In this document: one piece after another, positions 1 through 64,000 of the stretch
Layout of the letters: every line of letters begins with the position of its first letter
Numbering within the stretch: position 1 is the stretch's first letter
NCBI RefSeq assembly: GCF_036226445.1
Contig: NZ_CP108474.1
Span: 2,294,001 to 2,358,000 of the forward strand
DNA length: 64,000 nucleotides
Direction of reading: 5' to 3'
DNA from: Streptomyces sp. NBC_01255
GTDB lineage: Bacteria; Actinomycetota; Actinomycetes; Streptomycetales; Streptomycetaceae
The notes under the pieces: generated by a model
What the model saw: only the letters and a program-made list of their open reading frames with translations
What the model was told of the DNA's origin: nothing
Databases searched by the model: none
Made by a program: the position numbers and the translations under genes

Positions 1-614
1 ACCGGCAGCGCCGGGTGATCGAGGTCATCCGCGACTCGGTCCAGCGGCGCGGCTACCCGCCGTCGATGCGCGAGATCGGCCAGGCCGTGGGGCTGTCCAG
101 CACGTCGTCGGTGGCTCACCAGCTCATGGCCCTGGAGCGCAAGGGCTTCCTCCGCCGCGACCCGCACCGCCCCCGGGCGTACGAGGTGCGCGGCTCGGAC
201 CAGCCGAGCACGCAGCCGACGGACACCACGGGCAAGCCCGCCGCGTCGTACGTTCCCCTGGTCGGCCGGATCGCGGCCGGTGGCCCGATCCTGGCCGAGG
301 AGTCCGTCGAGGACGTCTTCCCGCTGCCCCGGCAGCTGGTCGGCGACGGCGAGCTGTTCGTCCTGAAGGTCGTCGGCGACTCGATGATCGAGGCCGCCAT
401 CTGTGACGGCGACTGGGTCACCGTCCGCCGCCAGCCCGTCGCGGAGAACGGCGACATCGTCGCCGCCATGCTCGACGGCGAGGCCACGGTCAAGCGCTTC
501 AAGCGCGAGGACGGGCACGTCTGGCTCCTCCCGCACAACGCGGCGTACCAGCCCATCCCCGGCGACGAGGCCACCATCCTCGGCAAGGTCGTGGCGGTGC
601 TCCGGCGGGTGTGA
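1..614 (+). CDS. lexA: LexA SOS repressor (5' end outside window)
   Basis: Transcriptional repressor of the SOS regulon and self-cleaving serine peptidase. The open frame is continuous from the window edge (codons QRRV before the GTG at 15), so the true start lies upstream and the GTG is internal. A winged helix-turn-helix is visible ([22 protein letters not shown]). It is followed by an Ala-Gly cleavage site (RIAAGGPI), the catalytic serine in VVGDSMIEA and the catalytic lysine in EATVKRFKR, so the S24 peptidase domain is intact to the C-terminus (AVLRRV). It is convergent with a DinG-type helicase. A LexA-type site is visible in the recA promoter of the same window. The identification is secure; only the N-terminus is missing. 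Confidence 0.96.
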
Positions 615-667
615 CACTCACCGCCGGCTCTGACCGGGCCCCGGGACCCACTGCGCCGGTCCCGGGG

Positions 668-695
668 CCTGCCGTGCGTCGAGACGCACGGCAGG
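668..695. terminator. Bidirectional hairpin between lexA and dinG
   Basis: A perfect 13-bp stem (arms 668-680 and 683-695) closes on a minimal loop between two convergent genes. A weaker GC-rich dyad (ccgggacc...ggtcccgg) lies just before it. No U-tract is present, as is usual in streptomycetes. Confidence 0.75.
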
Positions 696-698
696 GGG

Positions 699-2687
699 TC
701 AGCCGCTCGCCGCCGCCTTCGCCGCCGCCTTCGACGCCGCGTCGATCGCCGCCAGCGACTTCCGCACCTGGTTGCGGTCCGTGGTGTACCAGAAGTCGGG
801 CAGCGAGGCCTTGAGGTAGCTGCCGTACCGCGCCGTGGCCAGTCGGGGGTCGAGCACCGCGACGACACCCCGGTCGCCCGTCGCCCGCACGAGCCGACCG
901 GCGCCCTGGGCCATCAGCAGAGCCGCGTGCGTGGCCGCGACCGCCATGAAGCCGTTGCCTCCGGCCTCCTCGACCGCCTTCTGGCGCGCGCTCATCAGCG
1001 GGTCGTCCGGCCGCGGGAACGGGATCTTGTCCATGACCACCAGCTGGCAGCTGGCACCCGGAACGTCCACGCCCTGCCAGAGCGACAGCGTGCCGAAGAG
1101 GCAGGTCTTCGGATCGGCGGCGAAGTTCTTGATCAGCTCGCCGAGGGTGTCCTCGCCCTGGAGCAGGATCGGCAGCTCGGGATTCCTGCTCCGCAGCTCC
1201 TCCGCCGCCTGCTGCGCCGCCCGCATCGAGGAGAAGAGGCCGAGCGTACGACCGCCGGCCGCCTCCATCAGCTCGGCGAGCTCGTCGAGCATGTCGCCCC
1301 GCTCACCGTCCCGCGCGGGACGGGACAGGTGCTTGGCGACGTACAGGATGCCCTGCTTCGGGTAGTCGAACGGGGAGCCGACGTCGAGGCCCTTCCAGAC
1401 GGGCAGGTCGTCCCCCGTGGTGCCCTCGGGCGCGAGGCCGAGCGAGGCTCCGACCCCGTTGAAGTCGCCGCCGAGCTTGAGGGTGGCCGAGGCCAGGACC
1501 ACGGACCGCTCGGTGAAGAGCTTCTCCCGGAGGAGGCCGGAGACGCTCAGGGGCGCGACCCGCAGCGAGGCACCGAAGCGGTCGTGCCGCTCGTACCAGA
1601 CGACGTCCCACTCCGATCCCTGGGTGATCCGCTCCGCCACGCCGTGCACGGTCTCCACGGAGGCCATGGCCTGCTTGCGGACGGCGTCCTCGTCCTGCAC
1701 GGACCGGTCCCGGGTCGAGCCCAGGGCCGTGATCACCGCGCGGGCCGCGTCGCGCAGCGCCATCAGCGCGTAGGCGAGATCCTCCGGGATCGTCTCCAGG
1801 CGGCCCGGCAGCGCGAGCTCCATGACCCGCTCGAAGCCCTCGGCGGCGGTCTGCAGCTGGTCGGCGACCTTCTCGTCGACGAGCTTCGCGGACCGGCGCA
1901 CGGCGCGGTTGACCTGCCCGGGGGTGAGCTCGCCAGTGGCGACACCGGTGACCCGGGAGACCAGCTCATGGGCCTCGTCGACGATCAGCACCTCGTGCTG
2001 CGGGAGCACCGGGGCGCCCTCGATGGCGTCGATGGCGAGCAGGGCGTGGTTGGTGACGACGACATCGGCGAGCTTGGCGCGCTCGCGGGCCGCCTCGGCG
2101 AAGCACTCCGCCCCGTACGCGCACTTGCTCGCGCCCAGGCACTCCCGGGAGGAGACGGAGACCTGGGCCCAGGCCTTGTCGGAGACGCCCGGGGTCAGGT
2201 CGTCCCGGTCGCCGGTCTCGGTCTCGTCGGACCAGTCGCGGAGGCGCAGCAGGTCCTGGCCCAGCTTGCTGGTGGGCGCGGCCGCCTCGAAGGGGTCGAA
2301 GAGGCCGTCCTCCTCGTCCTGCGGGACGCCTTCGTGGAGCCGGTGCAGGCAGAGGTAGTTCGACCGGCCCTTGAGCATGGCGAACTGCGGGCGGCGGCGC
2401 AGCTGCGGATGCAGCGCGTCGACCGTCCGGGGAAGGTCGCGCTCGACGAGCTGGCGCTGGAGCGCCAGGGTGGCGGTGGCGACCACGACCCGCTCCCCCT
2501 GGGCCAGCGCCGGCACGAGATAGCCGAGCGACTTGCCCGTGCCGGTTCCGGCCTGGACGAGGAGGTGGGAATTGTCGTCGATGGCCTCGGCCACGGCCTC
2601 GGCCATGGCGACCTGGCCGGGGCGCTCCGTGCCGCCGACGGCGGAGACGGCGGCGTGGAGGAGGTCGGGGAGGGATGGCTTCGTCAT
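699..2687 (-). CDS. dinG: DinG/XPD-type ATP-dependent DNA helicase
   Basis: A 662-residue superfamily 2 helicase of the DinG/XPD class, which unwinds 5'-3' and usually carries an iron-sulfur cluster. Walker A is AGTGTGKS (about 46-53) and the DEAH box is VDEAHE (about 237-240). Four cysteines lie where the Fe-S domain should be (C113, C183, C189, C195). The late helicase motifs include LWQGVDVPG and QGAGRLVR. The gene starts 50 bp after the siderophore operon on the same strand and could be read through from it. It is convergent with lexA. I saw no GAAC-N4-GTTC LexA site in the short upstream gap. It could be called a DinG homologue or simply an XPD-like helicase. Confidence 0.9.
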   Translation of the reverse strand: MTKPSLPDLLHAAVSAVGGTERPGQVAMAEAVAEAIDDNSHLLVQAGTGTGKSLGYLVPALAQGERVVVATATLALQRQLVERDLPRTVDALHPQLRRRPQFAMLKGRSNYLCLHRLHEGVPQDEEDGLFDPFEAAAPTSKLGQDLLRLRDWSDETETGDRDDLTPGVSDKAWAQVSVSSRECLGASKCAYGAECFAEAARERAKLADVVVTNHALLAIDAIEGAPVLPQHEVLIVDEAHELVSRVTGVATGELTPGQVNRAVRRSAKLVDEKVADQLQTAAEGFERVMELALPGRLETIPEDLAYALMALRDAARAVITALGSTRDRSVQDEDAVRKQAMASVETVHGVAERITQGSEWDVVWYERHDRFGASLRVAPLSVSGLLREKLFTERSVVLASATLKLGGDFNGVGASLGLAPEGTTGDDLPVWKGLDVGSPFDYPKQGILYVAKHLSRPARDGERGDMLDELAELMEAAGGRTLGLFSSMRAAQQAAEELRSRNPELPILLQGEDTLGELIKNFAADPKTCLFGTLSLWQGVDVPGASCQLVVMDKIPFPRPDDPLMSARQKAVEEAGGNGFMAVAATHAALLMAQGAGRLVRATGDRGVVAVLDPRLATARYGSYLKASLPDFWYTTDRNQVRKSLAAIDAASKAAAKAAASG

Positions 2688-2737
2688 AGCGCTTCCAGCC
2701 TACGGGGCGACACTGACAGCCCGGTCACACGCACGCC

Positions 2738-4567
2738 TCACGCGAGCGGGTTGGGGACGGTCCCGTGGACGGCGGCGTGCGGGCGCTCGGGCCGGTCGCG
2801 GTAACCGTCCAGGTGCAGACGGTTGCGGTTGAGGCAGAGCCGCTCGATCCGGGGCGTGAGGAGGTCGAAGAGCTCGAACCGTTCCTTCAGCTCGGGGAAG
2901 CGGGCCTGGTGGCGCAGGATCTCCGCACGGACCAGGGCCCAGAATTCCGTCTCGGGGACGCCGAGTTGTTCCTCGCAGAGCGGTGCCAGATAGCGGAAGA
3001 CGCCGATGAAGAGCCCCGAATGGATGAACTGGGTGAGGAAGTCGGGCTCCTCGGTGAGCAGCACCGAGCGGACGTCGGCCGGCATCGTGTCGTGCTCGGG
3101 AAGCGGCAGGGCGCTGATGTTCACGTCGTCGACGAAGTCCTTGATCGCCAGACGTACGGGCACGTCCTCGTCGTCGTAGACGACGATCGCGTTCTCGCCG
3201 TGCGGCGAGAAGACCGTGCCGTACCGGTAGAGGAAGTGCAGCAGCGGGGGCAGCAGGGCGCCGAAGAGGTGCCGGAGCCAGACGGCGGGGGCGAGTCCGG
3301 ACCGCTCGACGAGCTCCGCGACGAAGGCCCGCCCGTTCGGGTCGGTGTGGAGCAGCGAGGCGAGGGTGCGGGCGCGCTCGCCGGGGGGCAGCCGGAGCGG
3401 CTCGCGCCAGATCGCGCCGAGGAGTTCCTTGTACTGGTACGGGACTTCGGGCAGCCGGTCGTACAGGGGGTGCTCGACGGTGACGGAGGCGACCTCGCCG
3501 AGGAGGATCACTCCGCACTCGTCCCGCAGGAACGCGTCGCCGTCGCGGAGCCCGTGGACCCAGGCGGTCACGGCGGGGGCGGCGACGGTCCGTTCGGTCG
3601 GCAGTCCGCGCCAGACGAGGGTGTTGAGGACCGACAGCGGGAGTTTGACGGTGCGCCGGTCGGGGCGGCTGGTGTTGAGGAACGTACGGACGGACTGTTG
3701 CGGCAGGCGGAGGTCGCCGTCGGCGGAGAGTGGGACGACGGTGCCGGCGGCCACGGCCGGGGCGTAGAGCGGGAGCAGGACCTCGTCCCACTGCCAGGGG
3801 TGGACGGGCAGCAGGAGGTAGCCGTCGGGTTCGTGGCCGCGGGCGGTGAGTTCGGCGCGGAAGGCGGCGTGGACCTCGGGGTCCAGCTCCTGGTCGTAGA
3901 GGCGGTCGGGGGTTTGGAGGCCGGCGACGCCCCGGTAGGCGGCGATGCGGTTGCTGACGGCGATCCACGGCAGTCGGGTGGCGCGGCGTGCCTCGGGGGC
4001 CCAGCGGGCGGCGTCGGTGGCGGAGAAGCCGATGCGGCCCTTGTTGAGGACGAGCCAGGGGTGGCCGGTCTGGTGGCCTTCGAGTTCGGCGTAGGAGAGC
4101 TCGGCGAGCCGGTCGGCGGTGAGGGCCGTGCGGTCGAGGCGGGCGTCGGCGGCGAGGGTGGCGGAGAGTTCGCGGATGAGGTGGCCGAGAGTGGCGCCGT
4201 CGAGCCGGAGGAGGCTCCGGGCGCGGACCAGGAAGTCGAGGGGGTCGGTCATGGGCCGGCCCTCGTGGGCGATCGAGTCGGCGGCGACCCGCCAGCCGCC
4301 GTAGGCGCCGCGGCGGGCACGGAAGGTGAGTGTGGTGCCGTCGTCGAGCCGGAGTGCGTGGTGGTCGGGCTCGCCGTCGTCGGCCGGGACGGGTTCGACG
4401 ATCTCCTCGTAGGCGAACTCGGCGAGTGCCTTGGCGAGGAGGCGGGAGGAGACCCGGGTCCAGGTGTCGGAGGTCAGCTCGGGGGGCGCGAGCAGTTCGG
4501 GTTCCGGGGTGGTGGCGAGGGGCGTGGCGGGCTGTGCGGAGTCGTGGGGTGCAGGGGACGTCGACAC
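2738..4567 (-). CDS. IucA/IucC-family siderophore synthetase (second of two)
   Basis: NRPS-independent siderophore synthetase of 609 residues, which joins a carboxylate such as citrate to an amine or hydroxylamine using ATP. Family signatures are HPWQWDEVL, SVRTFLNTSRPDRRTVKLPL and FSPHGENAIVVYDDEDVPVR. An FhuF-like C-terminal part (KERFELFDLLTPRIERLCLNRN) follows. The GTG start at 4567 is backed by GAGGAG five bases upstream. The gene is last in a four-gene operon and 61 bp behind the acyltransferase. By analogy with rhizobactin/schizokinen clusters it is the RhbF/DesD-like partner. The product cannot be read from the sequence alone. Confidence 0.9.
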   Translation of the reverse strand: MSTSPAPHDSAQPATPLATTPEPELLAPPELTSDTWTRVSSRLLAKALAEFAYEEIVEPVPADDGEPDHHALRLDDGTTLTFRARRGAYGGWRVAADSIAHEGRPMTDPLDFLVRARSLLRLDGATLGHLIRELSATLAADARLDRTALTADRLAELSYAELEGHQTGHPWLVLNKGRIGFSATDAARWAPEARRATRLPWIAVSNRIAAYRGVAGLQTPDRLYDQELDPEVHAAFRAELTARGHEPDGYLLLPVHPWQWDEVLLPLYAPAVAAGTVVPLSADGDLRLPQQSVRTFLNTSRPDRRTVKLPLSVLNTLVWRGLPTERTVAAPAVTAWVHGLRDGDAFLRDECGVILLGEVASVTVEHPLYDRLPEVPYQYKELLGAIWREPLRLPPGERARTLASLLHTDPNGRAFVAELVERSGLAPAVWLRHLFGALLPPLLHFLYRYGTVFSPHGENAIVVYDDEDVPVRLAIKDFVDDVNISALPLPEHDTMPADVRSVLLTEEPDFLTQFIHSGLFIGVFRYLAPLCEEQLGVPETEFWALVRAEILRHQARFPELKERFELFDLLTPRIERLCLNRNRLHLDGYRDRPERPHAAVHGTVPNPLA

Positions 4568-4628
4568 GAGGACTCCTCGGGGTGGGAACCGCTGTGGGTC
4601 GAGCGGTGTATGTAAGGCAGAGGGGTGT

Positions 4629-5354
4629 TCACAGGGCGTGACGCAGGGAGCGGTCGCGGATCATGAGCGCGGCTCGTTTGTCGGGGAGGTCGAGTTCCGC
4701 CGCGTAGCGGAAGCCGGCTCCGAGGAAGGCCGAGACGGAAGGAGTGTTGCGGATGTCGGGTTCGGCGACGACCCGGGTGCATCGGGGGCGGTGGTCGAGG
4801 ACGAGCTCGGCGACGGCGTGCAGGAGGGCCGTGCCGACACCCCGGCCTCGGTCGGTGACGCCTCCGACGAGGAGATGGATACCGGTGTCGTGGGGGCGGG
4901 CCGGATAGTGCCGGGCGAGCGGGTCGAGGTCGGCGCGGTAGAGCTCGAAGTAGCTCATGGGCACGTCGTCGAGGACGCCTAGGCAGGGGACGCTCCGGCC
5001 GTCGCCCTGGAGCTGGGCGCGGAGGTGCTCGGCGGTCACGGTCTCGGGGCCGGCGAGTTCCCAGAAGGCGGCGACCGCTGGGTCGTTCATCCACCGGGTG
5101 AGGAGTGGCAGGTCGCGGTCGAGGTGTACGGGGAGGAGCTGGAAGGCGCCGAATCGGGTGGTGGCCGGTTCCCAGTCGGCGACGGAGTCGAGGAGGTCTC
5201 CGCCGGAGGAGCCGCCGCCCGGGACGGCGGGTGTCGGGGCGGATGACGGGGCGGATGACGGGGCTCCGGCGGCGAGGAGGGCGACGAGGTCGTCGACCCT
5301 GAGGTCGAGGGTGTCGTCCCCGGGCGGTTCTACCGGGGGTCTGGTGGGTGGCAC
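4629..5354 (-). CDS. Siderophore N-acyltransferase (IucB/RhbD-like GNAT)
   Basis: A 241-residue protein whose C-terminal two thirds is the AlcB/IucB-type GNAT domain that acylates hydroxylamine side chains of siderophore precursors. The segment LLTRWMNDPAVAAFWELAGP is diagnostic. The acetyl-CoA loop is TDRGRGVGTAL, and NTPSVSAFLGAGFRYAAEL follows. The first 70 residues are low-complexity (SSAPSSAP repeat, Gly/Ser-rich) and look like a linker rather than a domain. The GTG start at 5354 has GAGGAGA about eight bases upstream. It sits between the two synthetases. Its substrate would normally be an N-hydroxylated diamine, yet no N-monooxygenase is present nearby. Confidence 0.88.
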   Translation of the reverse strand: MPPTRPPVEPPGDDTLDLRVDDLVALLAAGAPSSAPSSAPTPAVPGGGSSGGDLLDSVADWEPATTRFGAFQLLPVHLDRDLPLLTRWMNDPAVAAFWELAGPETVTAEHLRAQLQGDGRSVPCLGVLDDVPMSYFELYRADLDPLARHYPARPHDTGIHLLVGGVTDRGRGVGTALLHAVAELVLDHRPRCTRVVAEPDIRNTPSVSAFLGAGFRYAAELDLPDKRAALMIRDRSLRHAL

Positions 5355-5409
5355 GGTGTCGCTCTCCTCTCGGCGGTGCGCTCGGGGCGTGGGTGCTCCG
5401 GCGACGGGT

Positions 5410-7263
5410 TCAGGTGCGGAGGGGGTTGGTGACGGTGACGTAGACGGACTGGGTGTCGACCGGCCCGACGAGTTCGTCGAGGCCGTGCAGGCGGGTGAGG
5501 AGGTTGGCCTTGCTGCGCAGGGTCGCGGCCTCCAGGAGCCGGTGCGGAAGGGGTGAGCCCAGGCTCGTGGCGGAGGTGAGGAAGCTGCGGAGGGCGGCGA
5601 GGAGGACGCGCTCGTCGGCGAGGTACTGGGCGCCGAAGGCGCCGATCAGACCGAGGATGTTGTTGATGCCGAGGTAGTAGGCGAAGCGCTCGTCGGTGAC
5701 CTGGTCGGAGACGAAGGTGTCGCTGTGGGCGCCGATGCCGGGCAGCCGGTTCTCCAGCTCGCCGCGGTGGGATTCGCGGAAGTAGTAGCCCTGGTTGTCG
5801 CGGTAGCGGCCGCCGACGGGCCAGCCTTCGGGGTCCAGGAGCACCAGGGTGTTCTGCTGGTGGGCCTCCAGAGCGATGCCGGCGTGTCCGTCGAGCCAGA
5901 GGATGGGCCGGACGACCTGGTCGAGGTAGCGCAGGAACCACTCGGCGGCGACGGCCGTGGTGGGGCGGCCGGTGCGGGCGGAAAGCCTGCCGATGACGTC
6001 GGCGAGCCGGGAGCGCATGGTGGTGGCCCCGGGCCAGGGGCGGGGGGTGGTGAGGGAGGCGATGCAGACGGCGTCGTCGCCGGACCCGAAGGGGTTGTGG
6101 CGGATCATGACGTCGAGTCCGGGGACGGGGGTGCCGTCCGCCGTGTCCACGGCGAGCCAGGCGGGGTCGCGGACGATGTCGAAGCCGGGGTGGGCCGCCT
6201 GCCACTCGTCGACGAGGCCGGTGCGCAGGAGCCGGTGGACCTCGACGCCGCGGTGGAGTTCCTTGCGGAGGTTCTCGCGGCGGGAGTTGGTGATGCGCAG
6301 GCCGAGGGAGAGCTTGAGCATCGCCCGTGCGCCGGGGCGGTGGACGGTGCGGACGGACGAGGTGGGGTGCCAGGGGCTGCCGTGGAGACCGAGGTCGTGG
6401 AGGAGGCCGGCGTCGAGGAGTTCGCGGACCTCGGGGCGGTGCAGGAGTTCGCGGGCCTGCCAGGGGTGCAGGGGCAGGGGTGCGGTGCCGGCGGGGAGGG
6501 TGAGCCCCTCGGCGAGGCCGGAGGTGAGCTGTTCCGCGGTGACGTGGCGGCCCTGCTCGGTCCAGGCGGAGTCGGCGGCCAGGACCGTGGGGTCGACGGC
6601 GACCCAGTGGAGGGGGAAGGAGCCGTGGAGTTCGGGTGAGTAGAGCCGTGCTTCGGCCTCGGAGAGTCCTTCGCGGCTCTTGGGGGTGGGGTGCAGGGGG
6701 TGGCCGAGCAGCAGGGCCTGTTCTGCGGCGAGGAAGAGGTCGGCGTCCGGATGGGGGTGGGGGCTGCGGCGGCGTTCGGTGAGGAAGTCGGCGGTGCGCC
6801 GGGCGGAGTCGGCGACCCGGCCGACGAGTTCGGTGCCCTCGGGGCGGCCGGTCTCGCGGCTGAGCAGGGCGGCGACCGTGACGGCGTCGACGGTCGGAGC
6901 GGAGGCCGGGAGGCCTTCGAGCGAGGGGGCGCCGAAGCGGTGCCAGCCGGTGGCCGACCAGTAGCGGACGGGGACGAGGAGGGCGGTGCCGCTGGCGTCG
7001 AGGGGGACGCGCAGGGTGGTGGAGTCGGGGGCGGGCAGGTTCTTCTCCCGGATCCAGCAGCGGAGCAGGTTCTCGATGGTCGCCACGTCGGCGGCGCGCT
7101 GCGGGTCGGGGTCGTCGAGGGGGTCGGGCGCGGTGGCTCCGGCGGCGGCCGGGCGGGTCGGCCGCGGGTCGTACGGTCCGGCGTGCTGGCGCGGGACGGT
7201 GGGCTCCTCGACGGCGACGGGCGCTGCGGTCTCGGTCGCCTGGGAGGTGGGGGTGGCGTTCAC
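5410..7263 (-). CDS. IucA/IucC-family siderophore synthetase (first of two)
   Basis: A 617-residue NIS synthetase. The open frame runs much further upstream, but the real start is the GTG at 7263, preceded by AAGGAAG at four-base spacing; homology also begins shortly after it. Signatures are LHPWQARELLHRPE, AMLKLSLGLRITNSRRENL and ALEAHQQNTLVLLDPEGWP. The C-terminal FhuF-like part ends in a short YVTVTNPLRT tail. The first 60 residues are Pro/Thr/Ala-rich and probably disordered. It lies 38 bp downstream of the aminotransferase. Two synthetases of different subtype in one operon imply two condensations on one carboxylate, as in citrate-hydroxamate siderophores. Confidence 0.9.
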   Translation of the reverse strand: MNATPTSQATETAAPVAVEEPTVPRQHAGPYDPRPTRPAAAGATAPDPLDDPDPQRAADVATIENLLRCWIREKNLPAPDSTTLRVPLDASGTALLVPVRYWSATGWHRFGAPSLEGLPASAPTVDAVTVAALLSRETGRPEGTELVGRVADSARRTADFLTERRRSPHPHPDADLFLAAEQALLLGHPLHPTPKSREGLSEAEARLYSPELHGSFPLHWVAVDPTVLAADSAWTEQGRHVTAEQLTSGLAEGLTLPAGTAPLPLHPWQARELLHRPEVRELLDAGLLHDLGLHGSPWHPTSSVRTVHRPGARAMLKLSLGLRITNSRRENLRKELHRGVEVHRLLRTGLVDEWQAAHPGFDIVRDPAWLAVDTADGTPVPGLDVMIRHNPFGSGDDAVCIASLTTPRPWPGATTMRSRLADVIGRLSARTGRPTTAVAAEWFLRYLDQVVRPILWLDGHAGIALEAHQQNTLVLLDPEGWPVGGRYRDNQGYYFRESHRGELENRLPGIGAHSDTFVSDQVTDERFAYYLGINNILGLIGAFGAQYLADERVLLAALRSFLTSATSLGSPLPHRLLEAATLRSKANLLTRLHGLDELVGPVDTQSVYVTVTNPLRT

Positions 7264-7301
7264 GGGGCTTCCTTGGGGTGGGGCCGGGGGCGGGTCCGGG
7301 G

Positions 7302-8738
7302 TCAGTGGGACGGTCCGGGGGTGGTCCGGGGTGCGCCCGTCGTGGGGGTGTGGGCCCGTTCGGCCGCGGCCAGGGCGTCGGCGAAGCGGTCGAGGACCGC
7401 GGTGGCCTGCTCGTCGGTGAGGGTGAGCGGGGGCAGGAGCCGGACCACTGCGGAGTGGCGGCCGCCGAGTTCGACGATGAGTCCGCGGGCGAGGCACTCC
7501 TGCTGGACGGCGCGGGCCAGGGCGGGGGCGGCGGGCGGGACGAGGTCGTCCGGGCCGGCCGCGTCGGGGTCGACGAGTTCGACGCCGATCATCAGGCCCC
7601 GGCCGCGGACGTCGCCGACGCAGGGGTGGGCGGCGGCGAGGCCCTGGAGCCGACCGAGGATACGGGCGCCGAGGATGCCGGCCCGTTCGGCGAGCTTGTT
7701 CTCGCGGACGTACGCGAGGGTGGCCGTTCCGGCGGCCATGGCGAGCTGGTTGCCGCGGAACGTGCCGGCGTGTGCGCCGGGTTCCCAGGCGTCGAGCTCG
7801 GACCTGTAGACGATGACGGCGAGCGGGAGGGAGCCGCCGATGGCCTTGGAGAGGACCATCACGTCGGGCACGACACCGCTGTGCTCGACGGCCCAGAACG
7901 CGCCGGTGCGGCCGACGCCGGTCTGGACCTCGTCGACGACGAGCGGGACGGAGCGGTCGGCGGTGATCCGGCGCATCCGGCGCATCCAGTCGTCGGGGGC
8001 GGGGATGACACCGCCCTCGCCCTGGACGGCCTCGACGATCATTCCGGCGGGGGTGGTGACCCCGCTCTTGGGGTCGTCGAGGAGGTTCTCGGTCCAGCGG
8101 GCGGCGAGTTCGGCGCCGCGGTCGCCGCCGACGCCGAAGGGGCAGCGGTAGTGCTGCGGGTAGGGAAGCCGGGTCACGCGGACATCGGTCGCTCCGCCGG
8201 AGGCGGAGAGGGCACCGGCCGTCATGCCGTGGTAGGCACCGGTGAAGGCGAGGAGGCCGTCGCGGCCGGTGGCGGTGCGGACGAGTTTGAGGGCCGCTTC
8301 GACGGCGTCCGTGCCGGCCGGTCCGCAGAACTGGATGCGGGCGTTGTCGGCGAGTTCGCCCGGCAGGGTGGCGAACAGCTCCGAGGTGAAGGCGTCCTTG
8401 AGGGGGGTGGCGAGGTCGAGGACGTGGAGCGGTGCGCCCGAGTCGAGGACCTTCCTGATCGCTTCCAGGACCACGGGGTGGTTGTGTCCCAGGGCGAGGG
8501 TCCCGGCACCGGAGAGGCAGTCCAGGTAACGGCGGCCGTCCGCACCCTCGATGGTCAGGCCGCGGGCCCGCACGGGGACGATCGGCAGGGACCGGGCGTA
8601 GGTGCGGGCGGCGGACTCGCGCTGCGCCTGGCGACGCAGGATCGCCTCGTGCCCGCCCCCTTGGTCCGTCGCGTCGCCCGTCGGGTTCCGCACCTGCGCC
8701 GCCGGTGCGACGGCAGGAGCTGATTCGGTCACGGCCAC
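7302..8738 (-). CDS. Diaminobutyrate--2-oxoglutarate-type aminotransferase (class III, PLP)
   Basis: Class III PLP aminotransferase of the diaminobutyrate family (RhbA/EctB-like), expected to make 2,4-diaminobutyrate from aspartate semialdehyde as the first step to 1,3-diaminopropane. Seen: the substrate loop GPAGTDAVEAALKLVRTAT, the cofactor aspartate in VVDEVQTGVGRTG, and the PLP lysine in VMVLSKAIGGSLPL. I chose the GTG at 8738 (478 residues) because GGGAGGA lies nine bases upstream. The frame stays open to 8867, with an ATG at 8777 that has no binding site. It is first in the siderophore operon. No decarboxylase partner is in the window. Confidence 0.87.
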   Translation of the reverse strand: MAVTESAPAVAPAAQVRNPTGDATDQGGGHEAILRRQAQRESAARTYARSLPIVPVRARGLTIEGADGRRYLDCLSGAGTLALGHNHPVVLEAIRKVLDSGAPLHVLDLATPLKDAFTSELFATLPGELADNARIQFCGPAGTDAVEAALKLVRTATGRDGLLAFTGAYHGMTAGALSASGGATDVRVTRLPYPQHYRCPFGVGGDRGAELAARWTENLLDDPKSGVTTPAGMIVEAVQGEGGVIPAPDDWMRRMRRITADRSVPLVVDEVQTGVGRTGAFWAVEHSGVVPDVMVLSKAIGGSLPLAVIVYRSELDAWEPGAHAGTFRGNQLAMAAGTATLAYVRENKLAERAGILGARILGRLQGLAAAHPCVGDVRGRGLMIGVELVDPDAAGPDDLVPPAAPALARAVQQECLARGLIVELGGRHSAVVRLLPPLTLTDEQATAVLDRFADALAAAERAHTPTTGAPRTTPGPSH

Positions 8739-9060
8739 GGCTCGGTGTCCTCCCGCTGTAACGGTTGCGTTGCACATCGGGGCGTCGCGGAGCCGCCGCA
8801 AGGGCCGTCCTGAACGCCGCCGTTGTGTCCCCCGTACGTACCAACGACGGGAACTGCCGGGGATCACGGGCCGGGTGACAACAACTTGGCGTGTCCCGGA
8901 TCACGGCACGGCAACGGCTGAACGGCATCCGGAACCGGCGGCGGGGCAGGTACCGTCCCCTCCGGCACCGGCATAGTTGGGGGCCGTCGGTCGCCGTCCG
9001 CGAGGACGCGGCCGCCGTTCGCCCATGCACACATTGATGTAGTCCCAGGGGGATCACGAG
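8739..9060. other. Divergent intergenic region (siderophore operon / protease)
   Basis: About 320 bases without a convincing gene, holding the promoters of the siderophore operon (leftward) and of the first lipoprotein protease (rightward). I looked for the DmdR/IdeR iron box (TTAGGTTAGGCTAACCTAA type) and found nothing resembling it. Two GGATCACGG copies (about 8863 and 8898) are the only visible repeat. Confidence 0.5.
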
Positions 9061-10236
9061 ATGCGATCGATTCGTCCGCTGCTGATGGCGGCTTCCGCCG
9101 TCGCGGCGCTGACGCTCACCGCGACGGCCTGCGGCCCGACCGAGGAGAACGCGGGAGACAAGCCCAGCGCGCCCGCGAGCCAGAACCCGGCCGACAAGAT
9201 CCAGATTCCGGAGGACCTGAAGGACCGTCTGAAGGAACACGGGATCGACCTCGACAAGTGGCGCGACGGCGAGTGGAAGAACTGGGACCGCGACAAGTGG
9301 CTCCGTGAGGCCAAGGACTTCGTCAATCCGATCATCGAGGACCTCTGGGACCCGGACCGGATGCGGGAGGCCGAACGCCCCGACAAGCCGGTCGAGGAGG
9401 AGGACATCTCGGGTGACGAGGGTGTCACCGACCCGACTCCCGCCGCGGTGAAGGCGAAGGCCGTCGCCCCGAAGTACCACGGCAACGCGCCGGAGGCCGG
9501 GAAGGTCTTCTTCGACGGCCCCGAGGGCTCGCTGGTCTGCTCGGCCACCGTGGTGCAGGACCCGGCCCACCCGGGCAAGTCCAACCTGGTCTGGACGGCC
9601 GGGCACTGCGTGCACAAGGGCAAGCAGGGCGGCTGGTACCGCAACATCGCCTTCGTGCCCTCGTACAACGACTCCGCGCTGCCGACCTCCGCCCTGGAGA
9701 ACGCGACGCGGGAGCAGATCGCGCCGTACGGCGTGTGGTGGGCGGACTGGGTCAAGACCTCCGACCAGTGGATCGCCCAGGGCGCGTCCACGGGCGGCGC
9801 CGGCGCCCCGTACGACTTCGCGGTCATCCAGGTGACCCCGGAGAAGGGCGGGTCGGGCAAGTCGCTGGAGGAGACGGTCGGTTCGGCCCTCCCGGTCGAG
9901 TTCAACGCGCCTGCCGTGCCGAAGATCGCGAGCCTGACGGCGACCGGTTACCCGGCGGCGCCGCCGTTCGACGGCCAGAAGATGTTCCAGTGCCAGGACA
10001 AGCCGGGCCGGCTGTCGCTGAAGGCGGAGCAGCCGACGATGTACCGGATCGGCTGCACCATGACCGGTGGTTCGTCCGGCGGTGGCTGGGTGGCCGACGG
10101 CAGTGACGGCAAGCCGGCGCTGGTGTCGAACACCTCGATCGGCCCGGCGACGGCCGGCTGGCTCGCGGGTCCGCGTCTCGGACCCGAGGCCAAGGCCATC
10201 TTCGACGAGGTCAGCAAGAAGTACGCCGGGCAGTAG
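9061..10236 (+). CDS. Exported trypsin-like serine protease, predicted lipoprotein (copy 1)
   Basis: A 391-residue exported protein. A signal peptide ends at a lipobox-like LTATAC (C24), so it is probably membrane-anchored. A charged, tryptophan-rich segment (about 60-100, DLDKWRDGEWKNW) precedes a chymotrypsin-fold peptidase domain. The triad is readable: H182 in WTAGHC, D252 in YDFAVI, and the serine in GGSSGGGW (about 339). C160 and C183 could form the usual His-loop disulfide. The start has AGGGGG eight bases upstream. A close paralogue follows 100 bp downstream, so this is a tandem duplication. The substrate is unknown. Confidence 0.85.
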   Translation: MRSIRPLLMAASAVAALTLTATACGPTEENAGDKPSAPASQNPADKIQIPEDLKDRLKEHGIDLDKWRDGEWKNWDRDKWLREAKDFVNPIIEDLWDPDRMREAERPDKPVEEEDISGDEGVTDPTPAAVKAKAVAPKYHGNAPEAGKVFFDGPEGSLVCSATVVQDPAHPGKSNLVWTAGHCVHKGKQGGWYRNIAFVPSYNDSALPTSALENATREQIAPYGVWWADWVKTSDQWIAQGASTGGAGAPYDFAVIQVTPEKGGSGKSLEETVGSALPVEFNAPAVPKIASLTATGYPAAPPFDGQKMFQCQDKPGRLSLKAEQPTMYRIGCTMTGGSSGGGWVADGSDGKPALVSNTSIGPATAGWLAGPRLGPEAKAIFDEVSKKYAGQ

Positions 10237-10336
10237 GCACGGCACGGAGGCGGGGCCCTGGGGTCCCGCCTCCACCCATGTCCGGTCGACGGCCCGCGTC
10301 CCGGACGCGGAACACATCACAGGGGGAATGCACATC

Positions 10337-11509
10337 ATGCGTTCTGTACGACTCATACCCGCCGTCCTCGGCCTGGCCACGGCGCTCGCGCTGACCGCCA
10401 CGGCCTGCGGCCCCACCGAGACCCCGGCCGCCGACAAGCCGGCCGCGGGGGCGAGCAGCTCCACGCCCGCCGCCGACGGCGCCGGTGGCGGCGATGATCT
10501 CGCCAAAGACCTCGCCGACAAGCTCAAGAAGCACGGCGTCGACCTGGACAAGTGGAAGGACGGCGAGTGGAAGAACTGGGATGAGGCGACCTGGCTCCGT
10601 GAGGCCGAGGACTTCGTCAATCCGGTGATCGACGGCCTCTGGGACCCGACGCGTATGCAGTCGGCGAAGAGCCCGGACCAGACGATCACCGCGCAGGCCG
10701 GCACGGGAGGCACGGATCCGACGCCCCGGCCCGTCAAGGCGCAGCGCGAGAAGACGCCGTACCACCGCAACGCGGCCCCGGTCGGGAAGATCTTCTTCGA
10801 CTCGCCCGAGGGTCACATGGTCTGCTCCGGCACCATCGTGAAGGACCCGCGCCGGCCCGGGAAGTCCAACATGGTCTGGACGGCCGGGCACTGCGTCCAC
10901 GCGGGCAAGCGCGGCGGCTGGTACCGCAACATCACCTTCGTGCCGGCCTACAACGACCTCGGCAAGTCGCCCTCCGCCCTGCGCAACGCGCAGCCGCACG
11001 AGGTCGCGCCCTACGGCCAGTACTGGGCCGACTGGGCGGTGACCTCGGGCGACTGGATCCAGCGCGGTGGTACGAACCAGGCCTGGCCGTACGACTACGC
11101 CGTCCTGCACGTGCAGCCCGAGCGGGGCCGCAAGTCGCTGGAGGAGACCGTCGGTGCCGCGCTGCCGGTCGACTTCTCCGCGCCGACGGCCGCGCAGGCC
11201 GGGACGATGGGCGCCTGGGGCTACCCGCAGGCGGCGCCGTACAACGGGCTGATCATGCACAAGTGCCTCGACCGCGCGACGCGGCTCACCACGGCCCCGG
11301 CCACGCCGACGATGTACCGGATCGGCTGCACGATGACGGCCGGTTCCTCGGGCGGCGGCTGGTTCCGTGTGCTGCCGAACGGGAAGACGGCGCTCGTGTC
11401 GAACACCTCGATCGGCCCCGCCGGCAGCAACGGCTGGCTCGCCGGACCGCAGCTGGGCAAGGGGGCCAAGGCGGCCCACGAGATGGTCAGCAAGAAGTTC
11501 GCGCGCTGA
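10337..11509 (+). CDS. Exported trypsin-like serine protease, predicted lipoprotein (copy 2)
   Basis: A 390-residue paralogue of the preceding gene with the same layout. The signal peptide ends LALTATAC (C24), an Ala/Ser/Thr-rich linker follows, then the charged module DLDKWKDGEWKNW, then the peptidase domain with His in WTAGHCVH, Asp in YDYAVLHV and Ser in AGSSGGGW. Two in-frame ATGs exist; I chose 10337 because AGGGGG is about ten bases upstream, whereas the ATG at 10328 almost touches it. It ends just before a strong hairpin. Conservation of the module between copies suggests it is functional, perhaps a propeptide or wall-binding part. Confidence 0.85.
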   Translation: MRSVRLIPAVLGLATALALTATACGPTETPAADKPAAGASSSTPAADGAGGGDDLAKDLADKLKKHGVDLDKWKDGEWKNWDEATWLREAEDFVNPVIDGLWDPTRMQSAKSPDQTITAQAGTGGTDPTPRPVKAQREKTPYHRNAAPVGKIFFDSPEGHMVCSGTIVKDPRRPGKSNMVWTAGHCVHAGKRGGWYRNITFVPAYNDLGKSPSALRNAQPHEVAPYGQYWADWAVTSGDWIQRGGTNQAWPYDYAVLHVQPERGRKSLEETVGAALPVDFSAPTAAQAGTMGAWGYPQAAPYNGLIMHKCLDRATRLTTAPATPTMYRIGCTMTAGSSGGGWFRVLPNGKTALVSNTSIGPAGSNGWLAGPQLGKGAKAAHEMVSKKFAR

Positions 11510-11543
11510 TCCGAGCCGTCGCACGGCACCGCACCGCATCACG

Positions 11544-11594
11544 ACGGAGGGCGCTGTCCTCCTCCCCGAACGGGAGGAGGACAGCGCCCTCCGT
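11544..11594. terminator. Strong bidirectional hairpin between the protease pair and hflX
   Basis: A perfect 23-bp stem (11544-11566 with 11572-11594) around the loop CGAAC, between converging genes. It is the longest perfect stem I found in the window. Confidence 0.9.
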
Positions 11595-11608
11595 GGTCGT
11601 GCCGTGGA

Positions 11609-13102
11609 TCAGTGCGCGGCGGGAACGTACGGCGCGAGCACCGCCGCCAGTTCCTCGTGCACCCGGGCCTTGAGCAGGGTGCCCTCCGGGGTGTGCTCCT
11701 CGGACTGCACCTCGCCCTCGGCGTGCACCCGCGAGACGAGACCGCCCTGCGTGTACGGCACGAGGGCTTCGAGCTCGACCTCGGGGCGCGGCAGTTCGGC
11801 GTCGATGAGCGCGAGCAGCTGCTCGATGCCCTGGCCCGAACGGGCCGAGACCGCGATGGAGTGCTTCTCCATCCGCAGCAGGCGCTGGAGGACCAGCGGG
11901 TCCGCCGCGTCCGCCTTGTTGACGACGACGATCTCCTTGACGTTCACCGCGCCGACGTCCCGGAAGACCTCGCGCACGGCGGCCAGCTGCTCCTCCGGAG
12001 CCGGGTGGGAGCCGTCCACCACGTGCAGGATGAGGTCGGAGTCACCGACCTCCTCCATGGTGGAGCGGAACGCCTCGACCAGGTGGTGCGGCAGGTGCCG
12101 GACGAAGCCGACGGTGTCGGCCAGGGTGTAGACCCGGCCGGTGGGCGTCTCGGCCCGGCGCACGGTCGGGTCGAGGGTGGCGAACAGGGCGTTCTCCACG
12201 AGGACGCCCGCGCCGGTGAGGCGGTTGAGCAGGGAGGACTTGCCCGCGTTGGTGTATCCGGCGATGGCGACCGACGGCACCTTGTTGCGGCGGCGCTCCT
12301 GCCGCTTGATGTCGCGGCCGGTCTTCATCTCCGCGATCTCCCGGCGCATCTTCGCCATCTTCTCGCGGATGCGGCGCCGGTCGGTCTCGATCTTGGTCTC
12401 ACCGGGACCGCGGGTGGCCATGCCGCCACCGCCGCCGCCACCCATCTGACGGGACAGCGACTGACCCCAGCCTCGCAGCCGCGGCAGCATGTACTGCATC
12501 TGCGCGAGTGCGACCTGCGCCTTGCCCTCTCGGGACTTGGCGTGCTGGGCGAAGATGTCGAGGATGAGGGCGGTCCGGTCGACCACCTTCACCTTGACGA
12601 CGTCTTCGAGGGCGATGAGCTGGCCGGGGCTGAGCTCGCCGTCGCAGACGACGGTGTCGGCGCCGGTCTCGACCACGATGTCGCGCAGTTCGCGCGCCTT
12701 GCCGGAACCGATGAAGGTCGCCGGGTCCGGCTTGTCACGGCGCTGGATCACGCCGTCGAGCACGAGGGCGCCCGCCGTCTCGGCGAGGGCCGCGAGCTCC
12801 GCCAGGGAGTTCTCCGCGTCCTGCACGGTCCCCGAGGTCCAGACGCCGACCAGCACGACGCGCTCCAGGCGCAGCTGGCGGTACTCGACCTCGGTGACGT
12901 CCTCGAGCTCGGTGGAGAGGCCGGCGACGCGCCGCAGGGCCGCGCGCTCGGAGCGGTCGAACTGCTCGCCGTCCCGCTCTCCGTCGATGTCGTGGCTCCA
13001 GGCGACGTCCTCTTCCATCAGGGCATCGGCCCGAAGGCTCTCGGTACGGTTCGTCTCCGCGAAGCGCTGCTCGTCCTGGGAAGGGGAAGAAGAGGAGGTC
13101 AT
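11609..13102 (-). CDS. hflX: HflX ribosome-associated GTPase
   Basis: A 497-residue HflX GTPase, which in bacteria splits stalled or hibernating ribosomes. The N-terminal HflX domain holds the conserved FIGSGKARELR. A glycine run (about 221-227) precedes RGPGETKIETDRR. The GTPase domain follows: P-loop GYTNAGKSS (282-290), G3 DTVGF, G4 NKAD. The start at 13102 has AAGGA close upstream; the frame runs on into the neighbouring M1 gene region without a better start. The actinobacterial N-terminal extension (about 60 acidic residues) is present. It is convergent with the protease pair. Confidence 0.95.
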   Translation of the reverse strand: MTSSSSPSQDEQRFAETNRTESLRADALMEEDVAWSHDIDGERDGEQFDRSERAALRRVAGLSTELEDVTEVEYRQLRLERVVLVGVWTSGTVQDAENSLAELAALAETAGALVLDGVIQRRDKPDPATFIGSGKARELRDIVVETGADTVVCDGELSPGQLIALEDVVKVKVVDRTALILDIFAQHAKSREGKAQVALAQMQYMLPRLRGWGQSLSRQMGGGGGGGMATRGPGETKIETDRRRIREKMAKMRREIAEMKTGRDIKRQERRRNKVPSVAIAGYTNAGKSSLLNRLTGAGVLVENALFATLDPTVRRAETPTGRVYTLADTVGFVRHLPHHLVEAFRSTMEEVGDSDLILHVVDGSHPAPEEQLAAVREVFRDVGAVNVKEIVVVNKADAADPLVLQRLLRMEKHSIAVSARSGQGIEQLLALIDAELPRPEVELEALVPYTQGGLVSRVHAEGEVQSEEHTPEGTLLKARVHEELAAVLAPYVPAAH

Positions 13103-13242
13103 TGGGTCCTTACGTCGAATGACGTCGCCTGACAGCGACGAAGCTGGTTCTGTATCCGTCGCAACGCGTGACGGCACCGGAAGATTCCCGGTTCCGGCCG
13201 CGTCGCCGACCTGACGATGGTGGCACGGCCCGGCCGGGCCCG

Positions 13243-14733
13243 TCACCCGGATTTCGGCGCGGTCCCGGCGGCCTCGGCCGGGCGGGTGCGCCAGTCGGGG
13301 TGCCCGGGCATGGGCGGGGTCTTCGCCGCGTACAGCCACTCGCGGAAGAAGGCGGTGAGGTCCCGTCCCGCGATCTCGCCGGCCAGGGCCGTGAAGTCGG
13401 CGGTGGTGGCGGTGGAGTCCCGGTGGTCGGCGACCCAGCGGCGCTCCAGGTGCCGGAAGGCCTCGGTGCCGATCTCCTGCCGGAGGGCGTAGAGGACGAG
13501 GGCGCTGCCGTCGTAGACGACGGGCCGGAAGAGGCTGATCTTGTGGCCGGGCGAGGGCGGCTCGGGCGCGGCGGGCGGGCCGCCGTCGGCCCGCCACTCG
13601 TCGGAGGCCGCGTAGGCCGCCTTCATGCGCCGCTCCAGGGACTTGCCGGCCTTCTCCTCCGCGTACAGCGCCTCGTACCAGCTCGCGTGGCCCTCGTTGA
13701 GCCAGAGGTCGGACCACCTGCGGGGCGTGACGCTGTCGCCGAACCACTGGTGGGCCAGCTCGTGCACCATGATCGAGTCGACGTACCACTCGGGGTAGCC
13801 GGGCTCCGTGAAGAGACCCCGCTCGAAGAGGGAGAGGGTCTGCGTCTCCAGCTCGAAGCCCGTTTCGGCGTCGGCGACGAGCACGCCGTACGTCTCGAAG
13901 GGGTACGGGCCGACCTGCCGCTCCATCCACTCCAGCTGGCCGGGGGTCTTGCGGAGCCAGGGCTCCATCAGCTCCCGGTCGGCGGTCCGCACCACGTCCC
14001 GTACGGGCAGGCCTCCGGGGCCGCTCCGGTGCACGACGGTGGAGCTGCCGATGGAGACCTGGGCGAGCTCCGTGGCCATGGGGTGGCGCGTGCGGTAGGT
14101 CCAGGTGGTGGTGGCGCCGTGGTCGACGCGTCCGGCGGGCAGGCCGTTGGCGACGGCGGTGAGCGCGCTGGGGGCGGTGATCCGGAAGGTGAAGTGCGCC
14201 TTGTCGGCGGGGTGGTCGTTGGAGGGGAAGACGCGGTGGGCGGCGTCCGCCTGGTTGGCCATGGCGAGGCCGTCGCCGGTCCGGACCCAGCCGCCGGTGT
14301 CGGCGGGGCCTGTGGGGTCGCTGGTGTGCGTGACGGTGATCTCGACGGGTTCGCCGGCGTCGATCGGCACGGCGGGGGTGACGATCAGGTCCTCGCCGCT
14401 GCTCGTGTACGAGGCCGGCAGGTCGTCGACGGTCACGGCGGAGACGGTCCCGTGGGTGAAGTCGAGGTTGAGCCGCTCCAGGTCCTCGGTGGCGAGGGCG
14501 TCGATCCGGGTCACGGCGGCGAGCGGCTTCGTGTTGACCCCCGGGTAGGTGAGGTCGAGGTCGTACGCGAGGACGTCGTAGCCGGGGTTGCCGAGGTGCG
14601 GGAAGAGCGGGTCGCCGATGCCGAGCGGCGCCGGTGCGGGCAGCGCGGCGGCGACGAGCCCGGTCGAGGCGGCGACGAGGACGGCTGCGCGCAGCCACCG
14701 CGCGCGGGGCAGGGGGTTTCGGACGAGCGGCAT
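13243..14733 (-). CDS. Secreted M1-family zinc metallopeptidase
   Basis: A 496-residue exported peptidase of the M1 (gluzincin) family. A signal peptide (about 1-33, ending LPAPAP) is followed by the M1 N-terminal beta domain and the catalytic domain. The zinc site is HELAHQWFGD (324-328) with the second glutamate in WLNEGHA (E347), spaced as in HExxH-x18-E. The exopeptidase GAMEN loop is replaced by GFELETQ, which keeps a glutamate; this variant is common in short actinobacterial M1 proteins. The ERAP1-like C-terminal domain is absent, explaining the short length. It lies between rshA and hflX on the same strand. The extracellular substrate is unknown. Confidence 0.88.
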   Translation of the reverse strand: MPLVRNPLPRARWLRAAVLVAASTGLVAAALPAPAPLGIGDPLFPHLGNPGYDVLAYDLDLTYPGVNTKPLAAVTRIDALATEDLERLNLDFTHGTVSAVTVDDLPASYTSSGEDLIVTPAVPIDAGEPVEITVTHTSDPTGPADTGGWVRTGDGLAMANQADAAHRVFPSNDHPADKAHFTFRITAPSALTAVANGLPAGRVDHGATTTWTYRTRHPMATELAQVSIGSSTVVHRSGPGGLPVRDVVRTADRELMEPWLRKTPGQLEWMERQVGPYPFETYGVLVADAETGFELETQTLSLFERGLFTEPGYPEWYVDSIMVHELAHQWFGDSVTPRRWSDLWLNEGHASWYEALYAEEKAGKSLERRMKAAYAASDEWRADGGPPAAPEPPSPGHKISLFRPVVYDGSALVLYALRQEIGTEAFRHLERRWVADHRDSTATTADFTALAGEIAGRDLTAFFREWLYAAKTPPMPGHPDWRTRPAEAAGTAPKSG

Positions 14734-14844
14734 GGGCCAGGCCTTTCCGGAGGACTGGCCCTACGGCTACCAGGGGTTTCCCCGCTCCTCCGGGCGGCGC
14801 GCTCGCCCGCCACCCGAAGGGGGGTCATGTCGGGTCGCGTCGGT

Positions 14845-17049
14845 TCACGCCGTGCCGTGCCCTGTCCTGCCGCTGCGGCGGGCGCGGGTCACGTCGTACA
14901 CCCCCGGTACGTCCCGCATGGCCCGCATCAGGGCGGGGAGCCCGGCCGCGTCGGGGAGGTGGAGCGTGTACGTGTGGCGGACGCGCTGTTCGCTGGGCGG
15001 CTCGACGGTCGCGGAGACGACGGCTGCCCCGGCGGTGGCGATGGCCTCGGTGAGGTCGGCGAGGAGGCGCGGCCTGCCGAAGGACTCGGCGACGAGGGTG
15101 ACCCGGCACTGGGCGGTGTCGCCCCAGCGGACGGTGACGGGCTCGCGGCCCACCCCGCGCATGGTCTCGACGGCCGCGCAGCCGGCCCGGTGGACGGTGA
15201 CCGAGCCGCCGCGGACACGGAATCCGGTGATCTCGTCGGGCGGTACGGGGGTGCAGCAGCCGGCGGGGCGGACGGCGGTGGGCGGCTCGCCGTCCAGGTC
15301 GGCGTGGAGCACGGCGCCGGACCGCCGGTCGGCGGGGACGTTGACCTGGGGCCGGGGGCCTGCGTCGGCGGGGGCGGTGGCCGCTTCGGGGTGGGCCTGG
15401 AGCCAGCCGGTGATCGCGATCCGCGCGGCGGCGGTACGGGCGTGGTCGAGCCACTCGGGAGAGGGCCCGGACACGGTGTCCTGGGCGAGCAGCAGCTGGA
15501 CGGTGTCCCCGTCGCCGAGGACGGTGCTCAGGGGGGCGAGGCGGCCGTTGACCCGGGCGCCGAGGCAGCCGTGGGCGGCCTCGCCGTGCTGGGCGTAGGC
15601 GGCGTCGACGCAGCTGGCTCCGGCGGGCAGGCTGAGGGTGCCGGGCGCGCTGCCGTCGGCGCTGAAGACGGTGATCTCGTCGTCCTCGGCGAGGTGGGCG
15701 CGGAGCGAGCTCCAGAACGTGTCGGGGTCGGGGGCGGACTGCTGCCAGTCGAGGAGCCGGGAGAGCCAGCCGGGGCGGGTCGGGTCGACGCGCTCGCCGT
15801 CCTCGGGCTGCGGGTCGGGGGTGAGGGCGGGGGCGGGCTGCCCCGGGGGCGGCGTCGGGCCTGGGCAGGGTTCCTGGCCCGTGTACGGATTGCCGAGGGC
15901 GACGACTCCGGCCTCGGCGACCGTGTGCATCCGGTGGGTCCTGATGAGGATCTCGGCCACGGCCCCGTCGGGGGCGGCGATCGCGGTGTGCAGGGACTGG
16001 TACAGGTTGAACTTGGGGGTCGCGATGAAGTCCTTGAACTCGGAGATCACCGGGGTGAAGCAGGTGTGGAGCTCGCCGAGGACCCCGTAACAGTCGGCGT
16101 CCTCGGCGACGAGGACGAGGAGCCGCCCGAAGTCACAGCCGCGCAGCTCGCCGCGCTTGAGGCGGACGCGGTGCACGGAGACGAAGTGCCGGGGCCGGAC
16201 GAGGACCTCGGCGCCGATGCCGGCCTCGCGGAGGACCGCGCCGAGCTGTTCGGCCACGGCGTCGAGGGCATCGCCCGCGTGGGAGTTCTCGGCGATGAGG
16301 GCGCGGGTGTTCTCGTACTCCTCGGGGTGGAGGATCGCGAAGACGAGGTCCTCCAGCTCGGTCTTGAGGGCCTGGACCCCGAGCCGTTCGGCGAGGGGGA
16401 TGAGGAAGTCCCGGGTGACCTTGGCGATCCTGGCCTGTTTCTCGGGCCGCATCACGCCGAGGGTGCGCATGTTGTGGAGGCGGTCGGCGAGTTTGATCGA
16501 CATGACCCGGACGTCGTTGCCGGTGGCGACGAGCATCTTGCGGAAGGTCTCGGGTTCGGCGGCGGCGCCGTAGTCGATCTTCTCCACCTTGGTGACGCCG
16601 TCGACGAGGTAGGCGACCTCGTCGCCGAACTCCCGGCGCACTTGGTCGAGCGTCACCTCGGTGTCCTCGACGGTGTCGTGGAGGAGCGAGGCGGTCAGGG
16701 TGGTGGTCTCCGCGCCGAGTTCGGCGAGGATGAGCGTGACCGCGAGCGGGTGCGTGATGTACGGCTCGCCGCTCTTGCGGAACTGGCCGCGGTGCGAGGA
16801 CTCGGCGAGGACGTAGGCCCGGCGGAGCACCGCGAGGTCGGCGTCGGGGTGGTGGGCCCGGTGCGCCTCGGCGACATGGCTGATGGCGTCGGGCAGCCGG
16901 TCACGGGGGGCGGGTCCCGCGGTGGCACCCAGCAGGGCGGCGCGGCCGAGGCGGCGCAGGTCGATCCGGGCGCGTCCGCGTCTGCGGACGGTCGTGTCGG
17001 TGACGGCGGCGTCGGCCGCGCTCACAGGGTTGGTGGCCTCTGCGCTCAT
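14845..17049 (-). CDS. rshA: RelA/SpoT homologue, second Rsh protein
   Basis: A 734-residue (p)ppGpp synthetase/hydrolase-family protein. An HD hydrolase domain is present (HRGQFRKSGEPYITHPLAV, HD at about 124 in LLHDTVEDT, SIKLADRLHNMRTL). The synthetase region (about 245-375) keeps DCYGVLGELH, KFNLYQSLHT and the glutamate of EILIRT, but the usual EIQIRT and AAHWxYK motifs are altered. A proline-rich linker, a TGS domain (ITVFSADGSAPGTLSLP) and a C-terminal ACT domain follow. The ATG at 17049 has GGAGGT five bases upstream. Synteny supports orthology with S. coelicolor rshA rather than relA. Confidence 0.9.
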   Translation of the reverse strand: MSAEATNPVSAADAAVTDTTVRRRGRARIDLRRLGRAALLGATAGPAPRDRLPDAISHVAEAHRAHHPDADLAVLRRAYVLAESSHRGQFRKSGEPYITHPLAVTLILAELGAETTTLTASLLHDTVEDTEVTLDQVRREFGDEVAYLVDGVTKVEKIDYGAAAEPETFRKMLVATGNDVRVMSIKLADRLHNMRTLGVMRPEKQARIAKVTRDFLIPLAERLGVQALKTELEDLVFAILHPEEYENTRALIAENSHAGDALDAVAEQLGAVLREAGIGAEVLVRPRHFVSVHRVRLKRGELRGCDFGRLLVLVAEDADCYGVLGELHTCFTPVISEFKDFIATPKFNLYQSLHTAIAAPDGAVAEILIRTHRMHTVAEAGVVALGNPYTGQEPCPGPTPPPGQPAPALTPDPQPEDGERVDPTRPGWLSRLLDWQQSAPDPDTFWSSLRAHLAEDDEITVFSADGSAPGTLSLPAGASCVDAAYAQHGEAAHGCLGARVNGRLAPLSTVLGDGDTVQLLLAQDTVSGPSPEWLDHARTAAARIAITGWLQAHPEAATAPADAGPRPQVNVPADRRSGAVLHADLDGEPPTAVRPAGCCTPVPPDEITGFRVRGGSVTVHRAGCAAVETMRGVGREPVTVRWGDTAQCRVTLVAESFGRPRLLADLTEAIATAGAAVVSATVEPPSEQRVRHTYTLHLPDAAGLPALMRAMRDVPGVYDVTRARRSGRTGHGTA

Positions 17050-17189
17050 GGGGCACCTCCGGCAACATCGACCGGCGGTGGGCGGGCCAGGCGTGCCCTG
17101 GGGGCCGGTGCTTGATGCTACCGACCCCACCACGTGGCGCAGTCACGCTCTCGCTCAGCGTGAATCGGATCACCCATTCGAGCGACAAA

Positions 17190-18128
17190 TCAGTCGTTGA
17201 CTGTTTCGATTCCCTGGATTCCCGTGGGATTCGACCCCGTGGGAACGGCCCCCGTGGGAACGGACAGCCACGCCGGGTCGACGGTGCCCTCGGCGACGAT
17301 GACGGCGGGTCCGGTCATCTCGATCTCGCCGTCGGGGTGCTCGGTGATGACGAGGGTCCCGCCGAGGACGTCGACGGTGTACGTGACGGGGGTGCCGCTC
17401 ACGGTCGGGTCGGCGCCGTCGCGGCGGGCCGTGGCGACGGCGACGGCGCACGCGCCCGTGCCGCAGGAGCGGGTCTCGGCGGCGCCGCGCTCGTGGACCC
17501 GCATGGCGACGTGCCGGGGGCCGCGGTCGGCGACGAACTCGATGTTCACCCCGTCCGGGTAGACCGCGGCGGGCTCGTAGGGCGGCTCCGTGAAGAGGTT
17601 GCCCGCGTGGCCGAGGTCCTCGACGAAGGCGACCGCGTGCGGATTGCCCATGTTCACGTTCCGCGCGGGCCAGCTGCGGCCGTCGACGGTGACGGTGACT
17701 CCGGCCTCGGACAGGACCGCGCGCCCCATGGAGACGGTGACGGAGCCGTCCTTGTCGAGGTGGACGCGCTTGACCCCGCCGCGGGTGGCGACGGCGACCT
17801 CGCCCGCGGTGACGTGCCCGGCGTGCTGGAGGTAGCGCGCGAAGACCCGGACGCCGTTGCCGCACATCTCGGCGACCGAGCCGTCGGCGTTCCGGTAGTC
17901 CATGAACCATTCGGCCTCGTCGGCCAGGTGCCGCGCCTCGGGGTGGGCCGCGCTGCGCACGACGTGCAGCAGCCCGTCCCCGCCGACGCCGGCCCGTCGG
18001 TCGCAGAGCCGGGCGACGGAGGCCGGGCTCAGCTCGACGGTGTTGTCCGCGTCGGGGACGATCACGAAGTCGTTCTCGGTGCCGTGGCCCTTGAGGAAGG
18101 GGAGCGGGGAGGTCTGCGTGCTGGTCAC
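17190..18128 (-). CDS. dapF: Diaminopimelate epimerase
   Basis: Interconverts LL- and meso-diaminopimelate for lysine and peptidoglycan synthesis. The two catalytic cysteines are present: C89 in EMCGNGVR and C222 in RSCGTGACA. The N-terminal KGHGTENDFV motif is that of the actinobacterial enzyme. The protein is 312 residues, longer than the usual 275-290, because the last 20 residues form a repeat (VPTGA / VPTGS / NPTGI) encoded by a 15-bp tandem duplication. The epimerase fold should end before this tail. It is an essential gene and stands alone here. Confidence 0.96.
   Translation of the reverse strand: MTSTQTSPLPFLKGHGTENDFVIVPDADNTVELSPASVARLCDRRAGVGGDGLLHVVRSAAHPEARHLADEAEWFMDYRNADGSVAEMCGNGVRVFARYLQHAGHVTAGEVAVATRGGVKRVHLDKDGSVTVSMGRAVLSEAGVTVTVDGRSWPARNVNMGNPHAVAFVEDLGHAGNLFTEPPYEPAAVYPDGVNIEFVADRGPRHVAMRVHERGAAETRSCGTGACAVAVATARRDGADPTVSGTPVTYTVDVLGGTLVITEHPDGEIEMTGPAVIVAEGTVDPAWLSVPTGAVPTGSNPTGIQGIETVND
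17221..17265. repeat. 15-bp tandem repeat x3 inside the dapF 3' end
   Basis: Three units (17221-17235, 17236-17250, 17251-17265), each beginning CCCGTGGGA. They are in frame and encode the Pro-Thr-Gly repeats of the DapF tail. Confidence 0.85.
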
Positions 18129-18194
18129 GAGATCAACTGTACGGGGCGGGTCCGGCAGCCGGCGCGGCCGTCCGTCACGAGACGTACGGAGAGA

Positions 18195-18671
18195 TCAGCG
18201 GAGGCGGGCGACGCGCCAGACGGCCAGGGCGACCAGGACCGCGATCGTCGCCACGTACAGGGCGAGGACGCGCCAGTCGGGGCGCTCGCCCGAGCCGCGC
18301 TGCGGAAGGCCGGGCCACGTGTAGCCGACCTTGCGGGCGGCCATCATGCCCCAGCCCGCCGCGCAGGAACTGATGAGCAGTCCGAGCATGGCGAGGACGG
18401 CGCCGCCGTCGCCCGAACCGAAGGCGAGCGGGAACGCGAACATCAGGGAGCCGACGGCGGCGAGGCAGACGATCGGGGCGAGCTGCCAGATCCGCAGGCG
18501 CCGCTGCGGCCTGAGCTCGACCTCCACCTCGTCGGCGTCCACCTCGACGGCGGTACCTTCCGCGTCGTCAGGACCGTCCGGTGTCAGGCCCGGGGCCCCG
18601 ACCGGGGCATCGCCCGTCGAGTCGCCCAGGACCGCTTCCTGCGGTTCTCTGTCGCGAGGGCCGGCCTCCAT
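18195..18671 (-). CDS. Small integral membrane protein, unknown function
   Basis: A 158-residue protein I do not recognise as a named family. The first 65 residues are acidic and probably cytoplasmic. Three hydrophobic segments follow at about 68-85 (LAPIVCLAAVGSLMFAFPLA), 92-108 and 137-153, with a short basic tail. I chose the ATG at 18671, which has GGGGAGGG nine bases upstream, over the GTG at 18701, which has none. It lies between dapF and miaA on the same strand and seems a conserved backbone gene. Confidence 0.65.
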   Translation of the reverse strand: MEAGPRDREPQEAVLGDSTGDAPVGAPGLTPDGPDDAEGTAVEVDADEVEVELRPQRRLRIWQLAPIVCLAAVGSLMFAFPLAFGSGDGGAVLAMLGLLISSCAAGWGMMAARKVGYTWPGLPQRGSGERPDWRVLALYVATIAVLVALAVWRVARLR

Positions 18672-18779
18672 CGCCACGCGCCCTCCCCACTCGGACTCCA
18701 CTTGGTCGATCGATGCTCGATGATGGCACGCTCCTGACCGCCGAACTGACGGGCAGGGCGTCCCGATGCCATCACGTGA

Positions 18780-19718
18780 TCAGGCTGTAACCGCTCGTTC
18801 GACCAACGACAGCGCCTCTCGCGGGAGTTCCCCGCGGTGATCGGCGGCTCCGCTGAGCCAGTGGACGCGCGGGTCGCGGCGGAACCAGGAGTCCTGGCGA
18901 CGGGCGAAGCGCTTGGTGGCGCGTACGGTCTCCGCGCGCGCCTCGTCCTCGGTGCACTCCCCCGCCAGCGCGGCGAGGACCTGCTGGTAGCCGAGGGCGC
19001 GGGCGGCGGTGCGGCCCTCGCGCAGGCCCCGCGCCTCCAGGGTGCGCACCTCGTCGACGAGGCCGGCCTCCCACATCCGGTCCACGCGCGTGGCGATCCG
19101 CTCGTCCAGTTCGGGGCGGGCGACGTCGACGCCGATCTGGACGGTGTCGTAGACGGAGTCGTGTCCGGGCAGGTTGGCGGTGAAGGGCTTGCCTGTGATC
19201 TCGATGACTTCGAGCGCGCGGACGATGCGGCGTCCGTTGCTGGGCAGGATCGCGCGGGCCGCTTCGGGGTCGGCCTCGGCGAGCCGGGCGTGCAGGACGC
19301 CGGAGCCCCGCTCTTCCAGCTCGGCTTCCAGCCGGGCCCGGACGGCGGGGTCGGTGCCGGGGAACTCCAGGGCGTCGACGGCCCCCCGTACGTACAGGCC
19401 GGAACCGCCGACGAGGACGGGGGTGCGGCCGGCCGCGAGCAGCCGGTCGATCTCGGCGCGGGCCAGCCGCTGGTACTCGGCGACGCTGGCGGCCTCGGTC
19501 ACGTCCCAGATGTCGAGGAGGTGGTGCGGGACGCCGTCCCGTTCCTCCAGCGTCAGTTTGGCGGTCCCGATGTCCATCCCCCGGTAGAGCTGCATCGAGT
19601 CGGCGTTGACGACCTCGCCGCCGAGCTGCTGGGCCAGAAATACACCCAGATCGGACTTTCCGGCCGCAGTGGGACCGACGACGGCGATGACCCGCGGGGC
19701 GGGAGCTGCGCTTCTCAC
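18780..19718 (-). CDS. miaA: tRNA dimethylallyltransferase
   Basis: Adds the dimethylallyl group to A37 of tRNAs reading UNN codons. Length 312 residues, normal for the family. The P-loop GPTAAGKSDLG (15-25) is followed by NADSMQLYRGMDIGTAK, HHLLDIWDV and GGSGLYVRG. The tRNA-contact region IGVDVARPELDERIATR and FARRQDSWFRRD complete the match. The partner enzyme MiaB is about 2 kb further on the same strand, so both steps of ms2i6A formation are in this window. The start follows a poor binding site. Confidence 0.95.
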   Translation of the reverse strand: MRSAAPAPRVIAVVGPTAAGKSDLGVFLAQQLGGEVVNADSMQLYRGMDIGTAKLTLEERDGVPHHLLDIWDVTEAASVAEYQRLARAEIDRLLAAGRTPVLVGGSGLYVRGAVDALEFPGTDPAVRARLEAELEERGSGVLHARLAEADPEAARAILPSNGRRIVRALEVIEITGKPFTANLPGHDSVYDTVQIGVDVARPELDERIATRVDRMWEAGLVDEVRTLEARGLREGRTAARALGYQQVLAALAGECTEDEARAETVRATKRFARRQDSWFRRDPRVHWLSGAADHRGELPREALSLVERAVTA

Positions 19719-19857
19719 TGGACCAGTCTCGCAAACCTCAGGGCCCGTCCCCGAACGAGCTACGTGACGACCCCCATCCGGGTTCGTTGCCTGTTGCGAG
19801 GTTCCGGCCGTCGATCACCGCCGAGCCCCTCCCATCCGAGTACGCTATGGAGTGAAT

Positions 19858-20247
19858 ATGGGCGTTTTTGCAGTCTTTCGCCGTAAGAAGAAGGATGTGG
19901 TCGAGGCCTCGCCGGAGGAGACCGGGGCCGTCGTGGCGTCGCAGGACGACGAGGTGACGGAGGCGAAGTCGAAGGCTGGGACGGAGACGGAGACGACGGA
20001 GGCCGCGGAGATCCGCGCGGGAATCGACGCTGATGCCCACGCCGACACCGATGTCGAGGAAGACGTCGATGGCGGTGCCGGTGCCGGTGTCGATGCCGAT
20101 GCCCGCGTCGACGTGGATGTCGACGCCGATGCCGATCTCGATGTCGCCGACAAGGCCGAGGGTGCCTCCGACGTCGTGGAGATCCCGAAGCAGCAGTCGG
20201 CCGAGGCCGCCGCGGACAACGAGGCAGGCGAAGGCGCCCGCAAGTAG
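19858..20247 (+). CDS. Small highly acidic protein, unknown function
   Basis: A 129-residue protein with a basic amphipathic start (MGVFAVFRRKKKD) followed by an extremely acidic, Ala/Asp/Val-rich region in which a valine-aspartate dipeptide pattern repeats (about 60-100, DVDVDADADLDVADKA). No catalytic motif is visible. The ATG at 19858 has GGAG five bases upstream; an alternative GTG two codons earlier overlaps that site. The DNA shows matching GATGCCGATG-type repetition, so the region probably varies in length between strains. It precedes a small antitoxin-like gene by 77 bp on the same strand. Confidence 0.6.
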   Translation: MGVFAVFRRKKKDVVEASPEETGAVVASQDDEVTEAKSKAGTETETTEAAEIRAGIDADAHADTDVEEDVDGGAGAGVDADARVDVDVDADADLDVADKAEGASDVVEIPKQQSAEAAADNEAGEGARK

Positions 20248-20324
20248 GCCCCCGGGGTTCCTGGGGGCGATACATCGCATACGGAACACGGATCCCCCGG
20301 GGGTCCGCGGAGGGAAGGTGCCCC

Positions 20325-20582
20325 ATGGGTCTCCTGGATTCGCTGAAGGCCAAGCTCGCCCCTGCCAAGGACAAGGTGGCCGACCTCGCGCAGCAGCACG
20401 GGGGCAAGATCGACCACGGTCTCGACAAGGCGGCGAAACTGGTCGACGAGAAGACCAAGGGCAAGTACAGCGACAAGATCCAGTCCGGTACGGGCAAGGC
20501 CAAGGACGTAGTGGACCGGATCGGCCACAAGGACGACGGCACGCCCGGGAGCGGCGGCGCGACCCCGCCGCCGGCCGCCTGA
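20325..20582 (+). CDS. MT0933/Rv0909-like antitoxin-family protein (orphan)
   Basis: An 85-residue, lysine-rich helical protein. Its start (MGLLDSLKAKLAPAKDKVADL) and repeated lysine/aspartate helices match the small actinobacterial family named after the Mycobacterium MT0933/Rv0909 antitoxin. It ends in a Gly/Pro/Ala tail. The binding site GGAGGG lies about nine bases before the ATG. No toxin-like gene adjoins: the upstream gene is acidic and unrelated, and the downstream one is a convergent dioxygenase-fold protein. In streptomycetes this family may have a structural rather than a toxin-neutralising role. Confidence 0.7.
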   Translation: MGLLDSLKAKLAPAKDKVADLAQQHGGKIDHGLDKAAKLVDEKTKGKYSDKIQSGTGKAKDVVDRIGHKDDGTPGSGGATPPPAA

Positions 20583-20619
20583 CGACCGGCGTCACCCGCA
20601 GACGACAGTTCCCCTCCGC

Positions 20620-20664
20620 ACGGCGGACGGCCGCGGAGCATCATGCTCCGCGGCCGTCCGCCGT
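20620..20664. terminator. Bidirectional hairpin after the antitoxin-like gene
   Basis: A 21-bp perfect stem (20620-20640 with 20644-20664) around TCA, between convergent genes. Confidence 0.88.
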
Positions 20665-20695
20665 TCTCGCGTCACGCGTCTCGCGTGTCGTCCTG

Positions 20696-21403
20696 TCAGG
20701 ACCAGGCGGCGACGATGTACTCCACGCCGTACGGGGCGTCCTCGTGGAGGAGCCGGCCTTCCAGCCCCGCTCCCTCGGCGGCGCCCGCCAGGACCTGCCA
20801 CGGCGCGCGGCCGGCCGCCTTCAGCTCGTACGCGAGGTCCTCGTCCAGCGCGAGCAGCGCGGCCACGTCGGCCGTGCCCAGCGCGCGGGCGGCCCCGGCG
20901 TCGAAACCGGCCGCCCGCTCGTCCAGGTAGCCGGGCGCCTTCACGGTCCGGCAGGCGCTGCCGTCACCCATCACGAGGAGCGCGACCCGCCCGGCGGAGG
21001 CGGCGAGTTCACGGCCGGTCGCGGCGCAGGCCTCCGCCGTCTCCCGCTCGCCCACGCCCCGGCCCTCGACGGGCGCGTCGGCCCAGTCGGCGCGGCCGAG
21101 CAGCCAGGCGCCGACGGCGAGGCTCGCGGGCAGGGGACGGTCGGCGGCGGGCCCGTCACCGAGCCGTACGGAGAGGTCGACGCCGAAGCCGGCGAAGGAA
21201 CCCGTCGAACCGGCCGGGAAGACGCCGGCGGTGTCCGCGGCGGCGGGGCCGACGACGTACAGCCGGTCGGGGCGCGAGGCGGCGAGCAGTCCGACGGCGT
21301 CGGCGCAGGCGGTGCGCGCGGCGTCCAGCTCGGGGACGGCGCCGGTCGCGACCTCGGGCAGGAGGAGCGGCGGACAGGGGCAGACGGCTGCGGCGACAAG
21401 CAT
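20696..21403 (-). CDS. Class III extradiol dioxygenase (LigB)-fold protein
   Basis: A 235-residue protein resembling the class III extradiol ring-cleavage dioxygenase superfamily, here the divergent conserved actinobacterial form whose catalytic role is unproven. Seen: LVAAAVCPCPPLLLPEV at the N-terminus (where the family usually has a metal-binding His), RLYVVGPAAADT, VALLVMGDGSACRT and YGVEYIVAAWS. The typical iron-binding His pair is not evident, so it may not be a dioxygenase. The ATG at 21403 has only a weak site (AGGG). It is transcribed in the same direction as miaB and lies 178 bp downstream of it. Confidence 0.65.
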   Translation of the reverse strand: MLVAAAVCPCPPLLLPEVATGAVPELDAARTACADAVGLLAASRPDRLYVVGPAAADTAGVFPAGSTGSFAGFGVDLSVRLGDGPAADRPLPASLAVGAWLLGRADWADAPVEGRGVGERETAEACAATGRELAASAGRVALLVMGDGSACRTVKAPGYLDERAAGFDAGAARALGTADVAALLALDEDLAYELKAAGRAPWQVLAGAAEGAGLEGRLLHEDAPYGVEYIVAAWS

Positions 21404-21549
21404 GATCCGCACCCTACTGCGCGGCCACGCCCGCTCCCCCGCCGACGCCGGGCGCCGTGCCCTCACGGTCACCGGGCGCCGCACCCCATGGCCGCCGGGC
21501 GCCGCGCCGTGATGGCCGGCCCCGGAGTGCCGCGCCCTCGACGTCCCTG

Positions 21550-21577
21550 GACGCGCGCGCCCTCACGCGCGCGCCCT
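21550..21577. repeat. 14-bp tandem duplication just after the miaB stop
   Basis: Two identical units (21550-21563, 21564-21577) of GC alternation followed by CCTC, starting four bases beyond the miaB stop codon. Confidence 0.85.
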
Positions 21578-21581
21578 CGTG

Positions 21582-23111
21582 TCAGTGGCTCCCGCAGGCC
21601 GGGGCGTCGGCTGCCGGGAGCGGCTCCGGGACGCCGATCTTCGGGAGGCCGAGGAGCACGCCCGCCGGCTTCGCGGCGGCCGCCGTGGTGCGCTTCTCCC
21701 AGGCGTCACCGGCGCGGGTACGGCGTACCGACTCCGTCGGGCCCTCGGCGAGCAGGTGGTGCGGGGCGGCGTAGGTGATCTCGACGGTCACGACGTCGCC
21801 GGGCCGGACGTCCTGCTCCGGCTTGGTGAAGTGGACGAGCCGGTTGTCGGGGGCGCGGCCGGAGAGGCGGTGCGTGGCGCCGTCCTTGCGGCCCTCGCCC
21901 TCGGCGACCATGACCTCCAGGGTGCGGCCGACCTGCTTCTTGTTCTCCTCCCAGGAGATCTCCTCCTGGAGCGCGACGAGGCGCATGTAGCGCTCCTGCA
22001 CGACGTCCTTGGGGATCTGGCCGTCCATCTCGGCGGCCGGAGTGCCGGGGCGCTTGGAGTACTGGAAGGTGAAGGCGTTCGCGAAGCGGGCCTCGCGGAC
22101 GGCGTGCATCGTCTGCTCGAAGTCCTCCTCGGTCTCGCCGGGGAAGCCCACGATGATGTCGGTGGAGATGGCGGCGTGCGGAATGGCCGCGCGGACCTTC
22201 TCGATGATCCCGAGGAAACGCTCCTGCCGGTACGAGCGGCGCATCGCCTTGAGGATCGAGTCCGAGCCGGACTGCATCGGCATGTGCAGCTGCGGCATCA
22301 CGTTCGGCGTCTCGGCCATCGCCGCGATCACGTCGTCGGTGAAGTCCCGGGGGTGCGGGGAGGTGAAGCGGACCCGCTCCAGGCCCTCGATCTGGCCGCA
22401 GGCCCGCAGCAGCTTGGAGAAGGCCTCGCGGTCGCCCAGGTCCGATCCGTACGCGTTGACGTTCTGGCCGAGCAGGGTGATCTCGGAGACGCCCTCGGCG
22501 ACCAGGGCCTCGATCTCGGCGAGGATGTCGCCGGGACGGCGGTCCTCCTCCTTGCCGCGCAGCGCCGGGACGATGCAGAAGGTGCAGGTGTTGTTGCAGC
22601 CGACGGAGATCGAGACCCAGGCGGCGTAGGCGGACTCGCGCCGGGTCGGCAGCGTGGAGGGGAAGGCCTCCAGCGACTCGGCGATCTCGATCTGCGCCTC
22701 CTCCTGGATGCGGGCGCGCTCCAGGAGCACCGGCAGCTTGCCGATGTTGTGCGTACCGAAGACCACGTCGACCCAGGGGGCCCTCTTGACGATGGTGTCG
22801 CGGTCCTTCTGGGCGAGGCAGCCGCCGACGGCGATCTGCATGCCCGGGCGCGTGGTCTTCATCGGGGCGAGCCGGCCGAGGTTGCCGTACAGCTTGTTGT
22901 CGGCGTTCTCCCGCACCGCGCAGGTGTTGAAGACCACGACGTCGGCGTCGCCGTCGGACCCGCGGGGGGCCTTGACGTAGCCCGCCTCTTCCAGCAGACC
23001 GGAGAGCCGCTCGGAGTCGTGCACGTTCATCTGGCACCCGTAGGTACGAATCTCGTAGGTCTTGGATCCTTCAACGCTCACTGCGGGACTCCGGTCGCTG
23101 CTGCTGGTCAT
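21582..23111 (-). CDS. miaB: tRNA-2-methylthio-N6-dimethylallyladenosine synthase
   Basis: Radical-SAM methylthiotransferase acting on i6A37 of tRNA. An N-terminal UPF0004 domain with three cluster cysteines (C26 in TYGCQMN, C64 in FNTCAV, C98 in GGCLAQ) is followed by the radical-SAM triad CNNTCTFC (C172, C176, C179). A C-terminal TRAM domain ([15 protein letters not shown]) is then followed by an extra 50-residue tail ending APACGSH, typical of actinobacteria. Length 509 residues. It acts after MiaA, encoded about 2 kb away. Confidence 0.96.
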
Positions 23112-23178
23112 GAGTCACCAGGGTAGGCGGTCCGGGGAGTGCCCCCGCTGGTTCTCGTCGACCCGTTCACACACAGGC

Positions 23179-23194
23179 ATGTTCGTTCGAACAT
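23179..23194. promoter_or_regulatory. Perfect inverted repeat upstream of the DeoR gene (candidate operator)
   Basis: ATGTTCG-TT-CGAACAT, seven-base arms with a two-base centre, ending 20 bp before the DeoR-family start codon and lying in the miaB/deoR divergent gap. The position suits autoregulation. The half-site order (GTTC then GAAC) is opposite to a LexA box. Confidence 0.6.
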
Positions 23195-23214
23195 CATCGT
23201 GATAGAAATGGGTC

Positions 23215-24000
23215 ATGGGTGTCGCCAATCGTCTGGACCTGACCCTGCGATTGGTGCAGGGCTCCGACCGGGTTTCCGTGTCGGAGCTCTCCCGTCGACT
23301 GGGCGTATCGGAGATGACCGTCCGCAGGGACCTCGACGCGCTGGAGCGTCAGGGCCTCGTGCGCCGGGTGCACGGCGGCGCCGTCGCCACCCGCGTACGC
23401 GACGAACACGCCGGCTTCTCGGCGCGCGAGCCGTGGCAGGCCGCCACCAAGGACCGCCTGGGCGCGGCAGCGGCCGCGCTGGTCGAGCCGGGGTCACGCG
23501 TCCTCCTGGACGCGGGGACCACGACCGTGCACGTGGCCGAGCACCTGGCCGCCCGGGGCCCGCTGACGGTCGCCGTGCTCAGCATCCAGGCGGCGGTGGT
23601 CCTGGCCGACAGACCGGGGATCGACCTCCTGCTCGTCGGCGGCCGGTCGCGTCCCGGCGAGCGGTCCCTCGTCGGCCCGCTCGCGCTGCGCACGCTGGAA
23701 TCGCTGGCCTTCGACTGCTTCCTGATGTCCATCGGCGGGGTGCACGCCGAACACGGCTGGTCGGAGTTCTCCCTGGACGACGCGGCCGTCAAGCAGGCCG
23801 GACTCGCCCGGGCCGACCGTACGGTCGCGGTGGCGGACGCCACCAAGCTCGGCGTGCGGGCGTTCAGCCGGGTCGCCGAGCTGGACGTGGCGCACCACTT
23901 CGTCACCGACCGGGCCGCCGAGGACGCCGCCACGCACCCCGGTGGCCCCCAGACGCTGGACGCGCTGCGGGACGCGGGCGTCGACGTACACCTGGCCTGA
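23215..24000 (+). CDS. DeoR-family transcriptional regulator
   Basis: A 261-residue DeoR/GlpR-type regulator. The N-terminal winged helix shows the family signature (VSVSELSRRLGVSEMTVRRD, about 20-40). The C-terminal DeoRC sensor, which binds sugar phosphates or related effectors, contains LLDAGTTTVHVAEHL, LLVGGRSRPGERSLVG and ADATKLGVRAFSRV. It is divergent from miaB and followed on the same strand by a DUF4406 gene and a Nudix hydrolase, its likely targets along with itself. An operator-like dyad lies just upstream. The effector cannot be inferred. No strong ribosome binding site is present. Confidence 0.88.
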   Translation: MGVANRLDLTLRLVQGSDRVSVSELSRRLGVSEMTVRRDLDALERQGLVRRVHGGAVATRVRDEHAGFSAREPWQAATKDRLGAAAAALVEPGSRVLLDAGTTTVHVAEHLAARGPLTVAVLSIQAAVVLADRPGIDLLLVGGRSRPGERSLVGPLALRTLESLAFDCFLMSIGGVHAEHGWSEFSLDDAAVKQAGLARADRTVAVADATKLGVRAFSRVAELDVAHHFVTDRAAEDAATHPGGPQTLDALRDAGVDVHLA

Positions 24001-24053
24001 AACAGCCCACCGCACCGGCGCCTGGGCCCGTACCTGGGCCGGTGCTGCGCACT

Positions 24054-24093
24054 CCGTGCTCGTACCCCGTGCTTCGTACCCCGTGCTCGTACC
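24054..24093. repeat. 13/14-bp tandem repeat x3 upstream of the DUF4406 gene
   Basis: Three consecutive copies of CCGTGCT(T)CGTACC (24054-24066, 24067-24080, 24081-24093) running straight into the ribosome binding site GAGGAG of the next gene. Confidence 0.85.
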
Positions 24094-24109
24094 GAGGAGT
24101 GATCCGCTC

Positions 24110-24502
24110 GTGACCACCGTTCCCCGCCCGCTGATGATCCTCGTCGCCGGCCCCTACCGCTCGGGCACCGGCGACGACCCCCTCAAGCTCGAAGCCAACG
24201 TGCGGGCGATGAACGAGGTCGCTCTCGTCCTCTTCCGCGCCGGGCACCTGCCCGTCACCGGCGAGGCCCTCGCCCTCCCGCTCCTGGAGACGGCCGGCGG
24301 CGCCCGCCCCGGCGACGCGCTCTTCGACGAGATCTTCCACCCGGTCGCCGAGCGGCTGCTCTCCCGCTGCGACGCGGTCCTGCGGATCGGCGGGCCCTCC
24401 GCGGGGGCGGACATGATGGTCGACCAGGCCCGCGCGCAGGGCAAGGACGTCTACGGTTCCGTGGCAGCGATCCCGTCCGTCGTCCCGGCCGACGCCCGAT
24501 GA
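24110..24502 (+). CDS. DUF4406 (nucleoside deoxyribosyltransferase-fold) protein
   Basis: A 130-residue protein of the DUF4406 type, related in fold to nucleoside 2-deoxyribosyltransferases. Seen: the first strand with LMILVAGPYRSGTGDDP, a helix ANVRAMNEVALVLFRAGH, and the late motif CDAVLRIGGPSAGADMMVDQA. The GTG at 24110 has GAGGAG about ten bases upstream; the open frame begins earlier inside the DeoR gene without a site. Its stop overlaps the start of the Nudix gene by four bases (ATGA), so the two are translationally coupled. Substrate unknown; a nucleotide or nucleotide-sugar is the natural guess. Confidence 0.75.
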   Translation: MTTVPRPLMILVAGPYRSGTGDDPLKLEANVRAMNEVALVLFRAGHLPVTGEALALPLLETAGGARPGDALFDEIFHPVAERLLSRCDAVLRIGGPSAGADMMVDQARAQGKDVYGSVAAIPSVVPADAR

Positions 24503-25158
24503 CCGCCGGCGTCGACACCCCCGACCGCCGCGGCCGCACCGGCCTCGACCGGCAGGGCCGCGACCTGACCGGCAACCCGCGCGTGCGGATCCGTGACGTG
24601 GAGGTGCTCTCCTGCGACTGGTACGTGCTGCGCAAGACGACCTTCGACTACCGGCACAGCGACGGGCACTGGAGCCGCGAGCAGCGCGAGACCCACGACC
24701 GCGGCGACGGCGCGACCGTCCTCCTCCACAACAGCGCACGCCGTACGGTGCTGCTGACCCGTCAGTTCCGCCTCCCCGCCTACGTCAACGGGCACCCCGA
24801 CGGCATGCTGCTCGAAACCGCCGCCGGACTCCTGGACGACGAGAGCCCGGAGGAGGCGATCCGGCGGGAGGCCGCCGAGGAGACCGGGCACACCATCGGG
24901 GCCGCCGAGCACGTCTTCGACGTCTACATGAGCCCCGGCTCGGTCACCGAGCGGCTGCACTTCTTCGCCGCCCCCTACGACGCGGCGGAGTTCGCCGGCG
25001 GTGGCGGCGGAATCGCCGCCGAGGGCGAGGACATCACGACCGTGGAGCTCCCCTTCGCCGAGGCGCTCGCCATGGTCCGTGACGGCCGGATCGCCGACGC
25101 CAAGACCATCATGCTGCTCCAGTGGGCGGCGCTCGACGGACCGTTCCGGCCGGAGTGA
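24499..25158 (+). CDS. Nudix hydrolase (GDP-mannose pyrophosphatase NudK-like)
   Basis: A 219-residue Nudix hydrolase. The Nudix box is complete (ETAAGLLDDESPEEAIRREAAEETG, about 110-134, with the REx2E core EAAEETG). The surroundings (VLLTRQFRLPAYVNGH before it, YMSPGSVTERLHFFAAPY after it) match the NudK/ADP-ribose pyrophosphatase group that cleaves nucleotide-sugars. It is coupled to the DUF4406 gene by an ATGA overlap and downstream of a DeoR regulator. A small hairpin follows the stop. Confidence 0.85.
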   Translation: MTAGVDTPDRRGRTGLDRQGRDLTGNPRVRIRDVEVLSCDWYVLRKTTFDYRHSDGHWSREQRETHDRGDGATVLLHNSARRTVLLTRQFRLPAYVNGHPDGMLLETAAGLLDDESPEEAIRREAAEETGHTIGAAEHVFDVYMSPGSVTERLHFFAAPYDAAEFAGGGGGIAAEGEDITTVELPFAEALAMVRDGRIADAKTIMLLQWAALDGPFRPE

Positions 25159-25162
25159 CGAC

Positions 25163-25180
25163 CCTGCGGTTTTCCGCAGG
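25163..25180 (+). terminator. Hairpin after the Nudix gene
   Basis: CCTGCGG-TTTT-CCGCAGG, seven-base perfect stem four bases beyond the stop. A second stem (AGCCCC/GGGGCT, 25194-25210) follows. Confidence 0.7.
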
Positions 25181-25285
25181 AAGCCGGGTGGGAAGCCCCA
25201 TACCGGGGCTGAGCTGGGATTTCTAGGTTGGAGGTGTGCCGGGGAGATCGCCCCGGCGCCTCCCTCGCCGCTTGGAGACCCCGTC

Positions 25286-25960
25286 ATGCCGCTCGCCCAC
25301 CAGCTCCTTCCGGCCCAGGCCGCCCAGGAACCCGCCGGCGGTGTCGCCGGGTGGGCCGCCGGCCTCGTCGAGACGATGGGCGGGCCCGGGGCCGGGCTCG
25401 CCATCGCGCTGGAGAACCTGTTCCCGCCGCTGCCCAGCGAGGTGATCCTGCCGCTGACCGGCTTCGCCGCCGGGCAGGGGGTGATCAGCCTGGCCTCGGC
25501 GCTGTTCTGGACGACCCTGGGCTCGGTCGTCGGGGCGGTGGCCCTCTACTGGATCGGTGCGCTGTTCGGGCGGCGGCGCATGCACGCGCTCTGGGCGCGG
25601 CTGCCCCTCGTGAAGGTCTCCGATCTGGAGCGCACCGAGGAGTGGTTCGCGCGGCACGGCACCAAGGCGGTGCTCCTGGGGCGGATGGTGCCGATCTTCC
25701 GCAGTCTGATCTCCGTGCCGGCCGGCGTCGAGCGGATGCCGGTGCCTCTCTTCCTCCTCCTCACGACGGTCGGCAGCCTCGTCTGGAACAGCGTGCTCGT
25801 GATGGCCGGTTACTGGCTCGGGGACCGCTGGGACCTGGTCGAGGGGTACGTCGGCGTGCTGTCCAAGGCCGTCCTCGTACTGGCGCTCGTGGCCCTGGCC
25901 GCGTATCTGGCCGTACGGCTCCGGGGGCGCGGGCGCGCCCAGCACCGCCGCACCTCGTGA
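25286..25960 (+). CDS. DedA-family membrane protein
   Basis: A 224-residue DedA/SNARE-associated (VTT) family protein; members flip undecaprenyl phosphate or phospholipids. Seen: ENLFPPLPSEVILPLTGF near the N-terminus (the conserved E-x-PxP-x-E region), GALFGRRRMHALW, and the signature GRMVPIFRSLISVPAGVERM with the essential arginine. Four or five hydrophobic helices. The ATG at 25286 has GGAG eight bases upstream. It stands as a single gene. Confidence 0.9.
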   Translation: MPLAHQLLPAQAAQEPAGGVAGWAAGLVETMGGPGAGLAIALENLFPPLPSEVILPLTGFAAGQGVISLASALFWTTLGSVVGAVALYWIGALFGRRRMHALWARLPLVKVSDLERTEEWFARHGTKAVLLGRMVPIFRSLISVPAGVERMPVPLFLLLTTVGSLVWNSVLVMAGYWLGDRWDLVEGYVGVLSKAVLVLALVALAAYLAVRLRGRGRAQHRRTS

Positions 25961-26031
25961 CCGGCGGGCGCGGACACGTACCCTCCGGACGATCTTGTAC
26001 GGCCCCGGGGCCGGCACTAGCCTCGGGAACC

Positions 26032-27219
26032 GTGCGAGGGGACGAACGGAAGGACGGGCAGGGCGACACGCTGCCCGGATCGGCGCGCCGTCTGGCCGGG
26101 TCTCTCCTCGGCTGCCCGACCGCCCTGCTCGGCGTCCTGTTCTTCCTGGTCTCCGCGGTCGCCCTCGGGCCCTTCCTGCTGTGGCCCCGCACCCGGCCAC
26201 GGGCCGGTGAGGTCCTGACGGCCGGCGCGCGGCGCCTCGCGGCACTGGAGCGGAGCCGCCGCTCCGTCTTCTTCGGGGACCGCTTCCCCGGCCCGTACAC
26301 CGTCTCCGACCGGCGGCTCCTGCGCTATCTCGCGGCCCGTACCTGGGCGGGCGTGGTGTACGGGATCGTCCTCGGGCTCCTCGGCTTCGGCGCCGTCCTG
26401 GCCGGGCTGCTCGTCGGGGGCGTCGTGCGCGGCACGCTCGGCTGGGCCGAACTGTCCGCGCAACTGCTCCTCGGCGGTGTCCTGCTCTTCCTCGACGTGC
26501 AGGGCCTGTACGCGCTCGCCGCCCTGGACGCCCGGCTCGCCCGTGCGTGCTTCGGGCCCTCCGAGAGCGAGCTGCTGCGGCGCCGGATCGACGAACTCGC
26601 CGTCAGCCGGGCGGCCGTCGTGCAGGCCGTGGACGCCGAGCGCCGGCGCATCGAGCGCGATCTCCACGACGGCGTGCAGCAGCGGCTCGTGGCGCTCGCG
26701 ATGCTGCTCGGGCGGGCGCGCCGGAGCCGGGACCGCGACCCGGAGCAGGCGGAGGCTCTGCTCCTCCAGGCGCACGAGGAGGCCGGCGACGTGCTGGCCG
26801 AGCTGCGGGACGTGGCCTGGCGGGTGTACCCCTCCGCGCTGGACAGCCTGGGTCTCGAAGAGGCGCTGGGCGGGGTGGCGCAGCGGTGCTCCGTCCCGCT
26901 GCGCATCCGGTTCGAGGTCGCCGGGCCGCTGCCCCGGCCCGTGGAGACGGCCGCCTACTTCGTGGTCTCCGAAGCCGTCACGAACGCCGCCAAGCATGCC
27001 TCGGCCTCCGCCGTCTCCGTCCACGTCTCGCTCGGCGGCCCGCCCGGAGGACCGCTGCTCACGCTGCGGATCGAGGACGACGGGCGGGGCGGCGCCGACC
27101 CGGCCGGCAGCGGGCTGACCGGCCTGCGGAGCCGGGTCGCCGCGCTCGACGGCGTCCTGCGTGTCGACAGCCCCCTCGGGGGACCCACCACTCTTGTCGC
27201 GGAGCTGCCGTGCGCGTGA
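26032..27219 (+). CDS. Sensor histidine kinase with membrane 'sensor' domain (NarL/DegS class)
   Basis: A 395-residue kinase. The N-terminal half holds four hydrophobic segments (about 28-52, 104-132, 141-165) typical of the actinobacterial putative-sensor domain, with LTAGARRLAALERSRR between them. The HisKA_3 dimerisation helix carries the phospho-acceptor in ERRRIERDLHDGVQQRL (H212). The HATPase domain has EAVTNAAKHA and EDDGRGGADPAGSGLTGLRSR. The GTG at 26032 is preceded by GGGAA. It overlaps the response regulator start by ten bases. The signal is unknown. Confidence 0.87.
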   Translation: MRGDERKDGQGDTLPGSARRLAGSLLGCPTALLGVLFFLVSAVALGPFLLWPRTRPRAGEVLTAGARRLAALERSRRSVFFGDRFPGPYTVSDRRLLRYLAARTWAGVVYGIVLGLLGFGAVLAGLLVGGVVRGTLGWAELSAQLLLGGVLLFLDVQGLYALAALDARLARACFGPSESELLRRRIDELAVSRAAVVQAVDAERRRIERDLHDGVQQRLVALAMLLGRARRSRDRDPEQAEALLLQAHEEAGDVLAELRDVAWRVYPSALDSLGLEEALGGVAQRCSVPLRIRFEVAGPLPRPVETAAYFVVSEAVTNAAKHASASAVSVHVSLGGPPGGPLLTLRIEDDGRGGADPAGSGLTGLRSRVAALDGVLRVDSPLGGPTTLVAELPCA

Positions 27220-27854
27220 TCCTTGCCGAGGACTCGACCCTGCTGAGGGAGGGGCTCGTCCGCCTGCTCACCGAGGAGGGCCACGAGGTCGTGGCCGCGC
27301 TCGGCGACGCCGTGACCCTGGTCGCGGAGGTCGGGGCCCTGCGCCCGGACGTCGCGGTCGTCGACATCCGGATGCCTCCGACGCATACCGACGAGGGGTT
27401 GCGGGCCGCCGTGGAGATCCGCGAGCGGTGGCCGGAGACGGGTGTCCTCGTCCTCTCGCAGCACGTCGAGCGGAGCTACGCGGCCCGGCTGCTCGCCGCC
27501 GGGGCGGAGCGGGTCGGCTATCTGCTCAAGGACCGGGTGGCGCAGGTCGAGGAGTTCCTCGACGCGCTGGAGCGGGTCCACGCGGGCGGGGCGGCGATCG
27601 ACCCGGAGGTCGTACGGCAGTTGGTCGTCCGCAGCACGCACGGCGATCCGCTGGCCGGGCTGACCCCGCGCGAGCGCGAGGTCCTGGAGGTGCTGGCCCA
27701 GGGATACACGAACGCCGCCATCGCGCGGCAACTGCACCTCTCCCTCAGTGCGGTGGAGAAGTACCTCAACGCCGTCTTCGACAAACTGGAGCTGCGCAGG
27801 GCCGACGGCTACAGTCGCCGGATCCTCGCCGTGCTGCGCTATCTGGAGTCCTGA
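27210..27854 (+). CDS. NarL/LuxR-family response regulator
   Basis: Partner of the preceding kinase. The receiver domain has acidic residues AEDST, phospho-acceptor D52 in VAVVDIRMPP, and the lysine of YLLKDRV. The C-terminal LuxR helix-turn-helix is LTPREREVLEVLAQGYTNAA and following. The GTG at 27210 lies inside the last codons of the kinase gene, giving tight coupling. Length 214 residues, normal. The last codons (LES-stop) form the first copy of a 22-bp tandem repeat that continues beyond the gene. Confidence 0.92.
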   Translation: MRVILAEDSTLLREGLVRLLTEEGHEVVAALGDAVTLVAEVGALRPDVAVVDIRMPPTHTDEGLRAAVEIRERWPETGVLVLSQHVERSYAARLLAAGAERVGYLLKDRVAQVEEFLDALERVHAGGAAIDPEVVRQLVVRSTHGDPLAGLTPREREVLEVLAQGYTNAAIARQLHLSLSAVEKYLNAVFDKLELRRADGYSRRILAVLRYLES

Positions 27855-27947
27855 TGCCCGTCGCCCGGATTCCTGATGCCCGCCATCCGGATTCCTGATG
27901 CTCGCCGTCGGGAGTCCTGTTGCCCGCCATCGGGAGTCCTGTTGCTC
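27846..27947. repeat. 22-bp tandem repeat, about 4.6 copies, over the response regulator stop codon
   Basis: Units at 27846-27867, 27868-27889, 27890-27911, 27912-27933 and a partial copy to 27947. Consensus GAKTCCTGWTGCYCGCCRTC plus two bases. The first unit contains the stop of the response regulator. The repeat fills the whole gap to the convergent YCII-LuxR gene. Confidence 0.92.
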
Positions 27948-28473
27948 ATTTCACCGATCCGCGCGGAGCTCCGCGGCCGATGACGGCGGCCAGTTGGGCC
28001 CGTCGGCGAATGTCGAGCTTGCGGTAGATGCGGGTGATGTGCAATTCCACGGCGCGGGTCGACACCGTGAAGGATTCGGCTATCTGCTTGTTGGTGAGGC
28101 CGTCCAGCATCATCGTGGCGATGCGCCGCTCGTGCGCGGTCAGGACGGCGACGGAGGCAGGAAGGGACCGCTCGGGACGGGCGGGCGCCATGTGGCCCGG
28201 CAGTGCGTTCCATTCCCGGATCCGCGGCTCCTCGACGACCTGCGCCTGCGCGTACGGATCTGCCTGGAGCACCCGTAAGAGCGTCCGGCGGTCGTGGGCC
28301 TCGCAGAGGAGGAGTTCTCCGGTGCCGTCCCGCCACGGGCCGCCTCCGAGGAGAATTCCGCGCGCCGCCATTCTCTTCCAGTACGTGCGGTGCGCCTCTC
28401 CGAAACGCGACCGGTCCGACTCATTTCCGCGGAAGACGAGTTCGACCACGAAAGCCACGCGCGCCTCCCCCAT
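27946..28473 (-). CDS. YCII-domain / LuxR helix-turn-helix fusion regulator
   Basis: A 175-residue protein joining two domains. Residues about 8-92 are a YCII-like dimeric alpha/beta barrel (HRTYWKRMAARGILLGGGPW, LLLCEAHDRRTLLRVLQADP, IREWNAL). Residues about 108-170 are a LuxR/NarL helix-turn-helix (LTAHERRIATMMLDGLTNKQ, then STRAVELHITRIYRKLDI). There is no receiver domain, so it is not a standard two-component regulator; the barrel could bind a small ligand or drive dimerisation. The start at 28473 lies inside the 3' end of the upstream EamA gene (53-bp same-strand overlap), which implies coupling. Confidence 0.8.
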   Translation of the reverse strand: MGEARVAFVVELVFRGNESDRSRFGEAHRTYWKRMAARGILLGGGPWRDGTGELLLCEAHDRRTLLRVLQADPYAQAQVVEEPRIREWNALPGHMAPARPERSLPASVAVLTAHERRIATMMLDGLTNKQIAESFTVSTRAVELHITRIYRKLDIRRRAQLAAVIGRGAPRGSVK

Positions 28474-29407
28474 GAGTCCCGGGCGTTTCCGCTTTCGACG
28501 CTACCACCGGCCCACCGCCCGTTGAATGAACGGCATGTTGCGGCCGGCGCCGGAGGAGGCCGGTGGCGACGAGCACCGCGACCGCCCCGAGCCACACCGG
28601 CGGGCCGAGCGGTTCGCGGAGCGCCACGGCGCCCAGGGCGACGGCCACCGCGGTCATCAGGTACGTCACGGTCGAGGCCACCGTGGGACCGTCCTTGGCG
28701 ATCAGCTCGAAGTTGAGCAACGCGGCGAAGCCGGTGCAGACCACGCCGAGGACGAGCACCGCGATCACCGAGTCGGCACGCCAGGTGACGGCCTGGAGAC
28801 CCAGGAAGGGGAAGGCGGCGAGCAGCAGGACGGTGGCCGCGCTCAGCTGTCCGCCCGCCAGGACGAGCGGCGGAATGCCCCTGCCGACAAGGAACTTGCC
28901 CGCGTAAGCGAAGCTCGCGCCGAAGCTGATCGAGCCGAGGACGAAGCAGAGGATGCTCCAACCCGTCCCGGCTGAGGCGGAGTTCCACGGGGACGCGATG
29001 AGTGCCGTGCCTCCGAGGCCGAGGAGCACACCGCCCGCGGTGAAGCGGGAGACCCGCTTCACCTGACCGAGCAGCAGGGCCGCGGCCAGGGTCCAGATCG
29101 GCGCGCTGCCGTTGACGACGGCGGCGACGCCGCTGGAGCCGGCGACCTCGCCCTCGGCGTACAGGGTCCACGGCACGGCGTTGCCGAGCAGCGCGGCGAC
29201 GGTCAAGTGCCCCCAGATCGCGGGATCCCTGGGCAGCCGGAGCCCCTTCGCGTACACGAGGGCGAGGATCACGACGGCGCCGAGCGCGAGCCGGATCAGG
29301 ACCATCTGCACGGGGGAGAATCCGTAACCCGCGATCTTGATCCACAGGAAGACGGAGCCCCAGACGAGACTCAGCGCGGCCAGCCGTGTGGAGGTGGCTC
29401 TGGACAT
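28421..29407 (-). CDS. EamA/DMT-superfamily exporter
   Basis: A 328-residue drug/metabolite transporter with about ten membrane helices in two EamA halves (first half LSLVWGSVFLWIKIAGYG, second half ILCFVLGSISFGASFAYAG). I chose the ATG at 29407 (MSRATSTRLAAL), where the membrane protein begins, over an upstream start at 29467. The C-terminus carries a basic Gly/Arg-rich tail where the frame overlaps the following regulator gene. It is encoded downstream of a LysR-type gene on the same strand, with a 16-bp palindrome between them. Substrate unknown. Confidence 0.85.
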   Translation of the reverse strand: MSRATSTRLAALSLVWGSVFLWIKIAGYGFSPVQMVLIRLALGAVVILALVYAKGLRLPRDPAIWGHLTVAALLGNAVPWTLYAEGEVAGSSGVAAVVNGSAPIWTLAAALLLGQVKRVSRFTAGGVLLGLGGTALIASPWNSASAGTGWSILCFVLGSISFGASFAYAGKFLVGRGIPPLVLAGGQLSAATVLLLAAFPFLGLQAVTWRADSVIAVLVLGVVCTGFAALLNFELIAKDGPTVASTVTYLMTAVAVALGAVALREPLGPPVWLGAVAVLVATGLLRRRPQHAVHSTGGGPVVASKAETPGTHGGGARGFRGRTRLPRK

Positions 29408-29524
29408 GGGTGTTCCCGCTCTGCAGAGGTGGCGTGCGGAGCTCTCCGGCAGGGGCGTGCGGAGCACTCCGCGGTACGGGAACGAGCCTCGCGGCAGCGT
29501 CCGGGCCGGTCCATCAACGTCTGC

Positions 29525-29540
29525 TGGACGGTACCGTCCA
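29525..29540. promoter_or_regulatory. 16-bp perfect palindrome between the lysR and EamA genes
   Basis: TGGACGGTACCGTCCA, lying 118 bases before the EamA start and 39 bases beyond the LysR stop. It could be an operator for the exporter or a short lysR terminator. Confidence 0.45.
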
Positions 29541-29578
29541 CGAGCCGTGACGCTTCGGGAAGCGGGGTACGCGGTCGC

Positions 29579-30511
29579 TCAGCCGGCGACGGCCGCCCCG
29601 GCCACCGTGCGCAGCGCGTCCAGGACGGCGGCGATCTCCGGCGAGGTCTGGCTGCCCTCCCGTACGGCGGCGAAGACCGTGCGCGAGGGCGCCCCTTCAC
29701 TGAACGCGCGCACCGTCACCTCGGGCCTCGGCGCCGGTCCGGCCGTCCGCGGGACCAGCGCGACCCCCAGGCCGAGCCGGACCGCCGCGAGCGTGGCGTC
29801 CCAGTCGCCGATGGCGTGGGAGGCCCGCGGGGTGAACCCGGCCGCCTTGCACGCGGCGACGCCGATGTCGTGGCACATCCCCGTCGTGGCGAAGATCCAT
29901 GTCTCCCGCGCCAGGTCGGCGAGGACGAGGCGGCGGCTGTCGAGGAGCCGGTGCCCGTCGGGCAGGGCGACGTCGAAGGGGTCCTCGCAGAGCGGGACCC
30001 GGTGGAAGCGCGCGTCGAACCGGCCGTCCTCGTCCGCCGGTCCCGGGTGCAGCGGGGTGTCCGCGGAGATGACGACGTCGGTCTCACCGCGATGCAGGAG
30101 GGAGAAGCTCTCCGGCGGGTCGACCTCGGCCACCGAGGTCCGCAGCAGCGGCCGGGTCTCCCGCAGCCGCGCCACGGCGGGCAGGATCAGCGCCGAGAGG
30201 GTGGTGGAGAAGCCGGCCACCGCCACCTCGCCCCGCTCGCCGCTCCCGTGCGCGGCGAGTTCCGCGCGCATCCGCTCGACCTGGGTGAAGACGGCGTCGG
30301 CGTGCCGGAGCACGATCCGCGCCGCCCCGGTGAGCCGCAGCCTGCGTCCGGACGGTTCGGTGAGCGGGACGCCCAACTCCCGCCCCAGCGCGCTGATCTG
30401 CTGCGAGACGGCCTGTGGGGTGAGGTGGAGCGCCCGGGCGGCCGCGCTGACGGTGCCGCGTTCGCTGAGTTCCCTCAGCACCCGCAGCTTCCGCAGATCC
30501 GGATCGGCCAC
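29579..30511 (-). CDS. LysR-family transcriptional regulator
   Basis: A 310-residue LysR-type regulator. The N-terminal helix-turn-helix is seen in LRKLRVLRELSERGTVSAAA and LTPQAVSQQISALGRELG. A substrate-binding fold follows with GEVAVAGFSTTLSALILPAV, TDVVISADTP and GLGVALVPRTAG. It is upstream of and co-oriented with the EamA exporter, a common regulator-exporter pair, although LysR genes more often diverge from their target. It lies downstream of the three-gene secreted operon on the same strand but is probably independent of it. Confidence 0.9.
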   Translation of the reverse strand: MADPDLRKLRVLRELSERGTVSAAARALHLTPQAVSQQISALGRELGVPLTEPSGRRLRLTGAARIVLRHADAVFTQVERMRAELAAHGSGERGEVAVAGFSTTLSALILPAVARLRETRPLLRTSVAEVDPPESFSLLHRGETDVVISADTPLHPGPADEDGRFDARFHRVPLCEDPFDVALPDGHRLLDSRRLVLADLARETWIFATTGMCHDIGVAACKAAGFTPRASHAIGDWDATLAAVRLGLGVALVPRTAGPAPRPEVTVRAFSEGAPSRTVFAAVREGSQTSPEIAAVLDALRTVAGAAVAG

Positions 30512-30605
30512 GGCCCGTACCCCCTCCCGCCTCGGTCATCGTACGCAGCCGTCGCCCACGGCACGTCGATGACCTCCTCGGTCAGGGGTACGGGATCAAA
30601 CGTCA

Positions 30606-30640
30606 CGGATCACGGATCACGGGTCATGGATCACGGGTCA
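30606..30640. repeat. 7-bp tandem repeat x5 starting at a stop codon
   Basis: Read on the minus strand, five units of TGAYCCR run from the stop codon of the secreted-protein gene (30640) into the 3' region, with a partial sixth. The first unit is the stop itself. Confidence 0.85.
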
Positions 30641-32014
30641 CCCCAGCGGCACGCTCCGGTCCACGGACCGCGCCCCGGGGGCCGCGGGCGCCGAGGTCCT
30701 GAGGAGGCCCTTGTCGCTGGTGCTCGCGGGTGCGTCCGCGCCCACCGGCGTGGTGGTCATCGGCCGGGCGGCGGCACAACGCTGCTTCTCCGCCTCGGAC
30801 ATGGGCCCGGTGCGCTGGAGCAGCCGGTCGGGGACGGCGCGCGAGGGCCCGTCGATCACGGCGTGCAGCCGGTAGTCGTCCTTCTTGCTGACGAACCAGC
30901 CCTCGACCCGCTCGCGGCTCGGCTGGAGCTCGACCCAACTCACCTCGCCGGGCTGGATCTTCTCCACGACGGTCCGCTCATCACTGCTGAACCACTGCCA
31001 GGGCCGCTGCCAGCCCTTCTCGTAGGCCAGGGACAGCTGGGTGGCCATTGGCCGCTCCTTCACCCGCTTCTCGTCCTCCACCCGCACCCCCGAAGTGGGC
31101 AGTTTGGCCACCTCGTTGAGCGGGAGGTTGGCGGCCGCGTACGTCTGGGCGATGCTGTCGTGCCCGCGCTCGGAGTAGGAGAGCCGCCGGGAGTGCTCCA
31201 GTGTGTTGCGGGTGCAGTTGACGTACGCCTCGCCGACGACCCGGGCCCGGTCGTAGTACCGGAAGGACATGCGGGTGTCCGGCCGGAAGGTGCAGGCGTT
31301 CTCCCCGTTGCAGGCGGCGGCCGCGTTGTGGAGGGTGCTCTCCCGTTCGTTGCCCTTGTACGCCTCGGAGGTGCCGAGCGCTGTCTTGTCGACGGTCTTG
31401 TCGAGGGCCGGCGGCACCTCGACGGCCCGGATGCGGGCGATCATCGGCGAACAGGTCACATGGGTACGGGAGTCGGTGACCCGGGTGGTGAAGGTGAGCA
31501 GCGGCTCGTTCTCCCCGGCGGTGAACTCGTAGCTGCGGGCGGTCCACTGACCGGTACCGGGTCTGCCCTTCGCCCGGTCGGGATCTCCCGCGGTGGTGAC
31601 CTCGCGTACCGGGCCGCCGGAGCCGGTGACCGCGTACGGCTGGCCGTTGACGACCTGTTCGCCGGTGCACTCCTTGGAGACGGCGGGGCTGTCCTCGTAG
31701 CTGACGGTGACCCTGGCCCCCGCGCGGACTCCGCGCAGCCGCTGCTGGAGGGTGTTGCCGTCCTTCTGGAGGGCGACGGCGTGGGAGCCGTCGGTGCGGC
31801 CCGAAGCAGTGGGCGAGTAGCGCTGGTTGAGGCCTGTCCAGTTGTCGATGCCGACGGTGGTCGGGCCGTCTCCCCGCATGACGGGGTCGGCGAAGTCACC
31901 GTTGAGGACGGGGACGGCCTGCGCGGCGGGCGCGGCCGAGGCGGCGAGCGGGGCGACGGGGAGGAGCAGGCCGGCGGCGCCGAGGACGGAGAGAGCGGCG
32001 AGTGAGCGGTTCAT
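30638..32014 (-). CDS. Secreted two-domain protein: jelly-roll-like plus beta-rich (aerolysin-like?) domain
   Basis: A 458-residue exported protein. Signal peptide about 1-33. Residues about 35-200 look like a galactose-binding/DUF642-type jelly roll (VPVLNGDF, GSHAVALQKDGNTLQQRL, GQWTARSYEFTAG, CSPMIARIRAVEV). Residues about 235-400 share a domain with the next gene upstream: cysteines C241 and C267 are spaced 26 apart as there, and W339-x15-P355-x16-G372 matches W197-x15-P213-x16-G230. The pattern resembles ETX/MTX2 or aerolysin-like pore formers, but this is by eye. The tail is Ser/Ala/Pro-rich. GGAGGAG precedes the ATG. It is last in a three-gene operon. Confidence 0.6.
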   Translation of the reverse strand: MNRSLAALSVLGAAGLLLPVAPLAASAAPAAQAVPVLNGDFADPVMRGDGPTTVGIDNWTGLNQRYSPTASGRTDGSHAVALQKDGNTLQQRLRGVRAGARVTVSYEDSPAVSKECTGEQVVNGQPYAVTGSGGPVREVTTAGDPDRAKGRPGTGQWTARSYEFTAGENEPLLTFTTRVTDSRTHVTCSPMIARIRAVEVPPALDKTVDKTALGTSEAYKGNERESTLHNAAAACNGENACTFRPDTRMSFRYYDRARVVGEAYVNCTRNTLEHSRRLSYSERGHDSIAQTYAAANLPLNEVAKLPTSGVRVEDEKRVKERPMATQLSLAYEKGWQRPWQWFSSDERTVVEKIQPGEVSWVELQPSRERVEGWFVSKKDDYRLHAVIDGPSRAVPDRLLQRTGPMSEAEKQRCAAARPMTTTPVGADAPASTSDKGLLRTSAPAAPGARSVDRSVPLG

Positions 32015-32034
32015 GGCGGGGAACTCCTCCGGAT

Positions 32035-32997
32035 TCAGGAACCGTGGGACGACAGGACGACTTCGCGCTTCGGTTCGGCTCCCCGGGGCACCGCCCGGGC
32101 GGCCGGCACCTCGCGCACGGAGCGCACCATGCCGGGCGGCGGAGTGGTGTTGTCGCCGTCGCCCGCGGTGTCACCCGCGGGGCGCTTGCGGCCGCAGAGC
32201 TTGTCGGGAACGGCGTACGTCTGGGCGACGAAGGTGCTGCTGTTGACCATGGAGGGGCTGTCCACGCTCACGTTGAGGATCTTCTGCCCGGTGTCCGTGA
32301 CGAGGTTGCCGACGACGCGGCGCATGGAGGCGCTGGCGCCGAAGACGAGCATGTCGTACGGCTTGACGGTGGTCTTGTAGACCGTCTCCTCGGTGTTCTC
32401 GATCGTCCAGGACTTCGAGTAGGTGGCCTTGAAGGCGGCCTCGAAGGCGAGTTTCGCGCTCAGCGAGCCGGCCACCTTGCCGCCACCGCCGACGGTGGTC
32501 TTGGTGCCCGCCTCGGAGGTGGGTCCCTTGCTGAGGTCCGGCGTCTTGTGGGTGCTGCTGATCTCTTGGGAGAGGTTGGTGGTGACCTCGCCGGAGGCGC
32601 TGACCGTGCCCTCGGCGGTGATCGTGCCGGAGATCTCGCCGCCGATGTTGTCGGTGCTGCTGGTCTTCAGGGTGACCGTCCGGTCGACCCCCATGTCGCT
32701 CGTGGTGCAGTTGACGACCGCGTTGCCGAGGGACTTGACGGCGGTGGCGTACTCGCGGCCGGCCTTGGGGTCGATCGCGAACGAGCAGGCCGTGCGCTTC
32801 GTCCCGCAGTGCTTCAGGACGTCGGCGATCTTCGCCGGGCGGCCGTCGGCGGTGACGGCGCGGGCGACAGGAGCGGCGGAGATCTCTCCGGGCGCCTCTT
32901 CCGCGACGGCGGGCGGGGCGAGGAGCGCGAGGGGTGCGGTGAGTCCGAGCCCGAGGGCGAGGGCGGACAGGCGGGCGCGGGGACGGCGCGGAGACAT
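32035..32997 (-). CDS. Secreted beta-rich protein, candidate ETX/MTX2-type pore-former
   Basis: A 320-residue exported protein; signal peptide cleaved near A32 (PPAVA). The core (about 62-268) begins with three cysteines (C64, C71, C97). It has long alternating Ser/Thr strands (TVTLKTSSTDNIGGEISGTI, then TVSASGEVTTNLSQEISSTH) and a Gly-rich stretch. It closes with SWTIENTEETVYKTTVKPYD and SMRRVVGNL. Amphipathic Ser/Thr hairpins inside a beta frame are what aerolysin/ETX-MTX2 proteins show. The C-terminal 50 residues are Pro/Arg-rich and variable. It shares its core with the 458-residue neighbour 20 bp downstream. I do not know a characterised homologue. Confidence 0.6.
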   Translation of the reverse strand: MSPRRPRARLSALALGLGLTAPLALLAPPAVAEEAPGEISAAPVARAVTADGRPAKIADVLKHCGTKRTACSFAIDPKAGREYATAVKSLGNAVVNCTTSDMGVDRTVTLKTSSTDNIGGEISGTITAEGTVSASGEVTTNLSQEISSTHKTPDLSKGPTSEAGTKTTVGGGGKVAGSLSAKLAFEAAFKATYSKSWTIENTEETVYKTTVKPYDMLVFGASASMRRVVGNLVTDTGQKILNVSVDSPSMVNSSTFVAQTYAVPDKLCGRKRPAGDTAGDGDNTTPPPGMVRSVREVPAARAVPRGAEPKREVVLSSHGS

Positions 32998-33052
32998 GAC
33001 GAGGGGACCCTTTCGCTGGCGCTTCTGGGGGGGCGGGACGAGCAGGGGCTGG

Positions 33053-33535
33053 TCAGGAGCCGAGCATCGAGCAGAGCTCAGAGGCCGGGAACGGGGACTG
33101 TCCCGGATCGCTCGAACCCTGCGGGAGGGAGGCCGGGAAAGCCGTGCAGGTGGACTCGACGGCCTGGGAGGCGTTGTCGGCGGGCTCCGGCTCGTTCGTG
33201 GAGATGGTGGTGCTCATGTCCGTCAGGCCGTCCTCCTCGCGACCGCCCTTGCCGGCCAGCTTCTCCATGCAGGAGCTGGAGCCGGGCGGGCACTCCTCCA
33301 GGTCCTTGCCGATCTTCTTGATGTCCTTGTCGGCCTGACCGGCCGCCTCCTTGGTCTTCTTCTGCTGCTCCTCGACCTCCTTCGCCTCCGCGGCGTTGTT
33401 CTCCTTGTCCAGGCAGGCCTGGTCCTCCGGCTGGCACTCGGCGCCGTACGCGACGGGGGCCAGGGTGAGGGCGAGGGCGGAGGCGAGGACGGCGGCGCTC
33501 AGCGCACGACGCGGCGAAGCCTTGGATACGGGCAT
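33053..33535 (-). CDS. Secreted cysteine-rich coiled-coil protein, unknown function
   Basis: A 160-residue exported protein. The signal peptide ends in VAYGA near residue 32. Six cysteines lie in three pairs (C34/C41, C82/C89, C130/C155), suiting disulfides outside the cell. Residues about 43-80 are a charged heptad-like helix (NNAAEAKEVEEQQKKTKEAA). The C-terminal part is Ser/Pro-rich and ends LCSMLGS. AAGGGAG lies five bases before the ATG. It is first in a three-gene operon of exported proteins, 55 bp before the next. No family recognised. Confidence 0.6.
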   Translation of the reverse strand: MPVSKASPRRALSAAVLASALALTLAPVAYGAECQPEDQACLDKENNAAEAKEVEEQQKKTKEAAGQADKDIKKIGKDLEECPPGSSSCMEKLAGKGGREEDGLTDMSTTISTNEPEPADNASQAVESTCTAFPASLPQGSSDPGQSPFPASELCSMLGS

Positions 33536-34205
33536 GCGAACTCCCTTGGGACAGGGGTGATTTGGTGTGCTCGGAAGGGGACGCCAGGGGCGGACAGGGG
33601 ACTGTCCTCAAGATCACCGAGCGCTTTCCGACGCTAACCGGCAGGGCCCCGGCGCCACGGCAGGACACACGGCGCGGCGCGCAGCCCGGGGCCCGCTCAC
33701 CGCTTCGGCGGAGCGCACTCGGGACCTCCCGGCGGGGGTGCCGGCGGGCAGTTCGCGGGCCGCCGGCCGGGCCCGCCGGTCCACCCGTTCGCAGGGAATC
33801 CGCGGCGTACACGAGAGGGCATCCGGCCGTACACGACGCGGTCCCTCACTCCCCCGGCCGCCGCCGTTCGGCGGCCCGCCGTGACCCCTCTCCGGCGCCT
33901 CCCGCAGAGTGCGCGCCACAGGCGAGTGCGCCCCCGGAACACGACCCCGAACGGGCGTCCGTCAGACGGGTGTTTCAGCCGTTCCGGCTCGCCCCGGTGA
34001 TCATTCTCGGACAGTCTGCTCATGTGCCCGACGGCCCGTCCCGGTCGTCGCACCGGCCGTGGGCGTCCCATGCCCAAGGGCCCGGCACCCCGTGTTCGCA
34101 TGACCCGCGCCCGGCCCCCGTACGCCTCCGCCCACCCCCGCGGACGCGGACGGCACCCGCCGGACGCCGCGCTCCCGTATGTCCCCGTCGAAGGAGAGCA
34201 GAGCC
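33536..34205. other. 670-bp intergenic region between the two secreted-protein operons
   Basis: It separates the leftward three-gene operon from the rightward RCC1-type genes. The frames that stay open here translate to Arg/Pro-rich low-complexity sequence without starts or binding sites and look non-coding. It must contain both promoters, but I could not pick convincing -35/-10 pairs. An in-frame ATG at 34179 precedes the preferred RCC1 start. Confidence 0.5.
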
Positions 34206-35465
34206 ATGTCCCGTTCACGACGCGATCCCGCGCGCACGCCGCTGCGCGCCCCCCGCTCCGTACCCACCCTGCTGCGCGGCCGGCCGCTCACCGCGGCCGT
34301 GCTCACGGCCGCCGCCGCCCTCACCGCCGTACCGGCACTGGCCCCGGCGGCCACCGCCAACGAGGGGAATCCGACCGTACTGAGCTGGGGCGCGGGCCGT
34401 ACCGGCCAGCTCGGCAACGGCACCCTGAGCGACAGCCTCAGCCCGGCCTCGGTCACCAGTCTCTTCCGAGGCGACGTCGACCAGCTCTCGGCCGGCGGCA
34501 CCTCCTCGTCCGACTCCTTCGCCCTCGCCCGGACGGACAAGACGGTCAAGTCCTGGGGCCACAACTCCTCGGGCCAGCTCGGCAACGGCGGCAACGCCAA
34601 CCAGACCGTGCCCACCACCGTCCCGCGCCTGAACAACATCAAGGACGTGGCGGCGGGCGGAAAGCACGCCCTCGCCCTCAACACCTCCGGTCAGGTCTAC
34701 TCCTGGGGCGACAACTCCTACGGCCAGCTCGGAAACAACCGCACCGGCGACAGCCGCACCGTCCCCGACCGCGTCCAGGGCATGCCCAGGGTCAAGCAGA
34801 TCTCGGCCGGCTGCGACTTCAGCCTCGCCCTCCTGGAGAACGGCAAGGTGTACGCCTGGGGCCGCGGCATCCACGGCCAGCTCGGCACCGGCAACCGCGC
34901 CACCAGCTCCGTGCCCCGGCAGGTGCTGGGTCTGGAGAACATCGTGGAGATCGACGCCGGCTGCCACCACGCCCTCGCGCTGACCGCCGACGACACGGTC
35001 AAGTCCTGGGGCTACAACCTCTACGGCCAGCTCGGCAACTCCTCCACCAAGTCCTCCACCCTCCCCGTCGACGTCGACTGGGTGGAAGGCGTCTCCGACA
35101 TCGAGGCGGGCGCGCACCACAACTACGTGCGGACGAGCGACAGCCACGTCTGGGGCTGGGGCAACAACCAGTACGGCCAGCTCCTGGAGAGCGACGTGGC
35201 CTCCGACGCCAACGTCTCCCGCACCAACCGCACGGCCCCCGTCGAGATCCCGCGTCTGGAAGGAGTCCAGCACCTCGCAGCGGGTGCCCGGCACGGCGTC
35301 GCGGTCACCGCTGACGACGTCTTCACCTGGGGCCACAACGGCGAGGGCCAGCTCGGCAACGGCACGACGGACTCGCAGTACGAGCTGGTGAGGATCCTCA
35401 CCGAGGGCTCGGCGATCAAGGCGATGGCCGTCTCATTGGGCGGCAACACGACGTACGCGTACTGA
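34206..35465 (+). CDS. Secreted RCC1-repeat seven-bladed propeller (copy 1)
   Basis: A 419-residue exported protein. A twin-arginine-like or long basic signal region (MSRSRRDPART..., hydrophobic LTAAVLTAAAALTAVPALAP) precedes the mature protein at about residue 50. Seven RCC1 repeats follow, each with a WGxNxxGQLG-type turn (for example WGHNSSGQLGNG, WGDNSYGQLGNN, WGYNLYGQLGNS), and several blades carry AGCxxxLAL. The protein ends TTYAY; the two downstream paralogues also end AY. The ATG at 34206 has AAGGAGA eight to nine bases upstream. No other domain is present. Function unknown; BLIP-II of Streptomyces shows that this secreted fold can inhibit enzymes. Confidence 0.85.
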   Translation: MSRSRRDPARTPLRAPRSVPTLLRGRPLTAAVLTAAAALTAVPALAPAATANEGNPTVLSWGAGRTGQLGNGTLSDSLSPASVTSLFRGDVDQLSAGGTSSSDSFALARTDKTVKSWGHNSSGQLGNGGNANQTVPTTVPRLNNIKDVAAGGKHALALNTSGQVYSWGDNSYGQLGNNRTGDSRTVPDRVQGMPRVKQISAGCDFSLALLENGKVYAWGRGIHGQLGTGNRATSSVPRQVLGLENIVEIDAGCHHALALTADDTVKSWGYNLYGQLGNSSTKSSTLPVDVDWVEGVSDIEAGAHHNYVRTSDSHVWGWGNNQYGQLLESDVASDANVSRTNRTAPVEIPRLEGVQHLAAGARHGVAVTADDVFTWGHNGEGQLGNGTTDSQYELVRILTEGSAIKAMAVSLGGNTTYAY

Positions 35466-35481
35466 GCGGGGGCGTGCTCCC

Positions 35482-36663
35482 ATGACGTACACGTACGTAC
35501 GGGCTCACGCTCGCGGTGTCGCCACGATCCTCGCCCTGGCGGCACTCATCGTGCCCCGCGCCGAAACCGCCGTCGCCGCCGAACCCCGGGACCCGTGGGT
35601 GCGGGCCTGGGGCGCGAACGCGGGCGGTCAGCTCGGCAACGGCACCACGGCCGACCAGCAGACCCCTGCGGCCGTCCAGGGACTCGCCCGCGCCTCCGTG
35701 CGCGAGCTGTCCGGCGGTGGGAACAACAGTGCCAACGCCTTCGCCGTGGCGCTCCTCTCCGACGGCACGGTCCAGTCCTGGGGCGGGAACCTCGCGGGCC
35801 AGCTCGGCGACGGCACGACCGTGAACCGGTCGTTCCCCGCCGCCGTGGCCGGACTCTCCGGGGTCACCGAGGTCTCCGCCGGTTTCCAGGCCGGCTACGC
35901 CGTCCGCGGCGGGCGGGTCCTCGCCTGGGGCGACAACACCTACGGCCAGCTCGGCGACGGCGGCACGACGTCGGCCACGCGACCCGTGCGGGTCCAGAGC
36001 CTGGACAAGGTGAAGGACGTCGCGGCCGGTTGCCAACACGCGGTCGCCCTCCGGGAGGACGGCACCGTCTGGACCTGGGGCCGTGCCAACAACGGCCAGC
36101 TCGGCCTGGGCGACACCACCGACCGGAACACCCCGAAACGGGTACCCGGCCTGACGGACGTCGTCGAGATCGCGACCGGCTGCAACCACGTGCTCGCCCG
36201 GCTCGCCGACGGCACCCTGCGGGCCTGGGGCTACAACGCCCACGGCCAGCTCGGCAACGGCAGCACCGAGGCCGGACCCTCGCCGGTCGAAGTACACCAT
36301 CTCGACGACGTGGCCCGGGTCTACGGCTGCGGCCACCACAGCTTCGCCGTGCTCGACGACGGCTCGGTCCGCACCTGGGGCTGGAACGGCCACGGCCAGC
36401 TCGGCGACGGCTCCACCACCTCCCGCACCACCCCGGTCCCCGTACCCGGTCTGGACGAGGTCACCGACATGGCCGGCGGCTGGGCGCACACCGTTGCCGC
36501 CCGCTCCGACGGCTCCGTCCTCGCCTGGGGCGAGAACGCGGCCGGCCAGCTCGGCGACGCCACCACCACCGGCTCCCCCACCCCGGTCACCGCGCTGCCC
36601 CCGGGCAGCGGCGCGACCCGCGTCTCGGCTACCGCCAACGGCAAGTCGAGCTACGCCTACTGA
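35482..36663 (+). CDS. Secreted RCC1-repeat seven-bladed propeller (copy 2)
   Basis: A 393-residue paralogue starting 16 bp after copy 1. Signal peptide about 1-33 (LALAALIVPRAETAVAAEP). Seven RCC1 blades (WGANAGGQLGNG, WGGNLAGQLGDG, WGDNTYGQLGDG, WGRANNGQLGLG, WGYNAHGQLGNG, WGWNGHGQLGDG, WGENAAGQLGDA), with VAAGCQHAVAL and IATGCNHVLAR giving cysteines on neighbouring blades. It ends KSSYAY. It is closer to copy 3 (shared DPWVRAWGxNAxGQLGNG start and LPPGSG near the end) than to copy 1. The ribosome binding site is weak, so coupling to copy 1 is likely. Confidence 0.85.
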   Translation: MTYTYVRAHARGVATILALAALIVPRAETAVAAEPRDPWVRAWGANAGGQLGNGTTADQQTPAAVQGLARASVRELSGGGNNSANAFAVALLSDGTVQSWGGNLAGQLGDGTTVNRSFPAAVAGLSGVTEVSAGFQAGYAVRGGRVLAWGDNTYGQLGDGGTTSATRPVRVQSLDKVKDVAAGCQHAVALREDGTVWTWGRANNGQLGLGDTTDRNTPKRVPGLTDVVEIATGCNHVLARLADGTLRAWGYNAHGQLGNGSTEAGPSPVEVHHLDDVARVYGCGHHSFAVLDDGSVRTWGWNGHGQLGDGSTTSRTTPVPVPGLDEVTDMAGGWAHTVAARSDGSVLAWGENAAGQLGDATTTGSPTPVTALPPGSGATRVSATANGKSSYAY

Positions 36664-36677
36664 CCTGGAAGGTCCCC

Positions 36678-37871
36678 ATGCACCACAGCAAGCGCATCAC
36701 CCTGCTCACAGCTCTCACGGCGGCCACCGCCCTCGCCGCCCCCTGCCTCTCCGCCCACGCCGCCGCCGGCACCGACCCCTGGGTCCGCGCCTGGGGCGAG
36801 AACGCCCAGGGCCAGCTCGGCAACGGCGCCGTCCTCGCCCAGCAGACCCCCACCGCCGTCACCGGCATCACCCGCGACGACGTCCGCGAGCTCTCCGGAG
36901 GCGGTGGTGGCGTCGCCGCGGCCGCCAACCCCTTCGCCGTCGCCCTCCTCAAGGACGGCACCGTCAAGAGCTGGGGCTCCAACACCACCGGCCAGCTCGG
37001 CAACGGCACCCTCACCGCCCAGAGCTTCCCGGCCACCGTCGCCGGTCTCTCCGGGGTGAGCGAGATCTCCGCCGGCTCCAACCACGTCCTCGCAGTCAAG
37101 GGCGGCCGCGTCCTGGCCTGGGGCAGCAACGCCTCGAAGCAGCTGGGCACCGGCCTGGACGCCACCAACCCGTACAGGACACCGATCCCCGTGCAGAGCC
37201 TGGACCAGGTCAAGGACGTCGGCGCGGGCTGCGACTTCAGCGTCGCCCTGCGTCAGGACGGCACGGTCTGGACCTGGGGCGCCTTCGCCAACGGGCGGCT
37301 CGGCACCGGCAGCACCGCCAACCGCGAGACGCCGCAGAAGGTCGCCGACCTCGAGAACGTCGAAGCGATCGCGGTGGGCTGCGACCACGTCCTCGCGCTG
37401 ACCGCCGACAACACGATCAAGGCCTGGGGCAAGAACACCGAGGGCCAGGTCGGCAACGACTCCGTCACCGAGGCGCCCAGGCCCGTCGACGTCGCCTACC
37501 TGGACGCGGTGGCCCGGATCTTCGCCACCTCGGGGTCCTCCTTCGCCGTCCTCGACGACGGCAGTGTGGCCGGCTGGGGCAAGAACACCGACCGGCAGCT
37601 CGGCGACGGCACGAACGCCAACCGCACCACCCCGGTCGTCCTGGACAGCCTCAGGGGCGTGCAGGACATCGCGGGCGGCGCCGACTTCACCCTGGCCGCG
37701 CTGGACGACGGTTCGGTGATCGGCTGGGGCGCCAACGCGGCCGCCCAGCTGGGCGACGGCTCCACCACCGCGCCCGCCTCGCCCCCCGGCACCACCGTCG
37801 CCCTCCCGCCGGGCAGTGGCATCACCCACGTCACGACGACGAAGACGGGCAAGTCCGGCTTCGCCTACTGA
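36678..37871 (+). CDS. Secreted RCC1-repeat seven-bladed propeller (copy 3)
   Basis: A 397-residue paralogue, 14 bp after copy 2, with GGAAGG five bases before its ATG. Signal peptide about 1-31 (LAAPCLSAHAAAG). Seven blades, more diverged in the second half (WGSNASKQLGTG, WGAFANGRLGTG, WGKNTEGQVGND, WGKNTDRQLGDG). It contains a glycine run in blade one (GGGGGVAAAANPF) and ends KSGFAY. A hairpin follows the stop, closing the three-gene set. The divergence pattern suggests duplication followed by change of a binding surface rather than recent amplification. Confidence 0.85.
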   Translation: MHHSKRITLLTALTAATALAAPCLSAHAAAGTDPWVRAWGENAQGQLGNGAVLAQQTPTAVTGITRDDVRELSGGGGGVAAAANPFAVALLKDGTVKSWGSNTTGQLGNGTLTAQSFPATVAGLSGVSEISAGSNHVLAVKGGRVLAWGSNASKQLGTGLDATNPYRTPIPVQSLDQVKDVGAGCDFSVALRQDGTVWTWGAFANGRLGTGSTANRETPQKVADLENVEAIAVGCDHVLALTADNTIKAWGKNTEGQVGNDSVTEAPRPVDVAYLDAVARIFATSGSSFAVLDDGSVAGWGKNTDRQLGDGTNANRTTPVVLDSLRGVQDIAGGADFTLAALDDGSVIGWGANAAAQLGDGSTTAPASPPGTTVALPPGSGITHVTTTKTGKSGFAY

Positions 37872-37886
37872 CACCGGGTGACACCT

Positions 37887-37916
37887 CGCGCGGGGGCCCT
37901 CGCCGGCCCCCGCGCG
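37887..37916 (+). terminator. Hairpin after the RCC1 genes
   Basis: A 12-bp perfect stem (37887-37898 with 37905-37916) with a six-base loop, 15 bases after the third propeller gene. Confidence 0.82.
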
Positions 37917-37975
37917 AATGCCTCACACCGCCCGTCCCTGGCCAGCGGCGGCGGTGAGCTGGCAGGATCGCCCCC

Positions 37976-38974
37976 ATGCCCGCCTCCCTCTCCCGTGCCG
38001 CCCGCCGCCGACTGACGGCGCTCTCGGCCGCACTGCTCGTGGTGTGCGGAGTGCTCGTGTGGTGGCTGGTTCCTTTCGGCTCCCCCGTCCCGAGCGGCTC
38101 GGTCACCTTCAGTACGGGTGTCCCCACCGGCGTCTACCAGCAGTACGGAGAGCTCCTCAAGAAGGCCCTCGCGGAGGATCTTCCCGAGGTGTCGATACGG
38201 CTCACGGACAGCGAGGGATCCCAGCAGAACCTGGCCCGCGTGGCCTCGGGCGAGGCGGACTTCACGGTCGCGACGGCCGACGCGGTCGCCCAGTACCAGC
38301 GCGAGCGCAAGCCCGGCTTCGAGCGGCTGCGTGGCTGCGCCCGGCTGTACGACGACTACGTCCAGCTGGTGGTGCGCGAGGGCTCGACGATCCGGACGGT
38401 GCAGGACCTGCGCGGGCTGCGGGTCGGGGTCGGCCAGGACGGGTCCGGCGTGCGACTGATCGCCGACCGGGTCCTCGCGGCGGCCGGCCTCACTCCCGCA
38501 CGGGACGTCGAAGCGGTCTCGGCGGGCATCGACACGATGCCGGGGCACCTGGAGAGCGGCGACCTGGACGCCTTCTTCTGGTCCGGCGGCCTGCCCACCC
38601 ATGCCGTGCAGGCTCTGTCCGAGCGCTTCGCGATCCGGCTGATCCCGCTGGACACGGCCCTGGTCGACCGGCTGCACGACGTCGGCGAGTCGACCCGCCA
38701 CTACCGGTCGGCGGTAATACCGGCCGACGCGTACGCGAAGGCGCAGGACGGTCAGCCGGTCGGGACACTGGCCGTGGCGAACCTCCTGGTCACGACGGTC
38801 GAGGCCGATCCGGACCTGGTGGAGGGCTTCACCCGTACGGTGATCAGGAGCCGCGACGTGATCGGCGGCCAGGTCCACCCGGCCCAGCTGGTGGACCTGC
38901 GGACCGCCGTCTACACGGAACCCCTGCCCCTCCACGAGGGCGCCCGCCGCTACTACCGCTCGGTGAAACCCTGA
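37976..38974 (+). CDS. TAXI-family (TRAP-type) solute receptor
   Basis: A 332-residue extracytoplasmic solute-binding protein of the TAXI group. One N-terminal membrane anchor (about 12-33, LSAALLVVCGVLVWWLVPFG) without a lipobox. The fold is recognised from VTFSTGVPTGVYQQYGELL, GSQQNLARVASGEADFTVAT, LRGLRVGVGQDGSGVRLIAD and SGDLDAFFWSGGLPT. TRAP permease subunits are not encoded nearby. Instead it is convergent with a two-component system, so it may feed a sensor. Ligand unknown; family members bind glutamate and other small acids. Confidence 0.85.
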   Translation: MPASLSRAARRRLTALSAALLVVCGVLVWWLVPFGSPVPSGSVTFSTGVPTGVYQQYGELLKKALAEDLPEVSIRLTDSEGSQQNLARVASGEADFTVATADAVAQYQRERKPGFERLRGCARLYDDYVQLVVREGSTIRTVQDLRGLRVGVGQDGSGVRLIADRVLAAAGLTPARDVEAVSAGIDTMPGHLESGDLDAFFWSGGLPTHAVQALSERFAIRLIPLDTALVDRLHDVGESTRHYRSAVIPADAYAKAQDGQPVGTLAVANLLVTTVEADPDLVEGFTRTVIRSRDVIGGQVHPAQLVDLRTAVYTEPLPLHEGARRYYRSVKP

Positions 38975-39049
38975 CCTCGGCAGGCCTCAGGGCTGTCCCG
39001 TAAATGGTCTGGGCACCGGACCGTATCCGAAACGCCGGCGCACCATGCT

Positions 39050-40450
39050 TCAGGCACCGCGAAGGATGCGCGGAACGGTGACCGTCACCCGCAGGCCGTG
39101 GGGTTCGTTCGGGGCGAACGCGATGCCGCCGCCGCCCGCTGTGAGCAGGACGCGGGTGATCGAGAGGCCGAGGCCCGATCCCTTGACGTTCTGGTGCCGG
39201 CCGGAGCGCCAGAAACGGTCGCCGACCCGGCCGAGCTCTTCCTCCGTGAGGCCGGGCCCGTGGTCGGCGACGACGACGGCGACGCCCTCCCCGCCGGACA
39301 CGACCGAAACCGTGACCGAGACCTCTTCCCCGGCCGGGGTGAACTTCAGCGCGTTGTCGATCACCGCGTCCAGCGCGCTGGAGAGCGCCACCGGGTCCGC
39401 CCAGGCCGTGGCCGCCCCGCACTCCCCGGTCAGCCGGACGCCCTTGTCGTCGGCGACCGGCCGCCAGGACGCGACCCGCTCCGCCGCGAGCGCGCCGACG
39501 TCGGTGAGCCGCAGCTCGGCCGCCACGTGCTCGGCGAGCGCCAGGTCGAGGAGGTCGTCGAGGACCTGCGCGAGGCGCTTGCCCTCGGTCCGTACGGAGG
39601 CGATCTCCTCGTTGCCCTCGGGGAGTTCGAGGGCGAGGAGCTCGATCCGCAGCAGCAGCGCGGCCAGTGGGTTGCGCAACTGGTGGGAGGCGTCGGCGAC
39701 GAAGGCCCGCTGCTGTTCGAGCGCCTCCTCGACGTTGTCGGCCATCTCGTTGAACGAGTCGGCGAGACGCCGTAGTTCCGGAGGTCCACCGGCCGCGGCG
39801 ACCCGCGAGTTCATCCGTCCGGTCGCGATGTCGTGGGTGACGGAGTCGAGGACGCGGACCGGCCGCAGGACCCAGCCGGTGAGCCGGAAGGCGGCGCCGA
39901 TGGCCACCAGCATCGCCACCGCCTCGCCCGCGAAGATCAGCAGCCAGCCGCGCAGGATGCGGGAGCGGAGCTGCCCGGTGGGCGAGTCGGTGACGACGAC
40001 GGCGACGACGTCTCCGTCCCGGACGACCGGGGAGGCGATGGTGAGCCGTGCGTCGCCCTGCCAGGGCCAGACCTGCGGCGGGTTGTGACTGCGGCGCCCG
40101 AGCAGCGCCTCCCGGAAGGCGCGGCGGCCCTCCCCCTCGTACGGGACGACCCAGTCCTCGGGGGCGGCGGCCATGGAGCGGTCGTCGCGGTAGAAGATGC
40201 CGGCACGGATGCCGTACACGTCGTGGTAGCTGGCGAGTTCGCCGTTGAGGGTGGTGCGCCGCTCGTCGGTGCCGGGGCTGCTCTCGCTGACGAACTGGGC
40301 GAGGGCGGCGAAGCGGGCGGCGTCGTCGAGCCGGTCGACGACGACCCGCTGCTGCTCGGAGGCGGCGAGGCTGGCGGCGAGCGGGAAGCCGAGAGCGAGC
40401 AGGACCCCGGCCATCAGGATGATGAGGAGCGGAAGGAGTCGGGTGCGCAC
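39050..40450 (-). CDS. OmpR-class sensor histidine kinase
   Basis: A 466-residue kinase. The first helix (LLPLLIILMAGVLLALGFPL) and second (about 168-190) bracket an extracellular sensor of about 135 residues. A HAMP domain contains RPVRVLDSVTHDIATGRM. HisKA has the acceptor in FVADASHQLRNPLAALLLRI (H256). HATPase motifs are DNALKFTPAGEE, ADHGPGLTEEEL and GSGLGLSI. It is encoded 18 bp after its response regulator. It is convergent with the TAXI receptor, which may present the ligand. Confidence 0.92.
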   Translation of the reverse strand: MRTRLLPLLIILMAGVLLALGFPLAASLAASEQQRVVVDRLDDAARFAALAQFVSESSPGTDERRTTLNGELASYHDVYGIRAGIFYRDDRSMAAAPEDWVVPYEGEGRRAFREALLGRRSHNPPQVWPWQGDARLTIASPVVRDGDVVAVVVTDSPTGQLRSRILRGWLLIFAGEAVAMLVAIGAAFRLTGWVLRPVRVLDSVTHDIATGRMNSRVAAAGGPPELRRLADSFNEMADNVEEALEQQRAFVADASHQLRNPLAALLLRIELLALELPEGNEEIASVRTEGKRLAQVLDDLLDLALAEHVAAELRLTDVGALAAERVASWRPVADDKGVRLTGECGAATAWADPVALSSALDAVIDNALKFTPAGEEVSVTVSVVSGGEGVAVVVADHGPGLTEEELGRVGDRFWRSGRHQNVKGSGLGLSITRVLLTAGGGGIAFAPNEPHGLRVTVTVPRILRGA

Positions 40451-40468
40451 GGGTGGACCGGCCGGGGG

Positions 40469-41185
40469 TTACGCGGCGGGGGCGACCAGGCGGTAGCCGA
40501 CGCCCCGCACGGTCTCGATCAGGGCGGGCATCCGCAGCTTGGAGCGCAGGGAGGCGACGTGCACCTCCAGGGTGCGGCCGGTCCCCTCCCAGCTGGTGCG
40601 CCAGACCTCGCTGATGATCTGCTCGCGGCGGAAGACGACCCCGGGACGCTGGGCGAGGAGCGCGAGCAGATCGAACTCCTTGCGGGTCAGGGGGACGGCC
40701 TCGCCCTCGACGCTGACCCGTCGGGTGGGCAGCTCGATGGTGACGGAGCCGAGCCGCAGCAGGGTCCCCTCGGCGGCTCCGGCGCCGCTCGCCGCCGTCT
40801 CCTCGGTTCCGGCGTTGCGGCGGCTTACGGCATGGATGCGGGCGAGGAGTTCGCCGGTGTCGTAGGGCTTGACGACGTAGTCGTCGGCGCCGAGGTTGAG
40901 GCCGTGGATCCGGGAACGCACGTCGCCGCGGGCCGTCACCATGATCACCGGGGTGGTGGTGAGCTTCCGGATGCGGCCGCAGACCTGGTAGCCGTCCTGG
41001 TCGGGGAGGCCGAGGTCGAGCAGGATCACCCCGAACGAGGGCCGCTCGCCCTGCGCGGTGGGCAGGACGGCCTGGAGCGCCTCCTCGCCGTTGCGGGCAT
41101 GGGTGACGGTGAAGCCGTGCCGGGCCAGGATGGCGGAGAGGGCGGCGGCGACGTGGTCGTCGTCCTCCACGAGCAGCAGTCGCAT
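40469..41185 (-). CDS. OmpR/PhoB-family response regulator
   Basis: A 238-residue regulator. The receiver has LVEDDDHV, D57 in ILLDLGLPDQDG and the conserved lysine in YVVKPYDTGELLARI. The winged-helix output domain includes VPLTRKEFDLLALLAQRPGV and RTLEVHVASLRSKL. The ATG at 41185 has an excellent GGAGGAGG site. Three 13-bp repeats lie directly upstream in the leader. The linker (about 125-142) is Ala/Gly/Thr-rich. It is co-transcribed with the kinase. Confidence 0.93.
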   Translation of the reverse strand: MRLLLVEDDDHVAAALSAILARHGFTVTHARNGEEALQAVLPTAQGERPSFGVILLDLGLPDQDGYQVCGRIRKLTTTPVIMVTARGDVRSRIHGLNLGADDYVVKPYDTGELLARIHAVSRRNAGTEETAASGAGAAEGTLLRLGSVTIELPTRRVSVEGEAVPLTRKEFDLLALLAQRPGVVFRREQIISEVWRTSWEGTGRTLEVHVASLRSKLRMPALIETVRGVGYRLVAPAA

Positions 41186-41200
41186 GCGTACCTCCTCCGT

Positions 41201-41239
41201 GATCTTCTTCCGGGATCTTCATCCGCGATCTTCTTGCGC
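41201..41239. repeat. 13-bp tandem repeat x3 in the response regulator leader
   Basis: Units 41201-41213, 41214-41226, 41227-41239, each beginning GATCTTC on the plus strand. On the coding strand each reads like an imperfect copy of the adjacent ribosome binding region (CCGGAAGAAGATC against ACGGAGGAGGTAC). Confidence 0.85.
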
Positions 41240-41426
41240 GCCTCGGCGGCGGCTCTCTGTGTACCAGGTGGTACCAGGGCATGAACGCCGATCACCGGTG
41301 TCACAGTCAAGTCTCCCCCTGTTACACCGACGTTTCTGTTATCCACCCGGTACGCCCGGGGCGTCGCGTTCACACGGTGTGTCCGTTTGCGACCGGATCG
41401 TTATCCTCAATTTCCGCTCAGATGTG

Positions 41427-41456
41427 ATGACGGTCGTCTCATCGGGTCTCTAGTGT
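41427..41456 (+). promoter_or_regulatory. Candidate housekeeping promoter of the glu operon
   Basis: A -35-like ATGACG (41427-41432), an 18-bp spacer and a -10-like TAGTGT (41451-41456), 34 bases before the gluA ATG. The rest of the 305-bp gap holds a GTACC-AGGT-GGTAC dyad (41261-41274). Confidence 0.5.
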
Positions 41457-41490
41457 CCTCCCCAACCGAGCAGGACGGAGCAAGAGGCCC

Positions 41491-42276
41491 ATGAGCGGAG
41501 TGTCAGTGTCCAAGGGTCCCGAGGACGCCCCGCGCAACGCGGACGACCTGGTCGTCCTGTCCGAGGTCAACAAGCACTTCGGCGCGTTGCACGTCCTCCA
41601 GGACATCGACCTGACGATCACCCGCGGCGAAGTCGTGGTCGTCATCGGACCTTCCGGGTCCGGCAAGTCGACGCTGTGCCGAACGATCAACCGGCTGGAG
41701 AGCATCGACTCCGGCACCATCACCATCGACGGCAAGCCGCTGCCCGCGGAGGGCAAGGAGCTCGCCCGACTGCGTTCCGATGTCGGCATGGTCTTCCAGT
41801 CGTTCAACCTCTTCGCGCACAAGACGGTGCTCGAGAACGTGATGCTGGGACAGATCAAGGTCCGGAAGACGGAGAAGAAGGCCGCAGAGACCAAGGCCCG
41901 CGCCCTGCTCGACCGTGTCGGGGTGGGCACCCAGGCGGACAAGTACCCGGCGCAGCTCTCCGGTGGCCAGCAGCAGCGCGTGGCGATCGCCCGTGCGCTC
42001 GCGATGGGCCCGAAGGTCATGCTGTTCGACGAGCCGACCTCCGCCCTCGACCCCGAGATGATCAACGAGGTCCTGGAGGTCATGCAGCAACTGGCCCAGG
42101 AGGGAATGACGATGGTCGTCGTCACCCACGAGATGGGCTTCGCCCGTTCCGCGGCGAACCGGGTCGTCTTCATGGCCGACGGACGCATCGTCGAGGAGGC
42201 GTCACCCGAGGAGTTCTTCAGCAACCCGCGCAGCGACCGGGCCAAGGATTTCCTCTCCAAGATCCTTCACCACTGA
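41491..42276 (+). CDS. gluA: Glutamate-type ABC transporter, ATP-binding subunit
   Basis: A 261-residue ATPase that powers polar amino-acid uptake. Walker [11 protein letters not shown]-loop [23 protein letters not shown] signature LSGGQQQR and Walker [15 protein letters not shown] are all intact. The N-terminus has a 20-residue extension before the ABC domain. It is first in a four-gene operon with a binding protein and two permeases, the order known for gluABCD in actinobacteria. The start is preceded by GAGCAAGAGG. Confidence 0.94.
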
Positions 42277-42329
42277 GCGAGTTCGGACCTATTCTTCCCA
42301 ACTCACGCCTACTCAAGGGACGTTCCACC

Positions 42330-43151
42330 ATGAAGCTTCGCACCACCTCCGCCGCCGCCGCGGCCGCCGTCGTCCTCGCCCTGACCGCCACCGCCTGTGG
42401 CACCGGTTCCGACTCCGGCAGCAACGGCGACAAGATCAACGTCGGCATCAAGTTCGACCAGCCCGGCCTCGGCCTGAAGACCCCGGACGGCAAGTACGCC
42501 GGCTTCGACGTCGACGTCGCCCGCTACGTCGCCAAGGAGCTCGGCTACGCCGAGGACAAGATCAACTTCAAGCAGTCGCCGAGTGCCGAGCGCGAGAACC
42601 TGATCAAGAACGGTGACGTCAAGTTCATCGTCGCCAGCTACTCGATCAACGACAAGCGCAAGAAGGAGGTCGACTTCGCCGGCCCGTACTTCCTGGCCCA
42701 CCAGGACCTGCTCGTGCGCTCCGACGACAGCTCGATCACCAAGGTCGGGGACCTCAACGCCAAGAAGCTCTGCTCGGTCACCGGCTCGACCTCCGCGCAG
42801 AACGTCAAGGAGAAGCTCGCTCCGAAGGCCGACCTCAAGCAGCTCGGCGGCTACTCCGAGTGCCTGACGGGCCTTGAGAACAAGTCCGTCGACGCCCTGA
42901 CCACCGACGACTCCATCCTCGCGGGCTACGCCTCGCAGAAGGAGCACGCGGGCAAGTTCAAGCTCGCCGGTCTCCGGATGACTGACGAGAAGTACGGCAT
43001 CGGCCTCAAGAAGGGCGACGACGAGCTGCGCGGCAAGATCAACAAGGCGCTGGAGAAGATGGTCTCCGACGGCACCTGGGAGAAGCTCGTCAAGGAGCAC
43101 TTCGGGCCGTCCGGCTACAAGTACGAGCCCGCGCCCGCGGTCGAGAACTGA
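42330..43151 (+). CDS. gluB: Glutamate-type ABC transporter, solute-binding lipoprotein
   Basis: A 273-residue periplasmic-type binding protein anchored by lipid. The signal peptide ends in LALTATACG (C23). The family-3 solute-binding fold is seen in KINVGIKFDQPGLGLKTPDG, FDVDVARYVAKELGY, FIVASYSINDKRKKEVDF and KYGIGLKKGDDELRGKINKA. The two cysteines in KKLCSVTGSTS and YSECLTGL could form the family disulfide. AAGGGACG precedes the ATG. It is 53 bp downstream of gluA. Confidence 0.94.
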   Translation: MKLRTTSAAAAAAVVLALTATACGTGSDSGSNGDKINVGIKFDQPGLGLKTPDGKYAGFDVDVARYVAKELGYAEDKINFKQSPSAERENLIKNGDVKFIVASYSINDKRKKEVDFAGPYFLAHQDLLVRSDDSSITKVGDLNAKKLCSVTGSTSAQNVKEKLAPKADLKQLGGYSECLTGLENKSVDALTTDDSILAGYASQKEHAGKFKLAGLRMTDEKYGIGLKKGDDELRGKINKALEKMVSDGTWEKLVKEHFGPSGYKYEPAPAVEN

Positions 43152-43271
43152 CCTGACCCGCTCCGGCCGTGACGGCCGACCCCGCACAGGGGCGGCCGTC
43201 ACACCGGCACCGGCCGCTGCCCACGCACCGGCCTTCACACCGACCGACCACCAGGGGAGAGCGCGGGCATC

Positions 43272-43946
43272 GTGTTCGACTTTCTTGATTCCGGGCAGTA
43301 CGACCTGCTCGGCGCCTTCTGGGTGACGGCGAAGCTCGCCCTCTACTCGGCGATCGGCTCACTGATCTGGGGCACCGCCCTGGTCGGCATGCGGGTCAGC
43401 CCGGTCCCCATGATGCGCGCCTTCGGCACCGCGTACGTCAACCTCGTCCGCAACACCCCGCTGACCGTGGTCCTCGTGGCGTGCTCGTTCGTCCTCAACC
43501 AGACGCTCGGCGTCACGCTCGGCGGCGGGCGCTCCGAAGACGTCGGCTTCCGCCTCGCGGTGCTCGGACTCGTCGCGTACACGGGCACGTTCGTCTGCGA
43601 GGCGCTGCGCTCGGGCATCAACACCGTCCCGCCGGGCCAGGCCGAGGCCGCCCGCGCCCTGGGCCTGAGCTTCACTCAGGTCCTCACCCTGGTGGTGCTC
43701 CCGCAGGCCTTCCGCGCGGTGGTGACCCCGCTCGCGAACGTCCTCATCGCCCTCACCAAGAACACCACGGTGGCCTCGGCCATCAGCGCCGCCGAGGCGG
43801 CCCTCCTGATGAAGGAGATGGTCGAGAACGAGGCCGACGCGCTCTTCGCCGTCTTCGCCGTCTTCGCGTTCGGCTTCATCCTCCTCACCCTCCCCACCGG
43901 CCTGTTCCTGGGCTGGGCGGCCAAGCGTCTGGCGGTGAAGCGATGA
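43272..43946 (+). CDS. gluC: Glutamate-type ABC transporter, permease subunit 1
   Basis: A 224-residue HisM-type permease with about five helices. The EAA loop is clear (EALRSGINTVPPGQAEAARALGLS). The family start FDFLDSGQYDLLGAFWVTAKL identifies it as the GluC-type subunit. It starts with GTG at 43272 behind an AGGGGAGAG site. Its stop overlaps the next permease start by four bases. Confidence 0.93.
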   Translation: MFDFLDSGQYDLLGAFWVTAKLALYSAIGSLIWGTALVGMRVSPVPMMRAFGTAYVNLVRNTPLTVVLVACSFVLNQTLGVTLGGGRSEDVGFRLAVLGLVAYTGTFVCEALRSGINTVPPGQAEAARALGLSFTQVLTLVVLPQAFRAVVTPLANVLIALTKNTTVASAISAAEAALLMKEMVENEADALFAVFAVFAFGFILLTLPTGLFLGWAAKRLAVKR

Positions 43947-44833
43947 GTTCCGTCCTGTACGACACTCCCGGGCCCCGCGCCAAGCGGCGGAACGTCCTCT
44001 ACACGATCGGCTTCCTGGCCGTCCTCGGCCTGGTGGCGTGGTGGGTCCTGTCCGCCATGGCCGACAAGAACCAACTGGCAGCCGAGAAGTGGAGCCCGTT
44101 CGTCACGGACTCCCAGGTCTGGACGACGTACCTGCTGCCCGGCCTGATGGAGACCCTCAAGGCCGCCGCGCTCTCGATCGTGATCGCGCTGCCGCTCGGC
44201 GCCCTCCTCGGCATCGGCCGGCTCTCCGACCACCGCTGGGTACGGGTACCCGCCGGCACGGTCGTGGAGTTCTTCCGCGCCATCCCGGTTCTGCTCCTGA
44301 TGATGTTCGCGGCCGCCCTGTACCGGGAGTTCACGACCATCAGCTCGGACTTCCGCCCGCTGTACGCGGTCGTCACCGCCCTGGTGCTCTACAACGCCTC
44401 GGTGATCGCCGAGGTCGTCCGGGCCGGGGTGCTCTCGCTGCCCCGGGGTCAGGGCGACGCGGCCGAGGCGCTCGGCATGCGCAAGAGCCAGACCATGACG
44501 TACGTCCTGCTGCCGCAGGCCGTGACCGTCATGCTCCCGGCCCTGGTCAGCCAGCTCGTCGTGATCGTCAAGGACACCGCGCTCGGCGGCGCCATGCTCG
44601 GCTACGCGGAGCTGCTCAGCCAGAACCGGCAGATCACGGCCAACTACGGCGCCAACACGATCGCCACCTTCACGGTCATCGCGCTGATCTACATCGTCAT
44701 CAACGCGATCCTCACCAGCCTCGCCGGACGCCTGGAGAAGCGTCTGCGGCGGGGCAAGAAGTCCGGCGCGGTGATCGTCCCGGCCCAGGGGGGCGCCCCC
44801 GCCATGGAGACGGCGACGGTCAACGAATCCTGA
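43943..44833 (+). CDS. gluD: Glutamate-type ABC transporter, permease subunit 2
   Basis: A 296-residue second permease, with an N-terminal extra helix (YTIGFLAVLGLVAWWVLSAM) before the common five-helix core. The EAA loop is EVVRAGVLSLPRGQGDAAEALGMR. The start lies in the ATGA overlap with gluC. The C-terminal 30 residues are soluble and variable. It is last in the operon; a large hairpin follows. Confidence 0.93.
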   Translation: MSSVLYDTPGPRAKRRNVLYTIGFLAVLGLVAWWVLSAMADKNQLAAEKWSPFVTDSQVWTTYLLPGLMETLKAAALSIVIALPLGALLGIGRLSDHRWVRVPAGTVVEFFRAIPVLLLMMFAAALYREFTTISSDFRPLYAVVTALVLYNASVIAEVVRAGVLSLPRGQGDAAEALGMRKSQTMTYVLLPQAVTVMLPALVSQLVVIVKDTALGGAMLGYAELLSQNRQITANYGANTIATFTVIALIYIVINAILTSLAGRLEKRLRRGKKSGAVIVPAQGGAPAMETATVNES

Positions 44834-44858
44834 CCCGACAGGGTCCCACGGGACAACA

Positions 44859-44910
44859 GGGGTGGGCCGGAGCGGTACTGACTTCATGTCAACCGCACCG
44901 CGCCCACCCC
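44859..44910 (+). terminator. Long hairpin after gluD
   Basis: Arms 44859-44867 and 44902-44910 (nine perfect bases) extended inward by CGG/CCG and GCGGT/ACCGC, closing on a small TGAC-TTCA-TGTCA loop. It lies 26 bases after the operon's last stop. Confidence 0.78.
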
Positions 44911-45025
44911 GTCGCTTGACGCAAGCACCCTCAGTGGGTTGCATACGGTCTGTGATCAACCACCGGGCTCGTGCCACACTCAGCTGTGCTGCCCTCATGA
45001 CCGTCCGGCCTTCAGGAGCCGCGCC

Positions 45026-46822
45026 ATGGACCCGGTGATCATCGTGGGCGCTGGGCCGGTCGGCCTCGCGCTCTCCCTCGCGCTCGCCGCGCAGGGCGTA
45101 CCCAGCGTCGTCCTCGACGAGGGCTCCGGCAAGGAGGAACCGCGCCCCGCGCGGACCGCCGTCCTGCGCGCCGACATGGCCGCCATGGTCGAGCGCCTCG
45201 GCTGCACCACCCTCCGCGACGAGGGCGTGCGCTGGGTCGGCTGGCGCAGCATGCGCCGCCGTCAGCTGACCCGCCACACCCCGCTCGACCTGGGACTCAG
45301 CGGTACGGAGGAGTGGTCCGAGGACCCCGACGCCCCCTCCGAACCGGCCGCCCCCCTCCACATCCCCCAGCACGCCCTGGCACGCGGGCTGCGCGACGCG
45401 ATCGCCCACCAGAAGCTCGTCCGGCTCGTCACCGACGCCCGGCTCGACACGATCGAGCAGGACCGGGACGGGGTCGTCGCCCACACCAGGGGCCCGGAGG
45501 GCACGTGGTGGCGCGGCAGCCACCTCGTCGGCTGCGACGGGGCCCGGTCCACCGTGCGCAAGCTGCTCGGCATCCGTTTCCCCGGCCGTACGGCGGTGGA
45601 GCGGCACGCGGTCGCCGCGCTGCGCACCGAACTTCCCTGGCCCGGCGAGGCCCTGCTGCACCGTCAGCCCCCGTGGCGGGGCGCCGGTGAGGAGATCGCC
45701 GCCCGCCCGCTGCCCGACGGGGTGTGGCGGATCGACTGGCTGCTGCCGCCCCGCGGCGAGCTCGTCACCCCGGACGCGCTGGTCACCCGCATCCGCGAGA
45801 CCCTGGCCGGCTGGTGCGACGGGGTGACACCCCCGTACGAACTCATCGACACCGGCGTCCACACTCTGCACCACCGGCTCGCCCGCCGCTGGCGCGTGGA
45901 CCGGGTGCTGCTCGCCGGCGACGCGGCGCATCTGCTCGGCGCGGTCGGCACCCAGGGCCTCGACGAGGGGCTCAGGGACGTGGACAACCTCGCCTGGAAA
46001 CTCGCCCATACCTGGCACCACGGCGCCTCGGAGCGACTGCTCGACAGCTACCAGAGCGAGCGGCGGACGGCGATCGCCTCCCGACTGCGCGCGGCGGACC
46101 AGTCGCTGCCCGCGCTGCGCGGCGGCGGTGGCCTGCGGACGTACCTCCTCGGGGCCGCCCGCGTCCACGACACCCTGCTGACCGACGGCCATGTGGGGCG
46201 AGGCCCGCTCGGCGCGCCCCCCGCGTACCCGCACTCCCCCCTCGCACCTCCGAGCGCCGACGGGCAGACCCCGGTGGGCACTCCGACCGGCGCCCCGGTC
46301 GAGGACGTCCGTGTGACCGCCCCGGACGGCACGACCGTACGGCTCCGGGACCGGCTCGGTCAGGGCCGGCTCCTGGTCCTCCTCGTCGCCCCCGGAACCG
46401 GCGTGTGGGACCGCCGTCACTGGCGGAGCGCCGGCATGATGCCCCGGCTCGAAGAGGCCGTCCGCGCCCTCCCGGCGAAGGCCGAGGTTCTGGTGACCGA
46501 GGCGTATCCGGGTGCTCCGGCCCACGCCGTCCTGCTCGTCCGGCCCGACGGGCACCTCGTCGCCTCCTTCGCGGGGGTCCGCCCGGAGGAGCTGTACGCG
46601 GCGGCCGACGCGGCCCGCGGCGGGTCCGCCACCGCGGACGCGCCGTCCGAGGAGCCCGCAGGGGGGTCCGCCGCTATCTCCGCCAAGGTTCCGGCCAAGG
46701 TGCCGACCAAGCTCCCTGCCGACGTTCCTGTCGGGGTTCCTGTGGAGGTTGCCGCCGAGTTGTCCGTCGAGATCTCCGTCGAGATGCCTGCCGACAGTGA
46801 CCACACGGTGGACATCCATTGA
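45026..46822 (+). CDS. FAD-dependent aromatic-hydroxylase-type monooxygenase
   Basis: A 598-residue PHBH/MhpA-like flavoprotein. The FAD dinucleotide motif is VIIVGAGPVGLALSLAL (4-20). The DG motif is VGCDGARSTVRKLLGI. The GD motif is LLAGDAAHLLGAVGTQGLDE, followed by RDVDNLAWKLAH. A thioredoxin-like C-terminal domain (about 430-540) is followed by a 55-residue degenerate repeat tail (KVPAKVPTKLPADVPVGVPV). The ATG at 45026 has AGGAG eight bases upstream. It stands alone between the glu operon and the cysteine-dioxygenase unit. Substrate unknown. Confidence 0.87.
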   Translation: MDPVIIVGAGPVGLALSLALAAQGVPSVVLDEGSGKEEPRPARTAVLRADMAAMVERLGCTTLRDEGVRWVGWRSMRRRQLTRHTPLDLGLSGTEEWSEDPDAPSEPAAPLHIPQHALARGLRDAIAHQKLVRLVTDARLDTIEQDRDGVVAHTRGPEGTWWRGSHLVGCDGARSTVRKLLGIRFPGRTAVERHAVAALRTELPWPGEALLHRQPPWRGAGEEIAARPLPDGVWRIDWLLPPRGELVTPDALVTRIRETLAGWCDGVTPPYELIDTGVHTLHHRLARRWRVDRVLLAGDAAHLLGAVGTQGLDEGLRDVDNLAWKLAHTWHHGASERLLDSYQSERRTAIASRLRAADQSLPALRGGGGLRTYLLGAARVHDTLLTDGHVGRGPLGAPPAYPHSPLAPPSADGQTPVGTPTGAPVEDVRVTAPDGTTVRLRDRLGQGRLLVLLVAPGTGVWDRRHWRSAGMMPRLEEAVRALPAKAEVLVTEAYPGAPAHAVLLVRPDGHLVASFAGVRPEELYAAADAARGGSATADAPSEEPAGGSAAISAKVPAKVPTKLPADVPVGVPVEVAAELSVEISVEMPADSDHTVDIH

Positions 46823-46855
46823 TTCCGCGCGGGCGCGCATGGTGTACTCCGGAGC

Positions 46856-46942
46856 GTGACCGACACCGATGTGCGCCTGTGGCGGAGGGTCCATATGGAC
46901 CTCGTCCGCTATGCGGGCTGCATGTGTCGCCCGTCCTGCTGA
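46856..46942 (+). CDS. Cysteine-codon leader peptide upstream of cysteine dioxygenase
   Basis: A 28-codon ORF starting GTG at 46856. It contains DVRLWRRVHMDLVRYAG and ends in CMCRPSC, so three of the last seven codons are cysteine (C22, C24, C28) just before the stop. This is the layout of small actinobacterial leader peptides that sense an amino acid through ribosome stalling. Polycysteine small ORFs of this kind act as cysteine-responsive attenuators in mycobacteria. It ends 94 bases before the cysteine dioxygenase start. GGAG lies only one base from the GTG, so it may be leaderless or poorly initiated. Confidence 0.82.
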   Translation: MTDTDVRLWRRVHMDLVRYAGCMCRPSC

Positions 46943-46980
46943 CTTCGCCCCCTTCCCCGCGCGCGCCCCGCCACTGACGT

Positions 46981-47030
46981 CCGTCCGTGTGCCCGGTGCC
47001 GTCGCGCGCTCGTCGCGAACCTCAGGACGG
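46981..47030 (+). promoter_or_regulatory. Possible RBS-masking helix in the cysteine dioxygenase leader
   Basis: CCGTCC at 46981-46986 is complementary to GGACGG at 47025-47030, which is the core of the dioxygenase ribosome binding site (AGGACGG). A small CGCG-type hairpin sits between. A ribosome stalled on the upstream cysteine codons could change this folding. Pairing seen; function inferred. Confidence 0.4.
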
Positions 47031-47036
47031 TCATCC

Positions 47037-47582
47037 GTGCCCCAGCGTGTCCCCGCTCCCTCCCCTGTCGTGTCCACGCCCCCCGCCGCCGCCCCGACGG
47101 CGGCCGAACTCCTCGACTTCGTCCGCCGGACGGCCGCCGACCGGGACCTCGTCGACTCCCTGCCGCTCGACCCCGAGGGCCGTACGTGGGTACGGCTCGA
47201 CGGCCCCGGCGGCAGCGAGGCCTGGCTCATCGGCTGGCCGCCCGGGACGGGCACCGGCTGGCACGACCACGCCGAGTCGCTGGGCGCCTTCGCCACCGCG
47301 CGCGGGGCCCTGACCGAGAACGCCCTCGCGGTCCGGCTGCCGGCGAGCGGCTGGAAGACCCTGGAGCTGGCCGACGGCCTCGATCGCTCCCGCCGGCTGG
47401 CGGACGGGGACGGCCGGGCCTTCGGCCGCCACCACGTGCACGAGGTGCTCAACGAATCCCCGGACACCCACGCGGTGTCGGTGCACGCGTACTATCCGCC
47501 GCTCCCCCTGATCCGGCGGTTCAGCCGAGCGGGCGCGGTACTCCGCCTGGAGCAGGTCGAGCGCCCGGAGGACTGGCAGTGA
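47037..47582 (+). CDS. Cysteine dioxygenase (cupin)
   Basis: A 181-residue cupin-fold enzyme oxidising cysteine to cysteine sulfinate with non-heme iron. Iron-ligand candidates are H76 and H78 in GWHDHAESLG and H135 in HHVHEVLNES. The downstream SVHAYYPPL (H150, Y152) matches the catalytic His/Tyr pair of the family. The GTG at 47037 has AGGACGG upstream; the open frame extends earlier only through the leader region. Its stop overlaps the rhodanese start by four bases. Confidence 0.9.
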   Translation: MPQRVPAPSPVVSTPPAAAPTAAELLDFVRRTAADRDLVDSLPLDPEGRTWVRLDGPGGSEAWLIGWPPGTGTGWHDHAESLGAFATARGALTENALAVRLPASGWKTLELADGLDRSRRLADGDGRAFGRHHVHEVLNESPDTHAVSVHAYYPPLPLIRRFSRAGAVLRLEQVERPEDWQ

Positions 47583-47986
47583 GCACGGAACGAGTGGGCA
47601 TCGACGAACTGCTCGAGCGGGTCAGGGCGGGCATCGACCGCATCGAGCCCCGCGCCGCCCACGAGGCGTACGAGGCGGGTGACGCCCTCCTGGTGGACAC
47701 CCGCTACGCGGCCCTGCGGCAACGGGACGGGCTGATCCCGGGCGCGCTGGTCGTGGAGCGCAACGAGCTGGAATGGCGGCTCGACCCCCTGGGCAGCCAC
47801 CGCGCCCCGGAGGCGGACAGCCATGACCTGCGGGTGGTCGTGCTCTGCAACGAGGGATACGCCTCCTCCCTCGCGGTCGAGTCCCTCCGCCGCCTGGGGC
47901 TGCACCGCGCGACCGACCTCGTCGGCGGCTTCCAGGCCTGGAAGGCAGCGGGCCTCCCGGTCCTGCTCCCGACTCCCCGCGCCTGA
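47579..47986 (+). CDS. Single-domain rhodanese-like sulfurtransferase
   Basis: A 135-residue rhodanese-fold protein with the active-site cysteine in VVVLCNEGYASSLA (C90). Family marks are ALLVDTRYAALRQRDGLIPG at the front and DLVGGFQAWKAAGLPV at the end. Coupled by a GTGA overlap to cysteine dioxygenase, it belongs to the same sulfur-metabolism unit, probably handling sulfane sulfur or sulfite derived from cysteine. The stop is followed by a 21-bp duplication and a terminator. Confidence 0.92.
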   Translation: MSTERVGIDELLERVRAGIDRIEPRAAHEAYEAGDALLVDTRYAALRQRDGLIPGALVVERNELEWRLDPLGSHRAPEADSHDLRVVVLCNEGYASSLAVESLRRLGLHRATDLVGGFQAWKAAGLPVLLPTPRA

Positions 47987-47991
47987 CCGAG

Positions 47992-48033
47992 ACGGACGGA
48001 CGAGTCCTTCTGACGGACGGACGAGTCCTTCTC
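47992..48033. repeat. 21-bp tandem duplication after the rhodanese stop
   Basis: Two copies (47992-48012, 48013-48033) that differ only in the last base. The distal copy forms one arm of the terminator stem with the recX 3' end. Confidence 0.9.
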
Positions 48034-48062
48034 TCCCCCCCCAGGGTCAGAAGGACTCGTCC
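48019..48062. terminator. Bidirectional terminator whose right arm is recX coding sequence
   Basis: Arms 48019-48032 and 48049-48062 are a perfect 14-bp inverted repeat with a pyrimidine-rich loop. The right arm encodes the last residues of RecX (DESF). Confidence 0.75.
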
Positions 48063-48613
48063 AGCCCGTCCGTGGACTCGCCCTCGGCCTCCAGCGCCTG
48101 GCGGACGACGCGGAGGGCCATGCCCTCGGGGTACCCCTTGCGGGCGAGCATCCCGGCGAGGCGGCGCAGGCGCCGGTCTCTCTCCAGGCCTCGGGTGGCG
48201 CGCAGCTTGCGGTCGACGAGCTCGCGCGCCCTGGCCTCCTCCTGCTCGGAGTCGAGCTGGTCGACCGCCTCCTGGATCAGCGCCGGTTCGACGCCCTTGG
48301 TCCGCAGCTCGCGGGCGAGGGCCCGGCGGGCGAGGCCCCGGCCGTGGTGGCGGGACTCCACCCAGGCCCCCGCGAAGGCGGCGTCGTCGATGAGCCCGAC
48401 GTCCTCGAAGCGGGAGAGGATCTCCTCCGCCACGTCGTCGGGGATCTCCCGCTTGCGCAGGGCGTCGGCCAGCTGCTTGCGCGTGCGGGGGGTCCCGGTG
48501 AGCAGGCGCAGGCAGATCGCGCGCGCCCGCTCAGCCGGATCCTGGGGTGACGGCTCCTTCTCGGCCCTCGACGAGTCGGGGCCGTCACCCGGCCATTCGG
48601 TGCGACCGGTCAC
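48047..48613 (-). CDS. recX: RecX recombination regulator
   Basis: A 188-residue RecX, which binds RecA filaments and limits their activity. The three-helix repeats are visible: LRLLTGTPRTRKQLADALRK, DDVAEEILSRFEDVGLIDDA, SRHHGRGLARRALARELRTK, and GYPEGMALRVVRQAL near the end. I placed the start at the GTG 48613, four bases beyond the recA stop. The frame extends upstream only as an Arg/Pro-rich shadow of recA. There is no separate binding site, so translation is coupled to recA. Confidence 0.92.
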   Translation of the reverse strand: MTGRTEWPGDGPDSSRAEKEPSPQDPAERARAICLRLLTGTPRTRKQLADALRKREIPDDVAEEILSRFEDVGLIDDAAFAGAWVESRHHGRGLARRALARELRTKGVEPALIQEAVDQLDSEQEEARARELVDRKLRATRGLERDRRLRRLAGMLARKGYPEGMALRVVRQALEAEGESTDGLDESF

Positions 48614-48617
48614 CGGT

Positions 48618-49754
<1,137 letters not shown>

Positions 49755-49891
49755 GGGTTCCACCCGGTTTGCTTGAGTCGATCGCTTCATGTGAAAGACG
49801 CTAACCCCTGCCACTGACAATGGGCCCCGGCGTCCCCTCCGACCTGTGGACAACTCGCCGACAAGCCCGCGATTCCTGGGGCCGGACCTCC

Positions 49892-49921
49892 ATCAGAATG
49901 GATGTTCGATTTCAATGTCAA
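49892..49921 (-). promoter_or_regulatory. recA promoter
   Basis: On the minus strand, TTGACA (49921-49916), an 18-bp spacer, and TCTGAT (49897-49892) form a good sigma-70-type promoter upstream of recA. Confidence 0.75.
49896..49907 (-). promoter_or_regulatory. LexA (SOS) box in the recA promoter
   Basis: Minus-strand GAACATCCATTC, one base off the actinobacterial GAAC-N4-GTTC consensus. As I recall it, this is also the site given for streptomycete recA genes. It overlaps the edge of the -10 hexamer, so LexA binding would block the promoter. Confidence 0.85.
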
Positions 49922-50042
49922 GCGTGCCACGCGAGCCGACACACCCCTCCCCGTCCACGCCTTCGAGGAGGGTGACCTCCCCCGCCGCCTGTGGCGCGTC
50001 ACCCGGACCCTGCCCCGCCGAGCGGCGGGCCGACACCGGGGA

Positions 50043-50804
50043 TCACGGCCACGGGCGGCGGAGGCGCTCTCCCAGTTCGGCCGCCTCGGACTCGTACGTG
50101 CCGTCGTCCCGCTCGGACGCGAGGGCGAGAGCCGCGGTGAGCAGCTCGGGCGTGGCGCGGCGGTCCGCGAGGACCGCCCGGAGGAGTGCCGGCACGGGCA
50201 TCGGCGTCAGCCGGTACTTCCAGGCCAGGTGGCCGTGGGCCGCCGCGTACCGGGCCGTCAGGAGCTCCGCGGGGGCGAGCGGGACCCGCATGCGCTTCAG
50301 GAACCACGCGAGGCCCGGCGTGGCCACCAGGTCACAGATCCGGGCGTCCGCGACCCGGTTGGCGCGCGCGTTGTCGTGGGCCTCGTAGACCACCGCGTAG
50401 ACCAGCGCGCGCTCCCGCTCGGTGGAGGGCCGCGGGGACGGCACGTCGTACCAGAGCCGTTCCACTGCCTCGGGGGTGATCCGCGGCCGGACGCCCGGCG
50501 CGCCCTCCGTCGCCAGCCGTACGGCGCCGAGGGCGACGGTCTCTTCCGAGAGCAGACGCCGGCAGCGCGCCCCCTCCCCCTCCGGTCCGAGCTCTCTCAG
50601 CACCTGCTCGACCGTCGGTCCGTCGGTCCACACCAGCGTCCACGCGTGGTCGTCCGCGCCGCGCTCGGCCCGGCACGGCCCGTGCCCGTCGACGTCGAGT
50701 CCGAACCGCTCGGTGACCACCCGGGCGAGCGCGCCCACACGAGCCTCTCGGCCGTCACCCGGTTCCCGGTTCGTCCCGCTCACCCGCCACCCCCGGTCAC
50801 TCAC
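50043..50804 (-). CDS. Conserved protein of unknown function
   Basis: A protein of up to 253 residues that I do not recognise. It is globular, charged and helical in its second half (RALVYAVVYEAHDNARANRV, AELLTARYAAAHGHLAWKYR), with no membrane segment or signal. No catalytic signature is visible. The C-terminal repeats of Leu/Ala with RRATPELLTAALALASERDD could be an all-helical fold. The start is uncertain: GTG at 50804, or GTG at 50783 beginning VSGTNREP. It lies between recA and an SGNH hydrolase on the same strand. Confidence 0.6.
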   Translation of the reverse strand: MSDRGWRVSGTNREPGDGREARVGALARVVTERFGLDVDGHGPCRAERGADDHAWTLVWTDGPTVEQVLRELGPEGEGARCRRLLSEETVALGAVRLATEGAPGVRPRITPEAVERLWYDVPSPRPSTERERALVYAVVYEAHDNARANRVADARICDLVATPGLAWFLKRMRVPLAPAELLTARYAAAHGHLAWKYRLTPMPVPALLRAVLADRRATPELLTAALALASERDDGTYESEAAELGERLRRPWP

Positions 50805-50840
50805 GCCTCACCGGCCGGAACTCACCGACGACGCCCGAAC

Positions 50841-51662
50841 CTACTGACGACCGCCCTCCACCGGCAACGACCGGCCTCCGGCCGCCGTCACCGGCGACAG
50901 CTCCGGGCGCTTGGCCCGGCGGCCGTCGCCGGACGAGCGGCCACGGAGGCGCCGGCCCAGCCAGGGACCGAGGAAGGCCCCGGCCCAGCGCAGTTCGGCG
51001 CCCGCCGCACGCACACCCGTGCGCGCGGGGAGCGGGGGTCCGGACAGCGGCCGGGTCCAGGAGTCGTCGCTGCCGGGCAGGTCGAGCGCCTGGGCGACCG
51101 CGGCGGCGATCCGCGCGTGGCCGAGCGGGCCGGCGTGCAGCCGGTCCGCACTCCACAGCCGGGGGTCGGTGACGACCGGGTGGTGCGAGGTCTCGACGAC
51201 CGTGACGCCATGCCGGCCTCCGGCCTCCCGGATGCGCTCGTTGAGGTCCCGCACCCGGGACGCGACCGGGCGGGCCGCCGGGATCAGCCGACCGATGTCG
51301 GGGAACGTGAGGGTCGCGACCCGGGCCCCCTGGCCGGCCAGGGCGGCGAACATCGCCTCCAGGTGCCCGGCCGTCTCGTCCGCGTCGAAGCCGGGACGCA
51401 GCAGGTCGTTGACCCCCGCGACGACCGTGGCCAGGTCGGGCCGCAGCGCGAGCGCCGGGGCCAGCTGCTCGGCGCGCACCTGGCCCGCGAGGCGTCCGCG
51501 CACGGCCAGGTTGGCGTACCGCGCGTCCGGGGCGTCGCGGGCGAGCAGCTCGGCGAGCCGGTCCGCCCAGCCGCGCAGGCCGACGGTGTCGTCGCCGTCG
51601 CCGACCCCTTCGGTCTGACTGTCGCCCAGGGCGACGTACCGCAGAAACGTGCCGTCCGACAT
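50841..51662 (-). CDS. SGNH/GDSL-type hydrolase
   Basis: A 273-residue esterase/lipase-fold protein. Block I GDSQTEG carries the nucleophile (S15), block III VAGVNDLL carries N85, and the catalytic pair is in WSADRLHAGPLGH (D173, H176). There is no signal peptide, so it is probably cytoplasmic. The last 60 residues are basic and poorly conserved. GGAGGCC precedes the ATG at 51662. It is divergent from a two-component kinase across an unusually AT-rich gap. Substrate unknown. Confidence 0.88.
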   Translation of the reverse strand: MSDGTFLRYVALGDSQTEGVGDGDDTVGLRGWADRLAELLARDAPDARYANLAVRGRLAGQVRAEQLAPALALRPDLATVVAGVNDLLRPGFDADETAGHLEAMFAALAGQGARVATLTFPDIGRLIPAARPVASRVRDLNERIREAGGRHGVTVVETSHHPVVTDPRLWSADRLHAGPLGHARIAAAVAQALDLPGSDDSWTRPLSGPPLPARTGVRAAGAELRWAGAFLGPWLGRRLRGRSSGDGRRAKRPELSPVTAAGGRSLPVEGGRQ

Positions 51663-51696
51663 GTGGCCTCCACCTTCCCCCCACTTACTCACTTTT

Positions 51697-51713
51697 TTGA
51701 CTATACAACTCAA
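51697..51713. promoter_or_regulatory. AT-rich imperfect dyad between SGNH hydrolase and kinase genes
   Basis: TTGACTATACAACTCAA, flanked by a T6 run, in a genome where such A/T runs are rare. It reads almost the same on both strands (TTGA...TCAA ends). It could be an operator or promoter core for the leftward hydrolase. Confidence 0.45.
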
Positions 51714-51789
51714 CCCCCATCGCGCGGCTGAAGGGCGCCGGGACGGCGAGCACGGGCCCCGCGACCGCCCGCCGCCTATCCTTCGACGC

Positions 51790-53106
51790 ATGCCCGTCCC
51801 CCTCCGCGCCCGCCCCGGCGGCCGCCTGCCGCCGCGGACCGCCGACGCGCTCGTGGCATGCGTCGTCCTGGTCGTCGTGGCGATCTGGACGCTCGTCTCC
51901 GGGCGGTACGCGAGTGAACCGGCGCTCCGCACGGTGCTCGGCTGGGCGCTCGTCCTGATCGGCTGCGGGTCCCTCTACTTCCGGCGACGGCAGCCGGTCG
52001 CCGTCGCCGTCGTCACGCTGCTCGCCTGCGTCGTCTACTACCCGCTGTCCGCCCAGGACGGCCCCCTCATGATCGCCTTCGCGCTCGCGCTCTACACGAC
52101 CGCCGCCGAGGGCCGGTTCGCCGCCGCCGTCGCGCTCGCCGCCGTCACCCTCCTCGCGGTCGGCCTCGGCGAGATCCGGCAGCAGCCGGGGCACCGGCAG
52201 ATCGACGACACCTCGCTCGCCATGCTGGCCGGCTGGCTGATCAGCCTCGTCGCCGTGGGCCGCGCCCAGCGCACCCGGCTCGCGTATCTGCACGAGGTCG
52301 AGCAGCGCGCGCTCGCCGCGGAGCGGGAGCAGGAGGCCCGGGCCCGGCAGAGCGCCACCGAGGAGCGGCTGCGGATCGCCCGGGAGCTGCACGACATCCT
52401 CGGCCACAGCGTCTCGCTCATCAACGTCCAGTCCGGCGCCGCGCTGCACCGGCTGAGCAAGAATCCGGCCCCCGAGGCCGGGCTCGCCACCGCCGCCGAG
52501 GCGCTGGAGGCGGTGAAGTCCACGAGCAAGGACGCGCTGCGCGAGCTCCGGGCCACGCTCGGCGTGCTGCGCCGGGCCGACGAGGCCACGCCCACCTCCC
52601 CCGCCTCCGGCCTCGCTCTCCTGGGCGATCTCACGGAGCGGGCCCGGAGCGCGGGACTCGACGTCCGTACGAGCATCACGGGCACGCCCGTACCGCTCCC
52701 GCCGCCGGTCGACCTCGCCGCGTACCGGATCGTGCAGGAGTCGCTGACGAACGTGACCCGGCACGCCGGGGCCCGTACGGTACGGATCACCCTCGTCTGG
52801 GACGCGGAACCGGACGTGGCCTCGGACGACTCCGACGACCTCGACGACTCCGCCGCCCTCGACACGGCCACGCGTACGCGCGCGGGCACGCGCGTGCTGC
52901 GGTTGCGCATCGCCGACGACGGCGGGGGCGCGCCCGAGGGCGGACCCGCGGGCAGCGGCATCCAGGGCATGGCGGAACGGGCCCGCGCGCTCGGCGGCGA
53001 GCTCACCGCCCGGAACACGGACGACGGCTTCCTCGTGGACGCCCGACTCCCGCTCACCGCCCCCACCGCACCCACAACACCCGCTCCCGAAGGGGACCCC
53101 CGATGA
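51790..53106 (+). CDS. NarL-class sensor histidine kinase
   Basis: A 438-residue kinase. Four or five hydrophobic helices occupy about 20-155. HisKA_3 carries the acceptor in RLRIARELHDILGHSVSL (H201). The HATPase part has QESLTNVTRHAGARTVR and DDGGGAPEGGPAGSGIQGMA, with an acidic insert (DVASDDSDDLDDSAALD) in the middle. The ATG at 51790 lies seven bases after TATCCT, so the mRNA may be leaderless. It is coupled to the response regulator by an ATGA overlap. Confidence 0.9.
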   Translation: MPVPLRARPGGRLPPRTADALVACVVLVVVAIWTLVSGRYASEPALRTVLGWALVLIGCGSLYFRRRQPVAVAVVTLLACVVYYPLSAQDGPLMIAFALALYTTAAEGRFAAAVALAAVTLLAVGLGEIRQQPGHRQIDDTSLAMLAGWLISLVAVGRAQRTRLAYLHEVEQRALAAEREQEARARQSATEERLRIARELHDILGHSVSLINVQSGAALHRLSKNPAPEAGLATAAEALEAVKSTSKDALRELRATLGVLRRADEATPTSPASGLALLGDLTERARSAGLDVRTSITGTPVPLPPPVDLAAYRIVQESLTNVTRHAGARTVRITLVWDAEPDVASDDSDDLDDSAALDTATRTRAGTRVLRLRIADDGGGAPEGGPAGSGIQGMAERARALGGELTARNTDDGFLVDARLPLTAPTAPTTPAPEGDPR

Positions 53107-53780
53107 TCCGTGTCGTGCTCGCCGACGACCAGACCCTGGTCCGGGCCGGCTTCCGGTCGATCCTGTCCGACGAGGACGACATCGAGGTCGTCGGCGAGGC
53201 CGGGGACGGCGAGCAGGCCATCGCCCTCGCCCGCGAACTCCTCCCGGACGTGGTCCTGATGGACATCCGCATGCCGGTGCTCGACGGTCTTGAGGCCACG
53301 CGGCGGATCTCTTCCGACGAGCGACTCGAAGGCGTCCGGGTGGTCGTCCTGACCACGTTCGACGCCGACGACCACGTGTACGGGGCGCTGCGCGCGGGCG
53401 CGTCGGGTTTCCTGGTCAAGGACACCGAGCCGATGGAACTCCTGCACGCCGTACGGGTGGTGGCGCGCGGTGACGCCCTGATCGCCCCCGCCGTGACCCG
53501 CCGGCTCATCGCCGAGTTCGCCGAACGCGCCGGTGGCGCCGGGCGGCAGCCGGACCCGAGCCCCCGCCTGACCGCCCTCACCGAGCGGGAGCGCGAGGTG
53601 CTCGGCCTCGTGGGCGCGGGGCTCTCCAACGACGAGATCGCCGGCCGCCTCGTCCTCTCTCCCGCCACCGCCAAGACCCACGTCAGCCGGATCATGACCA
53701 AGCTGGCCGTACGCGACCGCGCGCAGCTGGTCGTCCTGGCGTACGAGTCGGGGATGATCACCCCGGGCTGGCTGGCCTGA
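53103..53780 (+). CDS. NarL/LuxR-family response regulator
   Basis: A 225-residue partner of the preceding kinase. The receiver has LADDQTLV, D54 in VVLMDIRMPVLDG and FLVKDTEP. The output helix-turn-helix is LTEREREVLGLVGAGLSNDE followed by TAKTHVSRIMTKL. The start overlaps the kinase stop by four bases. It is followed after 131 bp by cytochrome bd genes on the same strand, which are plausible targets. Confidence 0.93.
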   Translation: MIRVVLADDQTLVRAGFRSILSDEDDIEVVGEAGDGEQAIALARELLPDVVLMDIRMPVLDGLEATRRISSDERLEGVRVVVLTTFDADDHVYGALRAGASGFLVKDTEPMELLHAVRVVARGDALIAPAVTRRLIAEFAERAGGAGRQPDPSPRLTALTEREREVLGLVGAGLSNDEIAGRLVLSPATAKTHVSRIMTKLAVRDRAQLVVLAYESGMITPGWLA

Positions 53781-53911
53781 CCCTTAGGGGTCAGGGGCCG
53801 GAGCCACAACTCCCGGGGTACGCGCGCGTGGGCCGGCACAACCCGTGGGGTACGCCAGGTGTCCTCCCCGGGCCGACGCCAAGCTCGTGACCGTACACGG
53901 ACACTGGCGGG

Positions 53912-55273
53912 GTGAATCAGGACGTACTCGATCTCGCACGGCTGCAGTTCGCGCTCACCGCCGGCGGCCACTTCCTCTTCGTCGCCCTCACCCTGGGCCT
54001 CGTCACCGTGGTGGCCGCGCTCCAGACCCGGGCCACGATCAGCGGCAAGCCGCAGGACGCCCGGATGGTGCGCTTCTGGGGCCAGCTGTACGTGATCAAT
54101 TACGCGGTGGGGATCGTCACCGGTCTGGTGATGGAGTTCCAGTTCGGCATGGCCTGGAGCGGGCTCACCCACGAGGCGGGCAACATCCTCGGCGCCTCGC
54201 TCGCGGTGGAGACCATCGTGGCCTTCTTCGTCGAGTCGACCTTCCTCGGCCTGTGGATCTTCGGCTGGCACCGGCTCAACCGCTGGGCCCATCTGGCGGC
54301 CATCTGGATCGTCGCCCTCACCGCCTACCTCTCGGCGTACTGGATCCTCGTCTCCAACGGCTTCCTGAACCATCCCGTGGGGTACTCCTCCGAGAACGGC
54401 GAGCTCGTCCTGGACGACCCGGTCGCGGTCCTCACGAACCCCTCGGCGCTCCTCGCCTTCGGGCACGTCCTCGCGGGGGCGCTGCTCACCGCAGGGTTCT
54501 TCATGGCCGGGGTGAGCGCGTACCACCTCTTCCGCCGCAGCCCCGAGTGGGAGTTCTTCGGGCGCAGTCTGCGGATCGGGGTGTTCGTCTCCGTGCCCGC
54601 GCTGATGGCCGCCGCGGTCTTCGGCGGGATCCAGTTCGCCACCCTCACCACCTTCCAGCCGATGAAGTCGGCCGTCTTCAGCGGAAAGGCGGCCGAGATC
54701 GCACGGCTCCAGGCGGAGCTGTCGGCCCGGTTCGGGCCTGGTGACTACGTGCCGTCGGAGGCCTGGACCCGGGGCGGCGGTCTGGTGATGCTGATCAGCT
54801 TCGCCCTGATGATGTACCTGTGCTTCGCCGGCGCGATCCTGGCCTGCTTCAAGAAGGTCGTCTTCCGGTTCAGGTTGTGGCATCTCGTCCTGATGGCCGC
54901 CGTACCGCTGCCGTACCTCGCGATGATCAGTGGCTGGGTCTTCCGGGAGTCCGGCCGGCAGCCCTGGGTCGTCTACGGGCTGCTGAAGACGGAGGACGCC
55001 GTCTCGGACCTCTCCCCCGGCACCATGCGGCTCTCCCTCACCGTCTTCACCACGGTCTTCGTCCTGCTCGCCCTCCTCAACGCCTGGCTCCTCGCCCGGC
55101 ACGCCCGCCGCGGTCCCGTGGAATCCGGGCTCGGCCACGACGAACGGCCGGAACGCGACGGCCCGGAACCGGACGGCGCCGACGAGGGGAAGGGGCCGCC
55201 GCCGTCATCGTCGGACCCGTCGGCCGACCCGCCGTCCGACCCCGCGGACGCCCTGCCGGCCCCCCGCTACTGA
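53912..55273 (+). CDS. cydA: Cytochrome bd oxidase subunit I
   Basis: A 453-residue quinol oxidase subunit carrying the hemes. Seen: H20 in GGHFLFVALTLG, H185 in AFGHVLAG, the proton-path glutamates E100 and E108 in VETIVAFFVESTF, and GRQPW. The Q-loop is short, as in Gram-positive CydA. About nine helices, then a charged C-terminal tail rich in Asp/Pro/Ser (about 410-453). GTG start at 53912. It is followed by cydB. It follows a NarL-type system that may respond to redox state. Confidence 0.94.
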   Translation: MNQDVLDLARLQFALTAGGHFLFVALTLGLVTVVAALQTRATISGKPQDARMVRFWGQLYVINYAVGIVTGLVMEFQFGMAWSGLTHEAGNILGASLAVETIVAFFVESTFLGLWIFGWHRLNRWAHLAAIWIVALTAYLSAYWILVSNGFLNHPVGYSSENGELVLDDPVAVLTNPSALLAFGHVLAGALLTAGFFMAGVSAYHLFRRSPEWEFFGRSLRIGVFVSVPALMAAAVFGGIQFATLTTFQPMKSAVFSGKAAEIARLQAELSARFGPGDYVPSEAWTRGGGLVMLISFALMMYLCFAGAILACFKKVVFRFRLWHLVLMAAVPLPYLAMISGWVFRESGRQPWVVYGLLKTEDAVSDLSPGTMRLSLTVFTTVFVLLALLNAWLLARHARRGPVESGLGHDERPERDGPEPDGADEGKGPPPSSSDPSADPPSDPADALPAPRY

Positions 55274-55352
55274 GCCCCCGCCGCAGCCCCGCGCTACAGA
55301 CCGATCACCGCCAGACCGACCACCGCCGCCGCCGCCGACCCGAGGAGCCCCC

Positions 55353-56132
55353 GTGGAGACCCTGGCCATCGTCCTGCTCGCCTTCTTCGCCGCGGGCTGG
55401 TTCGTGCTCGCCGGGGCGGACATCGGCACCGGCATGCTCACCCCCTGGCTCGGCCGCGGGGACCGTGAGCGGCGCCTCGTCCTCACCTCCTTCGCGCCCT
55501 TCTTCCTCGGCAACGAGGTCTGGCTCGTCGCCACCGCGGGCGTGCTCGTCGGCTGTTTCCCCGCCCTCGAAGGGGAGCTTCTGAGCGGCCAGGCCCCGGT
55601 GCTCGTCGCCCTGCTGACCAGCTGGATCGTCCGGGACACCGGGCTCTGGTCGCGCGGCCGGGGCCCGGGGCCGCGCTGGCGGGCCGGCTGCGACACCGCC
55701 GTGACGTGCGGGAGCTGGGCAGTCGCCCTCTCCTGGGGCTGGCTGCTCGCGGCCCTGCTCACCGGGCGGCCTTACGCACCGGCGACCGGCGCGACGGCCG
55801 TACTCACCGCCCTGGCCGTGGCCGCCCTGTTCGCCGCGCACGGGCTGGGGTTCGCCACGCTCCGGCTCACGGGACTCCCGTACGAGCGGGCCCGCAGGCT
55901 CGTCGGACGCGCCGGACGCCCGTGGCAGTCCTTCGCCCTCACCGGCGTCCTCCTCGGCGGGCTGCCGCTCTGGGCGGGCACGGCCCTCCCGCTGGCCGAC
56001 AAGGCCGCCTCCCCCGCCACGCTGACCCTGCTCGTCCCCGCCCTCCTCGTCGTCACCCCGCTCCTCGTGGCGGTCCAGGCCTGGACGTGGCATGCCTTCC
56101 GGCACCGGGTCACCCGCCCGTCGTACCTCTGA
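55353..56132 (+). CDS. cydB: Cytochrome bd oxidase subunit II, short form
   Basis: A CydB-like protein of only 259 residues, against roughly 330-380 normally. The N-terminal half is well matched (GADIGTGMLTPWLGRGDRER, FLGNEVWLVATAGVLV, SWIVRDTGLW). About seven hydrophobic helices are visible, and the protein stops after AWTWHAFRHRVTRPSYL. The stop is clean and followed by an 18-bp repeat, each unit starting with an in-frame TGA. GAGGAG precedes the GTG at 55353. No cydCD follows. It could be a functional minimal subunit or a decayed one. Confidence 0.8.
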   Translation: METLAIVLLAFFAAGWFVLAGADIGTGMLTPWLGRGDRERRLVLTSFAPFFLGNEVWLVATAGVLVGCFPALEGELLSGQAPVLVALLTSWIVRDTGLWSRGRGPGPRWRAGCDTAVTCGSWAVALSWGWLLAALLTGRPYAPATGATAVLTALAVAALFAAHGLGFATLRLTGLPYERARRLVGRAGRPWQSFALTGVLLGGLPLWAGTALPLADKAASPATLTLLVPALLVVTPLLVAVQAWTWHAFRHRVTRPSYL

Positions 56133-56201
56133 GCCAGGGCGACTCACTGAGCCAGGGCGACGCTCTGAGCCAGGGCGACCCTCTGAGCCAGGGCGACGCT
56201 C
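56130..56201. repeat. 18-bp tandem repeat x4 beginning at the cydB stop codon
   Basis: Units 56130-56147, 56148-56165, 56166-56183 and 56184-56201, consensus TGAGCCAGGGCGACNCWC. The first TGA is the cydB stop, and the 18-base period keeps every later TGA in the same frame. Confidence 0.93.
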
Positions 56202-56208
56202 CCCTGGG

Positions 56209-57495
56209 TCAGGAGTCCTCCGGCGAGGCCTCCTTCTTGTGGTGCAGGGCCTTCTGCAGCCGGGCCACCACCGCCTCGCCGTACCTCCGGTGGCCGTGGA
56301 CGCGCGGGTCGTCCGTCACGTCGTACCGCTTCACATAGGCACCGAGGAAGGCCTGCAAGGTGGCCACGGCCGGAATCGCGATCAGCGCGCCGACGGCGCC
56401 GAGCAGCGCAGTCCCCGCGATCACCGAACCGAAGGCCACCGCCGGGTGGATGTCCACCGTCTTCGAGGTGAGCTTCGGCTGGAGTACGTAGTTCTCGAAC
56501 TGCTGGTAGATCACGACGAAGCCGAGCACCCACAGCGCGTACCAGGGGTTGACGGTGAAGGCGATGAGCATCGGCAGGGCGCCGGCCAGGTAGGTGCCGA
56601 TGGTCGGGATGAACTGCGACACAAGCCCGACCCAGACCGCGAGCGCCGGCGCGTACGGCACGTCCAGGATCTCGAAGAGGACGAAGTGGGCGACGCCGGA
56701 GATGAGGGCCATCAGGCCGCGCGAGTAGAGGTAGCCGCCGGTCTTGTCGACCGCGATCTCCCAGGCACGCAGTACCTCGGTCTGCCGGGCGGGCGGCAGG
56801 ACGGAGCAGAGCGCGCGCCGCAGCCGGGGCCCGTCGGCCGCGAAGTAGAACGCGAAGAGGAAGATCATCAGGAGTCGGAACAGACCGCCGAGGACGGTGG
56901 CCGAGACGTCGAGCACGCCGGACGCGCTGTTCTGTACGTACTTCTGCAGCCAGTCGGAGCTCAGGATGTTGTCCTGGACCTCGACCCGCGACAGCTCCGT
57001 GTGGAAGGTCTGGTTGATCCAGTTGATCACCGAGTCGAGGTACTTGGGGAAGTTCTCGACCATGTCCACGATCTGCCCGGCGAGCATCGAGCCGAGGAGG
57101 ACGACGAAGCCGACGCTGAAGACCAGGACGCCGAAGAAGACGAGGAAGGTCGCGAGACCTCGGCGCATCCCGCGCGCCGCCATGCGCCCGACCGCCGGTT
57201 CGATGGCGAGGGCGAGGAAGAACGCGAGCAGGATGTTGACGAGCAGGCCGACGAGCTGGTGGAAGGCCCAGCTGCCCAGCAGGAAACAGGCGTAGAGCGC
57301 GAGGGCCAGGACGATCGCACGGGGCAGCCAGCGGGGCATCCGCGCGGCGGCCTGCCATAGAGCCGCCGGGGGGACGGTCGAGTCCCCGGACCCGGACGCC
57401 GCGGTGCGGTCGGTCGGCTGGGTCGGCGCGGTCGGCTGGGTCAGGTCTGTCTTTTCGGTGTCGTCAGTCGGGGCCACCCCGCCAGTCTCGCGCAC
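56209..57495 (-). CDS. AI-2E (YdiK/PerM)-family membrane protein
   Basis: A 428-residue transporter-like protein of the AI-2E family; proven roles vary from signal export to Na+/H+ exchange. A Thr/Pro/Gln-rich cytoplasmic start (LTQPTAPTQPTDRT) precedes eight or so helices. The family block IPTIGTYLAGALPMLIAFTV, QQFENYVLQPKL and VAFGSVIAGTALLGAVGALI are diagnostic. The C-terminus is charged (KKEASPEDS). Two GTG starts (57495, 57477) are possible. It is convergent with cydB. Confidence 0.87.
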   Translation of the reverse strand: MRETGGVAPTDDTEKTDLTQPTAPTQPTDRTAASGSGDSTVPPAALWQAAARMPRWLPRAIVLALALYACFLLGSWAFHQLVGLLVNILLAFFLALAIEPAVGRMAARGMRRGLATFLVFFGVLVFSVGFVVLLGSMLAGQIVDMVENFPKYLDSVINWINQTFHTELSRVEVQDNILSSDWLQKYVQNSASGVLDVSATVLGGLFRLLMIFLFAFYFAADGPRLRRALCSVLPPARQTEVLRAWEIAVDKTGGYLYSRGLMALISGVAHFVLFEILDVPYAPALAVWVGLVSQFIPTIGTYLAGALPMLIAFTVNPWYALWVLGFVVIYQQFENYVLQPKLTSKTVDIHPAVAFGSVIAGTALLGAVGALIAIPAVATLQAFLGAYVKRYDVTDDPRVHGHRRYGEAVVARLQKALHHKKEASPEDS

Positions 57496-57557
57496 CGCAC
57501 GGACATTCCACCCGGGACCCCGTACATCCTCCGCCGGCCCCGTCGGTTACCGGCCGC

Positions 57558-57752
57558 TCACCGCTTGTCGGCCGGTACGTCGACGGCGGCGCAGACGGCC
57601 CGCCACACGTCCTTGGCCTCCCAGCCGGCGTCCAGGGCGTCCTGCACCGTCCGCCCGCCGAGCTCCGCCATCACATGGTCACGCGCGAAGGAATCCGCGT
57701 AGGACGCACCGAAGTGGTCCGCCATCCGCTCCCAGAAAATCGTCAACCGCAT
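57558..57752 (-). CDS. DUF3046 protein
   Basis: A 64-residue protein matching the actinobacterial DUF3046 family (MRLTIFWERMADHFGASYAD, then VMAELGGRTVQDALDAG and VWRAVCAAVDVP). The family is typically encoded near recA, as here. It is helical, small and soluble. Role unknown. Confidence 0.9.
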   Translation of the reverse strand: MRLTIFWERMADHFGASYADSFARDHVMAELGGRTVQDALDAGWEAKDVWRAVCAAVDVPADKR

Positions 57753-57831
57753 GACGCCAGTATCCCGCTCCCAAGAGTGCAGCCCGCTCCGCAGGCCTTG
57801 TCACCGCGACTTTCCGCCCTACGGTCGGAGC

Positions 57832-58761
57832 ATGGCCGAAAAACCCCTCTCCTCGCCGCCCCCGACTCCGCTGGCCCGTGCCGAGCGCTTCGTCTGGCTG
57901 ACGGCCCGTGTCCTCGAACAGCGCCGGTTCGCCTACCACTTCCTGCGCGGTGGCGCGGACCAGGTGGAAACGGCTCTCACGGCGTACCTGAACGCGGACG
58001 GCGGCTACGGGCACGCCCTCGAACCCGATCTGCGCGGACCGGTCAGCCAGCCCCTCCACACCGCGCACGCCCTCCGGGTCCTGGAGTCGATCGGCCGCTG
58101 CGGCGGCATGCGCGTGGAACGGATCTGCCGCTACCTCACCGACATCTCGACGCACGAGGGCGCCCTCCCGGCGATCCACCCGTCCCAGCGGGGCTACCCC
58201 TCGGCGCCGTTCGTCCCGGTCGTCGACTCCCCGCCGAGCGCGCTGCTCACGACCGGCCCGATCGTCGGGCTGCTCCACCGCAACCAGGTGTGGCACGCGT
58301 GGCTGTTCCGGGCCACCGAGTACTGCTGGGCCGCCGTGGAGGCGCTGGAGAAGTCCCATCCGTACGAGGTCCAGGCCGCTGTCGCCTTCCTGGACGGGGC
58401 CCCGGACCGCCCGCGCGCGGAGGCGGCCGCCGACCGGCTGGGGAGGCTGGTGCGCGAGCAGGGGCTCGCCGTCCTGGATCCGGACCGGCCGGACGACTAC
58501 CCGGTCCCGGACGGGTACGCGCCCGGCGAGCACCACTTCCCGCACGACTACGCGCGCGTGCCGCATTCGCTGGCGGCCGGCTGGTTCACGGACGAGGAGA
58601 TGGCCCGTTCGCTGGACCGGCTCGCGGCCGACCAGGAGGAGGACGGCGGCTGGCCGATCCGCTGGCGGGCCTGGGCCCCGGGGTCGGCCCTGGAATGGCG
58701 GCCGATCGTCACCGTCGAGGCACTGCGCACCCTCCGCGCGCACGGCCGCCCGGTCGACTGA
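57832..58761 (+). CDS. Prenyltransferase/squalene-oxidase-like toroid protein, unknown function
   Basis: A 309-residue cytoplasmic protein with the look of an alpha/alpha toroid: ALTAYLNADGGYGHALEPDL and LDRLAADQEEDGGWPIRWRA match the repeat with a D/E-GG(Y/W) turn. Between these lie HTAHALRVLESIG and LFRATEYCWAAVEALEKSHP. There is no DXDD or metal site, so terpene cyclisation is unlikely. The ATG at 57832 follows CGGAG too closely for a normal site. It is divergent from DUF3046 and convergent with a regulator gene. Confidence 0.65.
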   Translation: MAEKPLSSPPPTPLARAERFVWLTARVLEQRRFAYHFLRGGADQVETALTAYLNADGGYGHALEPDLRGPVSQPLHTAHALRVLESIGRCGGMRVERICRYLTDISTHEGALPAIHPSQRGYPSAPFVPVVDSPPSALLTTGPIVGLLHRNQVWHAWLFRATEYCWAAVEALEKSHPYEVQAAVAFLDGAPDRPRAEAAADRLGRLVREQGLAVLDPDRPDDYPVPDGYAPGEHHFPHDYARVPHSLAAGWFTDEEMARSLDRLAADQEEDGGWPIRWRAWAPGSALEWRPIVTVEALRTLRAHGRPVD

Positions 58762-58773
58762 CCGTGCCCTCTG

Positions 58774-59988
58774 CTACCCCTCCGGCGCCTCGCGCAGCAG
58801 CAGAGCCGCGAGGGCCGTCGCCGTGCCCCTCGGCGTCGCCAGGTCGATGCCGGTGCGCTCGGCGATCCGGGCGAGCCGGTTGTCGACGGTGTTGGGGTGC
58901 AGCCCGAGCGCGGTGGCCGTGGCGCGCCGGTCCTGCCCGTGGGCGAGGTGGGCGCGGAGGGTGTCGAGAAGCTCCGGCCGGTCGGCGACGGGGTCGAGGA
59001 GGGCCGCGATCCGCCGGCCGCTCTCCCCGGGCCGTGACAGGTGGTACTCCAGGAGTACGTCGTCGAGCCGGTGCAGCCCGGGCGGCAGTCCGCATCCGGC
59101 GGCGACCCGAAGGACCTCCCCCGCCGTACGGGACGCCTCCGGCACCTCCCCCGGGCCCTCGGCGGGCACGACGGCGACCCGCAGCGTGGCGCCCGCGGCC
59201 CGGGAGAGCCGCCGCGCCAGATCCTCCGGTGGTTCGGGTGCGCCGGGGACGATCGCCCGCCCCGGCTCCGTACCGACGTCGAGGAGGGCGGGCACCTCCA
59301 CGCCGAAGCAGTGGTCCAAGGCCGTCTGGACGCGGCGCAGCCGTCTGCGGGCCGCCACGTCCCCCTCGCCGGGATCGGCCACGGGAGCAGGGGCGCCCGC
59401 TCCGTCGACGCCGACGGCGAGCACGAGGCAGGGCCCGTCGATCCCGAAGGGCGCCGCCGCGAGCCGGTCCGGGGGCAGCGTCCCGTCGAGGAGCCCGCGA
59501 AGCAGGGAGCGGCGCTGGGCCCGCCGCTCGGTCTCCAGGGCGGAGCGTTCGTCGAGGTAGGTCTCGGCGACGGCGCCGACGATGCCCTGCTGGGCCTCCA
59601 GGAGCAGGTCGGCGAGCTCGACGAGGGCGGCCTCGTCACCGGGCCGCGCGACCTCGCGCAGCGCCTGCCACAACACGTACATGCCGAGGGCGTGACTGCG
59701 TAGCAGGAGGTGGAGCGGCATGCCCTCCTCGGCGCGCTGCGCGGCCCGCTCGCGGAACAGCCGCATGGCGCCGCGCTCCCCGGGCTCCGGAGCGAGGGCG
59801 CGGCGGAGGAAGAGCCGTACGCCGTGGCGGACGGTCGCCGCGATCTCGACGTCCTTCATCTCGTCGGGGAGGCGGTCGTAGCCGGGCAGCCGTGCGAAGG
59901 AGTCCCTGGTCATTCGGCGGGCCAGTTCGTTGACCCGGGCTTCGCAGCGCAGGGCGAGCGCGCGGGCGCCTTCGGAGATCTCCGGCAC
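58774..59988 (-). CDS. PucR/CdaR-like transcriptional regulator
   Basis: A 404-residue regulator. The C-terminal helix-turn-helix (about 340-385, RRATATALGLHPNTVDNRLA) is the PucR/CdaR type. The N-terminal 160 residues are helical (EISEGARALALRCEARVNEL, LLLRSHALGMYVLWQALREV), resembling the RsbRD-like part of this family, with a degenerate central domain. The GTG at 59988 has GAGGAGGA upstream and is preferred to 60030. A near-perfect dyad (60003-60020) lies between it and the divergent hydrolase gene. Confidence 0.83.
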   Translation of the reverse strand: MPEISEGARALALRCEARVNELARRMTRDSFARLPGYDRLPDEMKDVEIAATVRHGVRLFLRRALAPEPGERGAMRLFRERAAQRAEEGMPLHLLLRSHALGMYVLWQALREVARPGDEAALVELADLLLEAQQGIVGAVAETYLDERSALETERRAQRRSLLRGLLDGTLPPDRLAAAPFGIDGPCLVLAVGVDGAGAPAPVADPGEGDVAARRRLRRVQTALDHCFGVEVPALLDVGTEPGRAIVPGAPEPPEDLARRLSRAAGATLRVAVVPAEGPGEVPEASRTAGEVLRVAAGCGLPPGLHRLDDVLLEYHLSRPGESGRRIAALLDPVADRPELLDTLRAHLAHGQDRRATATALGLHPNTVDNRLARIAERTGIDLATPRGTATALAALLLREAPEG

Positions 59989-60002
59989 GACGGTCCTCCT
60001 CG

Positions 60003-60020
60003 ACTGTGATCGGTCACAGT
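60003..60020. promoter_or_regulatory. CRP-like inverted repeat in the divergent regulator/hydrolase promoter
   Basis: ACTGTGA-TCGG-TCACAGT, perfect seven-base arms. It resembles a CRP/FNR site but with four rather than six bases between TGTGA and TCACA. It sits 15 bases before the regulator start and 106 before the hydrolase start. Confidence 0.6.
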
Positions 60021-60125
60021 ACACACGCACGAAAGCTGTGACACCGCAGGATGTCGCGGCGCACGTGACAGGCCGAAACTCGGTGCCCAGGCGTTCCGCC
60101 GCACCGCACCGAAGGAGCCGCTGGT

Positions 60126-61490
60126 ATGACCGAGCACAACCCGCATACGTACATCGACTACGCCGACCGCGTCTGGCGGGGCGAGGAGAGCCTGCTTCCG
60201 CACCTCACGGGCGCGTTCACGTCCGGAGAGCTGATCCCGGTCCGTGACCGGATCGGCTTCTTCCCGGCCTTCGCCAACGTGGCCGCGTTCGACACGGGCG
60301 CGGGCCTCGTCCTGGTCGACTCCGGCGACCTCCGCACCGCCGGGTTGCTGCACACGGCGGTCCGCGCCTTCAGTCCGGACCCGGTCCGTGCCGTCGTCTA
60401 CACGCACGGCCACGTCGACCACGTCTTCGGGGTCGCTCCCTTCGACGCCGAGCCCGTACGGCCGGAGGTGATCGCCCACGAGGCGGTGGCCGCCCGCTTC
60501 GACCGGTACGTGGAGACCTCGGGCTACAACTCCTGGATCAACCGGCGCCAGTTCGGCGTGCCGGGCCTCGAATGGCCGACGGAGTACCGCTACCCGGACA
60601 CGACGTACCGGGACCGGCTGACCGTCCGTCACGGCGAGTTGACGTTCGAGCTGTTCCACGCGCGCGGGGAGACGGACGACCACACCTATGTGTGGGTGCC
60701 GGAGCTCAAAACCCTCTGCACGGGTGATCTCTTCATCTGGAACTCCCCCAACGCCGGCAACCCGCAGAAGGTGCAGCGCTACCCGGAGGAGTGGGCGCGG
60801 GCGCTGCGCGCCATGGGCGAGCTGGGCGCCGAGGTCCTGCTGCCAGGCCACGGCATCCCGATCGTCGGCGCGGACCGTGTGGCGACGGCCCTCGACGATA
60901 CGGCGACCCTGCTCGAATCGCTCTGCTCGCAGACCCGTGACCTGATGAACGCGGGGCTGCGGCTCGACGCGGTCATCCACGGCGTGAAGGTCCCCGCCGA
61001 GCTGCTCGCGAAGCCGTACCTCCACCCCGCCTACGACGAGCCGGAGTTCGTCGTCCGGAACCTGTGGCGGCTGTGGGGCGGCTGGTACGACCAGAACCCG
61101 GCGAACCTGAAGCCGGCGCCGGAGGCCGCGGTCGCCGCCGAGCTGGCCGACGCGGCGGGCGGGGCGCGCGCCCTCGCCGAGCGGGCGGCCCGGCTCCTGG
61201 ACGAGGGCGATCCGCGGCTGGCCTCGCACCTGGCGGAGACGGCCGCGCTCGCGGCCCCCGAGGACGTCGAGGTGGCCCGGATCCGGGCCCGGGTGTACGA
61301 GGCGCGGGCCGGCCACGAGACATCGACGATGGCGCGCGGGGTCTTCCACTGGGCGGCGGCGGAGTCCGCGGCGGTGGCCGAGGGCACGGACGTGACGACG
61401 GAGCTGACCCGGTCGGCGGCCGGGCGCGAGCGGGCCGCCGGCGCGATCAGCGTGGGTGTGGTCGCGGACGAGGACCTGTGCTGCGGATGA
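60126..61490 (+). CDS. Alkylsulfatase-like metallo-beta-lactamase-fold hydrolase
   Basis: A 454-residue MBL-fold enzyme. The metal motif is VVYTHGHVDHVFG (H94, H96, D98, H99). Later metal ligands lie in HARGETDDHTYVWV (H170s), LCTGDLFIW and LLPGHGIPI. The C-terminal third (about 290-400) looks like the alkylsulfatase dimerisation domain (YDEPEFVVRNLWRLWGGWYD). The usual SCP2-like C-terminal domain of SdsA1 is missing. AAGGAG precedes the ATG. It is coupled by an ATGA overlap to an MFS transporter. It is divergent from a PucR/CdaR-like regulator. Confidence 0.85.
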   Translation: MTEHNPHTYIDYADRVWRGEESLLPHLTGAFTSGELIPVRDRIGFFPAFANVAAFDTGAGLVLVDSGDLRTAGLLHTAVRAFSPDPVRAVVYTHGHVDHVFGVAPFDAEPVRPEVIAHEAVAARFDRYVETSGYNSWINRRQFGVPGLEWPTEYRYPDTTYRDRLTVRHGELTFELFHARGETDDHTYVWVPELKTLCTGDLFIWNSPNAGNPQKVQRYPEEWARALRAMGELGAEVLLPGHGIPIVGADRVATALDDTATLLESLCSQTRDLMNAGLRLDAVIHGVKVPAELLAKPYLHPAYDEPEFVVRNLWRLWGGWYDQNPANLKPAPEAAVAAELADAAGGARALAERAARLLDEGDPRLASHLAETAALAAPEDVEVARIRARVYEARAGHETSTMARGVFHWAAAESAAVAEGTDVTTELTRSAAGRERAAGAISVGVVADEDLCCG

Positions 61491-62827
61491 GCGGGCCTCT
61501 GCGAGGCGCCGGAGCCGCGAAGCGCGTGACGGCGCAGGTCAGCCCCTGGGGGACCACCTGGCTGCTGCTCGGGTTCATGCTGGTCAATTTCGCGGACAAG
61601 GCCGTCCTCGGGCTCGCCGGGCCGGACATCATGCGCGAGTTCGGCATCACCCGGCAGGAGTTCGGGGCGGCACAGGCGGCGTTCTTCGCGCTCTTCTCGG
61701 TCTCGGCGCTCGCCGTGTCGGCCCTGACGAAGAAGGTGCGGACCTCGGTCCTGCTGCTCGGGATGGCCCTGCTGTGGTCGGCGGCCCAACTGCCGATGGT
61801 GTGGGCCGCCGCCGGGTTCGGGACGCTGGTCCTCACGCGCGTGCTGCTCGGCGCGGCGGAGGGTCCGGCGGCCCCGGTCGCGGTCCACCATCTGCACGGC
61901 TGGTTCGGGCAGCGGGACCGGAACCTCCCGACGGCCGTCCTGATGGTGGGCGCGGCCGCCGGGGTCGCGGTCGCCGCGCCCGTCCTGTCCGCGGTGATCT
62001 CGGGGTGGGGCTGGCGCTGGGCCTTCGGCACGGTCGGCGTCATCGGCCTGGTCTGGGCGGTGTTGTGGCGCCGGTACGGCTCCGAGGGGCCGCTCGCGCC
62101 GCCGGTCGGTCCGGCCGCGCTGCGCACCGACGGGGAGGAGGCCGCGACGCGGGAGGTGCCGCTGCGCAGGATCCTGCTGAGCGGCACGTTCCTGACCGCG
62201 AGCGTGGGGTCGTTCGCCGCGTACTGGCTGATGAGCTCGAAGCTGACCTGGCTGCCGGACTACCTGGAGACGGTCCTCGGCTGGGACGCGCACCGTGCCG
62301 GTCTGATGGTGGGCGCGGGAGCCGTCGCCAACGGCGTCGTCCTGCTGGTGCACGGCGTGGTCGCGCAGCGGTCGGCCCGGCGCGGACGCCCCGGGCGCCT
62401 CCCCGCGGGGGCGGGCGCCGGGGTGCTGCTCCTGCTCTCGGCCGCGGCGGTGACGGTCTTCGCGACGGCGGGAGCGGACTGGCTGCGGGTGCCGATGATG
62501 TTCGGCCCGATGGCCCTCGCGCTGCCGATGATGACCGTGAGCCAGACGGCGGTCGCCCGGATCACCCCGCCCGCGCAGCGCGGGGTGGTGCTCGGCGCCG
62601 TGGTGTGCGTCTTCGCACTGGGCGGGGTCCTGGCGCCGCTGGTCCTCGGCGGGATCGTCGACGCGGGCGCGACGACGGCCCAGGGGTACGAGAACGGCTG
62701 GCTGTTCACGGCCGGTCTGCTCGCGGTGGCGGGCGCCCTGACGGCCCTGTTCCTCCGCCCGGAGCGGGACGCGGACCGGCTGGGGGTCCCGGAGACTCCG
62801 TCGTTGGGGGTCCCGGTGGCGCACTGA
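61487..62827 (+). CDS. MFS transporter (anion:cation symporter-like)
   Basis: A 446-residue major facilitator with about 12 helices. MLVNFADKAVLGLAGPDIMR on the first helix and LLGAAEGPAAPVAVHHLHGW on the fourth match the ACS/phthalate-permease group, which takes up organic acids. It starts inside the upstream hydrolase stop (ATGA), implying that its substrate is that enzyme's substrate or product. The C-terminal tail (VPETPSLGVPVAH) comes from a repeated GGGGGTCCCGG sequence that continues past the stop. Confidence 0.87.
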   Translation: MSGPLRGAGAAKRVTAQVSPWGTTWLLLGFMLVNFADKAVLGLAGPDIMREFGITRQEFGAAQAAFFALFSVSALAVSALTKKVRTSVLLLGMALLWSAAQLPMVWAAAGFGTLVLTRVLLGAAEGPAAPVAVHHLHGWFGQRDRNLPTAVLMVGAAAGVAVAAPVLSAVISGWGWRWAFGTVGVIGLVWAVLWRRYGSEGPLAPPVGPAALRTDGEEAATREVPLRRILLSGTFLTASVGSFAAYWLMSSKLTWLPDYLETVLGWDAHRAGLMVGAGAVANGVVLLVHGVVAQRSARRGRPGRLPAGAGAGVLLLLSAAAVTVFATAGADWLRVPMMFGPMALALPMMTVSQTAVARITPPAQRGVVLGAVVCVFALGGVLAPLVLGGIVDAGATTAQGYENGWLFTAGLLAVAGALTALFLRPERDADRLGVPETPSLGVPVAH

Positions 62828-62853
62828 CAGGGGGTCCCGGTGGCCCACTGATG
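62806..62853. repeat. 24-bp tandem duplication over the MFS stop codon
   Basis: Units 62806-62829 and 62830-62853 (GGGGGTCCCGGTGGC followed by SCACTGA). Both contain TGA in the same frame; the first is the real stop. Confidence 0.85.
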
Positions 62854-62909
62854 AGTGGCCCTGGTGGCCCGGGGACGAGGGACCCCGATGGCCCAGGGAC
62901 GAGGGCTCC

Positions 62910-62945
62910 GTACGGGCCCGGGGCTCACCAGCCCAGGGCCCGTAC
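62910..62945. terminator. Hairpin between the MFS gene and azlD, containing the azlD stop
   Basis: A perfect 10-bp outer stem (62910-62919 with 62936-62945) plus a five-base inner stem and a CACC loop. The azlD stop codon (62925-62927) lies in the apex, so its last codons are one arm. Confidence 0.75.
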
Positions 62946-63242
62946 CCCCGCTGTGACGGCGACGGCCACACCCACGACGACCAGGAACGGGGCGCGCAGG
63001 ACGAGCGCGAGGGCGGCGGCCGCGAGTCCGGCGGCCCGGGCATCCAGGACGAGGGAGGCGCCCGTGGCGAACGTCTGCTGCGCGGTGAGCGCGGCCAGGA
63101 GGGCGACGGGGAGCAGCGCCGCCAGCCGTTGGACGAGCGGTCGTTCCAGTGCGCCCGCGGGGACGAGCAGGCCGAGGAGCTTGACCAGGTAGCACCCGAC
63201 GGCGGTCAGGCCGATCGCGATCCACACGTGCGTCGTGTTCAT
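62925..63242 (-). CDS. azlD: AzlD-type branched-chain amino-acid exporter small subunit
   Basis: A 105-residue membrane protein with four helices, the small partner of AzlC (YgaH-like). Seen: TAVGCYLVKLLGLLVPAGAL and VQRLAALLPVALLAALTAQQ. The start lies in an ATGA overlap with azlC, so the two are translated together. Confidence 0.9.
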   Translation of the reverse strand: MNTTHVWIAIGLTAVGCYLVKLLGLLVPAGALERPLVQRLAALLPVALLAALTAQQTFATGASLVLDARAAGLAAAALALVLRAPFLVVVGVAVAVTAGVRALGW

Positions 63243-63982
63243 CGGGGGGCTTCCTCTCGTCCGGTCGGGGACATACGACGGCCCTGGAACCACAGCACCA
63301 GGGGCGCGGCGAGCGCCGCCGCGAGGACCGGGACGCCGGCGGGCAGGACGGGGAGCAGTCCGAGGCCGAGCAGGACGGCGATGCCGGCGGTGGCACGCTC
63401 GGTCGCCGACTTCAGCATGGGGGCGAGCAGGGCCAGGAAGACGGCGGGTCCGGCGGCGTCCAGGCCCCAGGCGGCGGTGTCGCCGATCGCCTCGGCGCCG
63501 AGCGCCCCGAGGAACGTGGTGAGGTTCCACAGGGCGTACAGCGTGAGACCGGTGAGGGTGAAGCCGAGGCGCGCGGCCCGCCGGGACGGCTGGGCGAGCG
63601 CGACCGCCGTGGTCTCGTCGATCACCCAGTGCGCGGCGAACGGCCTGACGGCCTTCGGCAGGGCGAGGAGCTGGGAGAGCCGCAGCCCGTAGAAGGCGTT
63701 GCGCGTGCCCAGGAAGAAGGCCCCGGCGGCGGCCGTGAAGGGGTTGCCGCCCGCGGCCAGCGCGCCGACGAGGGCGAACTGCGAGGCGCCCGTGAAGACG
63801 AGCAGGCTGAGCACGCAGGTCTGCAGGAGGGTGAGGCCGGCGCCGGCCGAGGTCACGCCGAAGGCGAAGCCGGAGAGTCCGACGGCGACGCCGACGCCGA
63901 GGGCGTCGCGGACGACGGCCGCGTCGGGCTTCGCCCGTGCGCCGTCGTCCCGTATGACGGGAGGTGCTGTCTGTTCTGCCAC
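63239..63982 (-). CDS. azlC: AzlC-type branched-chain amino-acid exporter large subunit
   Basis: A 247-residue AzlC/YgaZ-family protein: GFAFGVTSAGAGLTLLQTCV, LVFTGASQFALVGALAAGGN and GTRNAFYGLRLSQLL are the family blocks, with HWVIDETTAVALAQ following. About five or six helices. It starts with GTG at 63982 without a clear binding site, only 18 bases from the window end. It is operonic with azlD. Regulator not visible. Confidence 0.92.
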   Translation of the reverse strand: MAEQTAPPVIRDDGARAKPDAAVVRDALGVGVAVGLSGFAFGVTSAGAGLTLLQTCVLSLLVFTGASQFALVGALAAGGNPFTAAAGAFFLGTRNAFYGLRLSQLLALPKAVRPFAAHWVIDETTAVALAQPSRRAARLGFTLTGLTLYALWNLTTFLGALGAEAIGDTAAWGLDAAGPAVFLALLAPMLKSATERATAGIAVLLGLGLLPVLPAGVPVLAAALAAPLVLWFQGRRMSPTGREEAPR

Positions 63983-64000
63983 GTCAGGGACGTTACGTAC

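Follow-up and report, generated by a model that had tools for sequence, protein, structure and literature searches.

The window analysed here, a 64-kb stretch of Streptomyces DNA, holds on its forward strand a cysteine dioxygenase (CDO)-family gene (47037..47582, GTG start at 47037), followed by a rhodanese-domain gene (47579..47986, also + strand; PF00581, 51.5 bits) whose start overlaps the CDO stop. The CDO_I profile PF05995 matches the former with 161.8 bits, and its sequence contains HDH, SVHAY and WVRL motifs. These would correspond to the HxH motif, the Ser-His-Tyr motif and the substrate-binding Arg of type I cysteine dioxygenases in this enzyme (CDO1). At the place of the Arg in WVRL, the closest structures (chains 8qfr and 8qfl) have Ala. 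CDO1 is probably of the SCO5772 type, with the window locus presumably equivalent to the S. coelicolor gene neighbourhood on the recA/recX side. Upstream lies a 28-codon ORF (46856..46942, + strand) with a GTG start, encoding MTDTDVRLWRRVHMDLVRYAGCMCRPSC and ending in GCMCRPSC-stop. It is separated by 94 bases from the CDO gene and reads in the same direction. The window sequence and the profile scores hence confirm this part of the original prediction, which placed a 28-codon ORF ending CMCRPSC-stop 94 bases before a CDO and rhodanese pair. A GGAGGG sequence 5 bases ahead of an internal ATG (codon 14; 46884-46897) could permit a second, shorter leader start, and this ATG is kept in 76/79 of the leaders described below. 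A search of the whole 64-kb window found no Rfam family matching at gathering score.

The ORF product scores 38.9 bits against NCBIfam NF042934 (cis_reg_atten, putative leader peptide), for which the curated cut-off is 27, and 37.4 bits when the entire genome is scanned. Because the score exceeds the curated cut-off, the ORF is not a chance occurrence; it is real and under selection. As expected for this family, the ORF is short and in the same orientation as the gene of sulfur metabolism that directly follows it. A match to NF042933 (leader_Ms5788A) reaches 19.4 bits, below the cut-off of 45, and does not indicate membership. The genome scan with NF042934 returned 11 matches, 8 of which are over the cut-off. 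Targets of the other matches were named from our own reading of the downstream ORFs, by which only some could be identified: these include a ThiS/MoaD-like and cysteine synthase pair, a sulfite/nitrite reductase-like gene, a sulfurtransferase, flavin monooxygenase-like genes, and binding-protein or transport genes. The leader-CDO locus is ordinary in kind and unusual in target.

To describe conservation of the leader, we used 80 CDO loci from named genomes (the best 80 of 506 relatives), 79 of which are from Streptomyces. Ahead of CDO, 78 of these 80 loci and the window itself carry a leader that follows RVHMDLVRYAGCVCRPSC with slight deviations. For one of the other loci (L039) no leader was found, with just 50 bases of upstream contig available. 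The remaining one (L016, 2272-2365) has a normal 5' half of the leader and lacks the UGU codon, the stop and most of the stem through the hairpin, which reflects either a deletion or an assembly collapse. A separate draw at the level of the order (60 genomes, 58 with a match, best 30 fetched, own genome included and overlap with the named loci possible) yielded a leader in 30/30 loci, 29 by a first pattern and one (L195) by a second. L222, which diverges most among the Streptomyces copies fetched, has the leader as well, and two loci of another genus contain a recognisable relative, RTHLDTVR[F/Y]VGCLCC. Within the 79 leaders, the residues of RVHMDLxRYAGC other than Cys are almost invariant.

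Conservation of the leader is seen at the RNA level too. The rarely used codons AGG (74/79), CAT (64/79) and TAT (56/79) recur, compared to 2.9%, 11.8% and 6.4%, respectively, in the genes for CDO and rhodanese at the same loci. Furthermore, a long hairpin of 26 pairs (P0, 46861..46929, + strand) can arise within the leader ORF, its arms meeting at GGGTCC-ATAT-GGACCT. Over 81 distinct leaders 98.9% of the P0 cells are paired, compared to 31-52% after displacement of one arm by 1-3 bases. No compensatory (two-sided) change was observed over the same 81 leaders, and P0 is for that reason a matter of consistency as opposed to proof.

The region directly upstream contains a putative promoter (46819..46848, + strand) consisting of TTGATT (46819-46824), an 18-base spacer and TGTACT (46843-46848), the last box ending 7 bases before the leader start. 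TTGA or TTGT is found near -35 in 79/79 loci. The -13..-8 box reads TGTACT in 64/79, TCTACT in 8/79 and TGTAAT in 3/79, with the four others one base out of register or different. A sigma-70 consensus scan of 46780-47100 called no promoter. Given that the conserved boxes end 7 bases before the leader start, the transcript is likely leaderless, with the GTG predicted at +1. A scan of 46780-47100 for intrinsic terminator-like sites gave none, and the locus does not resemble a classical transcription attenuator in this respect.

The original prediction considered three late Cys codons as sensors. Late cysteines are indeed present, but the three codons are not equivalent. Codon 22 (TGC, 46919..46921, + strand) encodes Cys in 79/79 leaders, with TGC used in 78, and codon 28 is Cys in 69/79. 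Codon 24 (46925..46927, + strand) is the family motif cysteine (residue 12 when the H/A of HxDL is taken as the first), and is TGT in 79/79 CDO leaders; we propose this to be the stall codon. The same choice extends to leaders of other genes. In 80 Streptomyces leaders from 29 other genomes (the best-scoring places listed outside the own genome, minus one running off its contig), the motif Cys is TGT in 80/80, including 55/55 among those not located before CDO. Other Cys codons in these 80 leaders are TGC in 84 cases and TGT in 5, and TGT makes up 3.5% of 86 Cys codons in the background. Within the own genome TGT occupies the motif position in 10 of the 11 NF042934 matches, the exception (L009, below the cut-off) having Ser. 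A pattern search outside Streptomyces (best-scoring loci; 27 loci, 20 genera) found TGT at the motif Cys in 29/29, with TGC predominating at positions 9 (14/19) and 4 (18/20); the background frequency of TGT is 66/303 Cys codons in ORFs of at least 200 codons. Since the search relied on a protein profile, the way in which leaders were selected does not account for this codon preference. A plausible reason is wobble decoding, which would make ribosomes stall preferentially at UGU; RNA pairing of UGU is an alternative. Being invariant, the UGU lends itself to a simple and general test of the idea that the choice of one codon fixes where ribosomes stall.

The 3' end of the leader is predicted, from sequence and folding, to mask the Shine-Dalgarno (SD) region of CDO. 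The last leader codons contain CCGTCCTG (46931..46938, + strand), the left arm of a putative SD-sequestering stem P1, and the right arm CAGGACGG (47023..47030, + strand) is its exact complement and coincides with the CDO SD region. A second conserved stem, P2, is formed by TTCGC directly after the leader stop (46944..46948) and GCGAA (47015..47019), both on the + strand. The P1 left arm CCGTCCTG is found in 64/79 loci and the right arm CAGGACGG in 75/79. The longest Watson-Crick run in P1 is at least 8 in 63/79 and at least 6 in 73/79, a length of at least 6 being reached in 6.1% of cases with shuffled arms. For P2, 75/79 loci combine a TCGC just behind the stop with a GCGA ahead of the SD. 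The gap between leader and CDO spans 66-174 bases across loci and holds hairpins of varied sequence. A pyrimidine-rich, G-poor stretch follows the P2 left arm (46949-46958, and in related loci) and is a possible Rho entry site.

With respect to the covariance analysis proposed originally for 46850-47040 in relatives, pairing of P1 is kept and covariation is weak, since the arms are nearly constant inside Streptomyces and several leader variants simply drop a pair. In another genus, the P1 arms differ and yet pair by eye (CCCGTCCG with CGGACGGG in L220, GCCTGT with ACAGGC in L221). When duplex energies were tested for 25 CDO leaders drawn from the genus, the mean z was -1.84, with 17 below -1. 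This set is not independent of the named loci, with which at least 4 contigs agree in length, and includes one leader with a doubtful gene start (L153). The test was not significant for the other family leaders, i.e. those of cysM (mean z -0.16, n=23), sulfite reductase (-0.57, n=6), LLM monooxygenase (-0.05, n=8) and two smaller groups (-0.19, n=5; 0.21, n=2). RNAalifold gave no convincing SD pairing for the cysM (23) and LLM (8) groups; for the sulfite reductase group UGUCC was paired with the SD, in an alignment of few sequences (5). On the duplex energies, an SD-masking geometry common to the whole leader family is not supported and not claimed here, and the comparison of polarity with other leaders rests on precedent.

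The genome also encodes a second CDO_I protein on the reverse strand (L093), probably of the SCO3035 type. We take L093 to be the equivalent of SCO3035 from the S. coelicolor gene neighbourhood on the whiB and cofD side. A cysteine-rich short ORF, MPATTATAATHARGFRRAVQVDCRCCCSSC, ending VDCRCCCSSC, lies upstream of this gene. Among 17 second-type or distant CDO_I loci, 12 have a cysteine-rich short ORF upstream (at least 3 Cys within the last 22 residues, plus a start codon), one of which (L206) is doubtful; no such ORF passed this filter for L205, L210, L215, L217 and L218. Bases of the SD region are paired to the leader end in 6 of 12 loci (start with an MNSD-like N-terminus), and 5 bases are paired in the own-genome copy. 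Elsewhere in the class, a cysteine-rich ORF precedes CDO in 4/23 cases (one of these a Streptomyces second-type locus), compared to 3/23 on the antisense strand and 0/23 downstream. These frequencies do not support a class-wide rule for cysteine-rich ORFs before CDO, which was therefore rejected.

To model the effect of ribosome position, the ribosome footprint was masked during folding and the mean unpaired probability of GGACGG (the SD) was calculated. Averaged over 79 loci, the modelled value is 0.036 with no ribosome, and 0.126, 0.250, 0.221 and 0.220 with the A-site on codon 22, UGU 24, codon 28 and the stop, respectively. Values for the window alone are 0.002 with no ribosome, 0.092 for codon 22, 0.301 for UGU 24, 0.083 for codon 28 and 0.079 for the stop. 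When leading edges of +11 to +17 were compared for 20 loci, codon 22 was always lowest among the three Cys codons, and UGU 24 overtook codon 28 only from +13 on. With a shuffled P1 left arm the SD became more accessible (0.135 compared to 0.027), and the real sequence gave the lower value in 71/79. Modelled accessibility exceeds 0.5 in at most 3/79 loci in any state, so folding gives the direction and not the amplitude of a switch. Since mean SD accessibility lay above the ribosome-free value for each of the four ribosome positions, stalling should turn CDO on. The folding model predicts expression of CDO in cysteine shortage, which is how assimilation genes are expected to respond.

The opposite logic had been put forward originally, namely that a cysteine-degrading enzyme should be expressed when cysteine is high. 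A ribosome waiting at codon 22 in low cysteine would have a footprint ending before the P1 left arm and leave the site hidden, while a steady flow of ribosomes to the stop in high cysteine would open the site and allow CDO to be made. Such a scheme fits the usual role of the CDO enzyme, and the 79-locus mean agrees with it insofar as the SD is less open when the ribosome stalls at codon 22 than when it stands at the stop; for leading edges between +11 and +14, a ribosome at codon 22 hardly opens the SD at all (0.040-0.045, 20 loci). In the window, however, codon 22 is not below the stop, and UGU 24 gives the highest value. The Cys-x-Cys spacing that codon 22 creates is also seen in 19 other-genus leaders, at least 5 of which precede sulfurtransferases (identified by eye), i.e. 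an assimilation-type target; the sulfurtransferase leader of the own genome (L007) does not have this spacing. Since sulfurtransferase leaders share the spacing, inversion of the logic by the extra codon 22 is retained as a rival, and we consider it unlikely.

Published expression data likewise argue against reversal. In the available text of PMC4991794 (with its Table 1), RNA-seq of S. coelicolor after 2 h in 0.15 mM H2O2 has SCO5772 up 8.0-fold and SCO3035 up 6.54-fold, within a set of 28 up-regulated genes that includes the assimilation, synthase and sulfonate uptake genes cysNDCHI, cysA, cysM and ssu. This evidence concerns another species, the mRNA level, and H2O2 stress as opposed to cysteine limitation, and the authors ascribe the response to HbpS-SenS-SenR (PMC4991794, same text). 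SCO5772 is named a putative cysteine dioxygenase in the portion consulted of PMC3087709. Taken together, induction of CDO at high cysteine lacks support from folding on average, and SCO5772 rises with the cysteine-synthesis genes. No cysteine-feeding experiment on the leader-CDO locus was found in the literature searched.

The same induction is relevant to the nature of the signal. With unchanged polarity, the sensor could be the nascent peptide or the thiol/redox state in place of Cys-tRNA, with H2O2 or thiol oxidation causing arrest. The near invariance of the non-Cys residues in RVHMDLxRYAGC would be consistent with a peptide acting in this way, as would the response of SCO5772 to H2O2 (PMC4991794) and that of cysA, cysI and cysM to diamide, reported in the accessible part of PMC4340878. 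Much of that conservation can nevertheless be explained at the RNA level by P0, and oxidants would presumably deplete free cysteine too; we hold this form of sensing to be improbable. Alternatively, the ORF might be translated with neither peptide nor stalling being regulatory, the stem simply setting a constant low expression of CDO. The low SD accessibility in the ribosome-free state would suit a constant level of this type, and the literature searched yielded no experiment on the leader; the exact retention of the UGU and the leader layout before many different genes argues against this reading, which we hold to be very improbable.

We therefore favour, as the probable reading, that 46856-46942 encodes a probably leaderless NF042934-type cysteine leader that places the CDO-rhodanese operon under translational attenuation. 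A conserved leader that reports cysteine very probably controls the pair, as had been predicted. With ample Cys-tRNA, ribosomes would complete the leader and depart, and its last codons would then pair with the CDO ribosome-binding site (through P1, assisted by P2 and the variable hairpin), keeping CDO off. Untranslated message may additionally be lost through Rho. With scarce Cys-tRNA, a ribosome would wait at UGU codon 24 and cover the P1 left arm, freeing the CDO ribosome-binding site and allowing CDO to be made. The sequences themselves show the ORF, the upstream boxes, the pairing and their conservation, and the effect of where the ribosome stands comes from the model; both the stalling itself and its polarity in the cell are what we infer.

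The locus is a clean, conserved example of a shortage-reporting leader that precedes a gene for degradation, and from its anatomy one would expect induction and not repression. That a cysteine-destroying enzyme is apparently switched on in cysteine shortage is a puzzle, and the rationale is not proven. The likeliest explanation for CDO in a low-cysteine regulon is that it acts as a brake against cysteine overshoot during induced synthesis, or that it has an in vivo thiol substrate besides free cysteine. The existence of two leader-bearing CDO paralogues raises the question of what role cysteine dioxygenases have during cysteine shortage. A broader proposal can be offered tentatively, and we hold it to be somewhat doubtful: leaders across the actinobacteria might sense cysteine via the identity of a single codon, a UGU that never varies, is decoded by wobble and always stands 12 residues into the motif, with ribosomes slipping past UGC and halting at UGU where the halt unmasks the next gene. 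Both Streptomyces CDOs would then be under cysteine-rich leaders, and synthesis and destruction would be switched on together as a brake against overshoot in oxidative stress.

Comparison with known systems places the leader close to other NF042934 members, with which it shares the H-x-D-L-x-R-(5)-C layout and the UGU. It differs in having an additional conserved YAGC-x-CRPSC tail, and in its target: the other targets that could be named in the genome are assimilation, scavenging or transport genes, whereas here it is CDO. The polycysteine leaderless sORFs of M. smegmatis (Ms5788A and kin), which Canestrari and colleagues reportedly described in 2020 as acting by translational attenuation, resemble the CDO leader in their Cys codons near the stop, and also in their leaderless start and mode of attenuation, both of which are predicted for the CDO leader. 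In contrast to those mycobacterial sORFs, the CDO leader misses the NF042933 cut-off and precedes a cysteine-degrading enzyme. Among the papers listed in the literature searches, which covered few subscription papers, none was found to describe a cysteine leader upstream of CDO or a UGU that never varies. A system reported in 2005 (PMC1262725, available text) similarly combines a short ORF containing Cys codons near its stop with the lack of an intrinsic terminator, and a pyrimidine-rich gap was proposed as a Rho site. Its authors report no conserved terminator hairpin, whereas the CDO locus has a conserved SD-sequestering stem (PMC1262725, same text). Finally, the sections consulted of PMC8079986 describe the leader peptides of S. 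lividans TK24 as mostly leaderless; the table of 8 attenuators given there has none for CDO, and the metL leader ends RCMCRRMCAF, resembling the GCMCRPSC end of the CDO leader.
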